Assembly (NCBI GenBank): GCA_003209755.1
Contig: QCPD01000004.1
Coordinates: 62,001-126,000, forward strand
Direction of reading: 5' to 3'
Length of the DNA: 64,000 nt
From: Prochlorococcus sp. AG-436-C14
Lineage (GTDB): Bacteria > Cyanobacteriota > Cyanobacteriia > PCC-6307 > Cyanobiaceae
Part shown: positions 1 to 64,000 of the stretch, one piece after another
Position numbering within the stretch: the stretch's first letter is position 1
Layout of the letters: each line of letters begins with the position of its first letter
Translations under genes and position numbers: made by a program
Notes under the pieces: generated by a model
What the model was told of the DNA's origin: nothing
The model's database searches: none
What the model saw: only the letters and a program-made list of their open reading frames with translations

Positions 1-441
1 AATTTCTTCAGGGGAAATAATTGTCCATCCATGACGTAAAAGCAGTTGATAACTACATAAACTTGCCTCAGTTTTTAAATTAATAGGTCTATCTTTGAGA
101 GTATCTTCTTCAATTTGATGTAATAGAGCTGTTGCATGCCCCTGCCGCGACGAACGCCCTCGGCAATAAAGTAATGCCAAGCGATTATGGGGATATTTCA
201 AAGCAAATGCTTCAATCGTTTGATTAACACAACTCACCCAGCCCACGCCTTGCTTAAGAGGTTTGTCTAATATGCCAGGAAGATAAGCCAAAGCTGACCA
301 CGCTTCAATCTGTTCTTGGCTATATAAGGATTGATCGCAAGTTCGAATAGCATCTTCATAAACTTCTCGTAGAGCCATTTCATCAGAACTCTCACAAGGT
401 CGCAAATATCGATTTAGACTGTTTCTATTAAATGAAGCCAA
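1..441 (-). CDS. GNAT-family N-acetyltransferase-like protein (partial, 3' end outside window)
   Basis: Reading the minus strand gives an open frame that runs off the left edge. It contains the segment HNRLALLYCRGRSSRQGHA, which resembles the acetyl-CoA-binding R/QxxGxG/A region of GNAT acetyltransferases (here RSSRQGHA), followed by a helix and the segment LLLRHGWTII near the end of what is visible. The substrate cannot be told. The frame has a stop just upstream and no ATG before position 378; a TTG at 441 (reading MASFNRNSLNRYL) or the ATG at 378 (MALREVYEDA) are the two possible starts. I used the longer one. It is divergent from the MFS gene, with 46 bases between them. Confidence 0.65.
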   Translation of the reverse strand, partial: MASFNRNSLNRYLRPCESSDEMALREVYEDAIRTCDQSLYSQEQIEAWSALAYLPGILDKPLKQGVGWVSCVNQTIEAFALKYPHNRLALLYCRGRSSRQGHATALLHQIEEDTLKDRPINLKTEASLCSYQLLLRHGWTIISPEEI

Positions 442-487
442 GTTCTCTGACAGTATGAGAGGGTGAATAAATTATGAGTTATTTGCT

Positions 488-1732
488 TTGAGAAGGCTAA
501 AAATTCCCACACTTTTAGGAGCTTTCATAACACTTCTAGATGATCGATTAGGTGAAACTATTGTTTTGCCTTTATTACCTTTTTTATTAGAGCAATTCAC
601 CACAAGCGCGACGACTCTTGGTTTTCTAACTGGAACTTATGCAATATCCCAGTTTGCTGCAGCCCCATTAATTGGAGCTTTGAGTGATCGTTTCGGTCGT
701 AAACCGATCATGATCACATGTGTCTCAGGTTCAGTAATAGGAATATGTCTATTTGCATTAACTGTAAGCCTGAATTGGGATAATTATTTACCTTTATGGG
801 CCTCAACAATACCTTTATCTTTACTGTTTTTAGCCAGGATAATTGATGGTATCAGTGGTGGTACAGCAGCTACTGCTACTACAATACTTGCAGATATATC
901 AACTCCCGAAAATCGCGCAAAAACTTTTGGTTTAATTGGAGTAGCGTTTGGTTTAGGTTTTATTCTTGGGCCAGGATTGGGAACAGCCCTTGCTAAATTT
1001 AGTGTTACTTTACCGGTATGGGTCGCAAGCGGATTTGCAATATTTAATCTTATTTTTGTCATTTGGTTTTTACCTGAAACACTGCCAAAAAACAAAAGAA
1101 ATTTATTACCAAGAAAAAGAGATTTGAATCCAATTAGTCAGCTATTAATTGTATTTAAAAACCCCTTAGCTAGAAGACTTTGCTTATCATTTTTTGTTTT
1201 CTTTATGGCATTTAATGGTTTTACAGCTATTTTAGTCCTTTATTTAAAAGAAAAATTTGGATGGAGTCCCGAATTATGTAGTGCTGCTTTTATTGTCGTT
1301 GGAGTTATCGCGATGATTGTTCAAGGAGCACTAATTGGTCCTCTTGTAAAAAGATTTGGGGAATCGAGATTAACTTTTACTGGTATTGGCTTTGTCATGA
1401 CTGGATGTATTCTTTTGACGCTCGCAAATGTAGACACGTCAATTCCTCTTGTATTTACTGCCGTCGCAATACTTGCAATGGGCACTGGTCTAGTAACTCC
1501 TAGTTTAAGAGCACTAATTTCAAGAAGACTAAGTTCTATCGGTCAAGGAGCAGTATTAGGAAATCTGCAGGGTTTACAAAGTCTTGGCACTTTTCTTGGA
1601 GCAATTGCAGCAGGACGCTCATATGATCTTTTGGGTCCAAGAAGTCCATTCTTTGGCACAATATTGCTTCTACTATTAGTTATGTTTTTAATTTCAGGGA
1701 AAAGTCTTACCAAGCAAAAAGCAAGCGCCTAG
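488..1732 (+). CDS. MFS drug/H+ antiporter-like efflux transporter
   Basis: This is a 414-residue inner-membrane protein of the major facilitator superfamily, closest in style to the TetA/multidrug exporter group. Hydrophobic helices fill the whole length, and the loop after helix 2 carries motif A, GALSDRFGRKP, at residues 63-73. A second region, GLGFILGPGLG, near residue 155 fits the antiporter motif C that is typical of 12-helix exporters. The only in-frame start before helix 1 is a TTG at 488; the nearby ATG at 474 stops after a few codons. The exported compound cannot be predicted. It stands alone between the divergent acetyltransferase and polyphosphate kinase. Confidence 0.85.
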   Translation: MRRLKIPTLLGAFITLLDDRLGETIVLPLLPFLLEQFTTSATTLGFLTGTYAISQFAAAPLIGALSDRFGRKPIMITCVSGSVIGICLFALTVSLNWDNYLPLWASTIPLSLLFLARIIDGISGGTAATATTILADISTPENRAKTFGLIGVAFGLGFILGPGLGTALAKFSVTLPVWVASGFAIFNLIFVIWFLPETLPKNKRNLLPRKRDLNPISQLLIVFKNPLARRLCLSFFVFFMAFNGFTAILVLYLKEKFGWSPELCSAAFIVVGVIAMIVQGALIGPLVKRFGESRLTFTGIGFVMTGCILLTLANVDTSIPLVFTAVAILAMGTGLVTPSLRALISRRLSSIGQGAVLGNLQGLQSLGTFLGAIAAGRSYDLLGPRSPFFGTILLLLLVMFLISGKSLTKQKASA

Positions 1733-1795
1733 ACTGATAGATCATCCAGCCATTAAAATAATAATAATTTAAAATTGAATAAAAAAGTTATAGAT

Positions 1796-3925
1796 ATGAC
1801 TACTCCAAAAATCAATAATGAAACTTATATTAATCGTGAGCTAAGTTGGATAGATTTTAATAAACGTGTTTTAGAACTTGCTATTGAAGAGGAAACACCA
1901 TTACTAGAAAAAATTAAATTTAGTTCAATCTTTAGCAATAATTTAGACGAGTTTTTCATGGTCAGAGTTGCTTCATTAAAATCACAAGTAGAAGGTGGGA
2001 TTTCAAAAAGAAGCCAGGATGGAAAATCTGCTGAAGAACAACTTATTGCAATTCGAAATTATTTAGATCCTATTTTAAAAACGCAGCAAAATAAAACAAA
2101 GAAATATATAGAAGAGGACTTTAAAAAAGATAATATATTTATACTTGAATATAAAGAATTAAATGAAAGGCAAAAGGTTTGGATAGATAATTATTTTACA
2201 ACTGCAATTTTTCCGATACTAACCCCATTAGCAGTTGACCCTTCTCATCCATTCCCTTTCATAAGTAATCTTAGTTTAAATTTATCTGCAATTATCGTCG
2301 ATTATGAATCAGATAAAGAACAATTTACCCGCATAAAAATTCCTCGGGAGAGTATTTCTAGATTTATCAGTATTCCAGTTGAACTACATAACAATGAATC
2401 AACAAAATATACGGGGATTGCCATTGAGCAAATCATTGCAAATAATCTATCCATGCTTTTCCCTGGAATGGGTGTTAAAGAATATTCGTTCTTTCGCGTT
2501 ACAAGAGATGCTGATCTAGAGCTTCGAGACATTGAAGCTGATGATTTAATGAGTGCACTCGAAGAAGGTTTACGCAAGCGTCGCAAAGGCGGTGAAGTCG
2601 TGAGGCTAGAAGTCTCTACAAATACACCAAAAGTAATTCTTGATCTTTTACAAGAAGGTATGAATATTGAAAAAGAAAATTTATATCAAATTGAGGGGTT
2701 GTTAGCATTAGATGAATTAATAGAATTAACATCTTTAAATCTTCCAAAATTAAAATTTAAAGAGCATCAAGGTATTACTCATAATTCACTCAAAAATAGT
2801 CAGTTGCGCGAACAAGAAGAATTAAATACCAGCAAAAAAAGGGATTTTAAAAGTATATTTTCCATTATTCGCCGTAATGATTTACTAGTCCATCATCCAT
2901 ACAATCTTTTCTCGACTTCAGTTGAGGAGTTTATTAATCAAGCGGCGGAAGATAAGCAAGTCATGGGAATCAAAATGACCTTGTATCGAATTTCCAAAGA
3001 CTCTTTAATTATTGATGCACTTATAAGAGCTGCTGAGAAAGGAAAGCAAGTAATGGCTCTCGTTGAACTAAAAGCAAGATTTGATGAAGATAATAATATC
3101 CAATGGGCAAAACAATTAGAGCAAGCTGGAGTTCATGTTGTCTATGGAGTCATTGGACTAAAAACTCATACAAAAATCGCTTTGATCATAAGAAAGGAAA
3201 AAAACAGATTAAGAACATACTTTCATATTGGGACTGGTAATTATAATTCGAAAACGTCTAAAACATATACAGATTTTGGCTTATTATCTTGTCAACCTGA
3301 GCTTGGTCAAGATCTTATAGAACTATTTAATTATTTGACTGGATTTGCTAAACAACAATCCTATAGAAAATTATTAGTTGCACCAGTAACTCTTAGAAAT
3401 GGAATAGAAAAGCTAATCAAAAGAGAAATCTATTATGCAAAAAATGGTTTACCTGCCAGGATAATAGCCAAAATGAATTCCCTAGTAGATCCAGAAATTA
3501 TAAAGCTATTGTATATAGCATCACAGGAAGGAGTAAAAATTGAACTTATAATTAGAGGCATGTGCTGCCTATATCCTCAGAAAAAAGGCTTAAGCGAAAA
3601 TATAAAAGTAACCAGCATTATTGGTAGATTTTTAGAACATTCAAGAATCTTTTGGTTTAATAACGATGGAGATGCAGAAGTATTTATTGGTAGTGCAGAT
3701 TGGATGAGGCGTAATTTAGATAGAAGAGTTGAAGCAGTGACACCTATTGAAGATAATAAAATTAAAAAAGAAATTAAACATTTACTTGATTCTTATTTAG
3801 AAGTAAATAAAGACTCTTGGAACATGCAAAGTGATGGTAGCTACACCAAAAATCAAATTTTGAATGATAAGAAAAAATATATTCAAGAAAAAATTATTAA
3901 GCTATACAAAAAAGAAGAAAATTAA
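1796..3925 (+). CDS. ppk: polyphosphate kinase 1
   Basis: PPK1 reversibly transfers the terminal phosphate of ATP to long-chain polyphosphate, the phosphorus and energy store of the cell. The N-terminal segment YINRELSWIDFNKRVLELA is the family hallmark. The C-terminal catalytic half has KTHTKIALI, whose His (about residue 458) matches the autophosphorylated histidine, then FHIGTGNYN, and a second His in FLEHSRIFWF. The frame can be opened seven codons earlier at a TTG (1775), but the ATG at 1796 (MTTPKINNETY) gives the usual PPK length of about 700 residues and was preferred. It is followed by a 155-base gap before the sigma factor gene. Confidence 0.95.
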   Translation: MTTPKINNETYINRELSWIDFNKRVLELAIEEETPLLEKIKFSSIFSNNLDEFFMVRVASLKSQVEGGISKRSQDGKSAEEQLIAIRNYLDPILKTQQNKTKKYIEEDFKKDNIFILEYKELNERQKVWIDNYFTTAIFPILTPLAVDPSHPFPFISNLSLNLSAIIVDYESDKEQFTRIKIPRESISRFISIPVELHNNESTKYTGIAIEQIIANNLSMLFPGMGVKEYSFFRVTRDADLELRDIEADDLMSALEEGLRKRRKGGEVVRLEVSTNTPKVILDLLQEGMNIEKENLYQIEGLLALDELIELTSLNLPKLKFKEHQGITHNSLKNSQLREQEELNTSKKRDFKSIFSIIRRNDLLVHHPYNLFSTSVEEFINQAAEDKQVMGIKMTLYRISKDSLIIDALIRAAEKGKQVMALVELKARFDEDNNIQWAKQLEQAGVHVVYGVIGLKTHTKIALIIRKEKNRLRTYFHIGTGNYNSKTSKTYTDFGLLSCQPELGQDLIELFNYLTGFAKQQSYRKLLVAPVTLRNGIEKLIKREIYYAKNGLPARIIAKMNSLVDPEIIKLLYIASQEGVKIELIIRGMCCLYPQKKGLSENIKVTSIIGRFLEHSRIFWFNNDGDAEVFIGSADWMRRNLDRRVEAVTPIEDNKIKKEIKHLLDSYLEVNKDSWNMQSDGSYTKNQILNDKKKYIQEKIIKLYKKEEN

Positions 3926-4080
3926 AAAAATTAAAAGCTTTTTTCAAAATATTCAATCTGTTTTTTTGATGCGCTTTATACCTAATTAGGCAAAAAGTCA
4001 TAAATTTTTCGTTTCAATTAGTCAACTTCTCCTTATAAGTGCTAACTTCTTAATAAATCTAATTTTAAGAGGCCAGGGTG

Positions 4081-5103
4081 ATGGGGATCCCGCTGGAATC
4101 TGCCAAGGAAATTTCTGATGTCTCATCAGGAAAGTCTAATTCGGCAAGCACAAGTCAAAAACTATCTGCATCAAGTCTCAGTAGTCAAAAATCTCACAGT
4201 TCTAGAAGACAAAGTAATCGTCTAGCTACTGATGCGATAGGTTTCTATCTCACAAGTATTGGCAGAGTCCCACTTCTGACTCCTGCAGAAGAAATTGAGC
4301 TTGCTCATCATGTGCAGCAAATGAAAGATTTGTTGAGCCTTCCTCTGGAACAACGCTCTACCCGTCAGAAACACAAAATAAAAATGGGCAAGCGGGCAAG
4401 AGATCGCATGATGGCCGCAAATCTGAGACTTGTTGTAAGTGTTGCAAAAAAATATCAAAATCAAGGTCTCGAATTACTCGATTTAGTTCAAGAAGGTGCA
4501 ATTGGATTAGAAAGAGCTGTTGATAAATTTGATCCTGCAATGGGTTATAAATTCTCAACCTATGCGTACTGGTGGATAAGACAAGGGATGACGCGTGCCA
4601 TTGATAACAGTGCTAGAACTATTCGGCTGCCAATACATATCAGCGAAAAGCTTTCAAAAATGCGCCGCATATCGCGTGAATTATCGCATCGATTTGGTAG
4701 ACAACCAAATCGACTAGAGTTGGCAAACGCAATGGGAATTGAACCTCAAGATCTAGAAGATCTAGTGTCGCAAAGCGCGCCATGTGCGTCTCTTGATGCT
4801 CATGCAAGAGGAGAAGAAGATCGAAGCACTCTTGGAGAACTTATTCCAGACCCAAATTCTGACGAGCCCATGGAAGGGATGGATAGAAGTATTCAAAAAG
4901 AACACCTTGGAGGTTGGTTATCGCAATTAAATGAGAGAGAGCAAAAAATCATGCGACTTCGCTTTGGCCTCGATGGAGCAGAACCACTTACTCTTGCTGA
5001 AATTGGAAGACAAATAAATGTTTCGAGAGAACGTGTAAGACAACTTGAGGCAAAAGCAATTTTAAAGTTGAGGGTAATGACTACTCATCAAAACGCTGCT
5101 TAA
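4081..5103 (+). CDS. group 2 RpoD-type sigma-70 factor
   Basis: This sigma factor directs RNA polymerase to a subset of promoters. Region 1.2 (DAIGFYLTSIGRVPLLTPAEE) is followed by region 2 with NLRLVVSVAKKY and YKFSTYAYWWIRQGMTRAI, region 3 (RLPIHISEKLSKM) and region 4 with LTLAEIGRQINVSRERVRQ as the -35 helix-turn-helix. At 340 residues it lacks the long region 1.1 and spacer of the primary sigma, which places it among the non-essential group 2 factors common in cyanobacteria. The first 45 residues are Ser-rich and look disordered. A GTG at 4078 precedes the ATG at 4081; the AAGAGG at 4067-4072 is better spaced for the ATG. Confidence 0.93.
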   Translation: MGIPLESAKEISDVSSGKSNSASTSQKLSASSLSSQKSHSSRRQSNRLATDAIGFYLTSIGRVPLLTPAEEIELAHHVQQMKDLLSLPLEQRSTRQKHKIKMGKRARDRMMAANLRLVVSVAKKYQNQGLELLDLVQEGAIGLERAVDKFDPAMGYKFSTYAYWWIRQGMTRAIDNSARTIRLPIHISEKLSKMRRISRELSHRFGRQPNRLELANAMGIEPQDLEDLVSQSAPCASLDAHARGEEDRSTLGELIPDPNSDEPMEGMDRSIQKEHLGGWLSQLNEREQKIMRLRFGLDGAEPLTLAEIGRQINVSRERVRQLEAKAILKLRVMTTHQNAA

Positions 5104-5106
5104 ACA

Positions 5107-5760
5107 TTGCCGATTCAAATAGCTATTTTTTTTATTGCGTTATGGATAATTATAATTTTATTAATTGCATTTTTATGTAAAAGATATTTTCCTAAAAAAG
5201 AAGAGGTAAGTAGAAAAATTATTCATATTGGAACAGGGCCTGTAATTCTTTTAGCCTGGTTATTTGATATTCCAAAAAATATAGCTTTCTTAACTGCATT
5301 ATTGATCACCATAGCCTTAGGTGTTAATTATCAATTTCGTTTATTACCAGCCATTGAAGATATTGAGAGAAAAAGTTTTGGAACAATTGCATATGGTATC
5401 AGTATCACAATTTTACTTTTACTTTTCTGGCCTCGCTATGCATTATCTATTTCCATAGGAGTACTATCAATGGCTTTTGGTGATGGATTAGCAGGTTTAA
5501 TCGGAAGGTCTATTAACTCTCCAAAATGGTCAATCCTCGGTCAAACGAAATCGATTGTTGGAACATTAACGATGGGGTCAGTAGTAGCTATAACGACTTC
5601 AATTATCTCTTCAACTAATAATTTAGGCATACAGCCTCTAGAAATCATAGTTATTTCGCTAATGGCAACTTTTTTAGAACAAATAAGTCCTTGGGGCATG
5701 GACAATTTAACTGTTCCTATTGGAGTAACTTGTATAGGAATATGGTTAGTAGGAATATAA
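5107..5760 (+). CDS. phytol/dolichol kinase-family (SEC59-like) membrane protein
   Basis: A 217-residue protein with about six or seven membrane helices. The cytoplasmic segment SRKIIHIGTGPVILLAW and the motif FGDGLAGLIGR are typical of the CTP-dependent polyprenol, phytol and diacylglycerol kinase family; cyanobacterial members are related to VTE5, which phosphorylates phytol released from chlorophyll for tocopherol or chlorophyll reuse. The substrate here is inferred only from the family. It starts three bases after the sigma factor stop with a TTG and no ATG alternative, so the two genes are probably co-transcribed. It converges on the DAHP synthase gene with 15 bases between them. Confidence 0.8.
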   Translation: MPIQIAIFFIALWIIIILLIAFLCKRYFPKKEEVSRKIIHIGTGPVILLAWLFDIPKNIAFLTALLITIALGVNYQFRLLPAIEDIERKSFGTIAYGISITILLLLFWPRYALSISIGVLSMAFGDGLAGLIGRSINSPKWSILGQTKSIVGTLTMGSVVAITTSIISSTNNLGIQPLEIIVISLMATFLEQISPWGMDNLTVPIGVTCIGIWLVGI

Positions 5761-5775
5761 AAAAACTAACTATAT

Positions 5776-6846
5776 TTATTTGACTGATTCAGCTAGTTCC
5801 TCTAATAAAACTTCAGTTGTAGAAAAATTTATGCATGCATCCGTAACACTTTGCCCATAGGTAAGTTTTGACAAATCTGAATTTAATTGCTGATTCCCTT
5901 CAACGAGATGACTTTCAATCATTACGCCCATTATATTCTTTGATCCACCTTTTAACTGTGATGCAACATCCCGTAAAACATCTGATTGTCTACGAAAATC
6001 TTTATTTGAGTTTCCATGACTACAATCGACCATGACTCTTCCAGGCATCTTAGATTGTGCCAATTCATCAGCAATTAAATTAATTGCATCAAGATGATAA
6101 TTAGTTCCATTCTTACCACCTCTTAAAACAAGATGTCCATCTGGATTGCCTGTAGTACTAACTATCGAAGCGTGACCATCGTTATTAATTCCTAAAAAAT
6201 GATGCGGTTTTGAAGCCGCTTGCATTGCATTAATCGCTATCGTTGCTGTCCCATCAGTTCCATTCTTATAACCAACCGGCATTGATAATCCAGATGCCAT
6301 TTCACGATGAGTCTGGCTCTCTGTCGTTCTCGCTCCAATAGCAGTCCAACTAATTAAATCAGCAATATATTGCGGAACAACTGGATCAAGTAATTCAGTT
6401 GCTGCCGGCATTCCTTTTTTGGCTAAATCAAGTAATAGACCTCTTGCCTTTCTTAAACCAGTATTAATATCGTAAGAATTATCAAGATGAGGATCATTAA
6501 TAAGTCCTTTCCAACCAACAGTTGTACGTGGTTTCTCAAAATAAACACGCATAACAATCTCTAGTTTTTGACTATATTTCTCCCTAAATGGGGCTAAACG
6601 ATTTGCATATTCAATTGCAGCATCAACATCATGCACCGAACATGGTCCAACAATTACCAAAATTCTTTGATCATTGCCATGAAGAATTGATTGAATCTTT
6701 TTTCGAGTAGTAGATACAACTCCCGAGGCTGCCTTATCCAAAGGCAAATCTCTATGAATTAATGCTGGTGACATTAATGGGCGAGTCTCGACCACATGAA
6801 GGTCAGAGGTGCTATCCACCATTGAAAAATATGATGAGGTGGACAT
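5776..6846 (-). CDS. aroG: 3-deoxy-7-phosphoheptulonate (DAHP) synthase, type I
   Basis: This enzyme condenses phosphoenolpyruvate with erythrose 4-phosphate, the first step of the shikimate pathway to aromatic amino acids, quinones and folate. The 356-residue length and the motifs VIVGPCSVHD, RVYFEKPRTTVGWKG and MVDCSHGNSNKD are those of the AroF/AroG/AroH (type I-alpha) group, which is usually feedback inhibited by an aromatic amino acid through its N-terminal part. Which amino acid controls it cannot be seen. The aroE gene of the same pathway lies about 10 kb away. It is divergent from acnB. Confidence 0.93.
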   Translation of the reverse strand: MSTSSYFSMVDSTSDLHVVETRPLMSPALIHRDLPLDKAASGVVSTTRKKIQSILHGNDQRILVIVGPCSVHDVDAAIEYANRLAPFREKYSQKLEIVMRVYFEKPRTTVGWKGLINDPHLDNSYDINTGLRKARGLLLDLAKKGMPAATELLDPVVPQYIADLISWTAIGARTTESQTHREMASGLSMPVGYKNGTDGTATIAINAMQAASKPHHFLGINNDGHASIVSTTGNPDGHLVLRGGKNGTNYHLDAINLIADELAQSKMPGRVMVDCSHGNSNKDFRRQSDVLRDVASQLKGGSKNIMGVMIESHLVEGNQQLNSDLSKLTYGQSVTDACINFSTTEVLLEELAESVK

Positions 6847-6999
6847 TTAAAGCGTGATCATAGATATAAGATTAGAGAAGTATCAGTCATAGGGGGGTAA
6901 TAAGTTGCATTATCTGAATGTTTGTTCAAGAAACATGTGATTGTAAACAATGAAAACAAAAGGCCCTCACTCAAATACATTCTCAGTTGAGATTTAAAA

Positions 7000-9600
7000 A
7001 TGCTAAAAAATTACTTGTCACATGTTGCAGAAAGAGAAGCGTTAGGGATCCCTCCGCTTCCTTTAGATGCAAAACAAACTAAAGATTTAACAGAGTTATT
7101 AGAAAAACCCGACAAAAAATTCGATCAAAACTTCTTACTTGATCTCCTTATTAATCGAATTCCTCCCGGGGTTGATCAAGCCTCTTATGTTAAAGCGACT
7201 TGGCTTAGCTCAATTGCTCAAGAAGAAGCAAAAAGTCCGATAGTAAGTCCTTTAAAAGCAACTGAGCTTTTGGGTACAATGATTGGAGGATATAATGTAG
7301 CAGCATTAATTGAAATACTAAAATCTAATAATAAAGAATTAGCATCTTCAGCTTGTAATGCATTAAGTAATACTCTTTTAGTTTATGATGCTTTAAACGA
7401 CATTTTAGAATTAGCAAAAAATAATATTTATGCAAAAAAAATTATAATTAGCTGGTCCAATGGAGAATGGTTCACCAATAAACAACCCTTAGCACAAGAA
7501 ATAACAGTAACAGTATTTAAAGTTGCAGGAGAAACAAATACAGACGACCTCTCTCCAGCAACTCATGCCACAACAAGACCAGATATTCCTTTACATGCTC
7601 TAGCGATGCTAGAGACTCGAGATCCAAATGGTTTAAGTATTATTGAAGAATTAAAAAAGAAAGGATATCCAATCGCATATGTTGGAGATGTTGTTGGAAC
7701 AGGAAGCTCTAGAAAATCAGCAATAAACTCTGTCCTTTGGCATACAGGACAAGACATACCTTACGTGCCCAATAAAAGGGGGAGCGGAGTTGTAATAGGA
7801 GGCAAAATTGCTCCTATTTTCTTCAATACTGCTGAAGATTCAGGTGCTCTTCCAATTGAATGCGATGTCAGCAATCTCAAAACAGGAGATGTAATTAGTA
7901 TTTTTCCTTATAAAGGAGAAGTTAGAAGAAGTAAAAATGAAAAAAACGGTGGAGAACTCTTATCAAAATTTGACTTAAAACCACAAACTATTACTGATGA
8001 AGTACGAGCAGGTGGGCGAATTCCTTTAATGATTGGAAGAGCCTTGACAGACAAAGTTAGAACAAAATTAAAACTTCCCCCCTCTACTCTTTTTATACGT
8101 CCTGGTCAGCCACCTGAATCAAAGCATGGGTTTACACAAGCTCAAAAAATGGTTGGGAAAGCTTGCGGTTTAGAAGGCGTGCTCCCTGGTTCAAGTTGTG
8201 AGCCAATAATGACAACAGTTGGTAGTCAAGATACCACTGGTCCAATGACTAGAGATGAAATGAAAGAATTAGCCTGTTTAGGATTTTCTGCTGATCTAGT
8301 TATGCAGAGTTTTTGTCATACGGCAGCATATCCTAAGCCCGTTGATATCAAAACTCAAAAAGAACTCCCTGATTTTTTTGCTGAAAGAGGCGGAATAGCA
8401 TTAAAACCCGGTGATGGAATTATTCACAGTTGGCTAAATAGGATGCTTTTACCGGACACAGTCGGGACAGGTGGTGATAGTCACACACGATTCCCATTGG
8501 GCATTTCATTTCCAGGTGGTTCGGGAGTTGTGGCATTTGCTGCCGCCATTGGTTCTATGCCTTTAGATATGCCAGAGTCAGTTCTTGTACGTTTTAAAGG
8601 GTCTTTACAAACTGGCGTCACTTTAAGGGATGTAGTTAATGCCATTCCTTGGATGGCTATACAACAAGGTCTTCTGACCGTCGCAAAAACGAACAAAGTC
8701 AATGTGTTTAATGGAAAAATCTTAGAAATTGAAGGTCTACCAAACCTAAAATTAGAGCAAGCCTTTGAGTTAACTGATGCAAGTGCAGAAAGATCTTGTG
8801 CTGGATGCACTATTCAACTATCTGAATCAACAATCAGTGAATATTTAAAAAGCAACATTGTTCTACTTAAAAATATGATTGCTAGGGGATACAAAGACCC
8901 AAGAACAATAAGTAGAAGAATTAAAGAAATGGAGGATTGGTTAAAAAAACCAGATTTACTATCTGCCGACTCCAATGCTCAATACTCAGAAATCATCGAA
9001 ATAGACTTGAAGGAACTCAAAGAACCTGTTTTAGCTTGTCCTAATGATCCTGATAACGTCAAACTTTTAAGCGAAGTCGCCGGCACTCCCATTCAAGAAG
9101 TTTTTATTGGTTCTTGTATGACTAATATTGGACATTATAGAGCCGCCGCCAAAATTCTCGAAGGAGAAGGGGAAATAGCAGCAAGATTATGGGTATGTCC
9201 GCCAACACGAATGGACGAGGAGATTTTGAAAAAGGAAGGATACTACGAGATCTTTAAAAAAGCTGGTAGCCGAATGGAAATGCCTGGTTGTTCTCTATGC
9301 ATGGGAAATCAAGCTCGTGTAGAAGATAATTCAACTGTTTTCTCAACCAGCACAAGAAATTTCAACAACAGATTAGGGAAAGGAGCTCAAGTATTCTTAG
9401 GAAGCGCAGAACTGGCGGCTGTTTGCTCTTTGTTGGGTCATATACCTACAACTGATGAATATCTTGAAATAGCTTCTAAAAAAGTTTCCCCTTTAACTGA
9501 CGAAATATATAGATACTTAAACTTTGATGAAATACCAAACTTTATCGAAGAAGGCCGTGTAATAACAACAGAAGAAGAGGCCTCTATTTTACAAAACTAA
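7000..9600 (+). CDS. acnB: aconitate hydratase B
   Basis: Aconitase B interconverts citrate and isocitrate, feeding 2-oxoglutarate for nitrogen assimilation. At 866 residues it has the AcnB layout: an N-terminal helical HEAT-like domain (about residues 1-160), then the swivelling domain with [14 protein letters not shown] and [14 protein letters not shown], then the three-domain catalytic core. The [4Fe-4S] ligands are visible as Cys in [11 protein letters not shown] and the CxxC of [13 protein letters not shown]. The neighbouring segment [18 protein letters not shown] is characteristic. No clear Shine-Dalgarno precedes the ATG. The chloride channel gene starts 10 bases after its stop. Confidence 0.96.
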
Positions 9601-9610
9601 ATTGAATTAA

Positions 9611-10969
9611 ATGATCAAAAGTCAAAGTCAAAATCCTATTAAAAAGAAATCAAGTCAAAGCATAACAAAACTTCTTCAAAAAAAATGGCTAAATGTAATT
9701 CTCGCTCTCATACTTACAGGTTTTGGAGCAGCATTAACTGGAATATTATTTAAAACTGGAATTCATGCATTAGAAGATTATCGATCAAATCTTCTTGCAT
9801 ATATGCCTAGATGGATAGCTTTACCAATATTAGGAGCATTAGGAGGCTTGATTTCTGGATCGCTCATTCAAAATTTTGCCCCTGCAGCGAAAGGCGCAGG
9901 AGTAAGTCACATCATTGCTTTCCTTCGCCATAAGACAGTACCTATGGGATTAAGAGTTGGAATCGTCAAACTTTTTGCTGGAATTATTGCTATTGGTAGT
10001 GGGTTCCCTCTAGGGCCAGAAGGCCCAGCAGTACAAATGGGAGGATCTGTTGCTTGGAAAATGGCAAAATGGCTAAAAGCTCCAATTTCATTTCGTAGAG
10101 TTATAGTTGCAGCAGGAGGCGGAGCTGGAATTGCTGCAATTTTTAGTGCCCCAATTGGTGGCTTTATTTATGCAATAGAAGAACTTCTAAATTCAGCAAG
10201 ACCTGTAGTTCTTTTACTAGTTGTAGTAACAACCTTTTGGGCTGATAGTTGTGCTGATATTTTACAAGCGATTGGACTTGATCAAAAAGCTGGTGGATTT
10301 ATTAATAATTTAGGTTTTCAATTAGAGAGAGCATACACACCAGTAATCAAATTCTTTCCAATAGATTTTTTATACCTAATAGTTTTAGGAATTTTACTAG
10401 GATTCTTAGCAGAAATGTATTGTCGATATGTTTTAAAAATGCAAGTCATAGGAAATAAATGGTTTAAAAATAAAGCTATTGAAAGAATGAGTTTATCAGG
10501 CTTATTACTTGGCACAATGTATTCAATTATTCCTGAAAATCTTCACAATATTGAAGGCTTGCAAAAGATTATTGTTAATGAAAGTAATAATTTTCCACTC
10601 GCAATAAGTATATTTTTAGTTTTATTTTTTGCTTCTGGTTTAGCAGCTGCCTCGGGGGCTCCAGGTGGTTTATTTTATCCTATGCTAACTCTGGGAGGAG
10701 CGATAGGATTAGCCAGCGGCATTGGAGTAGAAACATTGACGGGTCATGTGCCAACAACCTATATTTTTGCAGGAATGGGCGGATTCGTAGCTGGATGCTC
10801 GAGAACTCCCTTAACAGCAATGTTTTTAGCATTTGCATTAACTAAAAATCTTTTAATACTCAAGCCACTCTTAATTACATGTATAGCTAGCTTTTTAACT
10901 GCCAGAATATTTAATGAGCATTCAATTTATGAAAGACAAATTACAATTGAAGAAGGAGAATTAATCTAA
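9611..10969 (+). CDS. ClC-family chloride channel / Cl-:H+ antiporter
   Basis: A 452-residue membrane protein of the voltage-gated chloride channel family. It shows the anion-pore motif GPEGPAVQMGG at about residues 136-146, where the Glu matches the gating glutamate of CLC-ec1, and the C-terminal helix motif SGAPGGLFYPML. The usual GSGIP stretch is changed to GAGVSHI near residue 97. No CBS domains follow the membrane part. It probably helps with anion or pH balance, but direction of transport is not predictable. It sits 10 bases after acnB, so it is likely translated from the same message. The 3' end overlaps the opposite-strand gene by nine bases. Confidence 0.9.
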   Translation: MIKSQSQNPIKKKSSQSITKLLQKKWLNVILALILTGFGAALTGILFKTGIHALEDYRSNLLAYMPRWIALPILGALGGLISGSLIQNFAPAAKGAGVSHIIAFLRHKTVPMGLRVGIVKLFAGIIAIGSGFPLGPEGPAVQMGGSVAWKMAKWLKAPISFRRVIVAAGGGAGIAAIFSAPIGGFIYAIEELLNSARPVVLLLVVVTTFWADSCADILQAIGLDQKAGGFINNLGFQLERAYTPVIKFFPIDFLYLIVLGILLGFLAEMYCRYVLKMQVIGNKWFKNKAIERMSLSGLLLGTMYSIIPENLHNIEGLQKIIVNESNNFPLAISIFLVLFFASGLAAASGAPGGLFYPMLTLGGAIGLASGIGVETLTGHVPTTYIFAGMGGFVAGCSRTPLTAMFLAFALTKNLLILKPLLITCIASFLTARIFNEHSIYERQITIEEGELI

Positions 10970-12271
10970 AATTTTTTTTAATGAAACATTATAACTCCTA
11001 GAATTATAAATCATGCATCTAAGACCTATCAATAATATCCAACCTAAAATATTTATTCTGCTATCAAATAATGGAATATCTGTCGCATGAAAACAAATAA
11101 GAATTAAAGTAGAGGTCCACCAAGCTCGATCAACTATTATATTTTTTTGAGAATTTAAATTATTAAATATTCTATAAAAAGAAGAAATTAATAATAGGCT
11201 AAATACAAATATATTTATCAATAAAGAGACTATTATGCCATGGCTAATTGCCAATTCTAAAGGCAAATTATGAGAATGGCCGTGAGATAACCCTGACCTT
11301 AAAGGATAAAGAATTGAAAAAGCTGCTGCCCCCCAACCAAACCAAGGTTTTTCAAAAATTAAATTAAATCCTATTTTCCATTGACCAAGACGTGTAGCTT
11401 CAAAAGGTCTACTATCAACGAATTGCATATCATTTAGTCTCATCCAAATAAATTCAGGAACAATACTCCTTGCAAATTGTTGAATTCCAAAATCAAAAAA
11501 TGGTAAAACCGCAATAATTACCGGAACAAAGCAAATAAGCATTAAAGGTATTAACCAACTCCATGATGATGAACCAAAAACTAATGGTAATCCTAAAAAG
11601 ATTGCACCCCATGCGTTGCGAGAGTCAGTCAAAATCATTGCTGAAACAAAAGCAATTAAAAAAGTAAAGGGAATAACTCGGTTCCTTCCAACAATAAAAG
11701 GATGCAGAACTGACGCCAAACAAAATGGCCATACGCCCGATAACCATGCAGCAGTAATATTCGCGTAATCGAACAACCCAGACAATCTGCCTAGAGGCTC
11801 TCCTCCTGGAGAAATAAACCAAATTATTAAACCATCAAAAATCTGCCAAGGCCCCTCCCATCCAAGCCATAACTGACCAAAGCCTGTTATTAAAACAGGA
11901 AGACTTCCTAATACAAGCCAAGAAGCACATTTTTTTCTTCTTTCAGGAGTTAATAAATATGGTTGCAAGCCCCAAAAACACCAAAAGAATGGCAACCAAT
12001 TAAAAAGACCAAGCCAAGCTAACCAACCGGTTTGAGAACGAATACAACCAATTATCATCAAAACAGTTACAACTACTAGCGGATAATTCCAATATTCCCT
12101 CCAATAGAGATCCCTTCTTTTAAGATTTCCGTCAAAGAGAGCTACAAGCAAAAATACATAAGAAATTAATGCACTGGACGGTAAACAAAATATACCTAAT
12201 TGAAAACAATTCCAGCCAATATTGTCTGAGAAATTCTTTTTTAAATTTAGAAAATCAACATTATTAATCAT
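10961..12271 (-). CDS. O-antigen ligase/polymerase-family membrane protein
   Basis: A 436-residue polytopic membrane protein with about ten hydrophobic segments. The large loop followed by GWGAAAFSILYP and GHSHNLPLELAISHGI matches the Wzy_C/WaaL signature in which a His-Asn pair and a downstream Glu are conserved. Related cyanobacterial proteins have been annotated both as O-antigen ligases and as IctB-like proteins, so the true role (surface polysaccharide transfer or something else) is open. Its start overlaps the purU stop by four bases, an ATGA arrangement that implies translational coupling with purU. Confidence 0.75.
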   Translation of the reverse strand: MINNVDFLNLKKNFSDNIGWNCFQLGIFCLPSSALISYVFLLVALFDGNLKRRDLYWREYWNYPLVVVTVLMIIGCIRSQTGWLAWLGLFNWLPFFWCFWGLQPYLLTPERRKKCASWLVLGSLPVLITGFGQLWLGWEGPWQIFDGLIIWFISPGGEPLGRLSGLFDYANITAAWLSGVWPFCLASVLHPFIVGRNRVIPFTFLIAFVSAMILTDSRNAWGAIFLGLPLVFGSSSWSWLIPLMLICFVPVIIAVLPFFDFGIQQFARSIVPEFIWMRLNDMQFVDSRPFEATRLGQWKIGFNLIFEKPWFGWGAAAFSILYPLRSGLSHGHSHNLPLELAISHGIIVSLLINIFVFSLLLISSFYRIFNNLNSQKNIIVDRAWWTSTLILICFHATDIPLFDSRINILGWILLIGLRCMIYNSRSYNVSLKKILD

Positions 12272-13122
12272 GTAAATACAGCTGTTCTACCTCTATAAAC
12301 AATAACTTGTCTTCTTAAATGCAATCTTAAAGCTCTTGCTAAAGCTACTCGCTCCAAATCTCTACCCTTTCTTATTAAATCTGATACTTCATCACGATGA
12401 CTCACATTAGATATAGTCTGTTCAATTATAGGGCCAGCATCAAGATCCTGAGTGACATAATGCGCTGTTGCACCTATTAATTTCACCCCTCTTTCCCAAG
12501 CTTGATGATATGGTTGCGCACCTTTAAAAGCAGGAAGAAAAGAATGATGAATATTGATGAGATCAGGGAAATTCTCTAAAAATGAACCACTTAAAATTTG
12601 CATATATTTAGCCAAAACACCTAAGTCAATTTTATACTCATTTAGTAAATCTAAAATTTTACTTTCAGAATCTGCTTTGTTCTTTTTATCTACTTCTATA
12701 AGCTTAAAAGGAATGGAAAAACTTGAGCAAATTTCCTCTAAATCTGAATGATTTGAGATAACTAAAGGGACATGCATACATAATTCGCCCGCCTTAACTC
12801 TCCATAAAAGATCAACTAAACAATGACTCTGCTTGCTCACAAATATGGCAACATTAGGAAAATCATCAGAGAAGCTCAAAACGGCTTTTCCATTCAATCG
12901 CTGCTCAAGTAAAATTACTTCAGATTTAATTTCATTTTTATCAAGCAGAAATCCCTCTAAATCCCACTCGATCCGACTAAGAAACAATTTTGCATCTGCA
13001 TCTGTATGGTGATCAGCATGTCTAATATTGCCGTTTTTGCTTGCTATCCAGCTTGCCAAATCACTTACAAGTCCTGGCTTATCTGGACAAATGAACTGCA
13101 AGATAACTGTTTTGATACTCAC
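12268..13122 (-). CDS. purU: formyltetrahydrofolate deformylase
   Basis: PurU hydrolyses 10-formyl-tetrahydrofolate to formate and tetrahydrofolate, balancing one-carbon pools. An N-terminal ACT domain (LQFICPDKPGLVSDLASWI, residues about 8-26) is followed by a formyl-transferase fold with NIHHSFLPAFKGAQPYHQA and GATAHYVTQDLDAGPIIEQ, which hold the catalytic Asn, His and Asp. At 284 residues it has the usual length. It is the first gene of a two-gene unit with the O-antigen-ligase-like gene. It is divergent from the FAD oxidoreductase gene, 74 bases away. Confidence 0.95.
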   Translation of the reverse strand: MSIKTVILQFICPDKPGLVSDLASWIASKNGNIRHADHHTDADAKLFLSRIEWDLEGFLLDKNEIKSEVILLEQRLNGKAVLSFSDDFPNVAIFVSKQSHCLVDLLWRVKAGELCMHVPLVISNHSDLEEICSSFSIPFKLIEVDKKNKADSESKILDLLNEYKIDLGVLAKYMQILSGSFLENFPDLINIHHSFLPAFKGAQPYHQAWERGVKLIGATAHYVTQDLDAGPIIEQTISNVSHRDEVSDLIRKGRDLERVALARALRLHLRRQVIVYRGRTAVFT

Positions 13123-13196
13123 TACAGCTATATCCTTAAACTATTCTCTTTTTTAGACCAAGCATTGAAAATTAACAAGGTAATTTCATAACTTCT

Positions 13197-14312
13197 ATGC
13201 AAATGAATATCCAAAAAGCAGAAAAAAAGCAAACAAAAATCTCAATTATTGGTGGTGGGATAGCAGGAATAACAACTGCCTTTCACCTAGGGAAAAAAGG
13301 TTATAAAGTAAATCTAATCGACCCATTAATAAACTCAGAAATAAATAATTTAAGTCCAAAAAATGGAACACAAGCAAGCTTGGGTGTTCTCATGGGAAAT
13401 ATCTACAAACGATCAAAAGGAAGAGCTTTCTTACTAAGAAATAAAAGTATGAAATTATGGAAAGAATGGCTTACTCAAATAAACTATTCTAAATCAGATT
13501 GTATACTTAATAAGCCTTTAATTAAATTAGCAAATTCTGAAAAAGAATATGAAGCTATGATTGAATTAAGTAATAATAAACAAAAATATGGAATTGAACT
13601 TTTAAATAAAGATTCTTTGGAATTCTGGAATTCTACATTTGAGACAAAATTAATAGGGGGATTAATTTCTCATGAAGATGGTCGATTAAATCCAATAAAA
13701 CTAATAAAATCATTAATGCAAAGTCTTGATCAAATCAAGATAAATAAAATCGGCATAAATGTTAGTAGAATAAGTAAAAGTAATAATTTAAATGATAAAT
13801 CCTGGAATATCACTTTAGAAAATAATCAATCTATTAATCAAGATTATATCGTAATTTGTTCTGCATTAAATACTCAAAAATTATTAAAACCATTAGGTTA
13901 TGAAATACTTTTAGAACCAATATTAGGACAAGTTATTGAATTAGAATTAAAAAAAAGTATTTTGAATTGGAAAGAATGGCCTGCAATATTAAATTATCAA
14001 TCTATAAACTTTATACACCTTAATAGCAATCACTTACTTATTGGAGCAACTATTGAAAGAGGAAGTCAATCAAGTCTAACAGAAAAACAAGAAATGTTAA
14101 ATTTAAAAAATACTGCTCCAAAATGGATGATAAATGCAAGTATTTGCAATGAATGGAGCGGAATAAGAGCTAGACCAATCAGCGAACCTTCTCCCTTATT
14201 GAAAGAATTAGAACCAGGTTTATTAATCAATACAGGTCACTATAGAAATGGTGTTTTGTTAGCACCTGCATGCGCTGAATGGATCGGACTTAAAATAGAA
14301 GAAAGCCAATAA
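13197..14312 (+). CDS. FAD-dependent oxidoreductase, DadA/glycine oxidase-like
   Basis: A 371-residue flavoprotein. The N-terminal Rossmann motif IIGGGIAGITTAFHLGKKG (residues about 16-34) binds the ADP part of FAD, and the C-terminal WSGIRARPISEPSPLL and TGHYRNGVLLAPACAEW segments match the D-amino-acid dehydrogenase / ThiO / MnmC-C fold family. The substrate is not clear: glycine oxidation for thiamine synthesis, a D-amino acid, or another secondary amine are all possible. The length is close to ThiO. The ATG at 13197 is followed by another ATG two codons later. Confidence 0.8.
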   Translation: MQMNIQKAEKKQTKISIIGGGIAGITTAFHLGKKGYKVNLIDPLINSEINNLSPKNGTQASLGVLMGNIYKRSKGRAFLLRNKSMKLWKEWLTQINYSKSDCILNKPLIKLANSEKEYEAMIELSNNKQKYGIELLNKDSLEFWNSTFETKLIGGLISHEDGRLNPIKLIKSLMQSLDQIKINKIGINVSRISKSNNLNDKSWNITLENNQSINQDYIVICSALNTQKLLKPLGYEILLEPILGQVIELELKKSILNWKEWPAILNYQSINFIHLNSNHLLIGATIERGSQSSLTEKQEMLNLKNTAPKWMINASICNEWSGIRARPISEPSPLLKELEPGLLINTGHYRNGVLLAPACAEWIGLKIEESQ

Positions 14313-14333
14313 ATATTAATTATTTATATCTAT

Positions 14334-16217
14334 TTATTTTGTCTCGGTAAAGTCAGCATCAATAACATCATCTTTATTGTCAGAATTGGAATCATCAGCA
14401 GCTTGAGAAGCAGCATTTGCTTGTTGATATACTGAAGCTCCCAAGGAATACAATTCTTGTTGAAGCTCTTCAACTAAGGACTTCATCGTTTCATAATCAT
14501 CTTTCTCGGTGGCCTCTTTCAACTTAACGCGTTTATCTTCAACATTTGCTTTTGCTGCTTCATCAACTTTATCGCCTAGCTCACCTATCTGTTTTTCAGC
14601 CTGATAAACAAGTGTTTCAGCTTGATTTTTAATATCAATTTTTTCACGCTTTTCTTTATCAGCAGAAGCATTCATTTCTGCGTCTTTAACCATTTTATCA
14701 ACTTCGTTATCCGAAAGAGTGGAAGCACCGGTAATAGAGATGCTTTGCTCTTTACCGCTTCCTTTATCTTTGGCATTGACGCTGAGAATTCCATTAGCAT
14801 CGATATCAAAGGTTACTTCTATTTGCGGCACTCCTCTAGGAGCAGGAGGAATTCCATCTAAACGAAACGTTCCTAAACTTTTGTTGTCAGAAGCCATCTC
14901 ACGTTCACCTTGTAAAACGTGAATTTCTACGTTCGTTTGACCATCAACAGCAGTTGAATAAGTTTCAGATTTTTTAGTGGGAACAGTAGTATTTCTTGCA
15001 ATCATTTTTGTCATCACTCCACCCAAAGTTTCAACCCCAAGAGATAAAGGAGTTACATCAAGTAGCAAAATATCTTTAACTTCTCCGGCAAGAACACCTC
15101 CTTGAATAGCTGCTCCAACCGCTACTACTTCGTCTGGATTAACTGTTTGGTTTGGATCCTTAGTAGTTACTCTTTTTACTAACTCTTTAACTGCTGGCAT
15201 TCGAGTAGAGCCACCAACCATAACAATCTCATCTATTTCTCCAGTAGATAATTTTGCATCTTTCAAGGCTTGTTCTACAGGGACCCTACAACGATCAATA
15301 AGGTTGGAAGCTAGTTCCTCAAACTTTCCTCTTGTGAGAGTCAAATCAAGATGCTTAGGGCCTTCGGGAGTAGCTGTAATAAATGGAAGATTGATTTCAC
15401 TTTGAGTAGCGTTTGATAATTCAATCTTTGCCTTTTCAGCTGCTTCCGTTAAACGTTGCAATGCTTGCTTATCTTGGCGTAAATCAATGCCTTCATTTCC
15501 TTTAAATGTTGAAGCCAAATGATCAACAATAACTCTATCGAAATCGTCTCCACCAAGATGAGTATCACCAGATGTAGAGAGCACTTCGAATACTCCATCG
15601 CCTACTTCTAGTACAGATACGTCAAAAGTACCTCCACCCAAATCAAAAACTAATATCCTTTCATTACTTTTTTTATCCAATCCATACGCCAAAGCAGCAG
15701 CTGTAGGCTCATTAATAATCCTCAGAACTTCTAACCCTGCTATCTTCCCTGCGTCTTTAGTAGCTTGTCTCTGTGAATCATTGAAATAAGCTGGAACAGT
15801 AATTACAGCTTGAGTAACTGTTTCACCTAAATATTTGCCAGCATCGTCAGAAAGTTTTCTTAAAACTTGAGCACTTACTTCTTCAGGAGAAAACTGCTTA
15901 TCAAGTATTGGGCATTTTAATTTAACGTTGGAACCTGCTTTTTCAACTCCATAACTGACTTCCTTTGATTCGTCATTAACTTCATCAACTCTACGACCAA
16001 CAAATCTCTTTGAAGAATAAAAAGTGTTTTCTGGATTCATGACCGCTTGGCGCTTTGCAATTTGCCCAACCAACTGATCTTGATTTTTTGTATAAGCAAC
16101 CACTGATGGAGTTGTTCTAAATCCTTCAGCATTTGCTATTACTGTAGGCTTACCGCCTTCCATAACAGCAACACAACTATTAGTAGTTCCAAGATCGATT
16201 CCAACAACCTTCCCCAT
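14334..16217 (-). CDS. dnaK: chaperone DnaK (Hsp70)
   Basis: ATP-driven Hsp70 chaperone that folds and rescues proteins with DnaJ and GrpE. The N-terminal [18 protein letters not shown], the phosphate segment [16 protein letters not shown] and [16 protein letters not shown] mark the ATPase domain; [19 protein letters not shown] opens the substrate-binding domain, and the tail ends with [10 protein letters not shown]. At 627 residues it is full length and looks like the general, growth-essential cyanobacterial DnaK2 type. A strong AAAGGAG lies at 16228-16234 upstream of the ATG. The partner genes grpE and dnaJ are about 35 kb away across the origin. Confidence 0.97.
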
Positions 16218-16227
16218 GAGTGAATAG

Positions 16228-16234
16228 CTCCTTT
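16228..16234 (-). promoter_or_regulatory. ribosome binding site of dnaK
   Basis: On the minus strand the sequence AAAGGAG stands ten bases before the dnaK ATG. It is one of the few full Shine-Dalgarno sequences in this window, which fits a highly translated chaperone. Confidence 0.7.
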
Positions 16235-16335
16235 AATTTCTTTCTTTAGGTAACATCCTCGTCAGTGAAACCTATTTGAGGCGAGGCGTGGTTCCCGAAC
16301 AGTCTCTTAAAAATTCTGAATCAACATCATCAAAA

Positions 16336-17220
16336 ATGAGTACTATCACTGGAAAAACTAACCTGGTAGGACTTCTTGGGCAACCAGTAAATCATTCACT
16401 TTCCCCGATTATGCACAATGCCGCATATGAAGTAATGGGACTTGACTGGTGTTATATAGCAATGCCTTGTGAAAGTAAAAATCTTGAGAAAGTTACAAAA
16501 GCATTACGTTATTTAGATTGCAAGGGATTAAATATAACTATTCCTCACAAACAAGAAGTTTTGAAAGCTTGTAATAAATTAACTGAAATTGCTAATAATA
16601 TCCAAGCCGTTAATACACTAATACCCGAAAAAAATAATCAATGGATCGGCGCAAATACAGACCTAGAAGGATTCTTAACGCCATTAAAAAATCATGATTT
16701 TAAAGGTAAAAATGTGGTTGTTATGGGATGCGGAGGAAGCGCTAGAGCAGTAGTCATGGCATTAAATAGTTTAGATATTAAAAAGGTAACAATAATTGGT
16801 CGGAACAAAAATTCTTTAGATATTTTTGTAAAAAATATGAGTAATTTATCTAAGAAAAATATATCTATTGAAGGTGTTAATAATAAAGAATTAAATGTTT
16901 CACCGTATATTGAAGAAGCCGATTTAATTATTAATACAACTCCAATAGGAATGAATAGTAGAAGCAATAAACAAGAAAATATTCCTCTTGGTAATGAAAT
17001 ATGGGAGTGTCTCTCTAACAAAACCATTTTATACGATTTGATTTATACTCCAAGACCAACAAATTGGTTAAAACTTGGGCAAAAAAATAATTGTTTTACA
17101 ATTGATGGTCTAGATATGCTTGTGGAACAAGGAGCTTTTTCAATAAAACTTTGGAGTGGTTTTAATGACGTGCCTATCGAGATAATGAAATCATGTGCAG
17201 AAAAACATTTAATGCTTTAA
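16336..17220 (+). CDS. aroE: shikimate dehydrogenase
   Basis: AroE reduces 3-dehydroshikimate to shikimate with NADPH. The substrate-binding motif LGQPVNHSLSPIMHNAAYE is near residue 14, the catalytic Lys is in LNITIPHKQEV, and the nucleotide fold begins with VVMGCGGSARAVVMAL followed by TIIGRN. The frame is open 20 codons upstream to a TTG at 16276, but the ATG at 16336 (MSTITGKTNLVGLLG) gives 294 residues, close to the family norm, and was chosen. It is divergent from dnaK and followed 20 bases later by the Tic20-like gene. Confidence 0.94.
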   Translation: MSTITGKTNLVGLLGQPVNHSLSPIMHNAAYEVMGLDWCYIAMPCESKNLEKVTKALRYLDCKGLNITIPHKQEVLKACNKLTEIANNIQAVNTLIPEKNNQWIGANTDLEGFLTPLKNHDFKGKNVVVMGCGGSARAVVMALNSLDIKKVTIIGRNKNSLDIFVKNMSNLSKKNISIEGVNNKELNVSPYIEEADLIINTTPIGMNSRSNKQENIPLGNEIWECLSNKTILYDLIYTPRPTNWLKLGQKNNCFTIDGLDMLVEQGAFSIKLWSGFNDVPIEIMKSCAEKHLML

Positions 17221-17240
17221 TCTAAAAAAAAGAATTGATT

Positions 17241-17699
17241 ATGCCTTCAACAGGAGCAAAAGTATTAGGAGTTCTTCTCTATATGATTCCATGGTCTGAT
17301 TCTCTTACATTTGGCAATCACTTATATCTAAAATATCCTTTTATTCAAATCATTCAAATACCAGCTATTCCAATAATTTTAATTGAAAGATCAATACCTT
17401 TTGGAAGTTTATTATTATTTTTAGCTATATTTCTTGGACTAGTTAGAAATAATAAAGTGTCTTATTTTTTACGTTTTAACGCACTTCAATCATTGTTAAT
17501 AAATATTGGAATAATCATAATTAGTTTTATTTTCGAAATTATTTTTAGTCCTTTTTTAAACTCTTTAATTATCCGAACTTTCTCTAGTACTTTATTAATC
17601 AGTCTTTTTTCGGTGATTGTTTACTGTGTTTGGTCTTGCACACAAGGAAATGAACCTGATTTACCCGTGGTAAGCCAAGCAACAAAAATGCAATTGTGA
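17241..17699 (+). CDS. Tic20-family membrane protein
   Basis: A 152-residue protein with four hydrophobic segments. The segment YFLRFNALQSLLINIGIII, with its Arg-Phe-Asn-Ala-hydrophobic pattern, is characteristic of the Tic20/Ycf60 family, the cyanobacterial relatives of the chloroplast inner-envelope import protein. In free-living cyanobacteria the role is not established. A TTG start six bases upstream is possible, but the ATG at 17241 (MPSTGAKVLG) reads well. It follows aroE on the same strand and precedes rpsF by 76 bases. Confidence 0.8.
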   Translation: MPSTGAKVLGVLLYMIPWSDSLTFGNHLYLKYPFIQIIQIPAIPIILIERSIPFGSLLLFLAIFLGLVRNNKVSYFLRFNALQSLLINIGIIIISFIFEIIFSPFLNSLIIRTFSSTLLISLFSVIVYCVWSCTQGNEPDLPVVSQATKMQL

Positions 17700-17728
17700 A
17701 AGTTACCACTAAGGTATAAGATTAAAAG

Positions 17729-17765
17729 TCCGTCGCTCTTAATGAGCCATACAGTCCTAGTCGGA
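17729..17765 (+). promoter_or_regulatory. possible structured leader of rpsF
   Basis: The leader before rpsF can fold with an outer pair TCCG (17729-17732) with CGGA (17762-17765) and an inner hairpin GCTC (17735-17738) with GAGC (17744-17747) around a TTAAT loop, leaving an unpaired 3' side. S6:S18 autoregulatory leaders upstream of rpsF are known in many bacteria and contain a conserved CCG. The match is by eye only and may be chance. Confidence 0.25.
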
Positions 17766-17775
17766 AATCTAAGTC

Positions 17776-18267
17776 ATGTCTGAAAAACCTTATTACGAAA
17801 CCATGTACATCCTTCGTCCGGACATACCGGAAGAAGAAGTTGATAGCCATTTAAAAAAATATAGTGAAATTCTTGAGAAATCAGGAACTGAAGTACTAGA
17901 TAGTCAAATGAGAGGAAAAAGAAGACTTGCTTATCCTATTGCAAAACATAAAGAAGGAATATATGTGCAATTAAGCCATAAAGGCAATGGGCAGCAAGTT
18001 GCAACCTTAGAGAGAGCAATGAGGTTAAGCGAGGATGTTATTCGTTACCTAACGGTTAAACAAGATGGTCCCTTACCAACTCCAAAATCCACTGCTAAAG
18101 ATGATGAGCCTAAGACATCTGAAACAGAAAAAGAAGAAATAAAACCTACTGAAGACACAACTGAGTCACCTGCCAAAGAAGAGAAAAAAGAAGAGACTAA
18201 AGAAGAGACTAAAGAAGAGACTAAAGAAGAGAAAAAAGAAGAGAAAAAAGAAGAGACTAAAGAATAA
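17776..18267 (+). CDS. rpsF: 30S ribosomal protein S6 with acidic repeat tail
   Basis: S6 binds the central domain of 16S rRNA next to S18. Residues 1-100 form the standard S6 fold, with [16 protein letters not shown] at the start and [19 protein letters not shown] in the middle. The last 60 residues or so are not part of the normal fold: they are highly charged, rich in Glu, Lys and Thr, and end in seven copies of a four-residue EE(K/T)K-type repeat. Bacterial S6 is often 95-135 residues, so this tail is unusually long. E. coli S6 receives added glutamates at its C-terminus, which makes a genetically coded Glu-rich tail noteworthy. rpsR is not adjacent. Confidence 0.95.
18178..18261 (+). repeat. 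12-bp tandem repeat, seven copies, inside rpsF
   Basis: Seven perfect in-frame copies of the unit GAAGAG(AAA or ACT)AAA run directly up to the stop codon. The third codon alternates between Lys and Thr in the order K, T, T, T, K, K, T. Such repeats change copy number easily by slippage without shifting the frame. Confidence 0.95.
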
Positions 18268-18278
18268 AACTAAGAAAT

Positions 18279-18310
18279 AAACAAGTAAATATATAGATAT
18301 TTACTTGTTT
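18279..18310. terminator. bidirectional terminator between rpsF and argG
   Basis: The 14-base arm AAACAAGTAAATAT (18279-18292) is perfectly complementary to ATATTTACTTGTTT (18297-18310), with a four-base ATAG loop. It lies between two convergent genes, and the argG stop codon is inside the right arm. The stem is AT-rich and ends in T-runs on both strands, so it could stop transcription from both sides. Confidence 0.7.
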
Positions 18311-19503
18311 ATCCAGGACCAAATTCGACTGGGTAATCCCCATATATAAATAAAACCTTCAGCAGATCTGTGGTTAAACTTATCCTCACTTCCATAAGTA
18401 GACATATCTGAAATATACAAACTATTTTCTTTTGACTTGCGACCAATAACATCTGCATTACCCTTGAAAAGCCTTATCCTTACTGTTCCATTAACTTGCT
18501 TTTGAGAATAATTAATAAATCTATCCAAAGCTTCTTTTAAAGGACTAAACCAGAAACCTTTATAAACCAAGTCAGCCCATTGTCGTTCCAATCTTGATTT
18601 AGTATCTAATAAATCAGCTGGTAAAGTTAAACTCTCCATTTCTTGATGAGCTTTAATTAATAAAAGCAATCCTGGTGTTTCATAAATTTCTCGACTTTTA
18701 ATTCCAACTACTCTGTCTTCAATAATATCCAAACGTCCGAAACCATGCTTTCCTGCAAGGCTATTGGACTTTTTAATAAGCGATACTGGATCCATTAGTT
18801 GTCCATCAATTGAAATTGGATAGCCATTTTCAAACACAATATCAACAATCTCAGGCTCGTCAGGTGTATCAGCAATAGAAGAAGTGATGCCAAAAACATC
18901 ATCTGATGGCATCTCAAATGGATCTTCAAGAGGACCAGCTTCAATACTTCTCCCCAAAAGATTCAAATCAATTGAGTATGGATTTTTTTTACTTACAGGA
19001 GGGACTATTCCATGTTTCTCGCCATAGGCAATTGTTTCTTCACGGCTCATACCCCATTCCCGTGCTGGTGTAAGCAATTGCAAATCAGGAGCTAGAGCTC
19101 CAATTGTTACATCAAAACGCACTTGATCATTTCCTTTACCAGTGCATCCGTGAGCGACTCCATCAGCATTCAATTCCCTTGCAATTTCAACAAGTTTTTT
19201 TGCAATTAATGGTCTAGCTAATGCAGTTGAAAGAGGATATCTACCTTGATACAAAGCATTAGACCTAATTGCTGGAAAAGCAAAATCTTCAATAAAAGGC
19301 TTTACTAAATTGCCAATAAGTGATTGTGAGGCACCTGCTGAAATAGCCTTTTTTTGGATTTCACCAAGCTCCTCACCTTGACCAAGATCTGCTGCAAAAG
19401 CAATTACATGCTCAACTCCATACTCTTTCTTCAAGTAAGGAATACAAACGCTAGTATCGACCCCTCCTGAATAAGCCAAAACAACTTTTTTAGCCTTTCC
19501 CAT
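18301..19503 (-). CDS. argG: argininosuccinate synthase
   Basis: ArgG joins citrulline and aspartate using ATP, the penultimate step of arginine synthesis; argH for the last step is at 47.5 kb. The ATP-binding P-loop [19 protein letters not shown] is at residues 6-24, and [13 protein letters not shown] is the second family signature. The length of 400 is standard. A clear AAAGGAG stands at 19511-19517, a good distance before the ATG. It converges on rpsF, and its stop codon is inside the shared terminator stem. Confidence 0.97.
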
Positions 19504-19510
19504 ATGGTTT

Positions 19511-19517
19511 CTCCTTT
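19511..19517 (-). promoter_or_regulatory. ribosome binding site of argG
   Basis: The minus-strand sequence AAAGGAG lies seven bases before the ATG. A second AAGGAG is found about 20 bases further upstream (near 19532-19537), which is unusual, but only the near copy is placed for translation initiation. Confidence 0.65.
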
Positions 19518-19636
19518 AAGGAAATTCAATTCTCCTTATTAAATATAGAGAACTATTGGACAATATTTCTGATTTAAATCATCAATGCTGATTCAAATAT
19601 TTTTAAGGTCTAAACAACTGAAGAGGTGATTCAAAA

Positions 19637-19846
19637 TCATTCCCATGGCTGCTTAATAGATTTTCCTGATTGGCTTTCAGCTAAGAATCCTATAAACCAA
19701 ACTGAAACAAAAGCCAAAGAAGTTAAACCAAAAAAAATGAGTACATAAATTAACCAAGTATCAATGTTATGACCAAAAATCAATAGATCTTGAACATCAT
19801 TGTTTGTTGTGAAAAGAAAAAAAAGCTGTGAAAACTTAAAAATCAC
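19637..19846 (-). CDS. small hypothetical membrane protein
   Basis: A 69-residue frame with one clear membrane helix, LIYVLIFFGLTSLAFVSVW, followed by a short hydrophilic tail SQSGKSIKQPWE. I do not recognise the family. Its start lies 13 bases after the stop of the next small membrane protein on the same strand, so the two probably form a small operon. The upstream half of the predicted protein (MIFKFSQLFFLFTTNND) is less convincing and translation may start lower down. Confidence 0.5.
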   Translation of the reverse strand: MIFKFSQLFFLFTTNNDVQDLLIFGHNIDTWLIYVLIFFGLTSLAFVSVWFIGFLAESQSGKSIKQPWE

Positions 19847-19859
19847 TTGAAAATCAAAA

Positions 19860-20066
19860 TTAAATTAAAGGCTTTAAAGGAAAAGATCTCTTCACCAGAA
19901 AGTAAATTAAAAGAAAAAGAGAAGGGCCGAAAACCATAAACCATACTAAATAATGGTTTATGTGAAAAGAGTCAGGATGAACAGTACCTGCTACTCGGAG
20001 AGAAATACTTACTGAGAGAGCCAAAAGCCAAGTAAAAGCAATCAATATGAGCTTTGAAGTCAGCAT
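19860..20066 (-). CDS. small hypothetical membrane protein
   Basis: A 68-residue protein with two membrane helices: one at residues 5-25, and FMVFGPSLFLLIYFLV near residues 43-58. Between them is a short loop with HPDSFHINHY. The C-terminus is basic (KRSFPLKPLI). The family is not known to me. It is divergent from the DUF3134 gene and precedes another small membrane protein gene on the same strand. Confidence 0.55.
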   Translation of the reverse strand: MLTSKLILIAFTWLLALSVSISLRVAGTVHPDSFHINHYLVWFMVFGPSLFLLIYFLVKRSFPLKPLI

Positions 20067-20124
20067 AAAGATTAGAAAATTAATCCATAATGCATTATGT
20101 TAATTCATCGGTCATAATCTTTAT

Positions 20125-20400
20125 ATGAGTAGTCTAAAAAAAATCAATCTATCTGATTTGGATGGAATTAACCCAGCATTAACTCGCTATGGCAAACAAG
20201 AACCTGCTCCTGTTTTACCACTTAGAGAAGAACCTGATTTATTATCATGGTTAGAAACAAGTGGGAGATTAGTTTCTGATGAAGACTCAAATGATCAAGA
20301 AATAAGTACAGTTGAAGAAGAAGAACTGTCGGCTTTAATGGGAGAAAAAGAAGACTACAAAGCTGAAGAAGAGGCAACAGATGAAGAATGGGAAGATTAA
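20125..20400 (+). CDS. DUF3134-family conserved cyanobacterial protein
   Basis: A 91-residue acidic soluble protein. The core NPALTRYGKQEPAPVLPLRE followed by LLSWLETSGRLV matches the conserved block of DUF3134, a family restricted to cyanobacteria as far as I know. The rest is a Glu/Asp-rich tail with no recognisable fold. The function is unknown. It lies 16 bases upstream of mraY on the same strand, which suggests co-transcription but does not reveal a role. Confidence 0.8.
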   Translation: MSSLKKINLSDLDGINPALTRYGKQEPAPVLPLREEPDLLSWLETSGRLVSDEDSNDQEISTVEEEELSALMGEKEDYKAEEEATDEEWED

Positions 20401-20416
20401 TTAACTAAGTTAAGTT

Positions 20417-21532
20417 TTGGAAAAATTTAAAAAGCTTTTAGATAAAAAAAGAACATCATTTTCGAATATTATTAATATCCAAATATTGTTTTTATTTGGA
20501 TTAATATTAATTATTTGTTTTTTGATTGATTGTTATTATAAAAATAGCAATTTAACTATTCCTTTTATAATAACTACGCTCGTATCATCAATTATTACTT
20601 TTATAAGTATCCCTAAATTAAAAAAATTTAAAATTAAACAAATCTTCAGAGAAGAAGGACCAAGAAATCATTTTCTTAAGCAGGGAACCCCGACAATGGG
20701 TGGGATTTTCTTTATTCCTATCGGAATTATAATAAGCAATATTTTATATATTAATACAGAAAATTACAAAATTATTTTAACTTTAAGCTTTCTTATTATT
20801 TTTTTTATGTTTATTGGATTTATAGATGATTATCTTAGTTTAAAAAAACAATTAAATACTGGTCTAAAATCTAACCAAAAAATCATTTTACAATTTTTAA
20901 TTAGTCTTATTTTTATTATTATTTGTGCATCAAATAATTTAATACCCGAAAATATTCAAATAGCAAACAAAATCATACATATTGGAAATCTAATTTACCC
21001 TCTAGGAATATTTGTAATATTAGCTGAAAGTAATTCAACCAATTTAACTGATGGTTTAGATGGTTTATTGAGTGGGTGTAGCGTATTAATTTTTACAGGA
21101 TTAGCTATTACTATTTTAATAAAAAATCCAAGTAATGATTGCACACTGGCTCCTCTCTGCATAGTAATGGCTGGAACTTGTATGGGATTTCTTTTCCTAA
21201 ACAAATATCCTGCAAAATTATTTATGGGTGATTCAGGTTCGTTAGCTCTAGGAGCATCTTTGGGCGGTATCGCTTTGATATCAAATAATCTTTGGTCTCT
21301 TTTAATTATGGGAGGAATACTTTTCGCAGAGTCTATCTCAGTAATACTTCAAGTAAGTATTTTTAAAATTTCTAAGCAACTAAATGGAAAAGGTCATAGA
21401 TTTTTTTTAATGGCTCCGTTACATCACCACTTTGAACTTAAAGGTAACAATGAGATTTTAATTGTTATTAGCTTTTGGTTCATTACATTATTGTTAGTAG
21501 TAGCAAATCTAATTTTTTTCATTAAGCCCTAA
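20417..21532 (+). CDS. mraY: phospho-N-acetylmuramoyl-pentapeptide transferase
   Basis: MraY moves phospho-MurNAc-pentapeptide from UDP to undecaprenyl phosphate, making lipid I at the inner membrane. The hallmarks are all visible: EEGPRNHFLKQGTPTMGGI (about residues 78-96), the DD pair in FIGFIDDYLSL, NLTDGLDGLLSG, FMGDSGSLALG and HHHFELKG near the end. About ten membrane helices are spread over 371 residues. The start is a TTG at 20417 because no ATG occurs before conserved sequence. It is separate from the murB-murC pair at 55 kb. Confidence 0.96.
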   Translation: MEKFKKLLDKKRTSFSNIINIQILFLFGLILIICFLIDCYYKNSNLTIPFIITTLVSSIITFISIPKLKKFKIKQIFREEGPRNHFLKQGTPTMGGIFFIPIGIIISNILYINTENYKIILTLSFLIIFFMFIGFIDDYLSLKKQLNTGLKSNQKIILQFLISLIFIIICASNNLIPENIQIANKIIHIGNLIYPLGIFVILAESNSTNLTDGLDGLLSGCSVLIFTGLAITILIKNPSNDCTLAPLCIVMAGTCMGFLFLNKYPAKLFMGDSGSLALGASLGGIALISNNLWSLLIMGGILFAESISVILQVSIFKISKQLNGKGHRFFLMAPLHHHFELKGNNEILIVISFWFITLLLVVANLIFFIKP

Positions 21533-21549
21533 CTCTTTAAATTGAACAA

Positions 21550-21801
21550 ATGACCTATTTCACCTGGAAAGAAGAAGGATTAACTAATGACTGTGAAACT
21601 CTAGATTCTATGGCAGCTCGATTTGAAGAATCTGCAAAACTTATGAGAAAAATGTCAACAAAAGGTTTTAAATTAGAAAAAAAAAATAATCAACAAATAA
21701 TCACTCACAAGGATTCAAAAATTTTTAATGATTGGGGTTTTGTAAGTGAAGAGCCGCCATATCAACAGCTTACATTGATACTTGAAGAAGATATACATTA
21801 A
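21550..21801 (+). CDS. conserved hypothetical small protein
   Basis: An 83-residue soluble protein with no recognised domain. It contains a helical stretch LDSMAARFEESAKLMRKMS near residues 18-36 and an aromatic-acidic C-terminal half (NDWGFVSEEPPYQQLTLI). It follows mraY by 17 bases on the same strand. I believe similar proteins occur in other marine picocyanobacteria, but could not check. No function is suggested. Confidence 0.65.
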   Translation: MTYFTWKEEGLTNDCETLDSMAARFEESAKLMRKMSTKGFKLEKKNNQQIITHKDSKIFNDWGFVSEEPPYQQLTLILEEDIH

Positions 21802-21858
21802 GATTAATCCATTGATTTTCAAAAAATAAATTCTTGAAAACTATAATAATATTTAAGA

Positions 21859-23985
21859 TTAATGACTTTTCAAAAATCGAAAATATTTTAATCCATCTAG
21901 AAGGTCATCTTTAGAATCAGAAAAGAAAACTCTTTGTTGAAACCTTAAGCCATCTAATGATGAATCATGATCAAACGGAATAACATTAGTGGTCAATCCA
22001 CTTACTAACTCATCATCACCTTGCTGACTTGCTACAACAAGAACTTTTTCTAAAGACAACCCCCATCTTAAAGTCAAAAACCTAATAGCTTCTGCTCGCG
22101 ATGCTCGCAAAGGGACAACATCTAAATAAAAATGACATTTAAGATGTGGAGAAGCAGAAAGTCCAGACTGCCTTAGTCTTTTTCGGACTAAAGGTAAAAT
22201 TGCATCACTGGTTTCTTTTAATAGATAACTAACCTTATAAGGGCCTTGGTTTTCAGTTGATTGCAACTCTAAATAATCTTTTAAATCAAACAAAACATTT
22301 TCTACACCTTTACGATTCCAATCAACGGAGATTGAATCTTGCCAAAAAATATCAGATTTGTTTTCATCAGCATAATAAATTTCTGTACCAGCTTGACATA
22401 TCCAAACTGCAGGTATGGGTAATTGTGTTTCTGCAAATCTATAACGAGCGGCTTTTATAGATCTTCCAGTGAAAATTCCCAATCGAATCTTGTGATTCAT
22501 TGAATAGTCTTTTAACTTGTTTCTTAATATTGATAATCCTTTTGATTGATCAAGGTAATTATCTAAATCAAGAAATATTAGTTTTTGACCAATAGGACTA
22601 ATTTCTTTAATATTTGCTAATCTCCAGTGTCGAGGTGCAAGAAATTTGAGACGCTTCTGCATCAATGCAATGTAATTACAAGCATGAGCATCCCAACTGA
22701 AATGCCTGCTTACTCCCTCAACTCCATTGTTACTCCAAGTTTTCCATAAAGAAGGATTTGAGCCAGCGGTCTCTAAACCATCTCTAAACGCTTCTAGATC
22801 AGTTACATCTACAAGTAACCCATTATCACAACGAGACAAAATATCTCTCGGGCCACCATCATCAGTAGTCACCGTGGGCAACCCGCACGCTGCAGCTTCC
22901 AATAATGTCAAGCCAAATGGCTCAGTTAATGCAGGATTAACAAAGAGTCCGTTTTTATTTGCAACCCAACGATAAATTGATGGGATTTGACCTCTTTTAT
23001 GTTGTTTTGGATAAGCAACTTTTCCATATAAATCATACTTATCAACCAATTCAAAAACCTGCTGAAATACTTCTCGTTGCTGTTTATCGAGTTGACGTGA
23101 ATCTTCTCGACAACCCAAAATTAAAATAAGATTATGTCTTTGTTGCAAAATTGACGACCGTCCATAAGTCTCGATCAGAGCAGGAATATTTTTTCTCCTT
23201 ACTGCTCTAGAGATAGCTAAAAGAGGAGGAAGATTTAAATCTCTCAAAAAAGGTTTGAAAAATTTGTTTAATTCTTGTTCTTCTTCCTTTAAATAAGAAC
23301 TTTTTGAATGAAATCGATTTAAATCAACTCCAGGTGGAATAATTTCTACGTTTTTTGAGCTAAATCGTCCATAACGAGCATACTGTTCTTCAGATTCCTG
23401 CTTAGTGCTTGTTATTAGCAAGCTTGAATGTGCTAAAGCTAATTCTTCTGCATCAATTCTTTTGCTAATTGAATAAGTTTGCTCGATTTGATCATGATCT
23501 ATTCCAGCAGCCAATAGTCTTCTAAGTTTTTCCCGACCTAATGAATGGCCAGTGAAAACCAATGGTAAGCCTAATCTTCTGCTAACCAATGCACCAACAT
23601 AACCTGCATCGGCATAATGAGCATGAATCCAATCAGGCAAGTTGTTTTCTTTCTGTAATCTTTGAACTATTTGATCAGCTAATTCATCTAGATAAGGCCA
23701 CAACAATTCTTTCCTGACATAACGCTTAGGGCCAAAAGGTAATCGAATAATTTCTGCACAATTTGATATCTTTTCAACAGGTTTTGAGTAGTCAGAAGAT
23801 ACTCGCCTATCAATTATTAATCTTGTAATGAGTTCAACTTTTTCAACTTCCGGTCTTGCTGCGAGTACTTTTACTAATTCTAAAACATATAAAGTTTGCC
23901 CTCCAGTATCTGAATCTCTACCCAACTCAAGATCATGTGAACGGATTAAACCATGCAAATTTAAATGTAAAAGTCTTAATCCCAA
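21859..23985 (-). CDS. sps: sucrose-phosphate synthase with C-terminal HAD domain
   Basis: SPS makes sucrose 6-phosphate from a nucleotide-glucose and fructose 6-phosphate; sucrose serves as osmolyte and carbon store. The GT4 half covers about residues 1-465, with DSDTGGQTLYVLELV, VFTGHSLGREK and LTEPFGLTLLEAAACGLP. The last 230 residues form a HAD fold like sucrose-phosphate phosphatase, but the motifs look weakened: motif I is DLDNYL where a Thr is usual, TGRS is kept, and the GDSGND loop is replaced by SQQGDD. Whether this half removes the phosphate is therefore uncertain. It starts with TTG, with AAGGG just upstream and an in-frame stop before it. Confidence 0.93.
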   Translation of the reverse strand: MGLRLLHLNLHGLIRSHDLELGRDSDTGGQTLYVLELVKVLAARPEVEKVELITRLIIDRRVSSDYSKPVEKISNCAEIIRLPFGPKRYVRKELLWPYLDELADQIVQRLQKENNLPDWIHAHYADAGYVGALVSRRLGLPLVFTGHSLGREKLRRLLAAGIDHDQIEQTYSISKRIDAEELALAHSSLLITSTKQESEEQYARYGRFSSKNVEIIPPGVDLNRFHSKSSYLKEEEQELNKFFKPFLRDLNLPPLLAISRAVRRKNIPALIETYGRSSILQQRHNLILILGCREDSRQLDKQQREVFQQVFELVDKYDLYGKVAYPKQHKRGQIPSIYRWVANKNGLFVNPALTEPFGLTLLEAAACGLPTVTTDDGGPRDILSRCDNGLLVDVTDLEAFRDGLETAGSNPSLWKTWSNNGVEGVSRHFSWDAHACNYIALMQKRLKFLAPRHWRLANIKEISPIGQKLIFLDLDNYLDQSKGLSILRNKLKDYSMNHKIRLGIFTGRSIKAARYRFAETQLPIPAVWICQAGTEIYYADENKSDIFWQDSISVDWNRKGVENVLFDLKDYLELQSTENQGPYKVSYLLKETSDAILPLVRKRLRQSGLSASPHLKCHFYLDVVPLRASRAEAIRFLTLRWGLSLEKVLVVASQQGDDELVSGLTTNVIPFDHDSSLDGLRFQQRVFFSDSKDDLLDGLKYFRFLKSH

Positions 23986-24181
23986 GCAGAACCCTTATGA
24001 AGGTATTTGGATTATTAACTGATTTTGCGTTCATTAAACCTAAAGAAAGCATAATGATTTTTTTAATAAAAAAATTTTTTATATTAAAACCAATCCATAA
24101 CTCAATTTTAAGAATATTTAAAATCCATAAATAACTAAATTTATATTAAAGATTAAGGAATATGTACATCATAAAAAATAT

Positions 24182-27130
24182 TCAAACTTTTTTCGGAGGA
24201 TGTAATTCGAGTACTTTTTTTAGATAATTACCTGTATAACTATTTGCATTTGCTGCTACTTCCTCTGGAGTCCCCATAGCAATAATCTCACCTCCTCGAT
24301 TACCCCCTTCCGGACCCATATCAATAATCCAATCTGAACATCTTATAACATCCAAATTATGCTCAATAACAATAATTGAGTTCCCTTTATCTACCAATCT
24401 CTGTATAACATCCATTAATTTATGAACATCATAAAAACTTAAACCAGTTGTAGGTTCATCAATTAAATAAAGAGTTTTACCAGTAGCTCTTCTAGATAAC
24501 TCAGTAGCAAGTTTTACTCTTTGAGCTTCTCCACCAGATAATGTTGGAGCAGGTTGACCAAGCTTAATGTATCCAAGTCCAACATCTAAAAGAGTTCTTA
24601 AACGATCTGCAGCTTGAGGTATGGCGGAAAAAACATCAACTGCTTGCTCAACAGTCATCTCTAGTACATCTGAAATAGAAAAATTTTTATATTTAACTTG
24701 TAATGTCTCTCGATTAAATCGAGCTCCTTTACATACATCACATTGAACATAAACATCAGGAAGAAAATTCATCTCAATTACATTTACACCTTGGCCACGA
24801 CAAGCTTCACATCTACCACCTTTAACATTAAAGCTGAATTGACCTGCTTGATATCCTCTAGCTTTTGCTTCAACAGAAGTAGCAAAAAGTTGGCGTATTG
24901 GATCAAATGCACCTGTATAAGTAGCTGTATTTGATCGAGGGGTTCTACCAATTGGAGATTGATCAATAACTATAACTTTATCAATAGATTTAATACCTTT
25001 CAGCTCTTTTAATCCTTTTGGAAAAGGAACTTTCAACCCTAGAGAGTGATTTAAAGCAGGATGAAGTAATTCGTTGATTAAAGTACTTTTACCGCTTCCA
25101 CTAACTCCAGTGACAGCAACTAATCTACCTAAAGGAAAATCTACTGAAACATTTTTTAAATTATTTTTATCACAATCAATCAAGCGTAATTTTCTTTGCA
25201 CTGAATCTCTTCTACTAGCAGGAGTAGGAATAGATGAACGGCCACTCAGATAAGCACCAGTCAATGATTGTTTTTCAGTTAACAAGTTTGTTAGAGATCC
25301 TTCAGCGATTATTTCGCCACCATGTACACCAGCACCAGGGCCAATATCTACTAAATGATCAGCAGCTCTTATCGTATCTTCATCATGTTCAACAACAACT
25401 AAAGTATTCCCTAGATCACGAAGTTTTTTTAATGTAGATAATAATCGATCATTATCTCTTTGATGTAGTCCAATACTTGGTTCATCTAACACATAAAGAA
25501 CTCCTGTTAAACCTGCGCCTATTTGCGTAGCAAGTCGTATTCTTTGAGCTTCCCCACCAGATAATGTCATTGCTGGCCTATCTAGAGTTAAATAATCAAG
25601 TCCAACATCCAACAGAAATTGAAGCCGCAATCGAATTTCCTTTAAAACTAACTCCCCAATCTTTTTTTGTTTATTGGAAAGTAATTTCTTTGAATTTTTT
25701 GTTGATTCAAGGCCCATTAATGCCTCAACATTATCTAGTGTAGTAGAAACACTTGACGAAGTAAGATCAGTTATTGCAAAAGGTCCAAGTTTTACAGCAA
25801 GAGCTTCAGGACGTAATCTCTTTCCATGACAGCTTGCACAAGGGACTAATTCAAGATATTTTTCTAACTTTTGTCGAACTGCCTCTCCATTTGCATCCTG
25901 TAACTGCCTTTCTAAAATAGGTAGAATGCCTTCAAAGGGCCTTTTAAATCCGGAATCTTGTTTATATCTACTATCCACCTTTATTAAAATAGGTTCTTTA
26001 CTGCCATTTAACAGAATATTCTTTTGCTCTTCTTTCAAATCTTTCCAAGGAGTTTTTATCTCAAAACCAAAGGCCTCTCCAACTGAAAATAATAATGAAA
26101 AATAATATGAATTATCTTTATCACTCCATGGTGCAACAGCGGCATAAACTGGTAGTGATGGATCAGGTACAACTCTCTCACATGTGAATTTTTTCAAGTG
26201 ACCAAGACCATGGCAATCAGGACACGCTCCATATGGACTATTAAATGAGAATAATCTTGGAGATAATTCTTCAATAACTGCCCCATGAACTGGACAAGCG
26301 AAATTCTCAGAAAATAATCTTTCTCTATCAATACCTTTAGGAAGTTCTTCATTCTTTTTAGGTACCGCTTCCACTATTGCTAAACCATCTCCCCGTTTCA
26401 AAGTAGTACTTAGTGAATCAGTTAATCTCTCGTCAATACCCTCTCTCGCAATCAATCTATCAACAACTACCTCAATAGAATGAACTTGATTTTTATCTAA
26501 TTCAATATTATCTGCAAGTTCTCTAACTTCTTTATTAATTCTTACTCGAACAAAACCTTCTGCCGCAAGACCAGACAATAGTTTTGAGTGTGTCCCTTTT
26601 TTACCTCTAACCACTGGTGCAAGCAATTGATATCGAGTGCCCTCTGGAAGAGTCTTAATTTGATCTACCATCTCATCAATGCTTTGAGGTTTAATTGGCC
26701 TAGAGCACTCAGGACAATGAGGTTCGCCTGCTCTTCCAAAAAGCAAACGAAAATAATCTTGTATTTCCGTAACTGTTCCAACTGTCGAGCGTGGATTATG
26801 ACTTGTTGATTTTTGGTCAATAGAAATTGCTGGCGATAAACCTTCAATGGAATCAACATCTGGTTTATCAACCTGACCTAAGAATTGTCTTGCATAAGCT
26901 GACAAACTCTCAACATATCGCCTTTGCCCTTCGGCAAAAATAGTATCAAAAGCTAAAGAACTTTTACCACTTCCACTAACACCTGTAAAAACCACCAATC
27001 TATTTCTTGGAATAGATAAATCAACATTTTTTAAATTGTGTTGTCTTGCACCACGAATAGTTATGACTTCTTCACTAGAAGATCCAATATTTAATATCTT
27101 TTTTTTTGAATTAGGATTGGGACTTCCCAT
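24182..27130 (-). CDS. uvrA: excinuclease ABC subunit A
   Basis: UvrA finds bulky DNA damage, such as UV photoproducts, and loads UvrB. It is a double ABC ATPase: the first Walker A is GVSGSGKSSLAFD, the second GVSGSGKSTLI near residue 685. The two signature motifs LSGGEAQRIRLA and LSGGEAQRVKLA are each followed by a Walker B with LDEPSIGLHQRD or IDEPTTGLSF. Zinc-binding CxxC pairs are visible (CPECSRP, CASCHGKR, CEACRGQG, CDVCKGAR). At 982 residues it is full length. recN lies 44 bases upstream on the same strand, making a repair gene pair. Confidence 0.97.
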   Translation of the reverse strand: MGSPNPNSKKKILNIGSSSEEVITIRGARQHNLKNVDLSIPRNRLVVFTGVSGSGKSSLAFDTIFAEGQRRYVESLSAYARQFLGQVDKPDVDSIEGLSPAISIDQKSTSHNPRSTVGTVTEIQDYFRLLFGRAGEPHCPECSRPIKPQSIDEMVDQIKTLPEGTRYQLLAPVVRGKKGTHSKLLSGLAAEGFVRVRINKEVRELADNIELDKNQVHSIEVVVDRLIAREGIDERLTDSLSTTLKRGDGLAIVEAVPKKNEELPKGIDRERLFSENFACPVHGAVIEELSPRLFSFNSPYGACPDCHGLGHLKKFTCERVVPDPSLPVYAAVAPWSDKDNSYYFSLLFSVGEAFGFEIKTPWKDLKEEQKNILLNGSKEPILIKVDSRYKQDSGFKRPFEGILPILERQLQDANGEAVRQKLEKYLELVPCASCHGKRLRPEALAVKLGPFAITDLTSSSVSTTLDNVEALMGLESTKNSKKLLSNKQKKIGELVLKEIRLRLQFLLDVGLDYLTLDRPAMTLSGGEAQRIRLATQIGAGLTGVLYVLDEPSIGLHQRDNDRLLSTLKKLRDLGNTLVVVEHDEDTIRAADHLVDIGPGAGVHGGEIIAEGSLTNLLTEKQSLTGAYLSGRSSIPTPASRRDSVQRKLRLIDCDKNNLKNVSVDFPLGRLVAVTGVSGSGKSTLINELLHPALNHSLGLKVPFPKGLKELKGIKSIDKVIVIDQSPIGRTPRSNTATYTGAFDPIRQLFATSVEAKARGYQAGQFSFNVKGGRCEACRGQGVNVIEMNFLPDVYVQCDVCKGARFNRETLQVKYKNFSISDVLEMTVEQAVDVFSAIPQAADRLRTLLDVGLGYIKLGQPAPTLSGGEAQRVKLATELSRRATGKTLYLIDEPTTGLSFYDVHKLMDVIQRLVDKGNSIIVIEHNLDVIRCSDWIIDMGPEGGNRGGEIIAMGTPEEVAANANSYTGNYLKKVLELHPPKKV

Positions 27131-27174
27131 CAGGGAAAATTATCAATAGCTAATTGTATAAAAAAATGTGCTCA

Positions 27175-28860
27175 TCATGCAGCTTTGTGTTCCAGCAAAC
27201 TCGCCGCATAAGCATTAGCTTCCACGGATTCACCCCCAGCTAATAGAGCTAATTCCCTCTGCCTATCAGCAATTTCCGTTAAATTAATAACAATAGATTT
27301 TGTATGGCCAGCGATAACAGTCTTTTTTAAAGCAAAATGATTATCAGCAAATGCTGCAATTAAAGGTTGATGAGTCACACAAAAAACTTGCCGATGATTT
27401 GACAATTCACTGAGCAAATCAGCTACATAACTACTGACTGATCCACTAACACCTGAATCAATTTCATCAAAAACTAATAGATTGGCTTGATCAAATGAAG
27501 AGAAAATTGCCTTTATTGCCAGAAGAACCCTAGATTTCTCTCCACCAGAAGCTGTCTCTGCAAGAGGTGCTAAAGGAATACCTGGATTTGCTGAAAACAT
27601 AAAATTAACTTTATCAATCCCATTGATGGTTGGTTCACATTCTTCAAAAACAATTTTAAAACGTACATTTGGAATACCTAATTTTTTTAAACTCGTAATC
27701 AATTTCTTTTCTAGTTGTAAAGCAATCGTTTTTCTTATAATCGATAAATCTTTATTAGACTGATCTCTAATAATTCTTTTTTTATTTTCATAAGAGGAAA
27801 GTTCATTAATCTTATTAGAAGTATCCTGAAAAGCTAAATATTTATTTAATTCTTTTTTATAGCTAATTAGCTCTGGTAGAGTTCTATTATATTTTTGTTG
27901 ATAAAATTTCAGAGTAGATAACCTGACTTGTAATTGATTTAGAAAAGATGGGTCAACATCTAATGTTTTTTCGTAATCATTAATCTGATAAATTAAGTCA
28001 TTAAGATTATTAATTAGTTTATAGAAACTATCAAAAATAGGCTCCAAAGAAGAATCAATCTGAGATAAAATTTTTAATTCATTAATGCAAACATTAGTGT
28101 GATCTATTATTGATGGATACTCATCTAAGCTTTCATTTAAACGAATCAATAAAACTTTAACTCCTTCTTTTAATCTTAAAAGATTTGATAAACGATTCTG
28201 ATCAATTTCTAAATTAATTTGCTCGTTGGCATCTTCTAATCCTAATTTATTTAAATCTTGATATATATATTGCATTTCCTCAATTTCTTTTTTTAAATTA
28301 GATTTTTGTGCCCTCGCTTGCTCTAATTGAAAGTTAGAATTATGCCATATATTCCAATTTTGTTTTACTTTAGCAATAGATTCTTGAATTTTTTTTAAAT
28401 CTAAAGAATCCAATAAACTTAATTGATGAAATGAATCTTTCAAAATATAACTATCTCCTTGTAGCGTAAAATCAAATAAAAGTGCTCTCAATTCTGCTAT
28501 TTGATCTCTATTCACTAATACACCATTAATTCTAAATCTAGATTTATAATTATTTTCTTTTAGACGCCATTCTCTAGTCACAATTAATTCTTCATCTACA
28601 TCAAATTCATTATTGATTAGCCAATCTTTTGTTTTTTGCAGTACAGAAAAAACCCCCTCTATTGATGAAAAAGGAGATCCTTTCGCTACCAATCGATTAT
28701 TTAGAGAGGATTTTTTATTTGCTAATAAAGCATTTAACGTATCAACAAGTATTGATTTACCTGAACCAGTTTGACCTGTAAAAACAGTAAATCCCTTATT
28801 AAAATCGATCTCTGAGTTCCCAAATAGAGCTATATTTTGAAAACGAAGGCTGATAAGCAT
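27175..28860 (-). CDS. recN: DNA repair protein RecN
   Basis: RecN is an SMC-like ATPase that acts early in double-strand break repair. The N-terminal GQTGSGKSILVDTLNALL (residues about 29-46) is Walker A; the middle 300 residues are coiled-coil with long charged helices; the C-terminal half holds ETASGGEKSRVLLA and LLVFDEIDSGVSG. The length of 561 is normal. It lies upstream of uvrA on the same strand, and is divergent from the ABC1 kinase gene (75 bases apart). Confidence 0.95.
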   Translation of the reverse strand: MLISLRFQNIALFGNSEIDFNKGFTVFTGQTGSGKSILVDTLNALLANKKSSLNNRLVAKGSPFSSIEGVFSVLQKTKDWLINNEFDVDEELIVTREWRLKENNYKSRFRINGVLVNRDQIAELRALLFDFTLQGDSYILKDSFHQLSLLDSLDLKKIQESIAKVKQNWNIWHNSNFQLEQARAQKSNLKKEIEEMQYIYQDLNKLGLEDANEQINLEIDQNRLSNLLRLKEGVKVLLIRLNESLDEYPSIIDHTNVCINELKILSQIDSSLEPIFDSFYKLINNLNDLIYQINDYEKTLDVDPSFLNQLQVRLSTLKFYQQKYNRTLPELISYKKELNKYLAFQDTSNKINELSSYENKKRIIRDQSNKDLSIIRKTIALQLEKKLITSLKKLGIPNVRFKIVFEECEPTINGIDKVNFMFSANPGIPLAPLAETASGGEKSRVLLAIKAIFSSFDQANLLVFDEIDSGVSGSVSSYVADLLSELSNHRQVFCVTHQPLIAAFADNHFALKKTVIAGHTKSIVINLTEIADRQRELALLAGGESVEANAYAASLLEHKAA

Positions 28861-28935
28861 AACTCAAAGCAATCAAAAAGACGCAAATTAGGCGTAAAAT
28901 GAACTAGAAGAGATGTAGAACATTGCCATAATAAA

Positions 28936-30795
28936 ATGGCGGAAGAATTAAGCGATTTTATTGAAGCCTCAGGTCTACTTGAGTATGACCCAATGGCTAT
29001 TGACTCAATCTACAAAAAAAATCCAATTCGTCTACTTCGCAGACTTTGGCAAACACTTTTACCAATTGGATTATTTTTACTAGGAATTGGATGGGAGAAG
29101 TTAATTAGGTCCTTGGAAAAAGACGAAAGAAAAGCTTTTAGAGCCAAAGAATTTACAAACCTCCTAGTAGACTTAGGCCCAGCATTCATAAAAGCAGGAC
29201 AAGCGCTTTCTACCAGACCAGATATAGTTCCGCCAACAGTTTTAGAGGAATTAGCACAGCTTCAAGATCAACTACCAGGTTTTGAAAGCAAACTGGCAAT
29301 GGCATGTATCGAACAAGATTTGGAAGACAAAATAGAAAACATTTTTTTGGAGATAGATGAAGAACCAATATCAGCAGCATCTTTAGGTCAAGTACATAAA
29401 GCAAAACTCAAAAATGGAGAAAAAGTTGCTGTTAAAATCCAAAGACCAGGTTTAAGAGAACAAATCACATTAGATTTATACATAGTAAGAAATATAGCTA
29501 TATGGTTTAAAAATAATATTGGAATTATCAGAAGCGATCTAGTCGCATTAATAGATGAGCTAGGTAAAAGAATTTTTGAAGAAATGGATTACATTAATGA
29601 AGCTAATAACGCCGAAAAATTTAAAGAACTTCATAGCAGAAATATTAAAATTGCAGTTCCTAAAATTTATAGAGAGGCAACAAGCCGAAGAGTACTGACA
29701 ATGGAATGGATAGATGGTATAAAGTTAACAAATATAGAAGCTGTCAAAAAATTAGGAATTGATCCAAATGAAATGGTAGAAATTGGCGTAAGCTGCAGTC
29801 TTCAACAACTTATTGAACACGGTTTCTTTCACGCCGATCCACACCCAGGAAATATCTTAGCAATGGAAGACGGACGATTATGTTATTTAGATTTTGGAAT
29901 GATGAGCGATATCACACAACAATCTCGAGTTGGATTAATTAGAGCAGTTGTTCATCTTGTAAATAAAAGATTTGATAAACTTTCCAATGATTTTGTTCAA
30001 TTAGGTTTTCTGTCTGAAGAAGTTGATTTAAAACCAATTGCTCCTGCGTTTGAAAGTGTTTTTACCAGGGCTTTGGAAATAGGAGTTAACAAGATGGATT
30101 TCAAAGCTGTAACAGATGATATGTCTGGAATTATGTATAAATTTCCTTTTAAATTGCCACCTTATTATGCACTAATAATTAGATCTTTAATTACTTTAGA
30201 GGGAATAGCACTTAGTGTTGATCCGAATTTTAAGATATTAGGAGCTGCATATCCTTACTTTGCAAGGAGACTTATGGAAGATGAAAATCCAGAACTAAGA
30301 AATAGTTTAAAAGAAATGCTTTTTGATGAAAATAGCCTGAAATTGGAAAGATTAGACGACCTTCTAACTAGTGCTACTAAAGAAAAAGAATTAGATAGCG
30401 AAAAAATATTAGATCAAACAATTGATTTTTTATTTTCTAATAAAGGTATGATTCTTAGAAATGAATTAGTAAACATTTTAGCATCAAATATAGACTCTTT
30501 TGGATGGAAGACAATAATAAAATTCAATAATAAGCTGCCATCAAAAATTCGATCGAAGACAATAGAAAAGTCATCTAAGACAAATTCTAAAAAAACTTTA
30601 AATATATCTTCAATAAATAAAATGTTTAATAAATCAACAACAAAGCCAGGATTTAAAAGAAAAATATTTTTTAAAAAATTACCAAAAATTTTAATAACTA
30701 AAGATACCTATCAAATGGGTTTAAAATTAGTAAAAAAAACATCTGAAAAAGGAATAATTAGATTAGTTAAAGTCGCCGCTGGTGTAAAACAATAA
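28936..30795 (+). CDS. ABC1/UbiB-family atypical kinase
   Basis: A 619-residue member of the ABC1 (AarF/UbiB/ADCK) family, linked to quinone and prenyl-lipid metabolism. The family-specific KxGQ motif is in FIKAGQALSTRPD; the ATP loop is AASLGQVHKAKL with the Lys in VAVKIQRPG; the QTD-like EMDYINEANNAEKF, the catalytic-loop HADPHPGNIL and the metal-binding LDFGMMSDI follow. A membrane-like segment LLPIGLFLLGIGW lies near residue 41, and the last 150 residues are a basic extension. Cyanobacteria have several paralogs; which one this is cannot be decided. The next gene starts immediately after the stop. Confidence 0.93.
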   Translation: MAEELSDFIEASGLLEYDPMAIDSIYKKNPIRLLRRLWQTLLPIGLFLLGIGWEKLIRSLEKDERKAFRAKEFTNLLVDLGPAFIKAGQALSTRPDIVPPTVLEELAQLQDQLPGFESKLAMACIEQDLEDKIENIFLEIDEEPISAASLGQVHKAKLKNGEKVAVKIQRPGLREQITLDLYIVRNIAIWFKNNIGIIRSDLVALIDELGKRIFEEMDYINEANNAEKFKELHSRNIKIAVPKIYREATSRRVLTMEWIDGIKLTNIEAVKKLGIDPNEMVEIGVSCSLQQLIEHGFFHADPHPGNILAMEDGRLCYLDFGMMSDITQQSRVGLIRAVVHLVNKRFDKLSNDFVQLGFLSEEVDLKPIAPAFESVFTRALEIGVNKMDFKAVTDDMSGIMYKFPFKLPPYYALIIRSLITLEGIALSVDPNFKILGAAYPYFARRLMEDENPELRNSLKEMLFDENSLKLERLDDLLTSATKEKELDSEKILDQTIDFLFSNKGMILRNELVNILASNIDSFGWKTIIKFNNKLPSKIRSKTIEKSSKTNSKKTLNISSINKMFNKSTTKPGFKRKIFFKKLPKILITKDTYQMGLKLVKKTSEKGIIRLVKVAAGVKQ

Positions 30796-31356
30796 ATGAA
30801 TTTTAAATTTCAGTATACTTTATTATTAATTTTGTTTTTAAATCCAATAGCGAAAGGAGCGGAAAACCTTTTTCTTTATAAAGGAACATTTAGTAGAACT
30901 ATAAGAATAGAAGAATTATATAAATTTAAAAAAACAAAACAACCCAGTAATAAGTTAAAAAATCTAATAAAGATAACAAATCAAAAAGAAAAAGAACTAC
31001 ATAAAATATTATCTTTTAAAATAGAAGTTCCATTAAAGACAAGCAGCAAATTAATGAATAGTAAAATAGGAGAAGTTTTTTTAGGTAGATTATCTAAAAT
31101 TATTTACCCTAATAAAATATTAAATAAAGATTTAAGTACTAAAGCAATTAGATCTGGAATCTTACTAAGTTCTTTTAATAATAACCAAAAAATTGATCTA
31201 ATAGATTTTTTCAATGCATATCCAAATAAAAATGTTGCTATTGATCTAAACGCATTGAACAAGGCTCTAAAAAAAATAAAATCACTAAAAGAGTTAATCG
31301 AATTCTATTCAGATTCACCTTTTAAAAAACTGAAAGATGGAAGGTCTAGCACTTAG
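30796..31356 (+). CDS. DUF1400-domain protein, exported, lacking hydrolase domain
   Basis: A 186-residue protein with a signal peptide (LLLILFLNPIAKGAEN, cleavage near Gly/Ala 21-22). The rest resembles DUF1400, known as the N-terminal domain of cyanobacterial alpha/beta hydrolases: an all-helical stretch with YKGTFSRTIRIEELYKF, then SKLMNSKIGEVFLGRLSKI and KAIRSGILLSSFNN. The hydrolase part that normally follows, with a Gly-x-Ser-x-Gly motif, is absent and the frame ends before it could begin. It starts on the base after the ABC1 kinase stop, so both are likely translated together. Confidence 0.6.
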   Translation: MNFKFQYTLLLILFLNPIAKGAENLFLYKGTFSRTIRIEELYKFKKTKQPSNKLKNLIKITNQKEKELHKILSFKIEVPLKTSSKLMNSKIGEVFLGRLSKIIYPNKILNKDLSTKAIRSGILLSSFNNNQKIDLIDFFNAYPNKNVAIDLNALNKALKKIKSLKELIEFYSDSPFKKLKDGRSST

Positions 31357-31382
31357 ATTGTTGAAAATTGATTAGTTAAGCA

Positions 31383-32489
31383 GTGGCATTTACTAAAAAA
31401 TTAAAACAACTTTTCGCTTCTACCCCAAAAAAAAGTAATTGGGATGGACTTATAGAAGAATACAAACCTTGGTTACCAGTAACAAAAAAAACGCCCATCA
31501 TTACTTTAAAAGAAGGCGGAACACCTCTTATAGAAGTCAAATCAATCTCTGATCGAATTGGAAAAGAAGTAAAAGTATATGTCAAATATGATGGTTTAAA
31601 TCCTACAGGATCATTCAAAGATAGAGGCATGACAATGGCAATCAGCAAAGCTAAAGAAGCTGGTTGTGAAGCTGTAATTTGCGCAAGCACAGGTAATACC
31701 TCAGCATCTGCAGCTGCTTATGCAAGCAAAGGAAAAATGAGATCTTTTGTTGTTATCCCAGACGGGTATGTAGCTCAAGGTAAATTAGCTCAAGCTTTAG
31801 TTTATGGAGCGGAAGTATTAGCTATTAAAGGAAACTTTGATAAAGCATTAAATATTGTTAGAGAATTATCTGATAAATATCCAATAACATTAGTCAACTC
31901 AGTTAATCCCTATAGATTACAAGGACAAAAAACAGCTGCTTTTGAAATAATAGAATATCTTGGAAATGCTCCTGATTGGTTGTGCATTCCAATGGGAAAT
32001 GCAGGTAATATAAGTGCTTACTGGATGGGATTTCAAGAATTTTTTCAGGCTAAAAAATCCAAGCAACTTCCTCGAATGATGGGATTTCAAGCGAGTGGTT
32101 CTGCACCTTTAGTCGAGGGTAAAAGCATAAACAATCCGGAAACAATTGCTACTGCTATAAGAATTGGCAATCCAGTTAATAAAGAAAAAGCCTTTCTAGC
32201 CAAAGAATCAAGCAATGGAAAATTTTCCTCCGTGACAGATTCAGAAATAATTGACGCTTATAAAATTCTTGGAAAAGAGGAAGGTATTTTTTGCGAACCT
32301 GCTAGTGCAGCTTCTGTTGCTGGTTTATTAAAAATTAAAAATGAAGTTCCGAGTAAAGCAACTATTGTTTGTGTTTTAACTGGAAATGGTCTAAAAGATC
32401 CTGATTGCGCAATAAAAAACAATGATTCAATTTTTCATACAGGTATAGATGCAGAAATTAATGCAATAACAAAAATAATGGGGTTTTAA
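31383..32489 (+). CDS. thrC: threonine synthase
   Basis: ThrC converts O-phosphohomoserine to threonine using pyridoxal phosphate. The PLP lysine lies in [14 protein letters not shown] (about residues 77-90), the phosphate loop is [17 protein letters not shown], and [10 protein letters not shown] is near the end. At 368 residues it is of the short class found in plants' and cyanobacterial relatives without the long N-terminal extension. The likely start is a GTG at 31383; no earlier ATG fits. The replication-origin-like region begins immediately after its stop. Confidence 0.94.
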
Positions 32490-32552
32490 ACACATATAAA
32501 TATCCAAAAAAATAACTGTCTGTTAAATTCCATTATTAATCTTTATTTATAC

Positions 32553-32561
32553 TGTGGAAAA
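32553..32561 (-). promoter_or_regulatory. DnaA box
   Basis: TGTGGAAAA, which is TTTTCCACA on the minus strand; it differs from the consensus TTATCCACA by one base and is the only box of the group in this orientation. Confidence 0.65.
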
Positions 32562-32593
32562 AACATCAAAAGTCTTGAACAAATAGACTTCTG

Positions 32594-32602
32594 TTTTCCA
32601 CA
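32594..32602 (+). promoter_or_regulatory. DnaA box
   Basis: TTTTCCACA, the same nonamer as two others in this stretch. TTTTCCACA is the DnaA box form I associate with cyanobacteria. Confidence 0.65.
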
Positions 32603-32631
32603 AGCAAAATCAATGGTTGAAAAGCATGTTT

Positions 32632-32640
32632 TTGTCCACA
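32632..32640 (+). promoter_or_regulatory. DnaA box variant
   Basis: TTGTCCACA, one base from the consensus TTATCCACA, 20 bases before the next TTTTCCACA box. Confidence 0.55.
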
Positions 32641-32651
32641 ATTAAAAAAAC

Positions 32652-32660
32652 TTTTCCACA
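32652..32660 (+). promoter_or_regulatory. DnaA box
   Basis: TTTTCCACA in the plus orientation, 20 bases (two helical turns) after the TTGTCCACA variant, so both would face the same side of the helix. Confidence 0.65.
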
Positions 32661-32704
32661 CTTAAAAAACCTAAGAAAGTCTTTTCAGAGCTATGTTTTT
32701 TGAA

Positions 32705-32713
32705 TTAACCACA
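32705..32713 (+). promoter_or_regulatory. DnaA box variant
   Basis: TTAACCACA, one base away from the consensus. It is followed at once by GAAACCACA (32714-32722), a weaker copy that may be chance. Confidence 0.45.
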
Positions 32714-32865
32714 GAAACCACAAGAACTACTACTATTAATTCAATTTCATATCATGAATAAAGAATTAGAATAGAAGAGAGATGTGTTTATTTTTTTTAC
32801 GGTATTGCTTTTTGGAAATAGCTATGAAATTCTTATATCAACGGATTTTTTTTTGAAATAACGGA

Positions 32866-34026
32866 ATGAATCTAAATTGTTCTCAATCTGAATTAAATAT
32901 CGCTCTTCAATTAGTTAGTAGAGCAGTTTCTAGTCGTCCGACACACCCTGTATTAGCTAATGTTTTGCTTGCAGCTGATGAAGTAACTGGAAAACTTCGT
33001 TTAACTGGTTTTGATTTAAGTTTAGGAATACAAACATCAATATCTGCTTCTATAGAAAGAAGTGGTGCAATAACTTTACCCGCTAAGTTGTTTGGTGAGA
33101 TTGTTTCTAAGTTATCTAATGAGTCCCCTTTGATTTTGACTTCTGATGAAAATAACCATCAAGTTGAATTAACTAGTAAAAGTGGTACATATCAAGTGAG
33201 AGGAATGCTTGCTGATGATTTTCCTGATTTACCTTTAATTGAAAGTGGAACTTCACTTAAATTAAATCCATTAATGTTATCTAATGCTATTAAATCAACT
33301 TTATTTGCAAGTAGTACTGATGATTCTAAACAATTACTTACAGGAGTTAATCTTACATTTGATGGATATGGTATTGAATCAGCAGCAACTGATGGACATA
33401 GATTAGCTGTTTTAAATTTAAATAATATTTTATCCGATTCTAAAAATATAGATTTACCTAATAATATTGATAAATTTTCTATTACATTACCTTCAAAATC
33501 ATTAAGAGAAGTCGAAAAGTTTTTAAGTAGTTGCGATATTAGCGAACCTATTAACTTTTTTATTGATAAAGGACAAGTAGTTTTTATATCAGTTGATCAG
33601 ATTATAACTATAAGAGCTTTAGAAGGTTCTTATCCAAATTATTCTCAATTATTACCTGAAAAATTTGAAAATGTTTTAGAGTTTGACAGAAAAGAATTTA
33701 TTGCTTCATTAGAAAGAATAGCTGTGTTAGCCGACCAACATAATAATGTAATTAAGGTGACTACTGATAGTTCTGCAAAATTAATTAAAATCACTACTGA
33801 TGCACAAGATATTGGAACAGGTTCTGAGTCATTGCCTATTTCCTTTATAGGTGAATCTTTTCAAATTGCATTTAATGTTAGATATTTATTAGATGGGTTG
33901 AAAGTAATAGATTCGAAGTTTATTAAATTAAGTTGTAATTCCCCTACTACACCTGCAGTTTTTTCACCTGTTAACAGTGAGGTAAATTTTACTTATCTGG
34001 TGATGCCCATACAAATAAGAAATTAA
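32866..34026 (+). CDS. dnaN: DNA polymerase III beta sliding clamp
   Basis: DnaN forms the ring that tethers the replicative polymerase to DNA. The 386-residue length, the N-terminal LNIALQLVSRAVSSRPTHPV, the central ATDGHRLAVLNL and the C-terminal FNVRYLLDGLKVI followed by a tail ending YLVMPIQIRN are all typical of the three-domain clamp. The start is an ATG after GG-AA with no strong Shine-Dalgarno. It is the first gene to the right of the origin; dnaA is not next to it, unlike in many other bacteria. Confidence 0.97.
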   Translation: MNLNCSQSELNIALQLVSRAVSSRPTHPVLANVLLAADEVTGKLRLTGFDLSLGIQTSISASIERSGAITLPAKLFGEIVSKLSNESPLILTSDENNHQVELTSKSGTYQVRGMLADDFPDLPLIESGTSLKLNPLMLSNAIKSTLFASSTDDSKQLLTGVNLTFDGYGIESAATDGHRLAVLNLNNILSDSKNIDLPNNIDKFSITLPSKSLREVEKFLSSCDISEPINFFIDKGQVVFISVDQIITIRALEGSYPNYSQLLPEKFENVLEFDRKEFIASLERIAVLADQHNNVIKVTTDSSAKLIKITTDAQDIGTGSESLPISFIGESFQIAFNVRYLLDGLKVIDSKFIKLSCNSPTTPAVFSPVNSEVNFTYLVMPIQIRN

Positions 34027-34028
34027 TT

Positions 34029-34811
34029 TTGGCTATTCCTAATAAATTATTACTTAGTGATTTATTAAAACATAATGTTCGTTGTGAGAATGGAATTGAT
34101 CATGGTCCAGTTATTAGTCCATGGATGCATCCTCCTGTTCATAGAATATTAGGACTAGTAAGTCGCCCTTCTAATTTAAGACTTCAAAGAGAGGTTTGGA
34201 GGTTAGATCAAGTAAAAGGAGTAAATGAAAAAGAAGTTTACGTGAAAGGACTTTGCTCTATTTCTGAACAACAAACTTTAGAACGTTTTCCTACTTTAAT
34301 GAATGCAAGTATTTTTAATCGAAGTGGTCAAAAAATAGGTTTAATTGCTGATTTTCTTTTTGAGTCTAATAAAGGAAATATACAATATTATTTAGTTAGT
34401 CGAACTAATCCATTAATACCAGGAACAAGTCGTTGGCGTCTATCAATATCTCAAATTAGTGATAAACAACCCGGCTCTATTTCTTGTAATATTGATACAT
34501 TAGAAGATTTACCAATACAAAAAGCAAGTTTAAAAGAAGAATTTCTTAGCAAGAGCAGAAAATGGAAAAGTCAATTTCAAGACTTAACTTACAGCGCTTC
34601 TGGCAGGCTTGAGGGATGGATAGATGATCAAATTAGTGAAACCGAGAAGGACTCTCCTGATAATTCTTATGAAATTCCGAATGATTCCGATTCATATGAT
34701 GATTGGATAGATAATTTAGATATAGATACTTCTGAAGAATTTAATAGAATGAATAAACGCAAGAGAAATACTAGTTCAACCAATGAAAGAGATCTTGATC
34801 CCTGGATTTAA
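34029..34811 (+). CDS. PRC-barrel-like conserved cyanobacterial protein
   Basis: A 260-residue soluble protein that follows dnaN by two bases. The stretch FNRSGQKIGLIADFLFESNK near residues 96-115 looks like a PRC-barrel, the small beta-barrel fold also found in RimM. The last 80 residues are acidic and low-complexity. Annotators have called such proteins RNA-metabolism-related, but I see no direct evidence. Its fixed place behind dnaN may reflect operon structure rather than function. It starts with TTG; there is no ATG alternative near the conserved region. Confidence 0.7.
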   Translation: MAIPNKLLLSDLLKHNVRCENGIDHGPVISPWMHPPVHRILGLVSRPSNLRLQREVWRLDQVKGVNEKEVYVKGLCSISEQQTLERFPTLMNASIFNRSGQKIGLIADFLFESNKGNIQYYLVSRTNPLIPGTSRWRLSISQISDKQPGSISCNIDTLEDLPIQKASLKEEFLSKSRKWKSQFQDLTYSASGRLEGWIDDQISETEKDSPDNSYEIPNDSDSYDDWIDNLDIDTSEEFNRMNKRKRNTSSTNERDLDPWI

Positions 34812-34814
34812 TTA

Positions 34815-37226
34815 ATGAAATCTTTTTCAGAAAATAATGATTTTAATCAACTCATTAACTCACCAAATTTCTCTTCTGAATATGATGTACTTTCCTCTCT
34901 TAAGCAAGAAGGATTAAAAAAATCTGATTATTTAGAAATTTGTAGAAGACTTAATCGGGCTCCTAACAGAAATGAATTAGGTATGTTTGGCGTTATGTGG
35001 TCTGAGCATTGTTGTTATCGAAACTCCCGACCTTTATTAAAAAACTTTCCTACAACAGGTATTCGAATTCTTGTAGGTCCAGGAGAAAATGCAGGCGTAG
35101 TGGATATTGGCTTAGGTCAGAAATTAGTTTTTAAAATTGAGAGTCATAATCACCCATCAGCTGTTGAGCCTTTTCAAGGTGCAGCAACTGGGGTAGGTGG
35201 AATATTGAGAGATATTTTTACTATGGGAGCAAGACCAATAGCGTTATTAAATGCTTTAAGATTTGGCCCTTTAGATGATGAAAAAAATATTAGTTTATTG
35301 GAAGGTGTTGTCTCAGGTATTGCTCATTATGGAAATTGTGTAGGTGTTCCTACCATTGGAGGAGAAGTTGGCTTTGATAGTAGTTATTCGGGTAATCCTT
35401 TAGTTAATGCAATGGCATTAGGCTTAATGGAAACAGAAGAAATAGTTTGTTCAGGTGCAAGTGGAATCGATTTTCCTGTCCTATATGTAGGAAATACAAC
35501 TGGTAGAGATGGAATGGGAGGTGCGAGTTTTGCAAGTTCTGAACTCTCTAAATCTTCTATAGATGACAGACCTGCAGTTCAGGTTGGTGATCCTTTTCTT
35601 GAAAAAGGATTAATAGAAGCTTGTTTAGAAGCTTTTAAAACTGGATATGTTATTGCTGCTCAGGATATGGGAGCTGCAGGTTTAACGTGTAGTTGTTCTG
35701 AAATGGCTTCAAAAGGAGACGTAGGAATTGAATTGAATCTGGATCTTGTTCCTGCAAGAGAGAAGGGAATGACTGCTTATGAATTTTTGTTGTCTGAATC
35801 ACAAGAACGTATGTTATTTGTTGTGAAACCTGGTTCAGAAACAGAATTAAGAAAATTATTTATGAGATGGGGATTATATGTTGAAGTTGTAGGAAAAGTT
35901 TTACAAGAAAAAGTAGTAAGAGTTATACATAAAGAAAAAGTAGTAGCCAATTTACCTGCATCTGCACTTGCAGATGATACGCCTATAGAAAAACATTTAT
36001 TAATTAATTCAATACCTGAATATTTGCAAGAACATTGGAAGTGGACAGAAGATTTATTACCAAAAAATTTAAAGAATGGAATTTTTCATATAAAAACGAA
36101 TTTATTTATTAGCTGGAAAAATGTTTTATTAGATTTGTTGAGTACTCCTTCATTAGCTTCAAAAAATTGGATATATAAACAATATGATTATCAAGTGCAA
36201 TCTAATACAGTTGTTTCTCCTGGAGAGGCTGATGCAGCTGTTATTAGAATCCGTTCTCAAAATGATTTTACAACTGCATCAAATCTAGATAGAGGGATAG
36301 CATCAGTAGTGGATTGCAATGATAGATGGGTTTACTTAGATCCTCAAAGAGGAAGTATTGCTGCTGTTGCAGAAGCGGCTAGGAATTTAAGTTGTGTAGG
36401 AGCTGAACCTATAGCGATTACTAATAATTTAAATTTTTCTTCTCCAGAGAACCCAGTAGGTTTTTGGCAATTATCAATGTCTTGTGAAGGTATAACAAAT
36501 GCTTGTAAAGTATTAAATACTCCTGTCACAGGAGGAAATGTATCTTTATTTAATGATACTAAATTGCCTAATAAAACCGTTATACCAATACACCCAACGC
36601 CGGTGATTGGTATGGTTGGCTTGATTGAAGATATTAATAAAATTTGTAAAAAAGCTTGGTGTAAAGCCGAAGATGAAATATGGATGATTGGATTACCTTT
36701 AGAAACTAATAAAAATCAGGATAACAGAATTTCATTGGCTGCTTCAGCTTTTCTAGAGTACATTCATGGTTTAAAAACTGGAAGACCACCAGAAATAGAT
36801 TTATATTTAGAAAAACAAGTTCAATCGTTTTTAAGAACAATAATTAAAAAAGGCATTATTAACTCAGCTCATGATTTAAGTGATGGTGGCTTAGCAGTAG
36901 CCATAGCAGAGTGTTGTATTTCTTCTGGATATGGAGCAAATATTGAACTACCTCCCAGTTTCACAAGATTAGATAGGCTTCTTTTTGCTGAAGGAGGAGC
37001 AAGGGTCTTAGTTAGCTGTTCAAGTAATCAAAGCATAGAATTAAAAAAACAGTTTAAAAATATTTTTTCACAAAAGACAAATCTCTTTTCAATATCTCAT
37101 TTAGGTATTGTAACTAATCAACAAAAGTTATTAGTATATCAATCTGAAAATTTAATTATAGATGTTAATGTTTTAGATTTAAAAGATACATATAAAGATA
37201 CCATATATAAAAAAATATCTAAATAA
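34815..37226 (+). CDS. purL: phosphoribosylformylglycinamidine synthase II
   Basis: PurL makes FGAM from FGAR with ATP and ammonia, in de novo purine synthesis. At 803 residues it is the small PurL type that works with separate PurS and PurQ subunits; those genes are not in the window. The motifs [37 protein letters not shown] and [20 protein letters not shown] are visible in the first half; ALVxGGxR-like regions and [14 protein letters not shown] are in the second. It starts three bases after the preceding stop and precedes purF by 61 bases. Confidence 0.97.
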
Positions 37227-37287
37227 AATAATTTATGATTTATAATTTAAAAATTAAATTTATTTCACATAACCAAGGAATATAATT

Positions 37288-38745
37288 ATGTGTGGAATTG
37301 TAGGTGTTGTTTCAACAGATCAATGTAATCAACAAATTTACGATAGTTTGTTATTACTGCAGCATAGAGGCCAAGACTCTACTGGTATAGCAACAATGGA
37401 AGGAAGCGTTTTTCATATTAATAAATCTAAAGGTCAAGTTCGAGAAGCTTATAGAACTAGAGACATGAGAGGGTTGATTGGAAAGATAGGGTTGGGACAT
37501 GTACGTTATGCAACAAAAGGTGCTGCTCATCGAGAAGAGGAAGCACAACCTTTTTATGTAAATGCTCCTTATGGAATTATTCTTGTTCATAATGGAAATT
37601 TAACTAATACAAGAGAATTAGAAAAAGAACTTTTTAAAGTTGATAAAAGGCATACAAATACTTCAAGCGATACTGAGATGTTATTAAATGTTTTGGCAAC
37701 AGAATTAAATACGGCAATAAAAGGAAAAGATATAAATCCAGATGATCTTTTTAAAGCAGTTAAGACACTTCATGGAAGAGTAGAGGGATCCTATGCTTCA
37801 ATTGCTTTAATAGCAGGGCATGGTCTTTTAGCTTTTAGAGACCCTTTTGGAATTCGTCCTTTAGTTATTGGTAAAAGAGTAAAAGAAAATAATAAACCTG
37901 AATGGGTTATCGCAAGTGAATCATTAGTTATTGAAAATAATGATTATGAAATTGTTAGAGATGTGGAGCCAGGAGAGGCGATTTTTATAACTTCAGATGG
38001 TCAATTTTTTTCTAAACAATGCTCAAACAATCCTCAATTATTCCCCTGTTCATTTGAATATGTTTATTTAGCTAGACCTGATTCAATAATGAATGGTATT
38101 TCTGTTTATGAGTCAAGATTAAGAATGGGAGATTTATTGGCAGAAACTATAAAAAAACAAATTTCTCTTGGTGATATAGATGTAGTCATGCCAATACCCG
38201 ATTCTTCGAGACCTGCAGCAATGCAAGTAGCAAGACAGTTAGGAATTGAATATAGAGAGGGTTTTTTCAAGAATCGTTATGTTGGTAGAACATTTATAAT
38301 GCCCGGTCAATCTCTAAGAAAACGTTCAGTTCGTCAGAAGTTAAATGCAATGAGTACGGAATTTAAAAATAAAAATGTATTAATAGTTGATGATTCAGTT
38401 GTTAGAGGAACAACATCTCAGCAGATAGTTCAAATGGCAAGAAGTGCAGGGGCTAATAAAGTTACTTTTACATCTGCTGCTCCACCAATCAGATATCCAC
38501 ACGTTTATGGCATTAACATGCCAACTAGGAATGAATTGATAGCTTACAATAGAAATATAAATGATATAGAAGATAATTTATTTATCGATAAAATGATCTA
38601 CCAAGAAGTAGATGATCTAACTAAAGCTATCACTAAAGGTTCTAAAGTTAAGGAATTAGATTTATCTTGCTTCACTGGAAAATATGTGACAGGCACAGTT
38701 ACTGATGAATATTTAACTTGGGTTGAACAAACCTCTTTATCCTAA
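37288..38745 (+). CDS. purF: amidophosphoribosyltransferase
   Basis: PurF carries out the committed step of purine synthesis, making phosphoribosylamine from PRPP and glutamine. Cys2 in MCGIVGVVS is the glutaminase nucleophile, exposed directly after the start without a propeptide. [15 protein letters not shown] and GHVRYATKG complete the glutaminase half, and the PRPP-binding segment [20 protein letters not shown] marks the transferase half. No Fe-S cluster motif was sought in detail. It follows purL and ends convergent on the gyrase A-type gene with a four-base overlap. Confidence 0.97.
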
Positions 38746-41222
38746 TCGTTTTCTGGAATTATCATTGAAAAAGTAGATTCTATAAATTCGTTATTCTGTA
38801 ATTCTATGCTTAATTTTTTCTCTTGTTTATATTTACTACTATTAATTTCATCAGTTTTTACTCTTTCATATCTTTCCTTATCAGTCTTAAGGTAGACGTA
38901 TTTGTTATTTATAAAACAATTAATTACTCTGTCTTTTACTTTTTTATTATCTTTAAAATGGATTCCTATTGTACCCAACTCTCCTTTTTTTGATATTTTT
39001 ATAGTTCTTGTCGAATGCTTTATGAAAGAACCTTTATTAGTTATTAAAATCAAATCTTGATCTTCTTCTTTAATACATAAAGCTTCAATTATATTTTCAC
39101 CTGGAAACAATTTCATTACATTGGTTCCTTGAGCTAATTTGCCCATAAACGGGAAATTATTTTCTGTTACGCTAATTTTAATAATTCTGCCTATGTCACT
39201 CACTATATATAAATAACTATTTTCTTTACAAAGGACGCAAGACTTAAGTGTTATGTTTTCTTTTAATTTTAAAATCGTTGATGTCCTATTAGATATATCT
39301 CTAATTTCATTTATTGAAATTCTTTTAAACTTTCCATCACTGCTAATTAAACCTAAACTTATATCTTTTATGTTTGTTAATGGAATAAGATTAATTATTT
39401 TATCATTTTCTAATCCTGCAGGTAATAATTGTTCTATAGGTCCAGGTTTTTGTCCAGCAAACTCCCATTTAACAAGTCCTATTTTACCTTCTTGACTGAC
39501 GGCTAATATTTTTGGTTCATCTTTAATTGGCCATATTAGCTTCGTAGGTAAAATATCTTTTCTTTCTTGATTATATTCTTTAAGTTTTAATTTTTTTATT
39601 GTGATTGAAGGGATTATTTTTATCTCATTATTTGATTGAATAATAATTTCAGAATCTGTAGATAATTGTTTAAGCGCATTTATTCTTTGAAGTTCTTTAT
39701 TTGGTCTTTGATTCGCCATTCTTTCAGCTATAAGAGCATCTCCACCTTCTATTAATTTTGTTCTTCTTACACTCCCAAATCTTTTTTTAAGTTCTTTTAG
39801 TTCTTTAACCATAACTTTCTTTAGTTTTTCTCTGTCATTAATAATTAACTCGAGTTCAATTCTTTTATTTTTTAAATCGATTATTTCATTTTTTAGTGAT
39901 TCTTTTTCCAAACTTGTAATTTTTTTTAAAGGCATACCTAAAATCCCATCGGCTTGTCTTTCATTTATCTTTAAGTTATTAATTAAATTATTTTTTGCTT
40001 GAGCTGTATCTTTAGATTTTTCAATCAAATCGATTATTTCTCTAAGATTATTTATCGCCTGGATCAGAGCCTCAACTATTTCTTGTCTTTTTTTTATATT
40101 TTTTAGTAAATAATTACTTCTAAGTAAAATAGTATTTTCTCTAAATTCTAAAAAATTATCTAATAATTTTCTTAATGTTAATTGTACTGGTTGGCCATTG
40201 ACTAATGCAAGTAATATTGCACCAAAATTACTTTGCAAAGAAGTTTTTTGATATAAAAAATCTAGAATTTTTTCTGGATTAGAATCTCTTTTAATTTCTA
40301 CGAGTATTCGCATTCCATCTCGATCACTTTCATCTCTAATATCAGCTATTCCCGAAACTTTTCCATTATTGACAAGTTCAGCTAATTTTTCAATCCAACT
40401 AGCTTTGTTTAATTGATATGGAAGTTCAGTGATAATAATTCCACTTCTTTTGTGTTTACCTTTTCCTGGATTAATTTCTTCAATATGAGCTATTCCTCTC
40501 ATTGTGATACTTCCTCTTCCTTTTGTGTAAGTTTCTTTTATTCCATTACTTATCAAGATTTCTCCTCCTGTTGGAAAGTCTGGTCCTGGTATAAGCTTTA
40601 ATAATTTTTCTTCGTCTAAAGAGGGCTTTTTTATTATTGCTATTAAAGCCTCTACTACTTCATTTAAATTATGTGGAGGAATGCTTGTTGCCATTCCAAC
40701 GGCTATACCTGCACTTCCATTTAAGATGAGAAAAGGTAGTTGCGCTGGTAAGACATCTGGTTCCTGTTGTGATCCATCAAAATTTGGGGAAAAATCAACA
40801 GTTTCTTGATCTATTTCACTTAAAATTGCATTGTTAGATATTTCTGCCAGTCGAGTCTCTGTGTATCTCATTGCAGCTGGTGGATCATCATCAATGGAAC
40901 CGAAGTTTCCATGGCCATCAAGAATTGGGTATCTTGAACTAAAAATTTGAACTTGTCTTACAAGTGCATCGTAAACAGCTTGATCGCCGTGGGGATGATA
41001 TTTACCAAGGACATCGCCAACAACACGAGCGCATTTTCTATAGGGCCTATCGGGTGTAAGTCCTAATTCATGCATTGCAAAGAGAATTCTTCTTTGTACT
41101 GGTTTCAATCCATCTCTTGCGTCTGGCAATGCTCTTCCAACGATTACGCTCATTGCGTATTCGAGATAAGAACGCTGCATTTCTTGATGCAACGATATTG
41201 GTTTCAGGCGTTCCTTGGCCAT
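38742..41222 (-). CDS. gyrA: DNA gyrase / topoisomerase IV subunit A
   Basis: Type II topoisomerase A subunit, which cuts and rejoins both DNA strands. The catalytic tyrosine is Tyr120 in [13 protein letters not shown], with the winged-helix segments [16 protein letters not shown] and [15 protein letters not shown] before it. The C-terminal half forms the beta-propeller, but the QRRGGKG GyrA box is not visible, so this may be the ParC-like paralog rather than true GyrA. At 826 residues it fits either. It lies near the origin. It converges on purF by four bases and is the only minus-strand gene among the plus-strand genes around it. Confidence 0.9.
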
Positions 41223-41307
41223 CTTTAAGTTTGTAAGAGGCCTCTATATTTCTTTGTTTAGGCTACTAACTAATCTGTTAAAAACCAGTTTTTTGTTAAA
41301 CATTAAT

Positions 41308-42174
41308 TTATTGACTCTTTTTTTTAGCTTCTTTAACTACTTTTTTCAGTTCCTTGTTTTTAAATAATAGTTGTGCTGATTTTTGCAATTTCTTTCCCCA
41401 TAATTGCATGGTTTGATAGCTCTTTAAAACATACTGGGGATTAGCTTTTAAAGCTTTTTTTGCTAAGTTTAATGATTCAATAGATTTTTTATCTGACGAA
41501 TATAATGCAATGGCTAAAGCTAGCATTGGCTCAGCATTATTACTAATTTTTAGAGCGGATCTAAACCTTGATGTAGCCTCTGTTAGATTATTTAATTCAT
41601 ATAAAACAAGTCCTTCATTATTAATAGATTGCCAAAAATTTGGATTAAGCTCTGAAGATTTTTTAAATGCTGTTAATGCTGATTTATAATCATTTAGCAT
41701 TATTTCAGCGTTTCCTAACTGAAAATATCCTCTCTCATTGTTTTTATTAATTGATAATGCTTTTTTGATAGAAATCTTAGCTTTTTTGGGATCATTCAGA
41801 TTCATATATATAGAAGCTTGGCTGAAATATATACTTTGTTCTTTTGGTCTTAATTTAATTGCTTGACTTAAAGATAATAATGCTTGAACATTTTTATTTA
41901 ATCTAACCTGAGCTTCTGCAAGACTCGTCCAAAGCTCTACCTCTTTAGGATTTAATTTAACTGCTAGTCTTAAAAGTCGGATTGCTTCATCGTTTTGACC
42001 AAATTGAATTAGTTGTATAGCTGTCTTTCCAATTTGTATCGAAGTAGACTCGAATTCTTGTTGATTTGGTTCGTTTATTCTAGGAAAAAAAGCATTTGAT
42101 GGTTTAATTATAAGAATAGATTCTAATAGACTTAGGCAAAGTATAAAAGGATAAATTGTATAAATTTTTTTCAT
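41308..42174 (-). CDS. tetratricopeptide-repeat protein, exported
   Basis: A 288-residue protein with an N-terminal hydrophobic segment (IYPFILCLSLLESILIIK), either a signal peptide or an anchor. It then has about five or six 34-residue TPR units, seen in LRLAVKLNPKEVELWTSLAE, LSQAIKLRPKEQ, IKKALSINKNNERGYFQLG and FKKSSELNPNFWQ. TPR proteins act as scaffolds; the partner is unknown. The start ATG lies five bases after the queG stop, so it is the second gene of the queG operon. Confidence 0.85.
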   Translation of the reverse strand: MKKIYTIYPFILCLSLLESILIIKPSNAFFPRINEPNQQEFESTSIQIGKTAIQLIQFGQNDEAIRLLRLAVKLNPKEVELWTSLAEAQVRLNKNVQALLSLSQAIKLRPKEQSIYFSQASIYMNLNDPKKAKISIKKALSINKNNERGYFQLGNAEIMLNDYKSALTAFKKSSELNPNFWQSINNEGLVLYELNNLTEATSRFRSALKISNNAEPMLALAIALYSSDKKSIESLNLAKKALKANPQYVLKSYQTMQLWGKKLQKSAQLLFKNKELKKVVKEAKKKSQ

Positions 42175-42179
42175 TATTT

Positions 42180-43124
42180 TTAATTATTAGATGATATTGA
42201 ATTTATATTTCTGCGCCACATCCATGGTTTTATTCTTTTTAATGCAGAATCATTTAATTTTTTTTTCCATGTTGAATCACTCCATGATAATGCATCATTT
42301 TTTGTTAAATTTACTATCCATTCAGATGGCTGAAGATCTGGTTCAGATGTGTATGGGATATTTTTATGATTCCATGGACATACTTCTTGACAAATATCGC
42401 ATCCAGCAATCCAATTACCCATCTTATTAATAATATTTTTAGGAAGTTTTTGGTCTCTATTTTCTAATGTATGATATGCCAAACATTTATTTGAATTTAC
42501 AATAAATGGTTCTTCTATTGCTTTAGTTGGACAAGCTTCAATACATTTTTCACATTCACCACATAGAGGTTTCGATGGCTTGTCAGGTTCCAAAGCCTCA
42601 GTAGACAAAAGATGACCTAAAAACATCCATGAGCCGATTTTAGGATTAATTATATTGCTATTTTTTCCGATCCATCCAATCCCAGCCTCTTCTGCCCAAG
42701 CTTTGTCTAAAAATGCGCTTGTATCCACACATATTTTCCATTTAGAACCTGGTCTTTCTGTTTCTATAAATTTAGCAATTTTCTTTAATTTTTTTTCAAT
42801 AACTTTGTGGTAATCTTGCCCCCATCCATATCTGGCAATTGATACATCTTTAGGTTTGCTATTAGTTTCTACATAGTAATTAAGTCCAACAGCAAGAACA
42901 CTTTGTACTCCTTGAAGCATCTTCTCTATATTTTTTCTCCTTGGACTTTTCATCCATTCCATTTTTGCTTGATGGCCAGCCTGTAGCCATCTTTCTAAGG
43001 AAGCCGTTCGAAGTTTGATTCTTGAAGATCCTGGGACTTTGGCAATTCCTACTGCATCAAAGCCTTCTTCATAAGCTCTTACCTTAATTTTTTTTGTTAG
43101 TTCAATAGATTTTTTCAAGTTCAC
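42180..43124 (-). CDS. queG: epoxyqueuosine reductase
   Basis: QueG reduces epoxyqueuosine to queuosine in the wobble position of GUN tRNAs. It carries two ferredoxin-like clusters: CGECEKCIEACPTKAI and CDICQEVCPWN. The catalytic part before them, with ARYGWGQDYHKVIEKKLKK and VDTSAFLDKAWAEEAGIGW, binds cobalamin. At 314 residues the C-terminal HEAT-like extension of some homologs is missing. The start is a GTG at 43124. It is upstream of the TPR gene. Confidence 0.94.
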   Translation of the reverse strand: MNLKKSIELTKKIKVRAYEEGFDAVGIAKVPGSSRIKLRTASLERWLQAGHQAKMEWMKSPRRKNIEKMLQGVQSVLAVGLNYYVETNSKPKDVSIARYGWGQDYHKVIEKKLKKIAKFIETERPGSKWKICVDTSAFLDKAWAEEAGIGWIGKNSNIINPKIGSWMFLGHLLSTEALEPDKPSKPLCGECEKCIEACPTKAIEEPFIVNSNKCLAYHTLENRDQKLPKNIINKMGNWIAGCDICQEVCPWNHKNIPYTSEPDLQPSEWIVNLTKNDALSWSDSTWKKKLNDSALKRIKPWMWRRNINSISSNN

Positions 43125-43311
43125 AAGTAGCTTTTCATAAAGAATTTTTTTACTTTTAATTAAAAGGTTAGACAGTTAATTGCGACATTATTGGGAGCTT
43201 CAAATGCCTTCTTTTAATGTTTTATTTCTATTAATAGCTTAAATTATTTAATTAATGCACTGAATTTGGTTAGATTGTATATATATACATTTTTCGGACT
43301 CTCTTTATTTG

Positions 43312-44034
43312 GTGCAGTCCTCTCCAAAGGAAGACCTGACTCTTGGCTCAAGGCTTCAGCAGGATCTTAAAAATGACCTTATAGCTGGTCTTTTGGTGGT
43401 TATTCCCTTAGCTACCACTATTTGGCTGTCTACAATTGTCAGCCGCTTTGTTTTGGCAATACTAACTTCAATACCAAAACAATTAAATCCTTTTATTACT
43501 CTTAATCCTCTACTGCAAGACCTTATCAATCTTGCTTTGGGTTTAACAGTCCCACTTCTAGGTATTTTGTTGATAGGCCTTATGGCCAGAAATTTTGTAG
43601 GTAGATGGTTACTTGAATTTGGGGAAGGAACTTTATCACGGATTCCTCTTGCGGGATCTGTTTATAAAACTCTTAAACAACTTTTAGAAACTTTTCTTAG
43701 AGACAACTCAACTAGATTTAGAAGAGTTGTGCTAGTTGAATATCCTCGTGAAGGTTTATTCAGTGTTGGTTTTGTGACTGGCATTGTTGGGCCATCCCTT
43801 CAAACAGAACCAAATCAACCTTTGTTAAGTGTTTTTATTCCTACAGCACCAAATCCTACAACTGGTTGGTATACCTTGGTTCCAGAAGATTCAGTTAAAG
43901 ATTTAGACATATCTGTTGAAGATGCTTTTAGAACAATTATTTCTGCTGGAATAGTAAATCCTGATGATAGGAGTAACTCTACAAATACTTCTTTTTCAAG
44001 TTTATTTTCTCAGTTAAGAGCATCATCTTCGTAA
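43312..44034 (+). CDS. DUF502-family membrane protein
   Basis: A membrane protein of 240 residues with two hydrophobic segments (LIAGLLVVIPLATTIWLS and ALGLTVPLLGILLIGLMA) followed by the conserved PLAGSVYKTLKQLLETF and VLVEYPREGLFSVGFVTG and PNPTTGWYTLVPE. These are the hallmarks of DUF502, a family of unknown role, common in plants (as COV-like proteins) and bacteria. The GTG at 43312 is preferred; an adjoining TTG at 43309 is possible. The nusB gene follows by 18 bases. Confidence 0.88.
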   Translation: MQSSPKEDLTLGSRLQQDLKNDLIAGLLVVIPLATTIWLSTIVSRFVLAILTSIPKQLNPFITLNPLLQDLINLALGLTVPLLGILLIGLMARNFVGRWLLEFGEGTLSRIPLAGSVYKTLKQLLETFLRDNSTRFRRVVLVEYPREGLFSVGFVTGIVGPSLQTEPNQPLLSVFIPTAPNPTTGWYTLVPEDSVKDLDISVEDAFRTIISAGIVNPDDRSNSTNTSFSSLFSQLRASSS

Positions 44035-44052
44035 AGTATTTTAGTTATAGCT

Positions 44053-44673
44053 ATGCAATTAAAATCAATTTCTAGAGAATTAGCTCTCTTACTTCTAGGA
44101 CAAATTAAAAAAAAAGATATTAACAAAGTTAATATTGAAAGTTTACTTAGTAAAGCGCTTGAATCTTTAACCCAACATTGGCGAGAACAATTAGATTTAT
44201 GTGCATCAAAATTAGAAAAAGCTAATCAGGAATTATTAGATAGTGAATTAGAAGAAGATTCTGGGTTGTTAAAAAAATCTCGTAACCATTTAAAAATTTG
44301 TTTGATTGATTCAGAGAATATTCTTAATTCCTTATCAGAAAGTATCGAATTACCAAGATTGTTAGCACTAGTGGATCAAAAAGAAATACGTGAATTAGCT
44401 CTTAGACGTGTTAATTTAGTTATTGAAAAGCAAGATGAGATTGATAAGAATCTTGATAGTGTAATGGAAGGTTGGCGTTTAAAAAGATTGCCTAGAATTG
44501 ATAGAGATATTTTGAGATTGGCATTGGTTGATTTGATAGATTTTCATACTCCTACGGCTGTTACTTGTAATGAAGCCGTGAATTTGGCTAATCGTTATAG
44601 CGATGAACAAGGACGAAGAATGATTAATGGAGTTCTAAGGAAACTTCAAAATTCTGCTTTAGTACTAAATTAA
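44053..44673 (+). CDS. nusB: transcription antitermination protein NusB
   Basis: NusB with NusE (S10) binds boxA in rRNA leaders and stops early termination. The first 20 residues (SRELALLLLGQIKKKD) and the C-terminal LPRIDRDILRLALVDLIDF, TCNEAVNLANRYSDEQGRR and INGVLRKL match the family. At 206 residues it is longer than the typical 140 because of a helical insert in the middle, common in cyanobacteria. ftsY starts one base after its stop. Confidence 0.92.
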   Translation: MQLKSISRELALLLLGQIKKKDINKVNIESLLSKALESLTQHWREQLDLCASKLEKANQELLDSELEEDSGLLKKSRNHLKICLIDSENILNSLSESIELPRLLALVDQKEIRELALRRVNLVIEKQDEIDKNLDSVMEGWRLKRLPRIDRDILRLALVDLIDFHTPTAVTCNEAVNLANRYSDEQGRRMINGVLRKLQNSALVLN

Positions 44674-44674
44674 A

Positions 44675-45970
44675 ATGAAAGACGATTTTTCTCAAGATGA
44701 AAAGAATCCTTCTAACATGAAGCAAATAGAAAATTCTTTATCAGTTAATGATGACTCTTTAGATTGGGCAAAACAAGCTTATTTGCAACTAAAGAAAAAG
44801 CAAAACGAAGAAAAAGAGATACGACAAAAAGAAACTAAAGAAAAAGAAATTATTAATACTAAAAATGATGTAAACGAGGATATGAAATTAAATATTTTGG
44901 CTGAAAATGTTCTTCATATAAATCAAGATTCAAAAGGAGAAGATGAGCCTCAATTAGGCGATTTTGACGATACTTTTACATGGTCAGCGGAAGTTTTAGC
45001 TGCACAAGGTAAAAAAATTGATCAATTTTCATTAGATGAAATTGATTGGCTCAGTAGGCTAAAACAAGGATTAGAAAAAACCCGTAAAGGTTTTGTTACT
45101 GATTTATTGGATAAATTAGGTGATGATCCTTTGACGCCTGAGGTTCTTGATGATTTAGAAACTCTTTTGCTTAGAGCAGATGCGGGAGTTTCTGCTACTG
45201 ATCAAATTTTAGATTCTTTAAGAAGTAAGTTAAACGAAGAAGTTGTTGAAGCTTCAGAGGGTTTGCGTTTCCTAAAAGAACAATTGGTGAACGTTTTAGA
45301 AAAGCCAATTAAAGATAGTGGCGTTGATTTACTTTCTCCAAAGAAAGGTTGCTTAAATATTTGGATGTTGGTAGGTGTTAATGGAGTGGGTAAAACAACG
45401 ACCCTAGGTAAACTGGCAAGTGTTGCAAAAAGAAGTGGTTTTTCTGCAATGATTGCTGCTGCTGACACTTTTAGAGCTGCAGCAGTTCAACAAGTAAAGG
45501 TATGGGGAGACAGAACAGGGGTTGAAGTGATCGCAAATGAATCTAAGAATGCTGACCCCGCATCGATAGTCTTTGATGCTATTGGTGCAAGTCAATCAAA
45601 AAATATAGATTTATTATTGGTAGATACTGCGGGTAGATTACAAACGAAAAATAATTTAATGGAAGAATTAAAAAAAATTAGAAAAATCATAGATAAACTT
45701 GCACCTCAAGCAAACGTTGAATCTTTATTAGTACTTGACTCTAGTCAAGGTCAAAATGGTTTAAGACAGGCTCTGGCATTTGCTGATTCAGCAGAATTAA
45801 CAGGAGTAATTCTTACAAAACTTGATGGATCTTCTAGAGGAGGTGTTGCGATGGCTGTTGCATCGGAAGCGAAACTACCTGTTAGATTTATTGGGGCTGG
45901 GGAGAAAATAAGGGATTTGCGACCATTTAACAGCTTTGAATTTATTGAGGCACTTTTAACTAGTAGATGA
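44675..45970 (+). CDS. ftsY: signal recognition particle receptor FtsY
   Basis: FtsY is the GTPase that docks SRP-bound ribosomes at the membrane. The N-terminal 110 residues are acidic and charged, as in the A domain. The NG domain follows, with the P-loop VGVNGVGKTTTLGKLA, DTFRAAAVQQV, LLLVDTAGRLQTKNNLMEE and TKLDGSSRGGVAMAVA. The length of 431 is normal. It is directly behind nusB and precedes the RsbU-type phosphatase by 55 bases. Confidence 0.96.
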   Translation: MKDDFSQDEKNPSNMKQIENSLSVNDDSLDWAKQAYLQLKKKQNEEKEIRQKETKEKEIINTKNDVNEDMKLNILAENVLHINQDSKGEDEPQLGDFDDTFTWSAEVLAAQGKKIDQFSLDEIDWLSRLKQGLEKTRKGFVTDLLDKLGDDPLTPEVLDDLETLLLRADAGVSATDQILDSLRSKLNEEVVEASEGLRFLKEQLVNVLEKPIKDSGVDLLSPKKGCLNIWMLVGVNGVGKTTTLGKLASVAKRSGFSAMIAAADTFRAAAVQQVKVWGDRTGVEVIANESKNADPASIVFDAIGASQSKNIDLLLVDTAGRLQTKNNLMEELKKIRKIIDKLAPQANVESLLVLDSSQGQNGLRQALAFADSAELTGVILTKLDGSSRGGVAMAVASEAKLPVRFIGAGEKIRDLRPFNSFEFIEALLTSR

Positions 45971-46025
45971 TTTTTAGAATTTTTTTGTATATTTTGCTAG
46001 GTTTTAATTTCTTTATTGTTGGAGA

Positions 46026-47429
46026 ATGGTGAAAGAAAATTCTCCAATTTCAGATCAACAATATCAACAGCTAATTAATCCCTTATCAAGCGCTGCTTCT
46101 AAGTCTCTAAGAGAGTTGGTTGATAGTCTTTCTCAAGAGCAAATTGTTAGTCAAGATTTATTGCTTTCGTTAAGTTTTGCTTTGCGAAGTTTTACTAATT
46201 TACAGCGTTTTCTTGAACTTATTCCACTTCTTGTTACTCAACTAGTTGGTGTTAAAGGATCATTGTTAATTCCGTTTCAAGATAATGGGAGTCTTTGGCG
46301 CGAACAATTACAAATGATCCCTATCGATCAAGATGAGGAACTTTTTAGACAATTATTTCTTTTAGAGGAAGGTAAGAAAACTGGTTTTGGTATGCAGGAA
46401 AAGAATATTGCAATGTTAGATCACTTGGTTCAACGACATTTTCATTCTTCTAATGTAATTGCTACATCGATAGTTTCTAGAGGAAGACAACGAGGACGAT
46501 TGTATGCATTTGATAAAAAAGAAATTGTTTTTGGAAGTAATGTTCATCGAAAACATATTCAAATAGTTGCCGATCTTACTGGAGTAGCTATAGAAAATGA
46601 TGTCATATTTCAAATAATTCGTAATCATGAAAAAGTCGATAGACAAATAAGTATTGGTGCTGAAATTCAATCTCAATTATTACCTGATCAATGCCCAATA
46701 ATTGAAGGAGTTGAATTAGCTGCTTGCTGTAGACCAGCTTTTCAAGTAGGCGGAGATTATTACGATTTTATGCCCACTCGCTCAGATTTGAATGAAACAT
46801 CAAAATCTAATGGGCGCTGGGCTTTTGTGATTGGTGATGTTATGGGTAAAGGTGTTCCTGCTGGATTGTTGATGACTATGTTACGAGGAATGCTCAGAGC
46901 GGAAGTTTTAACAGGATTACCCCCTGATGCTATTTTGCACGACTTAAATCAATTAGCGCTTGAAGATTTAACTCAATCACATCGGTTTGTAACTTTGTTT
47001 TATTCGGACTTTGATGCGCAATCAAGAAAATTACGTTTTGCTAATGCAGCTCATAACCCTCCTTTACTTTGGAGCGCTAAGTCAAAATCAATTAATAGAT
47101 TAGATGCTCCAGGTTTATTGATTGGTCTTCAACCTGATGCTGAGTATGGATGTGGAGAGATATTCCTTCAGCCTGGCGATGTTCTTCTTTACTACACCGA
47201 TGGGGTTACTGAGGCACCTGGTATATCTGGTGAACGTTTTGATGAAAATCGTTTAATAACTTTTTTAGGTAAATTTGCTAGTGAAGGCTTAGGAGCTAAG
47301 CAAATATTAAGCAAACTTTTTGAAAGATTAGATGGTTTTGTTGATGTGAGTGATCATCATCTTGAAGATGATGCTTCAATGGTAGTTTTAAAAGTCAACG
47401 AAGAAGCAACGCTTCCTGAATTAACTTAG
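46026..47429 (+). CDS. PP2C-type serine phosphatase, RsbU-like, with GAF-like sensor region
   Basis: A 467-residue protein. The N-terminal 200 residues are probably GAF-like (a ligand sensor). The C-terminal RsbU/SpoIIE-type PP2C phosphatase has GAEIQSQLLPDQCPIIEGVE, FQVGGDYYDFM, FVIGDVMGKGVPAGLL and YTDGVTEAPG, with the metal-binding Asp residues. Such enzymes usually dephosphorylate anti-anti-sigma factors in partner-switch control of gene expression; the partner is not in the window. It precedes argH by 61 bases. Confidence 0.88.
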   Translation: MVKENSPISDQQYQQLINPLSSAASKSLRELVDSLSQEQIVSQDLLLSLSFALRSFTNLQRFLELIPLLVTQLVGVKGSLLIPFQDNGSLWREQLQMIPIDQDEELFRQLFLLEEGKKTGFGMQEKNIAMLDHLVQRHFHSSNVIATSIVSRGRQRGRLYAFDKKEIVFGSNVHRKHIQIVADLTGVAIENDVIFQIIRNHEKVDRQISIGAEIQSQLLPDQCPIIEGVELAACCRPAFQVGGDYYDFMPTRSDLNETSKSNGRWAFVIGDVMGKGVPAGLLMTMLRGMLRAEVLTGLPPDAILHDLNQLALEDLTQSHRFVTLFYSDFDAQSRKLRFANAAHNPPLLWSAKSKSINRLDAPGLLIGLQPDAEYGCGEIFLQPGDVLLYYTDGVTEAPGISGERFDENRLITFLGKFASEGLGAKQILSKLFERLDGFVDVSDHHLEDDASMVVLKVNEEATLPELT

Positions 47430-47490
47430 TAAATCTCCTGACAATTGCTAATAGTCTTGCTTTATTTGTATTAGTAAATTGGAAAATGCT

Positions 47491-48870
47491 GTGAGTAAAA
47501 CTTGGAGCGATAGATTTGATAAAGGACTGAATCCTTTTATAGAAAAATTTAATGCTTCAATCGAGTTTGATATTTGTTTACTAGAAGAAGATTTGGATGG
47601 ATCAATAGCCCATGCACGAATGCTCGGAATTCAAGGAATCATAACTAAGGAAGAGGCTATTATATTAGAAAATGGTCTTCAACAGATCAGGAAAGAAGCT
47701 TCTGATGGGTTATTTCAGCCTGTTGTTTCAGATGAAGATGTACATTTTGCAGTAGAGAAAAAATTAATAGATTTGATAGGCCCGGTAGGAAAAAAACTAC
47801 ATACTGGTCGTAGTCGTAATGATCAAGTTGGAACAGATCTCAGGCTATGGCTTAGAAAGCGTATTGATGAAATTGATATGGATTTGGAGCGTTTCCAGAA
47901 ATCTCTTTTTTTATTAGCAGAGAAAAATCTTCATACGCTTATTCCTGGTTATACGCATTTACAAAGAGCACAACCTTTGTCTCTAGCGCATCACTTATTG
48001 GCATATGTTGAGATGGCTCAAAGAGACAGAAATAGACTAAAAGATGTAAGAAAACGCGTTAATATTTCTCCATTAGGAGCAGCTGCATTAGCTGGCACAT
48101 CTATTTCTATAAATAGAAATATTACTTCTTCAGAATTGCACTTTCAAGATATTTATTCTAATAGTTTAGATGCTGTAAGTGATAGAGATTTTGTCGTAGA
48201 ATTTTTAGGAGCCTCAGCGTTAATTATGGCTCATTTAAGTAGATTATCTGAAGAAGTTATCTTATGGGCATCTGAAGAATTTGCATTTATTCAATTAACA
48301 GATAGATGTGCTACGGGAAGTAGTCTTATGCCTCAAAAAAAGAATCCGGATGTTCCAGAGCTAGTTCGAGGTAAGTCAGGGAGAGTATTTGGACATCTAC
48401 AAGCTATGTTAACCATGATCAAAGGATTACCTTTGGCTTACAATAAAGATTTCCAAGAAGATAAAGAAGCAATCTTTGACAGTGTGAAAACAGTTAAGAA
48501 TTCGATAGTTGCAATATCAATATTGTTTGAAGAAGGTTTGATTTTTAGAAAAGAAAGACTAAATCATGCTGTTTCATCAGACTTTTCTAATGCTACTGAT
48601 GTGGCCGATTATTTAGTGGCCAAGAACATACCATTTCGAGAGGCTTATCAATTAGTTGGTCGAATTGTTAAGACTTCATTAGAGGAGGGAGTTTTATTAA
48701 GTGATATTCCCTTGGAAAGATGGAAAACATTTCATCAATTTTTTGAAAAGGATATTTATGAAAAGTTGTTACCTTCAAGTGTGGTTGAGTCGCGTTTGAG
48801 TGCTGGTGGTACTGGATTTGAGAGAGTCCAAGAACAGCTTTTGTTGTGGCGCGAGAAATTATTTAAGTAA
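47491..48870 (+). CDS. argH: argininosuccinate lyase
   Basis: ArgH splits argininosuccinate into arginine and fumarate, the step after ArgG (argG at 18.3 kb). The signature [19 protein letters not shown] is at about residues 270-290, and [19 protein letters not shown] and [17 protein letters not shown] are the other two conserved blocks. The frame is open four codons upstream to a TTG (47479), but the GTG at 47491 ([12 protein letters not shown]) is the usual start of cyanobacterial ArgH. At 459 residues it is full length. Confidence 0.95.
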
Positions 48871-48997
48871 AAAAATTGTTTTAAATCTTTTTGAGGGCTT
48901 TCGGTATTAAAGTGTTTGATGATAACTCAATTTAGAGTTATTAATATTGGCTATTCGTAGCCTTTTAGTTACATTTTATTTTCAGTCCAATTTTCAA

Positions 48998-49501
48998 GTG
49001 AGTATTTTTGTCGGCAACTTACCCTTCCGCGCTGAGCAGGAAGATGTCATTGAATTGTTTTCTCCCTTTGGGGAGGTGGCAAATTGTTCTTTACCTTTAG
49101 AACGAGATACAGGACGCAAAAGAGGTTTTGCATTTGTTGAGATGGCTGATGAAGCACTTGAAGCTTCAGCAATTGAATCTCTTCAAGGCGCTGAGCTTAT
49201 GGGTCGTCCGTTAAGAATCAACAAAGCTGAGCCCAGAGGCAGTGCTCCAAGAAGAGGCGGCGGCTATGGCGGCGGCGGCCAAGGTGGCGGCTATGGCGGT
49301 GGCGGTTACGGCGGCGGCGGCCAAGGTGATCAATCAGCTCAAGATAGACCTTCTGGTGCTAAAGGTTGGGAAGATCGAAGTCATGGCAATTCTTCTCAAG
49401 ATGCAAATGGTTTTGATCAAGGTCGTAGTAGAAGAAGAAGAGGTGCTTCGCCCGACGGGGGAGACGACTCTACTGCAGATTATGGTGGCGCAGAATCTTA
49501 A
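48998..49501 (+). CDS. RRM-type RNA-binding protein with glycine-rich tail
   Basis: A single RNA-recognition motif covers residues 1-80, with RNP2 IFVGNL near the N-terminus and RNP1 KRGFAFVEM near residue 45. A glycine-rich GGYGGGGQ-type repeat tail then follows, as in the cold-regulated Rbp proteins of cyanobacteria. The frame can be opened to a TTG at 48947, but the GTG at 48998 begins exactly at the RRM, as in other family members. The tail after residue 86 is GGC-rich and much richer in G and C than the surroundings. A terminator lies just after the gene. Confidence 0.9.
   Translation: MSIFVGNLPFRAEQEDVIELFSPFGEVANCSLPLERDTGRKRGFAFVEMADEALEASAIESLQGAELMGRPLRINKAEPRGSAPRRGGGYGGGGQGGGYGGGGYGGGGQGDQSAQDRPSGAKGWEDRSHGNSSQDANGFDQGRSRRRRGASPDGGDDSTADYGGAES
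49256..49327 (+). repeat. glycine-codon repeat in the RRM protein gene
   Basis: A run of GGC and GGT codons is interrupted only by Tyr and Gln codons (three GGxGGGG-type units). This 72-base island is GC-rich in an otherwise AT-rich window, and its repeats can slip. Confidence 0.9.
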
Positions 49502-49519
49502 AGATTTTGCTTTTCGTTC

Positions 49520-50527
49520 TTAATGCCCAGCATCTTCAAGTTGTTGGGCAATTTTTTTTAAAATTGAAACGTCAGCTTTTTGAGTTTGCGACTTCTCACT
49601 TAACTCTTGTCTCAATATTTTTGCATTAGGTATGTTTTCTATCAGATTTATAATGTGTTTAGAAATTTGCCAAAGTCGTCCTTCATTTTCTAAATGTTTT
49701 TGAGCAAAAGGAATAATTTTTTTAATGATTTTTGATCTAGATAAATACTCTTCTTCTTGCCCGTAAATAATTGAGTCTATTTTTGTCCAAAGAAAGGGAT
49801 GTGAGTAAGCAGCTCTACCAATCATTACTCCATCGAAAATCTTTAGAGCTTTAATACAATCATTTATTGTATTAATTCCGCCATTAAGTTCTATAATTAA
49901 TTTAGGTCTATTATTTTTTAATTTTTGAACTCTTTCATATTGAAGAGGTGGAATTGTTCGATTTTCTTTTGGATTTAATCCACTTAGCCAAGCTTTTCTT
50001 GCATGAATTATAAATCTGTCGGCTCCAGCAATTGAACAATTATCAACAAATTGCATAAGGTAATCATCATTATCGAGATTATCAATACCAAGTCTGTGTT
50101 TGACTGTTATTGGGATATTGCATGATTGTTTCATTTTTTCTATACAGTTAGCCACTGTTTTTGGTTTTCCCATCAGACAAGCTCCAAAATTGCCGGATTT
50201 TACTTTTGGACTTGGGCATCCAATATTCAAATTAATTTCGTCATAGCCCCAATCTTGAGCCATTTGAGCCGCTTCAGCTAAAAGATTTGGATTATCCCCT
50301 CCAAGTTGTATAGAAATTGGATGTTCAATCTCATCAAAATCTAATAATTTATTCCTGTTTTTGCTATAATGAAGTGCTTGGGCCACAATCATTTCTGTGT
50401 ATAGAAGCGATTTTTTTGTTATTTGACGCATAAGGACACGAAAATGCCTATCTGTGCAATCCATCATGGGAGCAATACTTAACCGGTAGTTAGCTAATTC
50501 ATTGTTTTGCAAAGTGTTGGAAATCAT
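49520..50527 (-). CDS. dusA: tRNA-dihydrouridine synthase
   Basis: A flavoenzyme that reduces uridine to dihydrouridine in the D-loop of tRNA. The start SIAPMMDCTDRHFRVLMRQ is the family hallmark; the catalytic Cys is in NLNIGCPSPKVKSGNFGACLM, and FIIHARKAWLSGLNPKEN and LNGGINTINDCIKAL follow. The segment GLNPKENR is typical of the DusA subgroup. The length of 335 is normal. The 3' end overlaps the plus-strand terminator of the RRM gene. The gene is flanked on both sides by plus-strand genes. Confidence 0.92.
   Translation of the reverse strand: MISNTLQNNELANYRLSIAPMMDCTDRHFRVLMRQITKKSLLYTEMIVAQALHYSKNRNKLLDFDEIEHPISIQLGGDNPNLLAEAAQMAQDWGYDEINLNIGCPSPKVKSGNFGACLMGKPKTVANCIEKMKQSCNIPITVKHRLGIDNLDNDDYLMQFVDNCSIAGADRFIIHARKAWLSGLNPKENRTIPPLQYERVQKLKNNRPKLIIELNGGINTINDCIKALKIFDGVMIGRAAYSHPFLWTKIDSIIYGQEEEYLSRSKIIKKIIPFAQKHLENEGRLWQISKHIINLIENIPNAKILRQELSEKSQTQKADVSILKKIAQQLEDAGH
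49524..49559 (+). terminator. Rho-independent terminator after the RRM gene
   Basis: TGCCCAGCA (49524-49532) can pair with TGTTGGGCA (49542-49550) through nine base pairs with one G-U wobble, and eight T residues follow at 49552-49559. The reading strand is plus, so it ends the RRM transcript, although it lies inside the 3' end of the opposite-strand dus gene. Confidence 0.85.
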
Positions 50528-50600
50528 TTTTTATCAATAAATTTTTTTCTACTTTTAGGGACTAAATTTTATTAATATTTGAAAGAATTGAAAAATTTCT

Positions 50601-51086
50601 TTGAACCGTAGATTTTTAATGATTGGATTTTTGAATACTCTGTTAGGTTTTATTATCAAACCAAAAAGGGCTGATGCTGCTCCTAAACTTATGGAAGATT
50701 ATAAAACTTTAACTGATACAGACTGGAAAAATCGTTTAACCAAAGATGCATTCTACGTGTTGCGTAAGGAAGGAACAGAGAGGCCGTTTTCAAGTCCCTT
50801 GAATGATGAAAAAAGGAAAGGACTTTTTAGATGCGCAGGATGTGGAGCTGCTTTATTTTCCTCAAATACAAAATTTGACAGTGGAACAGGTTGGCCAAGT
50901 TTTTTTGATCATTTACCTGATGCCATTGAGAAAAAAACAGACTTTAAATTAATCGTTCCTAGAACTGAATATCATTGTCGATGTTGTGGTGGGCATCAGG
51001 GGCATGTTTTTAATGATGGTCCAAGGCCAACCGGTAAAAGGTATTGCAATAATGGAGTCGCTCTTGTGTTCGAGGTTGATGTCTAA
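50601..51086 (+). CDS. msrB: peptide-methionine (R)-S-oxide reductase with export-like leader
   Basis: MsrB repairs oxidised methionine. The zinc ligands CAGC and CRCC, the motif TGWPSFFDHLP, and the catalytic Cys in RYCNNGVALVF near residue 150 are visible. The N-terminal MNRRFLMIGFLNTLLGFII is hydrophobic with a twin Arg, then KPKRADAAP, which looks like a signal peptide that could target the protein to the periplasm or thylakoid lumen. The start is TTG at 50601; an ATG at 50619 would shorten the leader but keep the hydrophobic segment. Confidence 0.88.
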   Translation: MNRRFLMIGFLNTLLGFIIKPKRADAAPKLMEDYKTLTDTDWKNRLTKDAFYVLRKEGTERPFSSPLNDEKRKGLFRCAGCGAALFSSNTKFDSGTGWPSFFDHLPDAIEKKTDFKLIVPRTEYHCRCCGGHQGHVFNDGPRPTGKRYCNNGVALVFEVDV

Positions 51087-51175
51087 ATTATTTTTACTAT
51101 CTAATAGGTGTGGGCTTCCGTAGCTTGTACAAAAATCCCTTTGCTATCAACATATACTAAAGCTAATCAAATTAT

Positions 51176-51955
51176 ATGAATTCAGACGTTCCCTCCTCAG
51201 AAAATGAATTATCTCAGGATGGTTCATCACAAATTGATTCGATTGAAAACCCTATAGGTTCTCACATAACTGATGAATCATCTAATCAAGATGAGCTTTC
51301 TAATAATCCTGAATTAGCGCCTCAATCAAAAAATGATTCTGTAGATACAGCAAACGATCAATCATCAACTAGCTTTGATTCAAATATTAAAGTTCCAGAT
51401 ACTGAAGCAAGATTACAGCAATTAGAAAAAGAGCATGAAACTCTCAACAGCCAATATATGAGAATAGCAGCAGACTTTGATAATTTCAGAAAGCGTCAGA
51501 CTCGTGATCAGGATGATCTAAAAATTCAATTGACCTGTAGCACTCTTAGCGAAATCCTTCCTATTGTTGACAATTTTGAAAGAGCAAGGCAGCAATTAAA
51601 CCCTGAGGGTGAAGAAGCTCAAGCATTACACAGAAGTTACCAAGGACTTTATAAGCAATTAGTTGAAGTTCTTAAGCAATTAGGAGTTGCTCCAATGCGT
51701 GTAGTGGATCAGCCTTTTGATCCCTCTTTGCATGAAGCGGTTATGAGAGAGCCCAGTGATGAAAAGGCTGAAGATATTGTTATTGAAGAATTACAAAGGG
51801 GATATCATTTGAATGGTCGTGTTTTAAGACATGCCTTGGTCAAAGTTTCTATGGGACCAGGACCGCAAGCTATCAATGAAGAGATTTCTGATCAGAATGC
51901 TTCTAAGTCAGAACAAATTGAATCTTCAGATCGTTCAAATAAAGATGAGAATTAA
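51176..51955 (+). CDS. grpE: nucleotide exchange factor GrpE
   Basis: GrpE releases ADP from DnaK. The first 70 residues are acidic, polar and probably disordered. A long helix follows, with [20 protein letters not shown] as the core GrpE signature, and the C-terminal beta domain has [12 protein letters not shown] and [17 protein letters not shown]. At 259 residues it is longer than the usual 200 because of the N-terminal part. dnaJ follows 44 bases later, so the two co-chaperones share an operon, while dnaK lies on the other side of the origin. Confidence 0.95.
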
Positions 51956-51999
51956 CTATATGGTGATCGAAAAGGAATTGAATTTGTTTAAATGGACTA

Positions 52000-53133
52000 A
52001 TGGCTGATTTTTACGAACTATTGGGCGTTAGCAGAGATGCTGATGCTGACACTTTAAAAAGAGCTTATAGACAACAAGCTCGCAAATATCACCCTGACGT
52101 GAATAAGGAAGCAGGCGCAGAGGATAAGTTTAAAGAAATTGGCAAAGCATATGAAGTTTTAAGCGATTCTCAAAAGCGAGCTCGTTACGACCAATTTGGA
52201 GAAGCTGGTCTAGGTGGGGCAGCTGGTATGCCTGATATGGGAGATATGGGGGGCTTTGGTGATTTGTTTGAGACCTTTTTTAATGGATTCGGTGGTGCTA
52301 GTTCTCCTGGAGGTTCTCGCCCCCAAAGACGTGGCCCTCAACAGGGCGATGATTTACGTTATGACCTTACGATTGATTTTCATAAGGCTATTTTCGGTCA
52401 AGAAAAAGAGATCACTGTTCCTCATTTAGAAACTTGTGATGTTTGTAGAGGTACTGGGGCTAAGAAAGGAACTGGTCCAGTTACTTGCTCTACATGTGGT
52501 GGTGCAGGTCAAGTAAGAAGAGCAACTCGTACTCCTTTTGGAAGTTTTACCCAAGTCGCTGAATGCCCAAATTGTGGTGGGACTGGACAAGTAATTAAGG
52601 ATCCTTGTAATTCTTGTGGTGGTAAAGGGGTGAAACAAGTAAGAAAAAAATTAAAAATCAATATTCCTGCTGGAGTTGATAGTGGAACACGATTAAGAGT
52701 TTCAGGAGAAGGTAACGCTGGATTAAAAGGTGGTCCATCTGGGGATTTATATGTATTTTTAAAAGTTAAAAACCATCCAAATCTTAAGAGAGATGGGTTG
52801 ACTATTTTATCTGAGGTAAATATTAGTTATCTTCAGGCAATTTTAGGAGATACGATTGAAATAGATACTGTTGATGGTCCTACTAAATTACAAATACCAG
52901 TAGGAACACAACCTAATTCTATTTTGAATTTGGAAAATAAGGGAGTACCAAAGCTTGGTAATCCTGTGGCAAGAGGAAATCATCAAGTTTCAGTAAAGAT
53001 TAAATTACCTACAAAATTGTCAGATTCTGAAAGAAATTTATTAGAAGAATTAGCTGGACATTATTCCGCTCGAGGAACTCAACATCACTATCATAAAAGC
53101 GGTTTATTTAGTAAATTATTTGGACAAAAATAG
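52000..53133 (+). CDS. dnaJ: chaperone DnaJ
   Basis: DnaJ delivers clients to DnaK and stimulates its ATPase. The J domain (residues about 1-70) has [20 protein letters not shown] and the HPD motif in [11 protein letters not shown] Gly/Phe-rich segment follows, and then four CxxCxGxG zinc repeats ([36 protein letters not shown]), making it a type I DnaJ. The C-terminal substrate domain ends with a short helix. At 377 residues it is full length. It shares one base with the next gene (TAG then GTG). Confidence 0.96.
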
Positions 53134-53378
53134 TGTTAGAAAATATATTAACTGATCATTATTTGGACTTGCGGGGTCTTGTTTGTCCACTCAATTTTAT
53201 TAAATGCTGCTTGGCTTTGGAAAATTTATCTTCAAATGACATTTTAAAAGCAGATATAGACATAGGTGAAGCAGAAACTAGTGTTATAGATGGATTACAA
53301 GAGAAAGGATACAAAGTAAATATACTTTATAAAGATCTTAAAAAAGTAACTTTGATAATATCGAGTGAAGAAAAATAA
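53133..53378 (+). CDS. TusA/SirA-family sulfur-carrier-like protein
   Basis: An 81-residue protein with the CPxP-like motif of the TusA family in LDLRGLVCPLNFIKCCLAL; the Cys of RGLVCP is the sulfur-carrying residue. The second half resembles the usual beta-alpha-beta fold. It starts with GTG overlapping the dnaJ stop by one base and overlaps the rsgA start by 14 bases, so it is probably translated with both. The physiological target (tRNA thiolation, molybdenum cofactor or other sulfur traffic) is not visible. Confidence 0.82.
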   Translation: MLENILTDHYLDLRGLVCPLNFIKCCLALENLSSNDILKADIDIGEAETSVIDGLQEKGYKVNILYKDLKKVTLIISSEEK

Positions 53379-54303
53379 ACCTAAGAATATAAAAGGTATC
53401 GTTGTTGCACTTAAGGCAAGTTTTTTAATTGTAGAGATTGATTATCAAGATTTTAAAGAAGATTCATTTTATCAATTTTCTGAAAAAATCAAACTGCTTT
53501 GTACACGAAGAGCTAAGTTAGATTATCAAGGTTTATTTATCGATGTAGGTGATATAGTTTCTGTTGAATCTATTGATTATAACAATAAACGAGCTGTAAT
53601 TTCTGATGTGGAGCCGCGAATAAGTTTTTTAAAACGACCAGCTGTCGCAAACGTTACATTAGTTGCTATTTGTATTTCAGTTGATCAGCCTTTATTTGAT
53701 ATGGAACAAGCAAGTCGTTTCTTATTAACAGCTGAATGTTCAAACATAAAAGCTTTGATAGTTTTAACTAAAATAGATTTAATTACAAAGCATGATTTGA
53801 TCTTATATGTAAATAAATTAAAATGTTGGGGTTATGATTGTATACCAGTATCTATACAGAATTCTCAGGGCATCGATTTATTAATTGAGCAACTTAGAAA
53901 AACAAAATTAACTGTACTAGCGGGTCCCTCTGGAGTAGGAAAGACAAGTTTAATTAATCATTTAATCCCAACCGCTTCTTTACCTACATCACCTGTTTCT
54001 AAAAAATTAAAGAGAGGTACACATACAACTAGACACGTAGAACTTTTTGCAATTGGAGAAGGATCACTTCTTGCTGATACACCAGGGTTTAATCGTCCAG
54101 AAATAGTTTGTGAGCCATCTGGTTTTGCTTATTTGTTCCCAGAGTTTCGAACGCAATTAACTAATTCAAAATGCAAATTCCGTAATTGTTTGCATAGAGA
54201 TGAGCCTGGCTGTGTAATTGATAAAGATCTTGAAAGATATTCTTTTTATTGTGAGAACCTTGAGGAAATAATTAATTCTCCTCTCCCATACCAGGCAGGT
54301 TAA
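53365..54303 (+). CDS. rsgA: ribosome biogenesis GTPase RsgA
   Basis: RsgA helps mature the 30S subunit. It has an N-terminal OB-like domain, then a circularly permuted GTPase: the G4 motif TKIDL comes first, then the P-loop [15 protein letters not shown] (about residue 186), then [11 protein letters not shown] (G3). The C-terminal zinc knuckle [14 protein letters not shown] is the family signature. The GTG start at 53365 overlaps the previous gene by 14 bases. Its end overlaps the convergent ybaB-like gene by 32 bases. Confidence 0.95.
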
Positions 54304-54619
54304 GCTTGAATCCACCGGTTAAATCTTCCATTCGTTCTTTCATCGTCGAAGTTGAAACTTCGTGAGCAGATTTCATCGCATCTAGTATTGCGTCTTCGAT
54401 TATTGCTTTTTCTTCAGAGAGTAGAGATTGATCAATTTCTATTCGTAAAGGCTTTTGATTACCTGACATCCATATTTTTGCTCGATTGTCATTATTTGAT
54501 CCCTCGATTTCCATAACCTCAAGCTCTTCTTGAAGTTTTTGAGCATTCTGCTGAATTTGTTGCGCTTTTTTAAACGCTTCAGTGAGTTGTCCAAAATTTG
54601 GTAGTCCGAATCCAGCCAT
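54272..54619 (-). CDS. YbaB/EbfC-family nucleoid-associated protein
   Basis: A 115-residue dimeric DNA-binding protein. [20 protein letters not shown] and [19 protein letters not shown] form the N-terminal helix of the YbaB fold, and [21 protein letters not shown] the beta-alpha core. The C-terminus ([13 protein letters not shown]) is short. Such proteins bind DNA with low specificity. It overlaps rsgA by 32 bases tail to tail and lies 37 bases downstream of murB on the same strand. Confidence 0.9.
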
Positions 54620-54656
54620 GATAATTTCCTATTGTTATTGATCTTAGGGTTTAAAT

Positions 54657-55532
54657 TTAAAAGCCACATTGTTTGACTTCTGTTTCTAACAAGATTCCAT
54701 AAGCATCCAAAACTTTTTTTTGAATATATTTAATTAATTCTCTGACGTCACAAGATGAAGCTTTGTTTGCGTTAATTATAAAATTTGAATGTATTTTGGA
54801 TATTTCGGCTCCACCAAATCGAAATCCTTTTAAACCAAGTTCTTCAATTAATTTTGCAGCTTTCAAAGGTTCTGGATTGCGAAAAACACTACCGCAGGTT
54901 TGGGCTGTATAAGGTTGAGTTTTTAATCGATGACTTAGGTTTTCATTTGTGACCTGTCGAATTTGTTCTGCATGACCTAATGTGAGCTTGAGTCGAGCAG
55001 ATATGACAATTAATTTTTCATCTTGAAGAAGACTGTATCGATAACCAAAATTGAGATCTTTCCCTTTGAGGATTTTGTATTCACCTGTTAAAGATAGCGT
55101 TGTAATACTTTCGAGATAACTAGATATGCAATTTTTTTGTGCTCCTGCATTCATAACTATTGCTCCACCTATTGTTCCTGGTATACCTACCGCCCACTCG
55201 AGCCCATGAAGTCCACTTGCAGCTGCTTTTCTGGCCAAAGTTGGAAGCATTTCACCGCTTAAGACTTCAATAATTCCATTGCTTTTATCAATTTTAATTC
55301 CTTTGAAATTACGCATACATAAGCTTAAACCTTTAATTCCTTTGTCATTGATTAAAAGATTTGAGCCAGCACCAATAATATTGCAGCTAATTTTTTCCTT
55401 ATTTATCCAATTAATTAAATATTGAATTTCTTCAATATTTTTTGGCTGTGCAATCCATTCTGCAGGACCTCCTATTCTCCAAGTAGTAAAATTTGCTAAT
55501 GAAATATTTTTTTCTAATTGAATTGAATTCAT
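54657..55532 (-). CDS. murB: UDP-N-acetylmuramate dehydrogenase
   Basis: MurB is the FAD enzyme that reduces UDP-GlcNAc-enolpyruvate to UDP-MurNAc. The FAD-binding motif GAGSNLLINDKGIKGLSL is near residue 57, WAVGIPGTIGGAIVMNAGA follows, and CGSVFRNPEP with the downstream GGAEISKIHSNFIIN marks the C-terminal domain. The length of 291 is typical of the type II enzyme. It begins three bases after the murC stop, so the two form an operon. Confidence 0.95.
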   Translation of the reverse strand: MNSIQLEKNISLANFTTWRIGGPAEWIAQPKNIEEIQYLINWINKEKISCNIIGAGSNLLINDKGIKGLSLCMRNFKGIKIDKSNGIIEVLSGEMLPTLARKAAASGLHGLEWAVGIPGTIGGAIVMNAGAQKNCISSYLESITTLSLTGEYKILKGKDLNFGYRYSLLQDEKLIVISARLKLTLGHAEQIRQVTNENLSHRLKTQPYTAQTCGSVFRNPEPLKAAKLIEELGLKGFRFGGAEISKIHSNFIINANKASSCDVRELIKYIQKKVLDAYGILLETEVKQCGF

Positions 55533-55535
55533 TAA

Positions 55536-57020
55536 TTAAGCGGCTAAATTACTTCTGATTGATTTATTATTGATTAATTCCAAAAATAGATTTGCGCATA
55601 TTATATTAATATCTCCTGCACCCATAACTAAAATCAAATCTTTTTCAATTGTATGTTCTTTAATTAGCTTTATTAAATTTTGATTATTTTCTGGAGTATA
55701 TATTTTTAGATTAGGTTTTAATTTTTTTAATTCATATCCAATAGACTTATTATTTATTCCTTCAATTTCATCTTCTCCAGCAGAGTAAATTGGAGATATG
55801 AATACTAAATCAGATTTACTTAGACTTTTTGCGAATTCTTTTTGAAATTTTTTAGTTCTACTAAACCGATGAGGTTGAAATATTGTAACTAATCTTTTAG
55901 GTGATATGTGTGAAAGTTTATTTTTTGTGTTAATAATAGTAAAGGCAATTGATATTGCGGCATCAATTTCACTTGGGTGATGAGCATAATCTTCAACTAT
56001 TAATCTATTTTTCCATAACCCTTTATAGTCAAATCTTCTTGTAGGTAGCTGTAAATAATCAATTCCTTTTTTTATGTCTTTAAAAGGAATACCAGCTAAT
56101 CTACATGCTGCAATTGCAGCCAATGCATTACTTAAGTTGTGTATGCCAGGAACAGGTATCTTTATAATTTCAATAAATTTCTCTTTTTCATAATACTCAG
56201 CAATAATTTCACATCCATTACATTCTTTTGGAATTAGAGCAAAATCTATATTATTAATTTTTTTAATCGAAAATAATTTAGAATTTTGCATATTATTTTT
56301 AAGATTTTCGCAGTCATAATTTGTAACTAATGATTCACACTTTTGAGCAAATTTCTTCATTGTTTTTATTAAATCCTTTAGATCAAAATAATGATCAACA
56401 TGTTCGAGCTCTAAATTTGTTATTACTCCAATATTTGGATTAAATTTGACTAAAGATCCATCCGATTCATCTGCTTCTGCGATTAATAATTCCCCATTAC
56501 CAAAATTATAGTTTTTTTTGTAAAGAGGTACAATTCCGCCAATGATCGCGGTTGGACTTCTTTTTGCATAGGAGAGTAATGTTGTAATGAAAGTACTTGT
56601 TGTTGTTTTACCATGAGATCCGGAGACGATTATTGATCTTTTTTGTTCAATTAAAAAGGCTAATATTTCAGAACGGTGATTGATAGTTAAATTATATTTT
56701 TTTGCTTTATATAATTCTAAATTATTTTCGCGTATTGCTGAACTTCTAACAACTAATATATTTTTTCCATGTAATTTAAAAATTTCGTCAATATTTGATT
56801 CTTCTTGAGTATGAAAAATTTGAACTTCACTTTCTGCTAATTCTTTTAAAGTCTGGCTTTTTTTTTGGTCAGAGCCAGATATAGAATATCCATTTTTAGC
56901 GAGAATCATTGCCAGAGCAGACATACCAATACCTCCGATTCCAATAAAGTGAATATGATGTGGTAATTCGTTTGTCTTCTTCAATTTCGCTTCAGTGTCG
57001 AGTGAAAGATAACTCTTCAT
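55536..57020 (-). CDS. murC: UDP-N-acetylmuramate--L-alanine ligase
   Basis: MurC adds the first amino acid, L-alanine, to UDP-MurNAc. The N-terminal Rossmann motif [19 protein letters not shown], the ATP P-loop [15 protein letters not shown], the central [10 protein letters not shown] and C-terminal [15 protein letters not shown] and [10 protein letters not shown] are all present. At 494 residues it is normal. It is directly upstream of murB. The gap to the divergent gap2 (149 bases) contains a 7-base inverted repeat. Confidence 0.96.
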
Positions 57021-57111
57021 CCATCTAAAGGCACATTTTTTAAAGAATTAGAGAGTTTTTGTACTTTTTATGTCTTTAACACTTCAATTCTTTTTCAAAA
57101 TGCACAGAAAA

Positions 57112-57133
57112 TGATCATCGTTCTGTATGATCA
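57112..57133. promoter_or_regulatory. inverted repeat upstream of gap2
   Basis: TGATCAT (57112-57118) is perfectly complementary to ATGATCA (57127-57133) with an eight-base spacer. It lies 36 bases before the gap2 start and could be an operator or an mRNA hairpin. I know of no regulator that binds this exact sequence here. Confidence 0.35.
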
Positions 57134-57169
57134 GCGGCCAGTAGCTTATGCGGTTTTACCGTTTTTGAA

Positions 57170-58192
57170 ATGACTTTGCGTGTTGCGATTAATGGATTCG
57201 GAAGAATTGGACGCAATTTTATGCGTTGTTGGCTGAGCAGGGGTGCAAATACAAATATTGAGGTCGTTGGTATCAACGTCACTTCTGATCCAAAAACTTG
57301 TGCTCACTTGCTCAAATATGACTCTATTCTAGGTGCTATAAAAGACGCCGAAATTTCACATACAGACGATACATTTCAAATTAACGGTAAAACCATTAAA
57401 TGTTATTCAGATAGAAACCCATTGAATCTTCCTTGGAAAGAGTGGGGAATTGATTTGGTAATTGAGTCAACAGGTGTATTTAATACTGATGTTGGAGCTA
57501 GTAAGCATTTACAAGTTGGAGCTAAGAAGGTCATTCTCACTGCACCTGGAAAGGGTGATGGTGTAGGTACTTATGTTGTTGGTGTTAATGCTGATAAGTA
57601 CTCTCATGAAGACTTTGATATTCTGAGCAATGCAAGTTGCACCACTAATTGTTTAGCACCGATAGTTAAGGTTTTAGATCAAAAGTTGGGTATTAATAAA
57701 GGTTTAATGACCACAATTCATAGTTATACGGGAGATCAAAGAATATTGGATAATGCCCATCGTGATTTACGTCGTGCAAGAGCGGCCGCAATGAATTTGG
57801 TCCCCACTTCAACTGGAGCAGCAAAAGCTGTTGCACTTGTCTATCCACAAATGAAAGGCAAACTAACTGGTATTGCTATGAGAGTCCCTACTCCTAATGT
57901 TTCTGCAGTTGATTTGGTTTTTGAATCAAGTCGTAAAACTAGTGCTGAAGAGGTAAATGGATTATTGAAAACTGCTTCACAGGGAGAAATGAAAGGCATA
58001 ATAAAATATGGAGATTTGCCTCTGGTTTCTACTGATTATGCGGGAACTAATGAATCAACTATTGTTGATGAAGCATTAACAATGTGTATTGACGACAATA
58101 TGGTGAAAGTTTTGGCTTGGTATGACAACGAGTGGGGTTATAGTCAAAGGGTTGTGGATTTGGCTGAAATTGTTGCTCAAAAATGGAAATAA
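57170..58192 (+). CDS. gap2: glyceraldehyde-3-phosphate dehydrogenase (Calvin cycle type)
   Basis: Gap2 is the photosynthetic GAPDH, reducing 1,3-bisphosphoglycerate in the Calvin cycle with NADPH or NADH. The Rossmann motif [19 protein letters not shown] is at residues 4-22, the catalytic Cys lies in [18 protein letters not shown], and the S-loop [18 protein letters not shown] and the C-terminal [15 protein letters not shown] are typical. At 340 residues it is the common length, without the regulatory CTE of plant GapB. It is divergent from murC and faces the thiL gene. Confidence 0.95.
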
Positions 58193-58208
58193 ATTTTAAG
58201 TTCTATAG

Positions 58209-59192
58209 TTAAAAATGTCTAAAAAGACTTGATTCTTGAATATTAATTCGTTCTAAGTTATCCCAGAAAATATTAGGTTTACCTTCTTTTATAAACCCAA
58301 TAATTTGAGCAGATTTCAATGTTTTGCAAATAGCTTCTGCCCATTCTTTAGGAAGGCTCAGTATCAACTCATAGTCTTCTCCTCCATTCAGAATCCATTC
58401 ATCCCAACATGAATCTTCTGGCCAGTCAGGATATTTAAGAACAGAATTTTTTGATAAAACTGCTTGGCAATTACTGCTTTGGCAAATTCCCCTAATTGAT
58501 TCAATAAGCCCATCGCTGCTATCAGTTCCTGCAGCTCTCCAATTCGTTGATTCAGGCTTGCACTGTTTCAATGCTTGGAGTGCGTTAACAGCCGGATATG
58601 GACGTTTATGTGCATTGATAGCTCTTTTAATAAGCTGAGGGCTTATTTGGGCTTCACTTGGTAGTTTTTCTGATGTTAAAAGTGCTAAACCTAACCTACT
58701 CAATCCATGATATCCAGTACTAACAATATAATCTCCAGGTAAAGCATTTCCTCTATGCAATCTGAGTGAGTTCTTTTCTCCAATTGCCGTAATTGAAATC
58801 ATTTTTTCCTTTCCACACGAGCAATCTCCACCAATTATTTCTCCTCCAAATTCTTCCATCGCTTCCATCATCCCTTCATATAGGTTTTCTACCCATTCCC
58901 AATGTGTATTTGGTGGTAAAACAAGCCCAACATTAAAGGAGATTATATTTTCTGAGCCGCTGCAAATAAGATCAGAAATATTTGTGGTAATACATTTCCA
59001 GCCAATATCTTTAGCATTAGATATTTCATCAGAAAAATGAATTTTCTCTACAAGTAAATCAGTATTAATCAATAAACTTTTGTTGCTTGAATTGATTTCT
59101 GCAATATCATCATCTATCTGACCATATCGCATAAATTTTTTTAAACGATTAAGTAATTCTATTTCACCTAAATCTCGAATTGTAGGTCTCAC
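58209..59192 (-). CDS. thiL: thiamine-monophosphate kinase
   Basis: ThiL phosphorylates thiamine phosphate to the active cofactor, thiamine diphosphate. The GHMP-unrelated AIR-synthetase-like fold shows DDIAEINSSNKSLLINTDLLV near the N-terminus, GGDCSCGKEKMISITAIGE in the middle, AAGTDSSDGLIESIRGICQ and LNGGEDYELILSLP towards the end. At 327 residues it is complete. The start is a GTG at 59192. It follows the cyclophilin gene on the same strand by 12 bases. Confidence 0.94.
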   Translation of the reverse strand: MRPTIRDLGEIELLNRLKKFMRYGQIDDDIAEINSSNKSLLINTDLLVEKIHFSDEISNAKDIGWKCITTNISDLICSGSENIISFNVGLVLPPNTHWEWVENLYEGMMEAMEEFGGEIIGGDCSCGKEKMISITAIGEKNSLRLHRGNALPGDYIVSTGYHGLSRLGLALLTSEKLPSEAQISPQLIKRAINAHKRPYPAVNALQALKQCKPESTNWRAAGTDSSDGLIESIRGICQSSNCQAVLSKNSVLKYPDWPEDSCWDEWILNGGEDYELILSLPKEWAEAICKTLKSAQIIGFIKEGKPNIFWDNLERINIQESSLFRHF

Positions 59193-59204
59193 TTTTTATA
59201 AAAA

Positions 59205-60287
59205 TCAAGCTTTGAGTTTTAGATTCTCTGAACCATTTAATACTTTAATTGAGATAATTTTATCATCTACTCCAAGTTTATTTAATATTTCAGAACCTTC
59301 TATTACATATCCAAAAGCTGCGTTTCTTCCATCAATAAGATTACGTCCAGCGGGATTTAATTCAGCTTCATATAAGAAAAAGAAAAACTGAGATGAACCA
59401 TCATTTAAATCTTTGTCGGAGTGAGCCCAGCCAAGTGTTCCTAAAGTTGCGAATGGAAGGACTGGGATTTCAGTGTAAAGTCCAACATCTTCGAAAGTCT
59501 CACCATAAAGTGTATCTTCAAAATTAGGTGTTCTTATTTCTAAAGGAACTCTTCTTAACTCATTATTGTTAGGGTCTATATATCCAATTGCTTCTCCTTT
59601 AGGATCACCAGTTTGAAGAATAAAAAATTCTTCAGCTCTGTTAATTGCTAAACCATCGTAAAAACCTTTCAATGAAAGATCTATAAATGAGCCAGCTGTT
59701 AAGGGAGCATTATAACCATCAATAATTGCAGTCATATTTCCTTTTGATGTTTTTATTTCTACATTTGCTCTACCTAAAAGTCTTGGTAAATTGTCGTATT
59801 CACTGGGTATTTTATATGGGAAGTTATTTGTGATTAGTAGAGATTCTAGATCATCAATTGTTTTTAAACTTTGACGCCTTACGTCAAGAAATGAGACTTT
59901 ATTTTTTTCGTTCGCTATTTGCCCTAATTCATCTAGCTCTTCTTTCAAATTAGAAAGCAGATTAGCTGCTTTTTCCTGATTTTCCATTGGGATTGAGTCA
60001 AGAATTTGATTTTTTCTGTTACTTACTAAGAATTGACTTCTTGAAGTCGCTTTGCTGATAGCTGACCATCTGCTTCCGCGAAGATCTTCACTAGTATCTT
60101 CTAGTTTGTTTTGTAATTCACGTAATTCTTTTTGGTCAATTGGTAAAGATTTTCTTAATATTGCATATGGATCTTTCAATCGATTACCATTTGGAAGGCT
60201 TGCTACTGCAGGGTCAATCCATGGAGAGCTCAAAGAAAACAGGATTGTTATCAGGGCAAGAATGCAAATCTTTTTCGCCATGTTCAT
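59205..60287 (-). CDS. cyclophilin-type peptidyl-prolyl isomerase, exported
   Basis: A 360-residue protein with an N-terminal signal peptide (ICILALITILFSLSSPWI, cleavage near PAVAS), so it acts outside the cytoplasm, possibly in the thylakoid lumen. A helical region (residues about 50-170) resembles the N-terminal part of TLP40, then the cyclophilin domain with GNMTAIIDGYNAPLTAGSFI and LGTLGWAHSDKDLNDGSSQF and FAYVI-like GYVIEGSEILNKLG. The active-site Arg in FYDGLAINRAEEF differs in the neighbourhood from classic cyclophilins, so activity is uncertain. It is divergent from efp and upstream of thiL. Confidence 0.9.
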   Translation of the reverse strand: MNMAKKICILALITILFSLSSPWIDPAVASLPNGNRLKDPYAILRKSLPIDQKELRELQNKLEDTSEDLRGSRWSAISKATSRSQFLVSNRKNQILDSIPMENQEKAANLLSNLKEELDELGQIANEKNKVSFLDVRRQSLKTIDDLESLLITNNFPYKIPSEYDNLPRLLGRANVEIKTSKGNMTAIIDGYNAPLTAGSFIDLSLKGFYDGLAINRAEEFFILQTGDPKGEAIGYIDPNNNELRRVPLEIRTPNFEDTLYGETFEDVGLYTEIPVLPFATLGTLGWAHSDKDLNDGSSQFFFFLYEAELNPAGRNLIDGRNAAFGYVIEGSEILNKLGVDDKIISIKVLNGSENLKLKA

Positions 60288-60344
60288 TCTATGTTTTGCA
60301 TGACTTTGGCACAGACTTATGATCGATTGGTATCTTTTGTGTGA

Positions 60345-60908
60345 ATGATTTCAAGTAACGACTTTCGCACTGGCACTACGATCGAGTTAGACGGTGCAGT
60401 TTGGCGTGTTATTGAATTTTTACATGTCAAGCCTGGTAAGGGTTCTGCGTTTGTTAGAACTAAATTAAAAGCTGTTGTGAGTGGGAGTGTTGTCGAAAAG
60501 ACTTTTAGAGCGGGGGAAATGGTTCCACAAGCTCTTTTGGAGAAATCAAAGTTGCAACACACATATATGGACGGAGATGATTTTGTATTTATGGATATGA
60601 CTTCTTATGAAGAAACGCGTCTAACAGCTAAACAAATTGGCGAAAGTAGGAAATATCTTAAGGAAGGGATGGAGGTTAATGTAGTGTCTTGGAATGAAAA
60701 ACCCCTTGAAGTTGAATTGCCAAATTCAGTTGTTTTAGAAATAAAAGAAACTGATCCTGGCGTCAAAGGTGACACTGCTTCTGGAGGAACAAAGCCTGCA
60801 ATTTTGGAAACAGGAGCCCAAGTAATGGTCCCATTATTTCTTTCAATTGGTGAGAAAATTCGAGTAGATACTCGAAATGACAGTTATCTAGGCCGAGAAA
60901 CACAATGA
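60345..60908 (+). CDS. efp: elongation factor P
   Basis: EF-P helps ribosomes stalled on polyproline. The tip lysine is Lys32 in [13 protein letters not shown], and [19 protein letters not shown] is the start. [16 protein letters not shown] is near the C-terminus. At 187 residues it is full length. Modification enzymes (EpmA type) were not found in this window. It overlaps accB by four bases (ATGA), indicating coupled translation. Confidence 0.96.
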
Positions 60909-61402
60909 CTATGAATCTTGATCACGAAGAGCTTCATCGCTTATTGGCAACTTTAGCTGAAAGCGATATTCAAGAGTTTCGACTTGAGGGAGAAGATTTT
61001 TGCTTGGAAGTTAAACGTAATCTTGGGATTTCTTCAGAAGCAATAACTTCTAATAAGAAAATTACTTCCGAAGAGATTGATCCACCACCACTTCAGCGCA
61101 AAATTGAGGCCTCTCCAGCACCTAGTACACCTCCCCCTTCGGTACCAGGATCACGTTCTGACTTGGTTGAAGTGACTGCTCCTATGGTTGGAACCTTTTA
61201 TCGCGCACCAGGCCCAGAAGAGCCTCCTTTCGTGGAAATTGGATCGAGAATCAGTGTCGGCCAAGCTGTTTGTATACTTGAGGCAATGAAATTAATGAAT
61301 GAATTAGAATCAGAAGTAAGTGGAGAAGTAATTGAAATTCTTGTTGAGAATGGAACACCAGTTGAGTTTGGTCAAGTTTTAATGAGATTAAAACCTGTAT
61401 AG
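60905..61402 (+). CDS. accB: biotin carboxyl carrier protein of acetyl-CoA carboxylase
   Basis: AccB carries the biotin that is carboxylated for malonyl-CoA, the start of fatty acid synthesis. The biotinylated Lys is in [13 protein letters not shown] (Lys129 of 165). The N-terminal domain ([21 protein letters not shown]) is followed by a Pro/Ser-rich linker and then the biotinyl barrel. The ATG overlaps the efp stop by four bases. It converges on pdxA. Confidence 0.95.
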
Positions 61403-61412
61403 AAGTTTTTAT

Positions 61413-62438
61413 TTATCGAGAAAGCAGCCAAGCATTATTAATTGCAGCAATCATACTTTTTTCTCTTGCTTTGAACTTGCCTGCAATATCAAGTGCAGTG
61501 CCATGATCAGGAGATGTTCTTACAAAAGGCAATCCAAGCGTTGTGTTAACAGCTTCATCGAAGGCAATCAACTTCACAGGTATGAGACCTTGATCGTGAA
61601 ATAAAGCAAGTATTCCATCAGGTGCGTTATTTTCACTCGATGCTCTATTCCATGCATCTAATGATGAAATCCAGCAGGTATCGGGAGGTATGGGCCCTTC
61701 AATTTTGATAGCTGGATTATCTAATTTCCATTCATTTAAGACAGGAAGAACTAAGTTTTGTTCTTCTATTCCAATTTTTCCTTCCTCTCCAGCATGTGGA
61801 TTTAATCCGGCTATTTGTAATAATGGATTTTCTTTGAATTTACGACAGAAACTTAATAGGCTATCTAATTTATACCTAATCAATTCTTTTGTTAAAGTAT
61901 CATTTATTTTATTAAGAGGTATATGTGTTGTAGCTAATAAAGTATTAAATCTCCATCCATTATTTGGTGAAACTGCTGTAAAAAGCATAGATGTTTTTTT
62001 ATTAGTTAATTGTCCTAATAATTCAGTTTGTCCTGCAAATTTATGACCAGCTTTGTACCATGCAATTTTTGAAATAGGTGCAGTTACTAGAGCATTAGCT
62101 TTACCTTCTGAAATTATATTAGTTGCATTTAAAAGCCATTTAAAGCTTGCTGATCCTGTAGATTCATTAACTATTCCTGGAGTAACTTTCTTTTCTAAAG
62201 GGATATCAATAATATCAAGATTATTTGGATCGGGAATATTATTTATTCCATGTTTAATTAACTCTGAGTAAGTTTGATAAATATGTTTTTTGCACCCTAC
62301 TAGCAAAGGCTCTATATTTTTATTTAAGCAATTAGAACCAAGAGCTTTTAATGTTATTTCAGTTCCTATTCCTGCAGGATCACCTAGTGAAATAATAAGC
62401 TTATTTTTATTGTCTTTTGATGTTTTAAATTCTTTCAT
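61413..62438 (-). CDS. pdxA: 4-hydroxythreonine-4-phosphate dehydrogenase
   Basis: PdxA oxidises 4-phosphohydroxy-threonine for the DXP-dependent pyridoxal phosphate pathway. The N-terminal IISLGDPAGIGTEITLKAL, VTAPISKIAWYKAGHKFAG and the C-terminal ALFHDQGLIPVKLIAFDEAV and LPFVRTSPDHGTALDIAGK are the family signatures with the metal-binding His residues. At 341 residues it is of the usual size. It is convergent with accB, ten bases away. Confidence 0.94.
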   Translation of the reverse strand: MKEFKTSKDNKNKLIISLGDPAGIGTEITLKALGSNCLNKNIEPLLVGCKKHIYQTYSELIKHGINNIPDPNNLDIIDIPLEKKVTPGIVNESTGSASFKWLLNATNIISEGKANALVTAPISKIAWYKAGHKFAGQTELLGQLTNKKTSMLFTAVSPNNGWRFNTLLATTHIPLNKINDTLTKELIRYKLDSLLSFCRKFKENPLLQIAGLNPHAGEEGKIGIEEQNLVLPVLNEWKLDNPAIKIEGPIPPDTCWISSLDAWNRASSENNAPDGILALFHDQGLIPVKLIAFDEAVNTTLGLPFVRTSPDHGTALDIAGKFKAREKSMIAAINNAWLLSR

Positions 62439-62622
62439 TTTTAATGTGATTTTAGGGTTTATTTTTTTAGATTAAGTAAAAACTATAGCAACGTTTGGTC
62501 TAATAAATCTGTGCAAGTTTTTTTATGATAATAGATAATTACATTACTAGAAAATAATGAGCTATTAAACTTCTTTGAGCTTTTTATAAGAATAATAAAT
62601 AGAGATAATCCCAAAATAAAAA
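62439..62622. other. gap between pdxA and the epimerase gene
   Basis: These 184 bases, between two minus-strand genes, are strongly AT-rich. I see no gene and no hairpin convincing enough to call; it should hold the promoter of pdxA. Confidence 0.4.
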
Positions 62623-63522
62623 CTAATAATTCATATTTAATTTTGAGAAACAGTTTTTTAATCCAGATTTAAAATCAGGATATATCAAAGAATATCCAAG
62701 TGTTTTGCATAATAGCTTGTTATCAACTTTTCGATTTTCTTTCCAAAAAGATAGTGCCATTGAGCTCATAGTTTCTTTTGCAATTTCAAAAGGTATCGTT
62801 GCAGGTAGAGATTTTTGAGCTAATTTTGCTGCGAAAGCAATAACTTCAAGATTATTTGTTGGTAAGTTATCAGCTACGTTCACTATAGATGGATTCTTTC
62901 CTTGTGAATAGAGATTAATTAAAAAAAAGACAGCCCCAGCAATATCATCGACATGAACTCTCGAAAAAACCTGACCAGGCTTATCGACCATTTTTGTTGT
63001 CCCTGCAAACAGGCTTTCAAATGCAGATCTTCCAGGGCCATAAATACCTGGTAACCTAAGTATTTGGACAGGAAGCTTTGTAGCTAACCATTTTTGTTCG
63101 CAGAAAAACCTGCGAACACTTCTTTTTTGTTGAGGATTAGGAGATGTATTTTCATTAACCCATTCCCCTTTCGTATCTCCATATACACCAGTAGTTGATA
63201 AGTAACCAACCCACTTTAAATTTTTTGAATTTAGTAATTGAGTTTTAAGTTTATTAAGTACAGGGTCTTCTCCATTTGGCAAAGGAGGAATACAACTTAA
63301 GACATGAGTTGCTCCTTCAAAAATTTCTTTCGAGACTTCTTTGTCGGTATTAAATATGAAATCAGCTCCTTTGCTATTTTCATGCCTTCTGCTGCACAAA
63401 ACTTTTATTCCTAGATGTCTTCCTAGACTTGCGATTTTTTGACCACTGAATCCGCCACCAAATATGATTAATTTTGATTTAGAAGGTAGAGGATCCAATT
63501 GCTTGACAATAGCCTGAAACAT
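62623..63522 (-). CDS. NAD-dependent epimerase/SDR-like protein (YeeZ type)
   Basis: A 299-residue protein with a Rossmann fold at the start, LIIFGGGFSGQKIASLGRHLG, where the Gly-rich loop is GGGFSG. The segment YLSTTGVYGDTKGEWVNE holds the Ser/Thr-Tyr region of extended SDRs, although the usual YxxxK pair is not clear. ILRLPGIYGPGRSAF and RVHVDDIAGAVFFLI follow, as in the YeeZ subgroup. Its substrate, perhaps a nucleotide-sugar, is unknown. It is divergent from a small secreted protein gene. Confidence 0.82.
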   Translation of the reverse strand: MFQAIVKQLDPLPSKSKLIIFGGGFSGQKIASLGRHLGIKVLCSRRHENSKGADFIFNTDKEVSKEIFEGATHVLSCIPPLPNGEDPVLNKLKTQLLNSKNLKWVGYLSTTGVYGDTKGEWVNENTSPNPQQKRSVRRFFCEQKWLATKLPVQILRLPGIYGPGRSAFESLFAGTTKMVDKPGQVFSRVHVDDIAGAVFFLINLYSQGKNPSIVNVADNLPTNNLEVIAFAAKLAQKSLPATIPFEIAKETMSSMALSFWKENRKVDNKLLCKTLGYSLIYPDFKSGLKNCFSKLNMNY

Positions 63523-63554
63523 TAGTACAAATGTATTAAGTTAATTATTTAGCA

Positions 63555-63779
63555 ATGATTGCTTCTTATATAAAGCCTAGTCTGAATTCCATGAATGGCA
63601 CTGGCAATTTATGTAACCATAAAAGGTTATTAATACAAAAAAGAAATCAAAATTTGATAAAACCTTTTCTTGCTTCAATTTTCTTTCTTCTTTGTATCAT
63701 TATTGTGCCCGAAAAGCAGTCTAATTCAGCTTCGATTTGTGAAAAATATAATTCTTCTCTTGCTTGTCAAGTCTGGTAG
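63555..63779 (+). CDS. small exported hypothetical protein
   Basis: A 74-residue frame with a hydrophobic segment LIKPFLASIFFLLCIIIVP near residues 34-52, then a short tail with two Cys (ICEKYNSSLACQVW) that might form a disulfide outside the cytoplasm. I do not recognise it. A later start at the second ATG (residue 13) is possible. It converges on the HNH gene with three bases between them. Confidence 0.5.
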   Translation: MIASYIKPSLNSMNGTGNLCNHKRLLIQKRNQNLIKPFLASIFFLLCIIIVPEKQSNSASICEKYNSSLACQVW

Positions 63780-63782
63780 GTT

Positions 63783-64000
63783 TTAAGCAGCTTGCCAAGA
63801 GTAATCTTCATTTAATTTTGAGTCTTGCTTCTCAAAACTTTTACTCTGTTTAGGTTCTGCCCATTTTAGAAGTCTTAGAGCTAAGCGTATGTCTCCCTCC
63901 GTCCATGCTCGTATAGCCATAGAACGTCTTGGGTCGTAAAAACGTTGTTTTCTATACCATTCAAAAGCATCATTGTCTGTTTTGCTTCCATTACATGAGA
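63783..64000 (-). CDS. HNH endonuclease-like protein (partial, start outside window)
   Basis: The minus strand is open from the right window edge to a TAA at 63783. The visible 71 residues begin with CNGSKTDNDAFEWYRKQRFY, which resembles the end of an HNH nuclease motif with its zinc-site Cys, followed by DPRRSMAIRAWTEGDIRLAL and a polar tail ending SWQAA. The N-terminal part with the HNH histidines lies outside the window, so the call is from the C-terminal part only. Confidence 0.6.
   Translation of the reverse strand, partial: SCNGSKTDNDAFEWYRKQRFYDPRRSMAIRAWTEGDIRLALRLLKWAEPKQSKSFEKQDSKLNEDYSWQAA

Follow-up and report, generated by a model that had tools for sequence, protein, structure and literature searches.

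Does the gap between thrC and dnaN in this draft genome hold the origin of chromosome replication and, if so, at which bases would the two strands come apart? The window, that is, the whole stretch of 64,000 nucleotides that was analysed (G000:C4:62001-126000), belongs to a draft genome of 1.72 Mb whose dnaN is nearest, among named records, to those of Prochlorococcus single-cell genomes. Within the window, thrC (31383-32489; TIGR00260) is followed by 376 bases (32490-32865) and then by the sliding clamp gene dnaN (32866-34026, forward strand; TIGR00663, E 1.1e-95); the size of the gap and the identity of the next gene are as given in a preliminary description of the sequence. That description had also proposed that the gap is a replication origin, and this proposal is supported by the skew minima of a relative, by the conservation of the boxes and by a full-length DnaA. 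We regard it as highly probable that the gap is the chromosomal replication origin, very likely of the known cyanobacterial type, which lies beside dnaN and uses the DnaA box TTTTCCACA.

Origins adjoining dnaN and carrying TTTTCCACA are recorded for cyanobacteria in DoriC (passages in PMC4674748 and PMC6323995), and the origin of Synechococcus elongatus, near dnaN, is experimentally established and DnaA-dependent (PMC7198777, in part). For Prochlorococcus ecotypes, bi-linear read coverage of the single-origin kind has been described in metagenomes, in passages that do not give the position of the origin (PMC9589681). The hint in the preliminary description that the origin might be unusual finds no support: of 68 listed cyanobacterial origins, 55 adjoin dnaN, and most use TTTTCCACA (PMC4674748, in part). 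Like the dnaN-adjacent origins of this type (DoriC/Ori-Finder; S. elongatus, Cyanothece 51142), the gap is intergenic and adjoins dnaN and has a TTTTCCACA cluster (three exact copies, the others variant) with boxes in mixed orientation; in the complete relative G011 the matching gap also lies within 6 kb of the skew minimum, as such origins do in clades with a V-shaped skew. The gap differs in its smaller number of boxes, with four (one mismatch or less) in 466 bases here and 10 in the 1.1 kb upstream of dnaN in G101.

Clustered DnaA boxes in the thrC-dnaN gap

Five DnaA-box-like nonamers fall within 161 bases, exactly as the preliminary description had listed them: TTTTCCACA on the reverse strand at 32553-32561 and on the forward strand at 32594-32602 and 32652-32660, and the forward variants TTGTCCACA at 32632-32640 and TTAACCACA at 32705-32713. 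Two of the boxes are 20 bases apart, measured from start to start. Absent from that list were a second box in tandem with the last one (32714-32722), a run of DnaA-trios (32727-32741) and a weak reversed site at 32615-32623, degenerate in the window (TTTTCAACC); at least 15 of the 28 gaps of relatives have NGTGGATAA there. Three exact boxes within 161 bases were reached in none of 200 order-1 Markov resamplings of the window (maximum two, once), nor were four boxes with at most one mismatch (0/200; maximum three, 18 times). Over the 1.72 Mb of the own genome the exact nonamer is mildly enriched (33 occurrences vs 20 of a control pattern), and three exact copies come together at the origin only; the loose bacterial pattern TTWTNCACA, with 8 copies in the window against 10.2 expected, shows no enrichment there. 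The signal of the boxes is their clustering, not an overall enrichment.

The AT-rich stretch that was said to follow the boxes is present but only mildly AT-rich: 32742-32865 has 25% GC, and 12% of window stretches of the same length have a GC content as low or lower. On the other side of the cluster, a conserved element, ACTGTCTG, occupies 32515-32522, 38 bases before the start of the first box; 21 of the 28 distinct same-genus gaps have this form and the other seven have AGTGTCTG, so that one or the other is found in all 28. In several other genera GTCTG continues, as judged by eye, into a reversed box-like sequence, and the element may have flanked a distal reversed DnaA box that has since decayed. 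Conservation within the gap is highest (0.94) in the block 32790-32840 (forward strand), which is a candidate, and a probable one, for the dnaN promoter or leader. A sigma-70 consensus scan reported no site within 32790-32840, the promoter scan gave no more than chance (2 sites vs 2.3 expected), the terminator scan found none, and Rfam at the gathering threshold gave 0 matches across the window. A palindrome, ATAGCTAT, lies inside the block, close upstream of dnaN.

A predicted BUS module next to dnaN

The basal unwinding system (BUS) of bacterial origins has been defined by tandem DnaA boxes, the better with at most two mismatches and the other with at most four, followed by a spacer of 0-16 bases and at least three 3'-NAN-5' trios (PMC8287927, in part). 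This layout is found at 32705-32741. Two co-oriented boxes on the forward strand, TTAACCACA (32705-32713) and GAAACCACA (32714-32722), have two and four mismatches to TTTTCCACA, the latter number being at the limit of the published rule; after a 4-base spacer, AGAA (32723-32726), come the DnaA-trios 3'-GAT GAT GAT AAT TAA-5' on the reverse strand (32727-32741; top strand CTACTACTATTAATT). As far as sequence likeness goes, the module resembles that of the Bacillus subtilis oriC (DnaA-box#6/7 plus DnaA-trios), on which experiments have been reported (PMC6669920, in part), in its tandem co-oriented boxes, its short spacer and its 3'-GAT-5' trios; it differs in that the boxes are AACCACA-like and the spacer is not GC-rich. 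The own genome encodes a full-length DnaA of 466 amino acids, and the B. subtilis residues N187, I190, I193, R202 and E228, reported to capture or flank trio bases (PMC10721633, in part), are all present in it as N203, I206, I209, R218 and E244 (alignment to PDB 8BTG). A potential BUS has been predicted in 1755 of 2070 origins, and the DnaA of S. elongatus was among the proteins purified in the same study (PMC8287927, in part); among literature titles, the scope of our search, none was on a Prochlorococcus BUS.

Conservation among relatives

Of 56 sequences collected (the window and 55 loci), 28 distinct same-genus gaps entered the alignment, after removal of 23 identical copies and of five sequences that were too short upstream. 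The nonamers pointed out in the preliminary description are kept in these relatives, whose gaps are 56-81% identical to that of the window. The mean conservation of the six main boxes is 0.926, against 0.79 for the gap, and among 376 circular shifts of the box mask the true register alone reaches 0.926. The exact box is found in 21/28 aligned gaps at 32553-32561, in 25/28 at 32594-32602 and in 19/28 at 32652-32660; at 32632-32640, at least 21 of the 28 have TTNTCCAC among the forms listed. The BUS is present in all 28: CCACA is retained in 27 gaps in the first of its boxes and in 28 in the second, positions 3-4 are AA in 20 and 24 gaps, respectively, and the trios have a conservation of 0.96. 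The block 32790-32840 is conserved above the BUS, which ranks 61 of 340 windows.

A box-plus-trio pattern precedes dnaN in 31 of 41 same-genus genomes and in 17/17 of those at least 90% complete; of the ten without it, eight had no dnaN found, one had a dnaN that was cut and one had 75 bases upstream. The complete genome G011 (1.92 Mb) has a single instance of CCACA with CTACTACTA in the next 12 bases, and this lies at the origin gap. Some same-genus genomes, among them the own genome, have the looser pattern behind the count of 31 at other places too, and its reversed control turns up 0-3 times on each strand; it is thus the place of the pattern that is telling, its mere presence being weak evidence. 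Within the family, 12 of the 20 gaps with enough sequence show a box-like site followed by three trios in register; in the other eight (65-70% GC) three trios in register were not found, and two trios with a degenerate remainder are visible. Upstream of dnaN in 15 further genomes, the strict BUS pattern was found in nine, mostly with TTTCCACA-like boxes and with a GC-rich spacer; the six without it comprise three with boxes (degenerate forms, by eye) and three boxless ones.

Two oddities among the dnaN loci are recorded here. A 19 kb single-cell contig (QCHR01000019.1; L014 and L015) carries dnaN with an identical gap twice, in opposite directions, perhaps as an amplification chimera. A record titled Bifidobacterium breve (CALPNT020000155.1; L033) has a dnaN 57% identical to that of the window and an origin of the picocyanobacterial type, and its title looks wrong.

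Position of the gap relative to chromosome skew

The preliminary description had suggested cumulative GC skew over a complete chromosome as a check, and in a complete same-genus chromosome the minima lie within a few kb of the matching gap. This chromosome, G011, consists of one contig (1,924,674 bp) whose numbering does not start from dnaN, and it is the one relative from which the skew argument for the origin is drawn. Its cumulative GC minimum is at 1,317,631 and its T-A minimum at 1,327,297, at distances of 3.8 kb and 5.9 kb from the first base of dnaN (1,321,435), and the maxima are at 344-455 kb. Counted over 20-kb blocks, the sign of GC skew is as expected in 41/48 blocks of the right arm and 36/48 of the left, and that of T-A skew in 47/48 and 45/48; the best symmetric split falls 3.8 kb (GC) or 0.8 kb (T-A) from the BUS. 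Contig C4 of the own genome (132,661 bp, of which 2 kb N-filled) has a weak GC skew that is lowest at a point beyond the window, and only the T-A minimum is near the gap, at window position 38655. In G043, from another genus, 40 blocks covering 1-1.19 Mb on one side were examined: between the 330-kb block and the dnaN block (1.17 Mb) cumulative T-A declines, with a single block running counter to this, the direction being as expected.

Other box clusters of G011 were considered as rival origins, and none is at the skew minimum. Those at 91380-91422, 523209 and 936248 lie upstream of genes for DUF2811 (PF10929), a small conserved cyanobacterial protein; near the boxes at 811836 is a gene that resembles lexA.

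A possible course of initiation and its alternatives

We infer that DnaA binding, strand opening, helicase loading and firing would all take place at the gap. DnaA bound to the distal boxes (32553-32660) would, by analogy with B. subtilis, raise its own local concentration, and DnaA-ATP, starting from the two co-oriented boxes in tandem (32705-32722), would load onto the bottom strand of the trios (32727-32741), capture trio bases and separate the strands. The opened DNA on the dnaN side would receive the replicative helicase, and bidirectional replication would then proceed to a terminus about half a chromosome away. Such an origin would offer, beyond a cluster of boxes, a precise and testable opening site for a group of ocean phototrophs, and a site of this precision would be useful for growth estimates from read coverage.

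A different reading, which we judge very unlikely, is that the boxes only regulate the transcription of dnaN, with DnaA as a transcription factor and the origin elsewhere. DnaA boxes do lie upstream of other genes in this lineage, and the most conserved block of the gap abuts dnaN. However, skew minima lie near the gap, the other close box pairs of G011 (523, 812 and 936 kb) are away from the skew minimum, and the gap has a trio module, whereas a trio-like run, on either strand, was found in only one of 20 box regions upstream of DUF2811. A shade less probable still is a vestigial origin in a chromosome whose replication needs no DnaA, a mode reported for Synechocystis PCC 6803, Nostoc PCC 7120 and Synechococcus PCC 7002 (PMC7198777, in part): boxes and BUS have stayed conserved in a gap that otherwise drifts, G011 has a V-shaped skew, and DnaA is intact with all five trio-reading residues, even though DnaA is reportedly dispensable in those three cyanobacteria and 18 of 388 genomes of the class, in our larger draw, had no DnaA match at E 1e-60 or better. 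A chance grouping of a T-rich nonamer in an AT-rich gap, to which the lack of enrichment of TTWTNCACA in the window might point, can practically be dismissed in view of the Markov resamplings and of boxes conserved at matching positions in relatives.

DnaA boxes upstream of DUF2811 genes

The probable replication origin next to dnaN is one of several places with grouped boxes. G011 has four places where boxes, with an exact TTTTCCACA among them, are paired within 60 bases: oriC, two DUF2811 loci and one near the lexA-like gene. The own genome has two DUF2811 genes (box regions G000:C1:130504-130674 and C3:37462-37632; L232 and L233, with those of other cyanobacteria as L234-L266), one preceded by one exact and two one-mismatch boxes, the other by four one-mismatch boxes and no exact one. 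In each of four complete same-genus genomes (G025, G002, G032 and G019), the first DUF2811 paralogue is preceded by an exact box at a distance of 266-311 bases, and the 600 bases before the remaining paralogue contain none; in G032 an exact box also lies 317 bases before a tandem DUF2811 pair.

We give here a survey of 20 regions from 17 genomes, each made up of the 600 bases that precede the DUF2811 domain; for six of the regions (three genomes) the box positions were known beforehand. An exact box was found in 17 of the 20; the regions contain 32 exact boxes, with 0.3 expected from resampling, and 68 with at most one mismatch, with 6.3 expected. Among the 14 genomes picked blind, 12 have an exact box, with 24 exact boxes in all, and four control nonamers occurred 1, 0, 0 and 0 times. 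As to the three regions without an exact box, that of G105 has three TTATCCACA boxes, the form at its own origin, another has three one-mismatch boxes and the last a single one. The boxes form phased arrays, with spacings mostly of 11, 21-22 and 44 bases, and of the 68 boxes 57 point along the gene. Three genomes that are boxless next to dnaN (G089, G093 and G100) have exact boxes upstream of DUF2811. In all, an exact box was found in 25/28 DUF2811-upstream regions of DnaA-positive genomes.

DUF2811 in genomes without DnaA

DnaA was found in 116/116 sampled genomes of the class, and DUF2811 in 115 of these. In the 18 DnaA-less genomes of the larger draw, DUF2811 had no match in 13, was represented by copies with stops in two and by an open copy in three, while all eight DnaA-positive relatives, hand-chosen for comparison, have DUF2811 with an exact box upstream. 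An open DUF2811 is thus present in 123/124 DnaA-positive genomes vs 3/18 DnaA-less ones (Fisher p = 1.9e-16, shared ancestry ignored). Losses occur in families f32, f33, f35 and f41, and broken copies in f30 and f32. In the genera g113 and g163, DnaA-less species are without DUF2811 and the tested DnaA-positive species have it; of three DnaA-less species in g160, one has a broken DUF2811 and two keep it, and the DnaA-less species of g116 retains it. The five copies left in DnaA-less genomes have 1, 1, 1, 0 and 0 exact boxes. Against a strict link stand the three DnaA-less genomes that retain DUF2811 and the DnaA-positive G097, which is without it. General gene loss in the DnaA-less genomes may also lie behind the absence of DUF2811, the comparison having been made for DUF2811 only.

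On balance, we lean slightly towards DUF2811 being a direct target of DnaA with a part in a DnaA-dependent process. DUF2811 could be a cyanobacterial regulator of initiation expressed under the control of DnaA, and its role could account for the retention of DnaA where replication has no need of it. The literature search returned no paper containing the word DUF2811 and no study of a DnaA regulon in cyanobacteria. No second Pfam family above cut-off and no NCBIfam model matched DUF2811, and sequence comparison gave no convincing relative of its fold among solved structures; by eye, it may have a ribbon-helix-helix look. In viruses, DUF2811 was found neither in a scan of viral contigs (close relatives only) nor by tblastn of phage records. 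The link between DnaA and DUF2811 is more novel than the origin and is unexpected to a specialist; if true, it outweighs the origin, as a concrete candidate for a role of DnaA outside replication, a role stated to be unclear for cyanobacteria that replicate without DnaA (PMC7198777, in part).

A further arrangement of boxes recurs in these genomes. In G011, at 811633-811852, near the lexA-like gene, two exact copies of TTTTCCACA stand inverted; such pairs, 202-209 bases apart, are recurrent, with similar spacing in the own genome (G000:C1:10402/10606) and in G025, G002, G032 and G019, and with 209 bases in G050.
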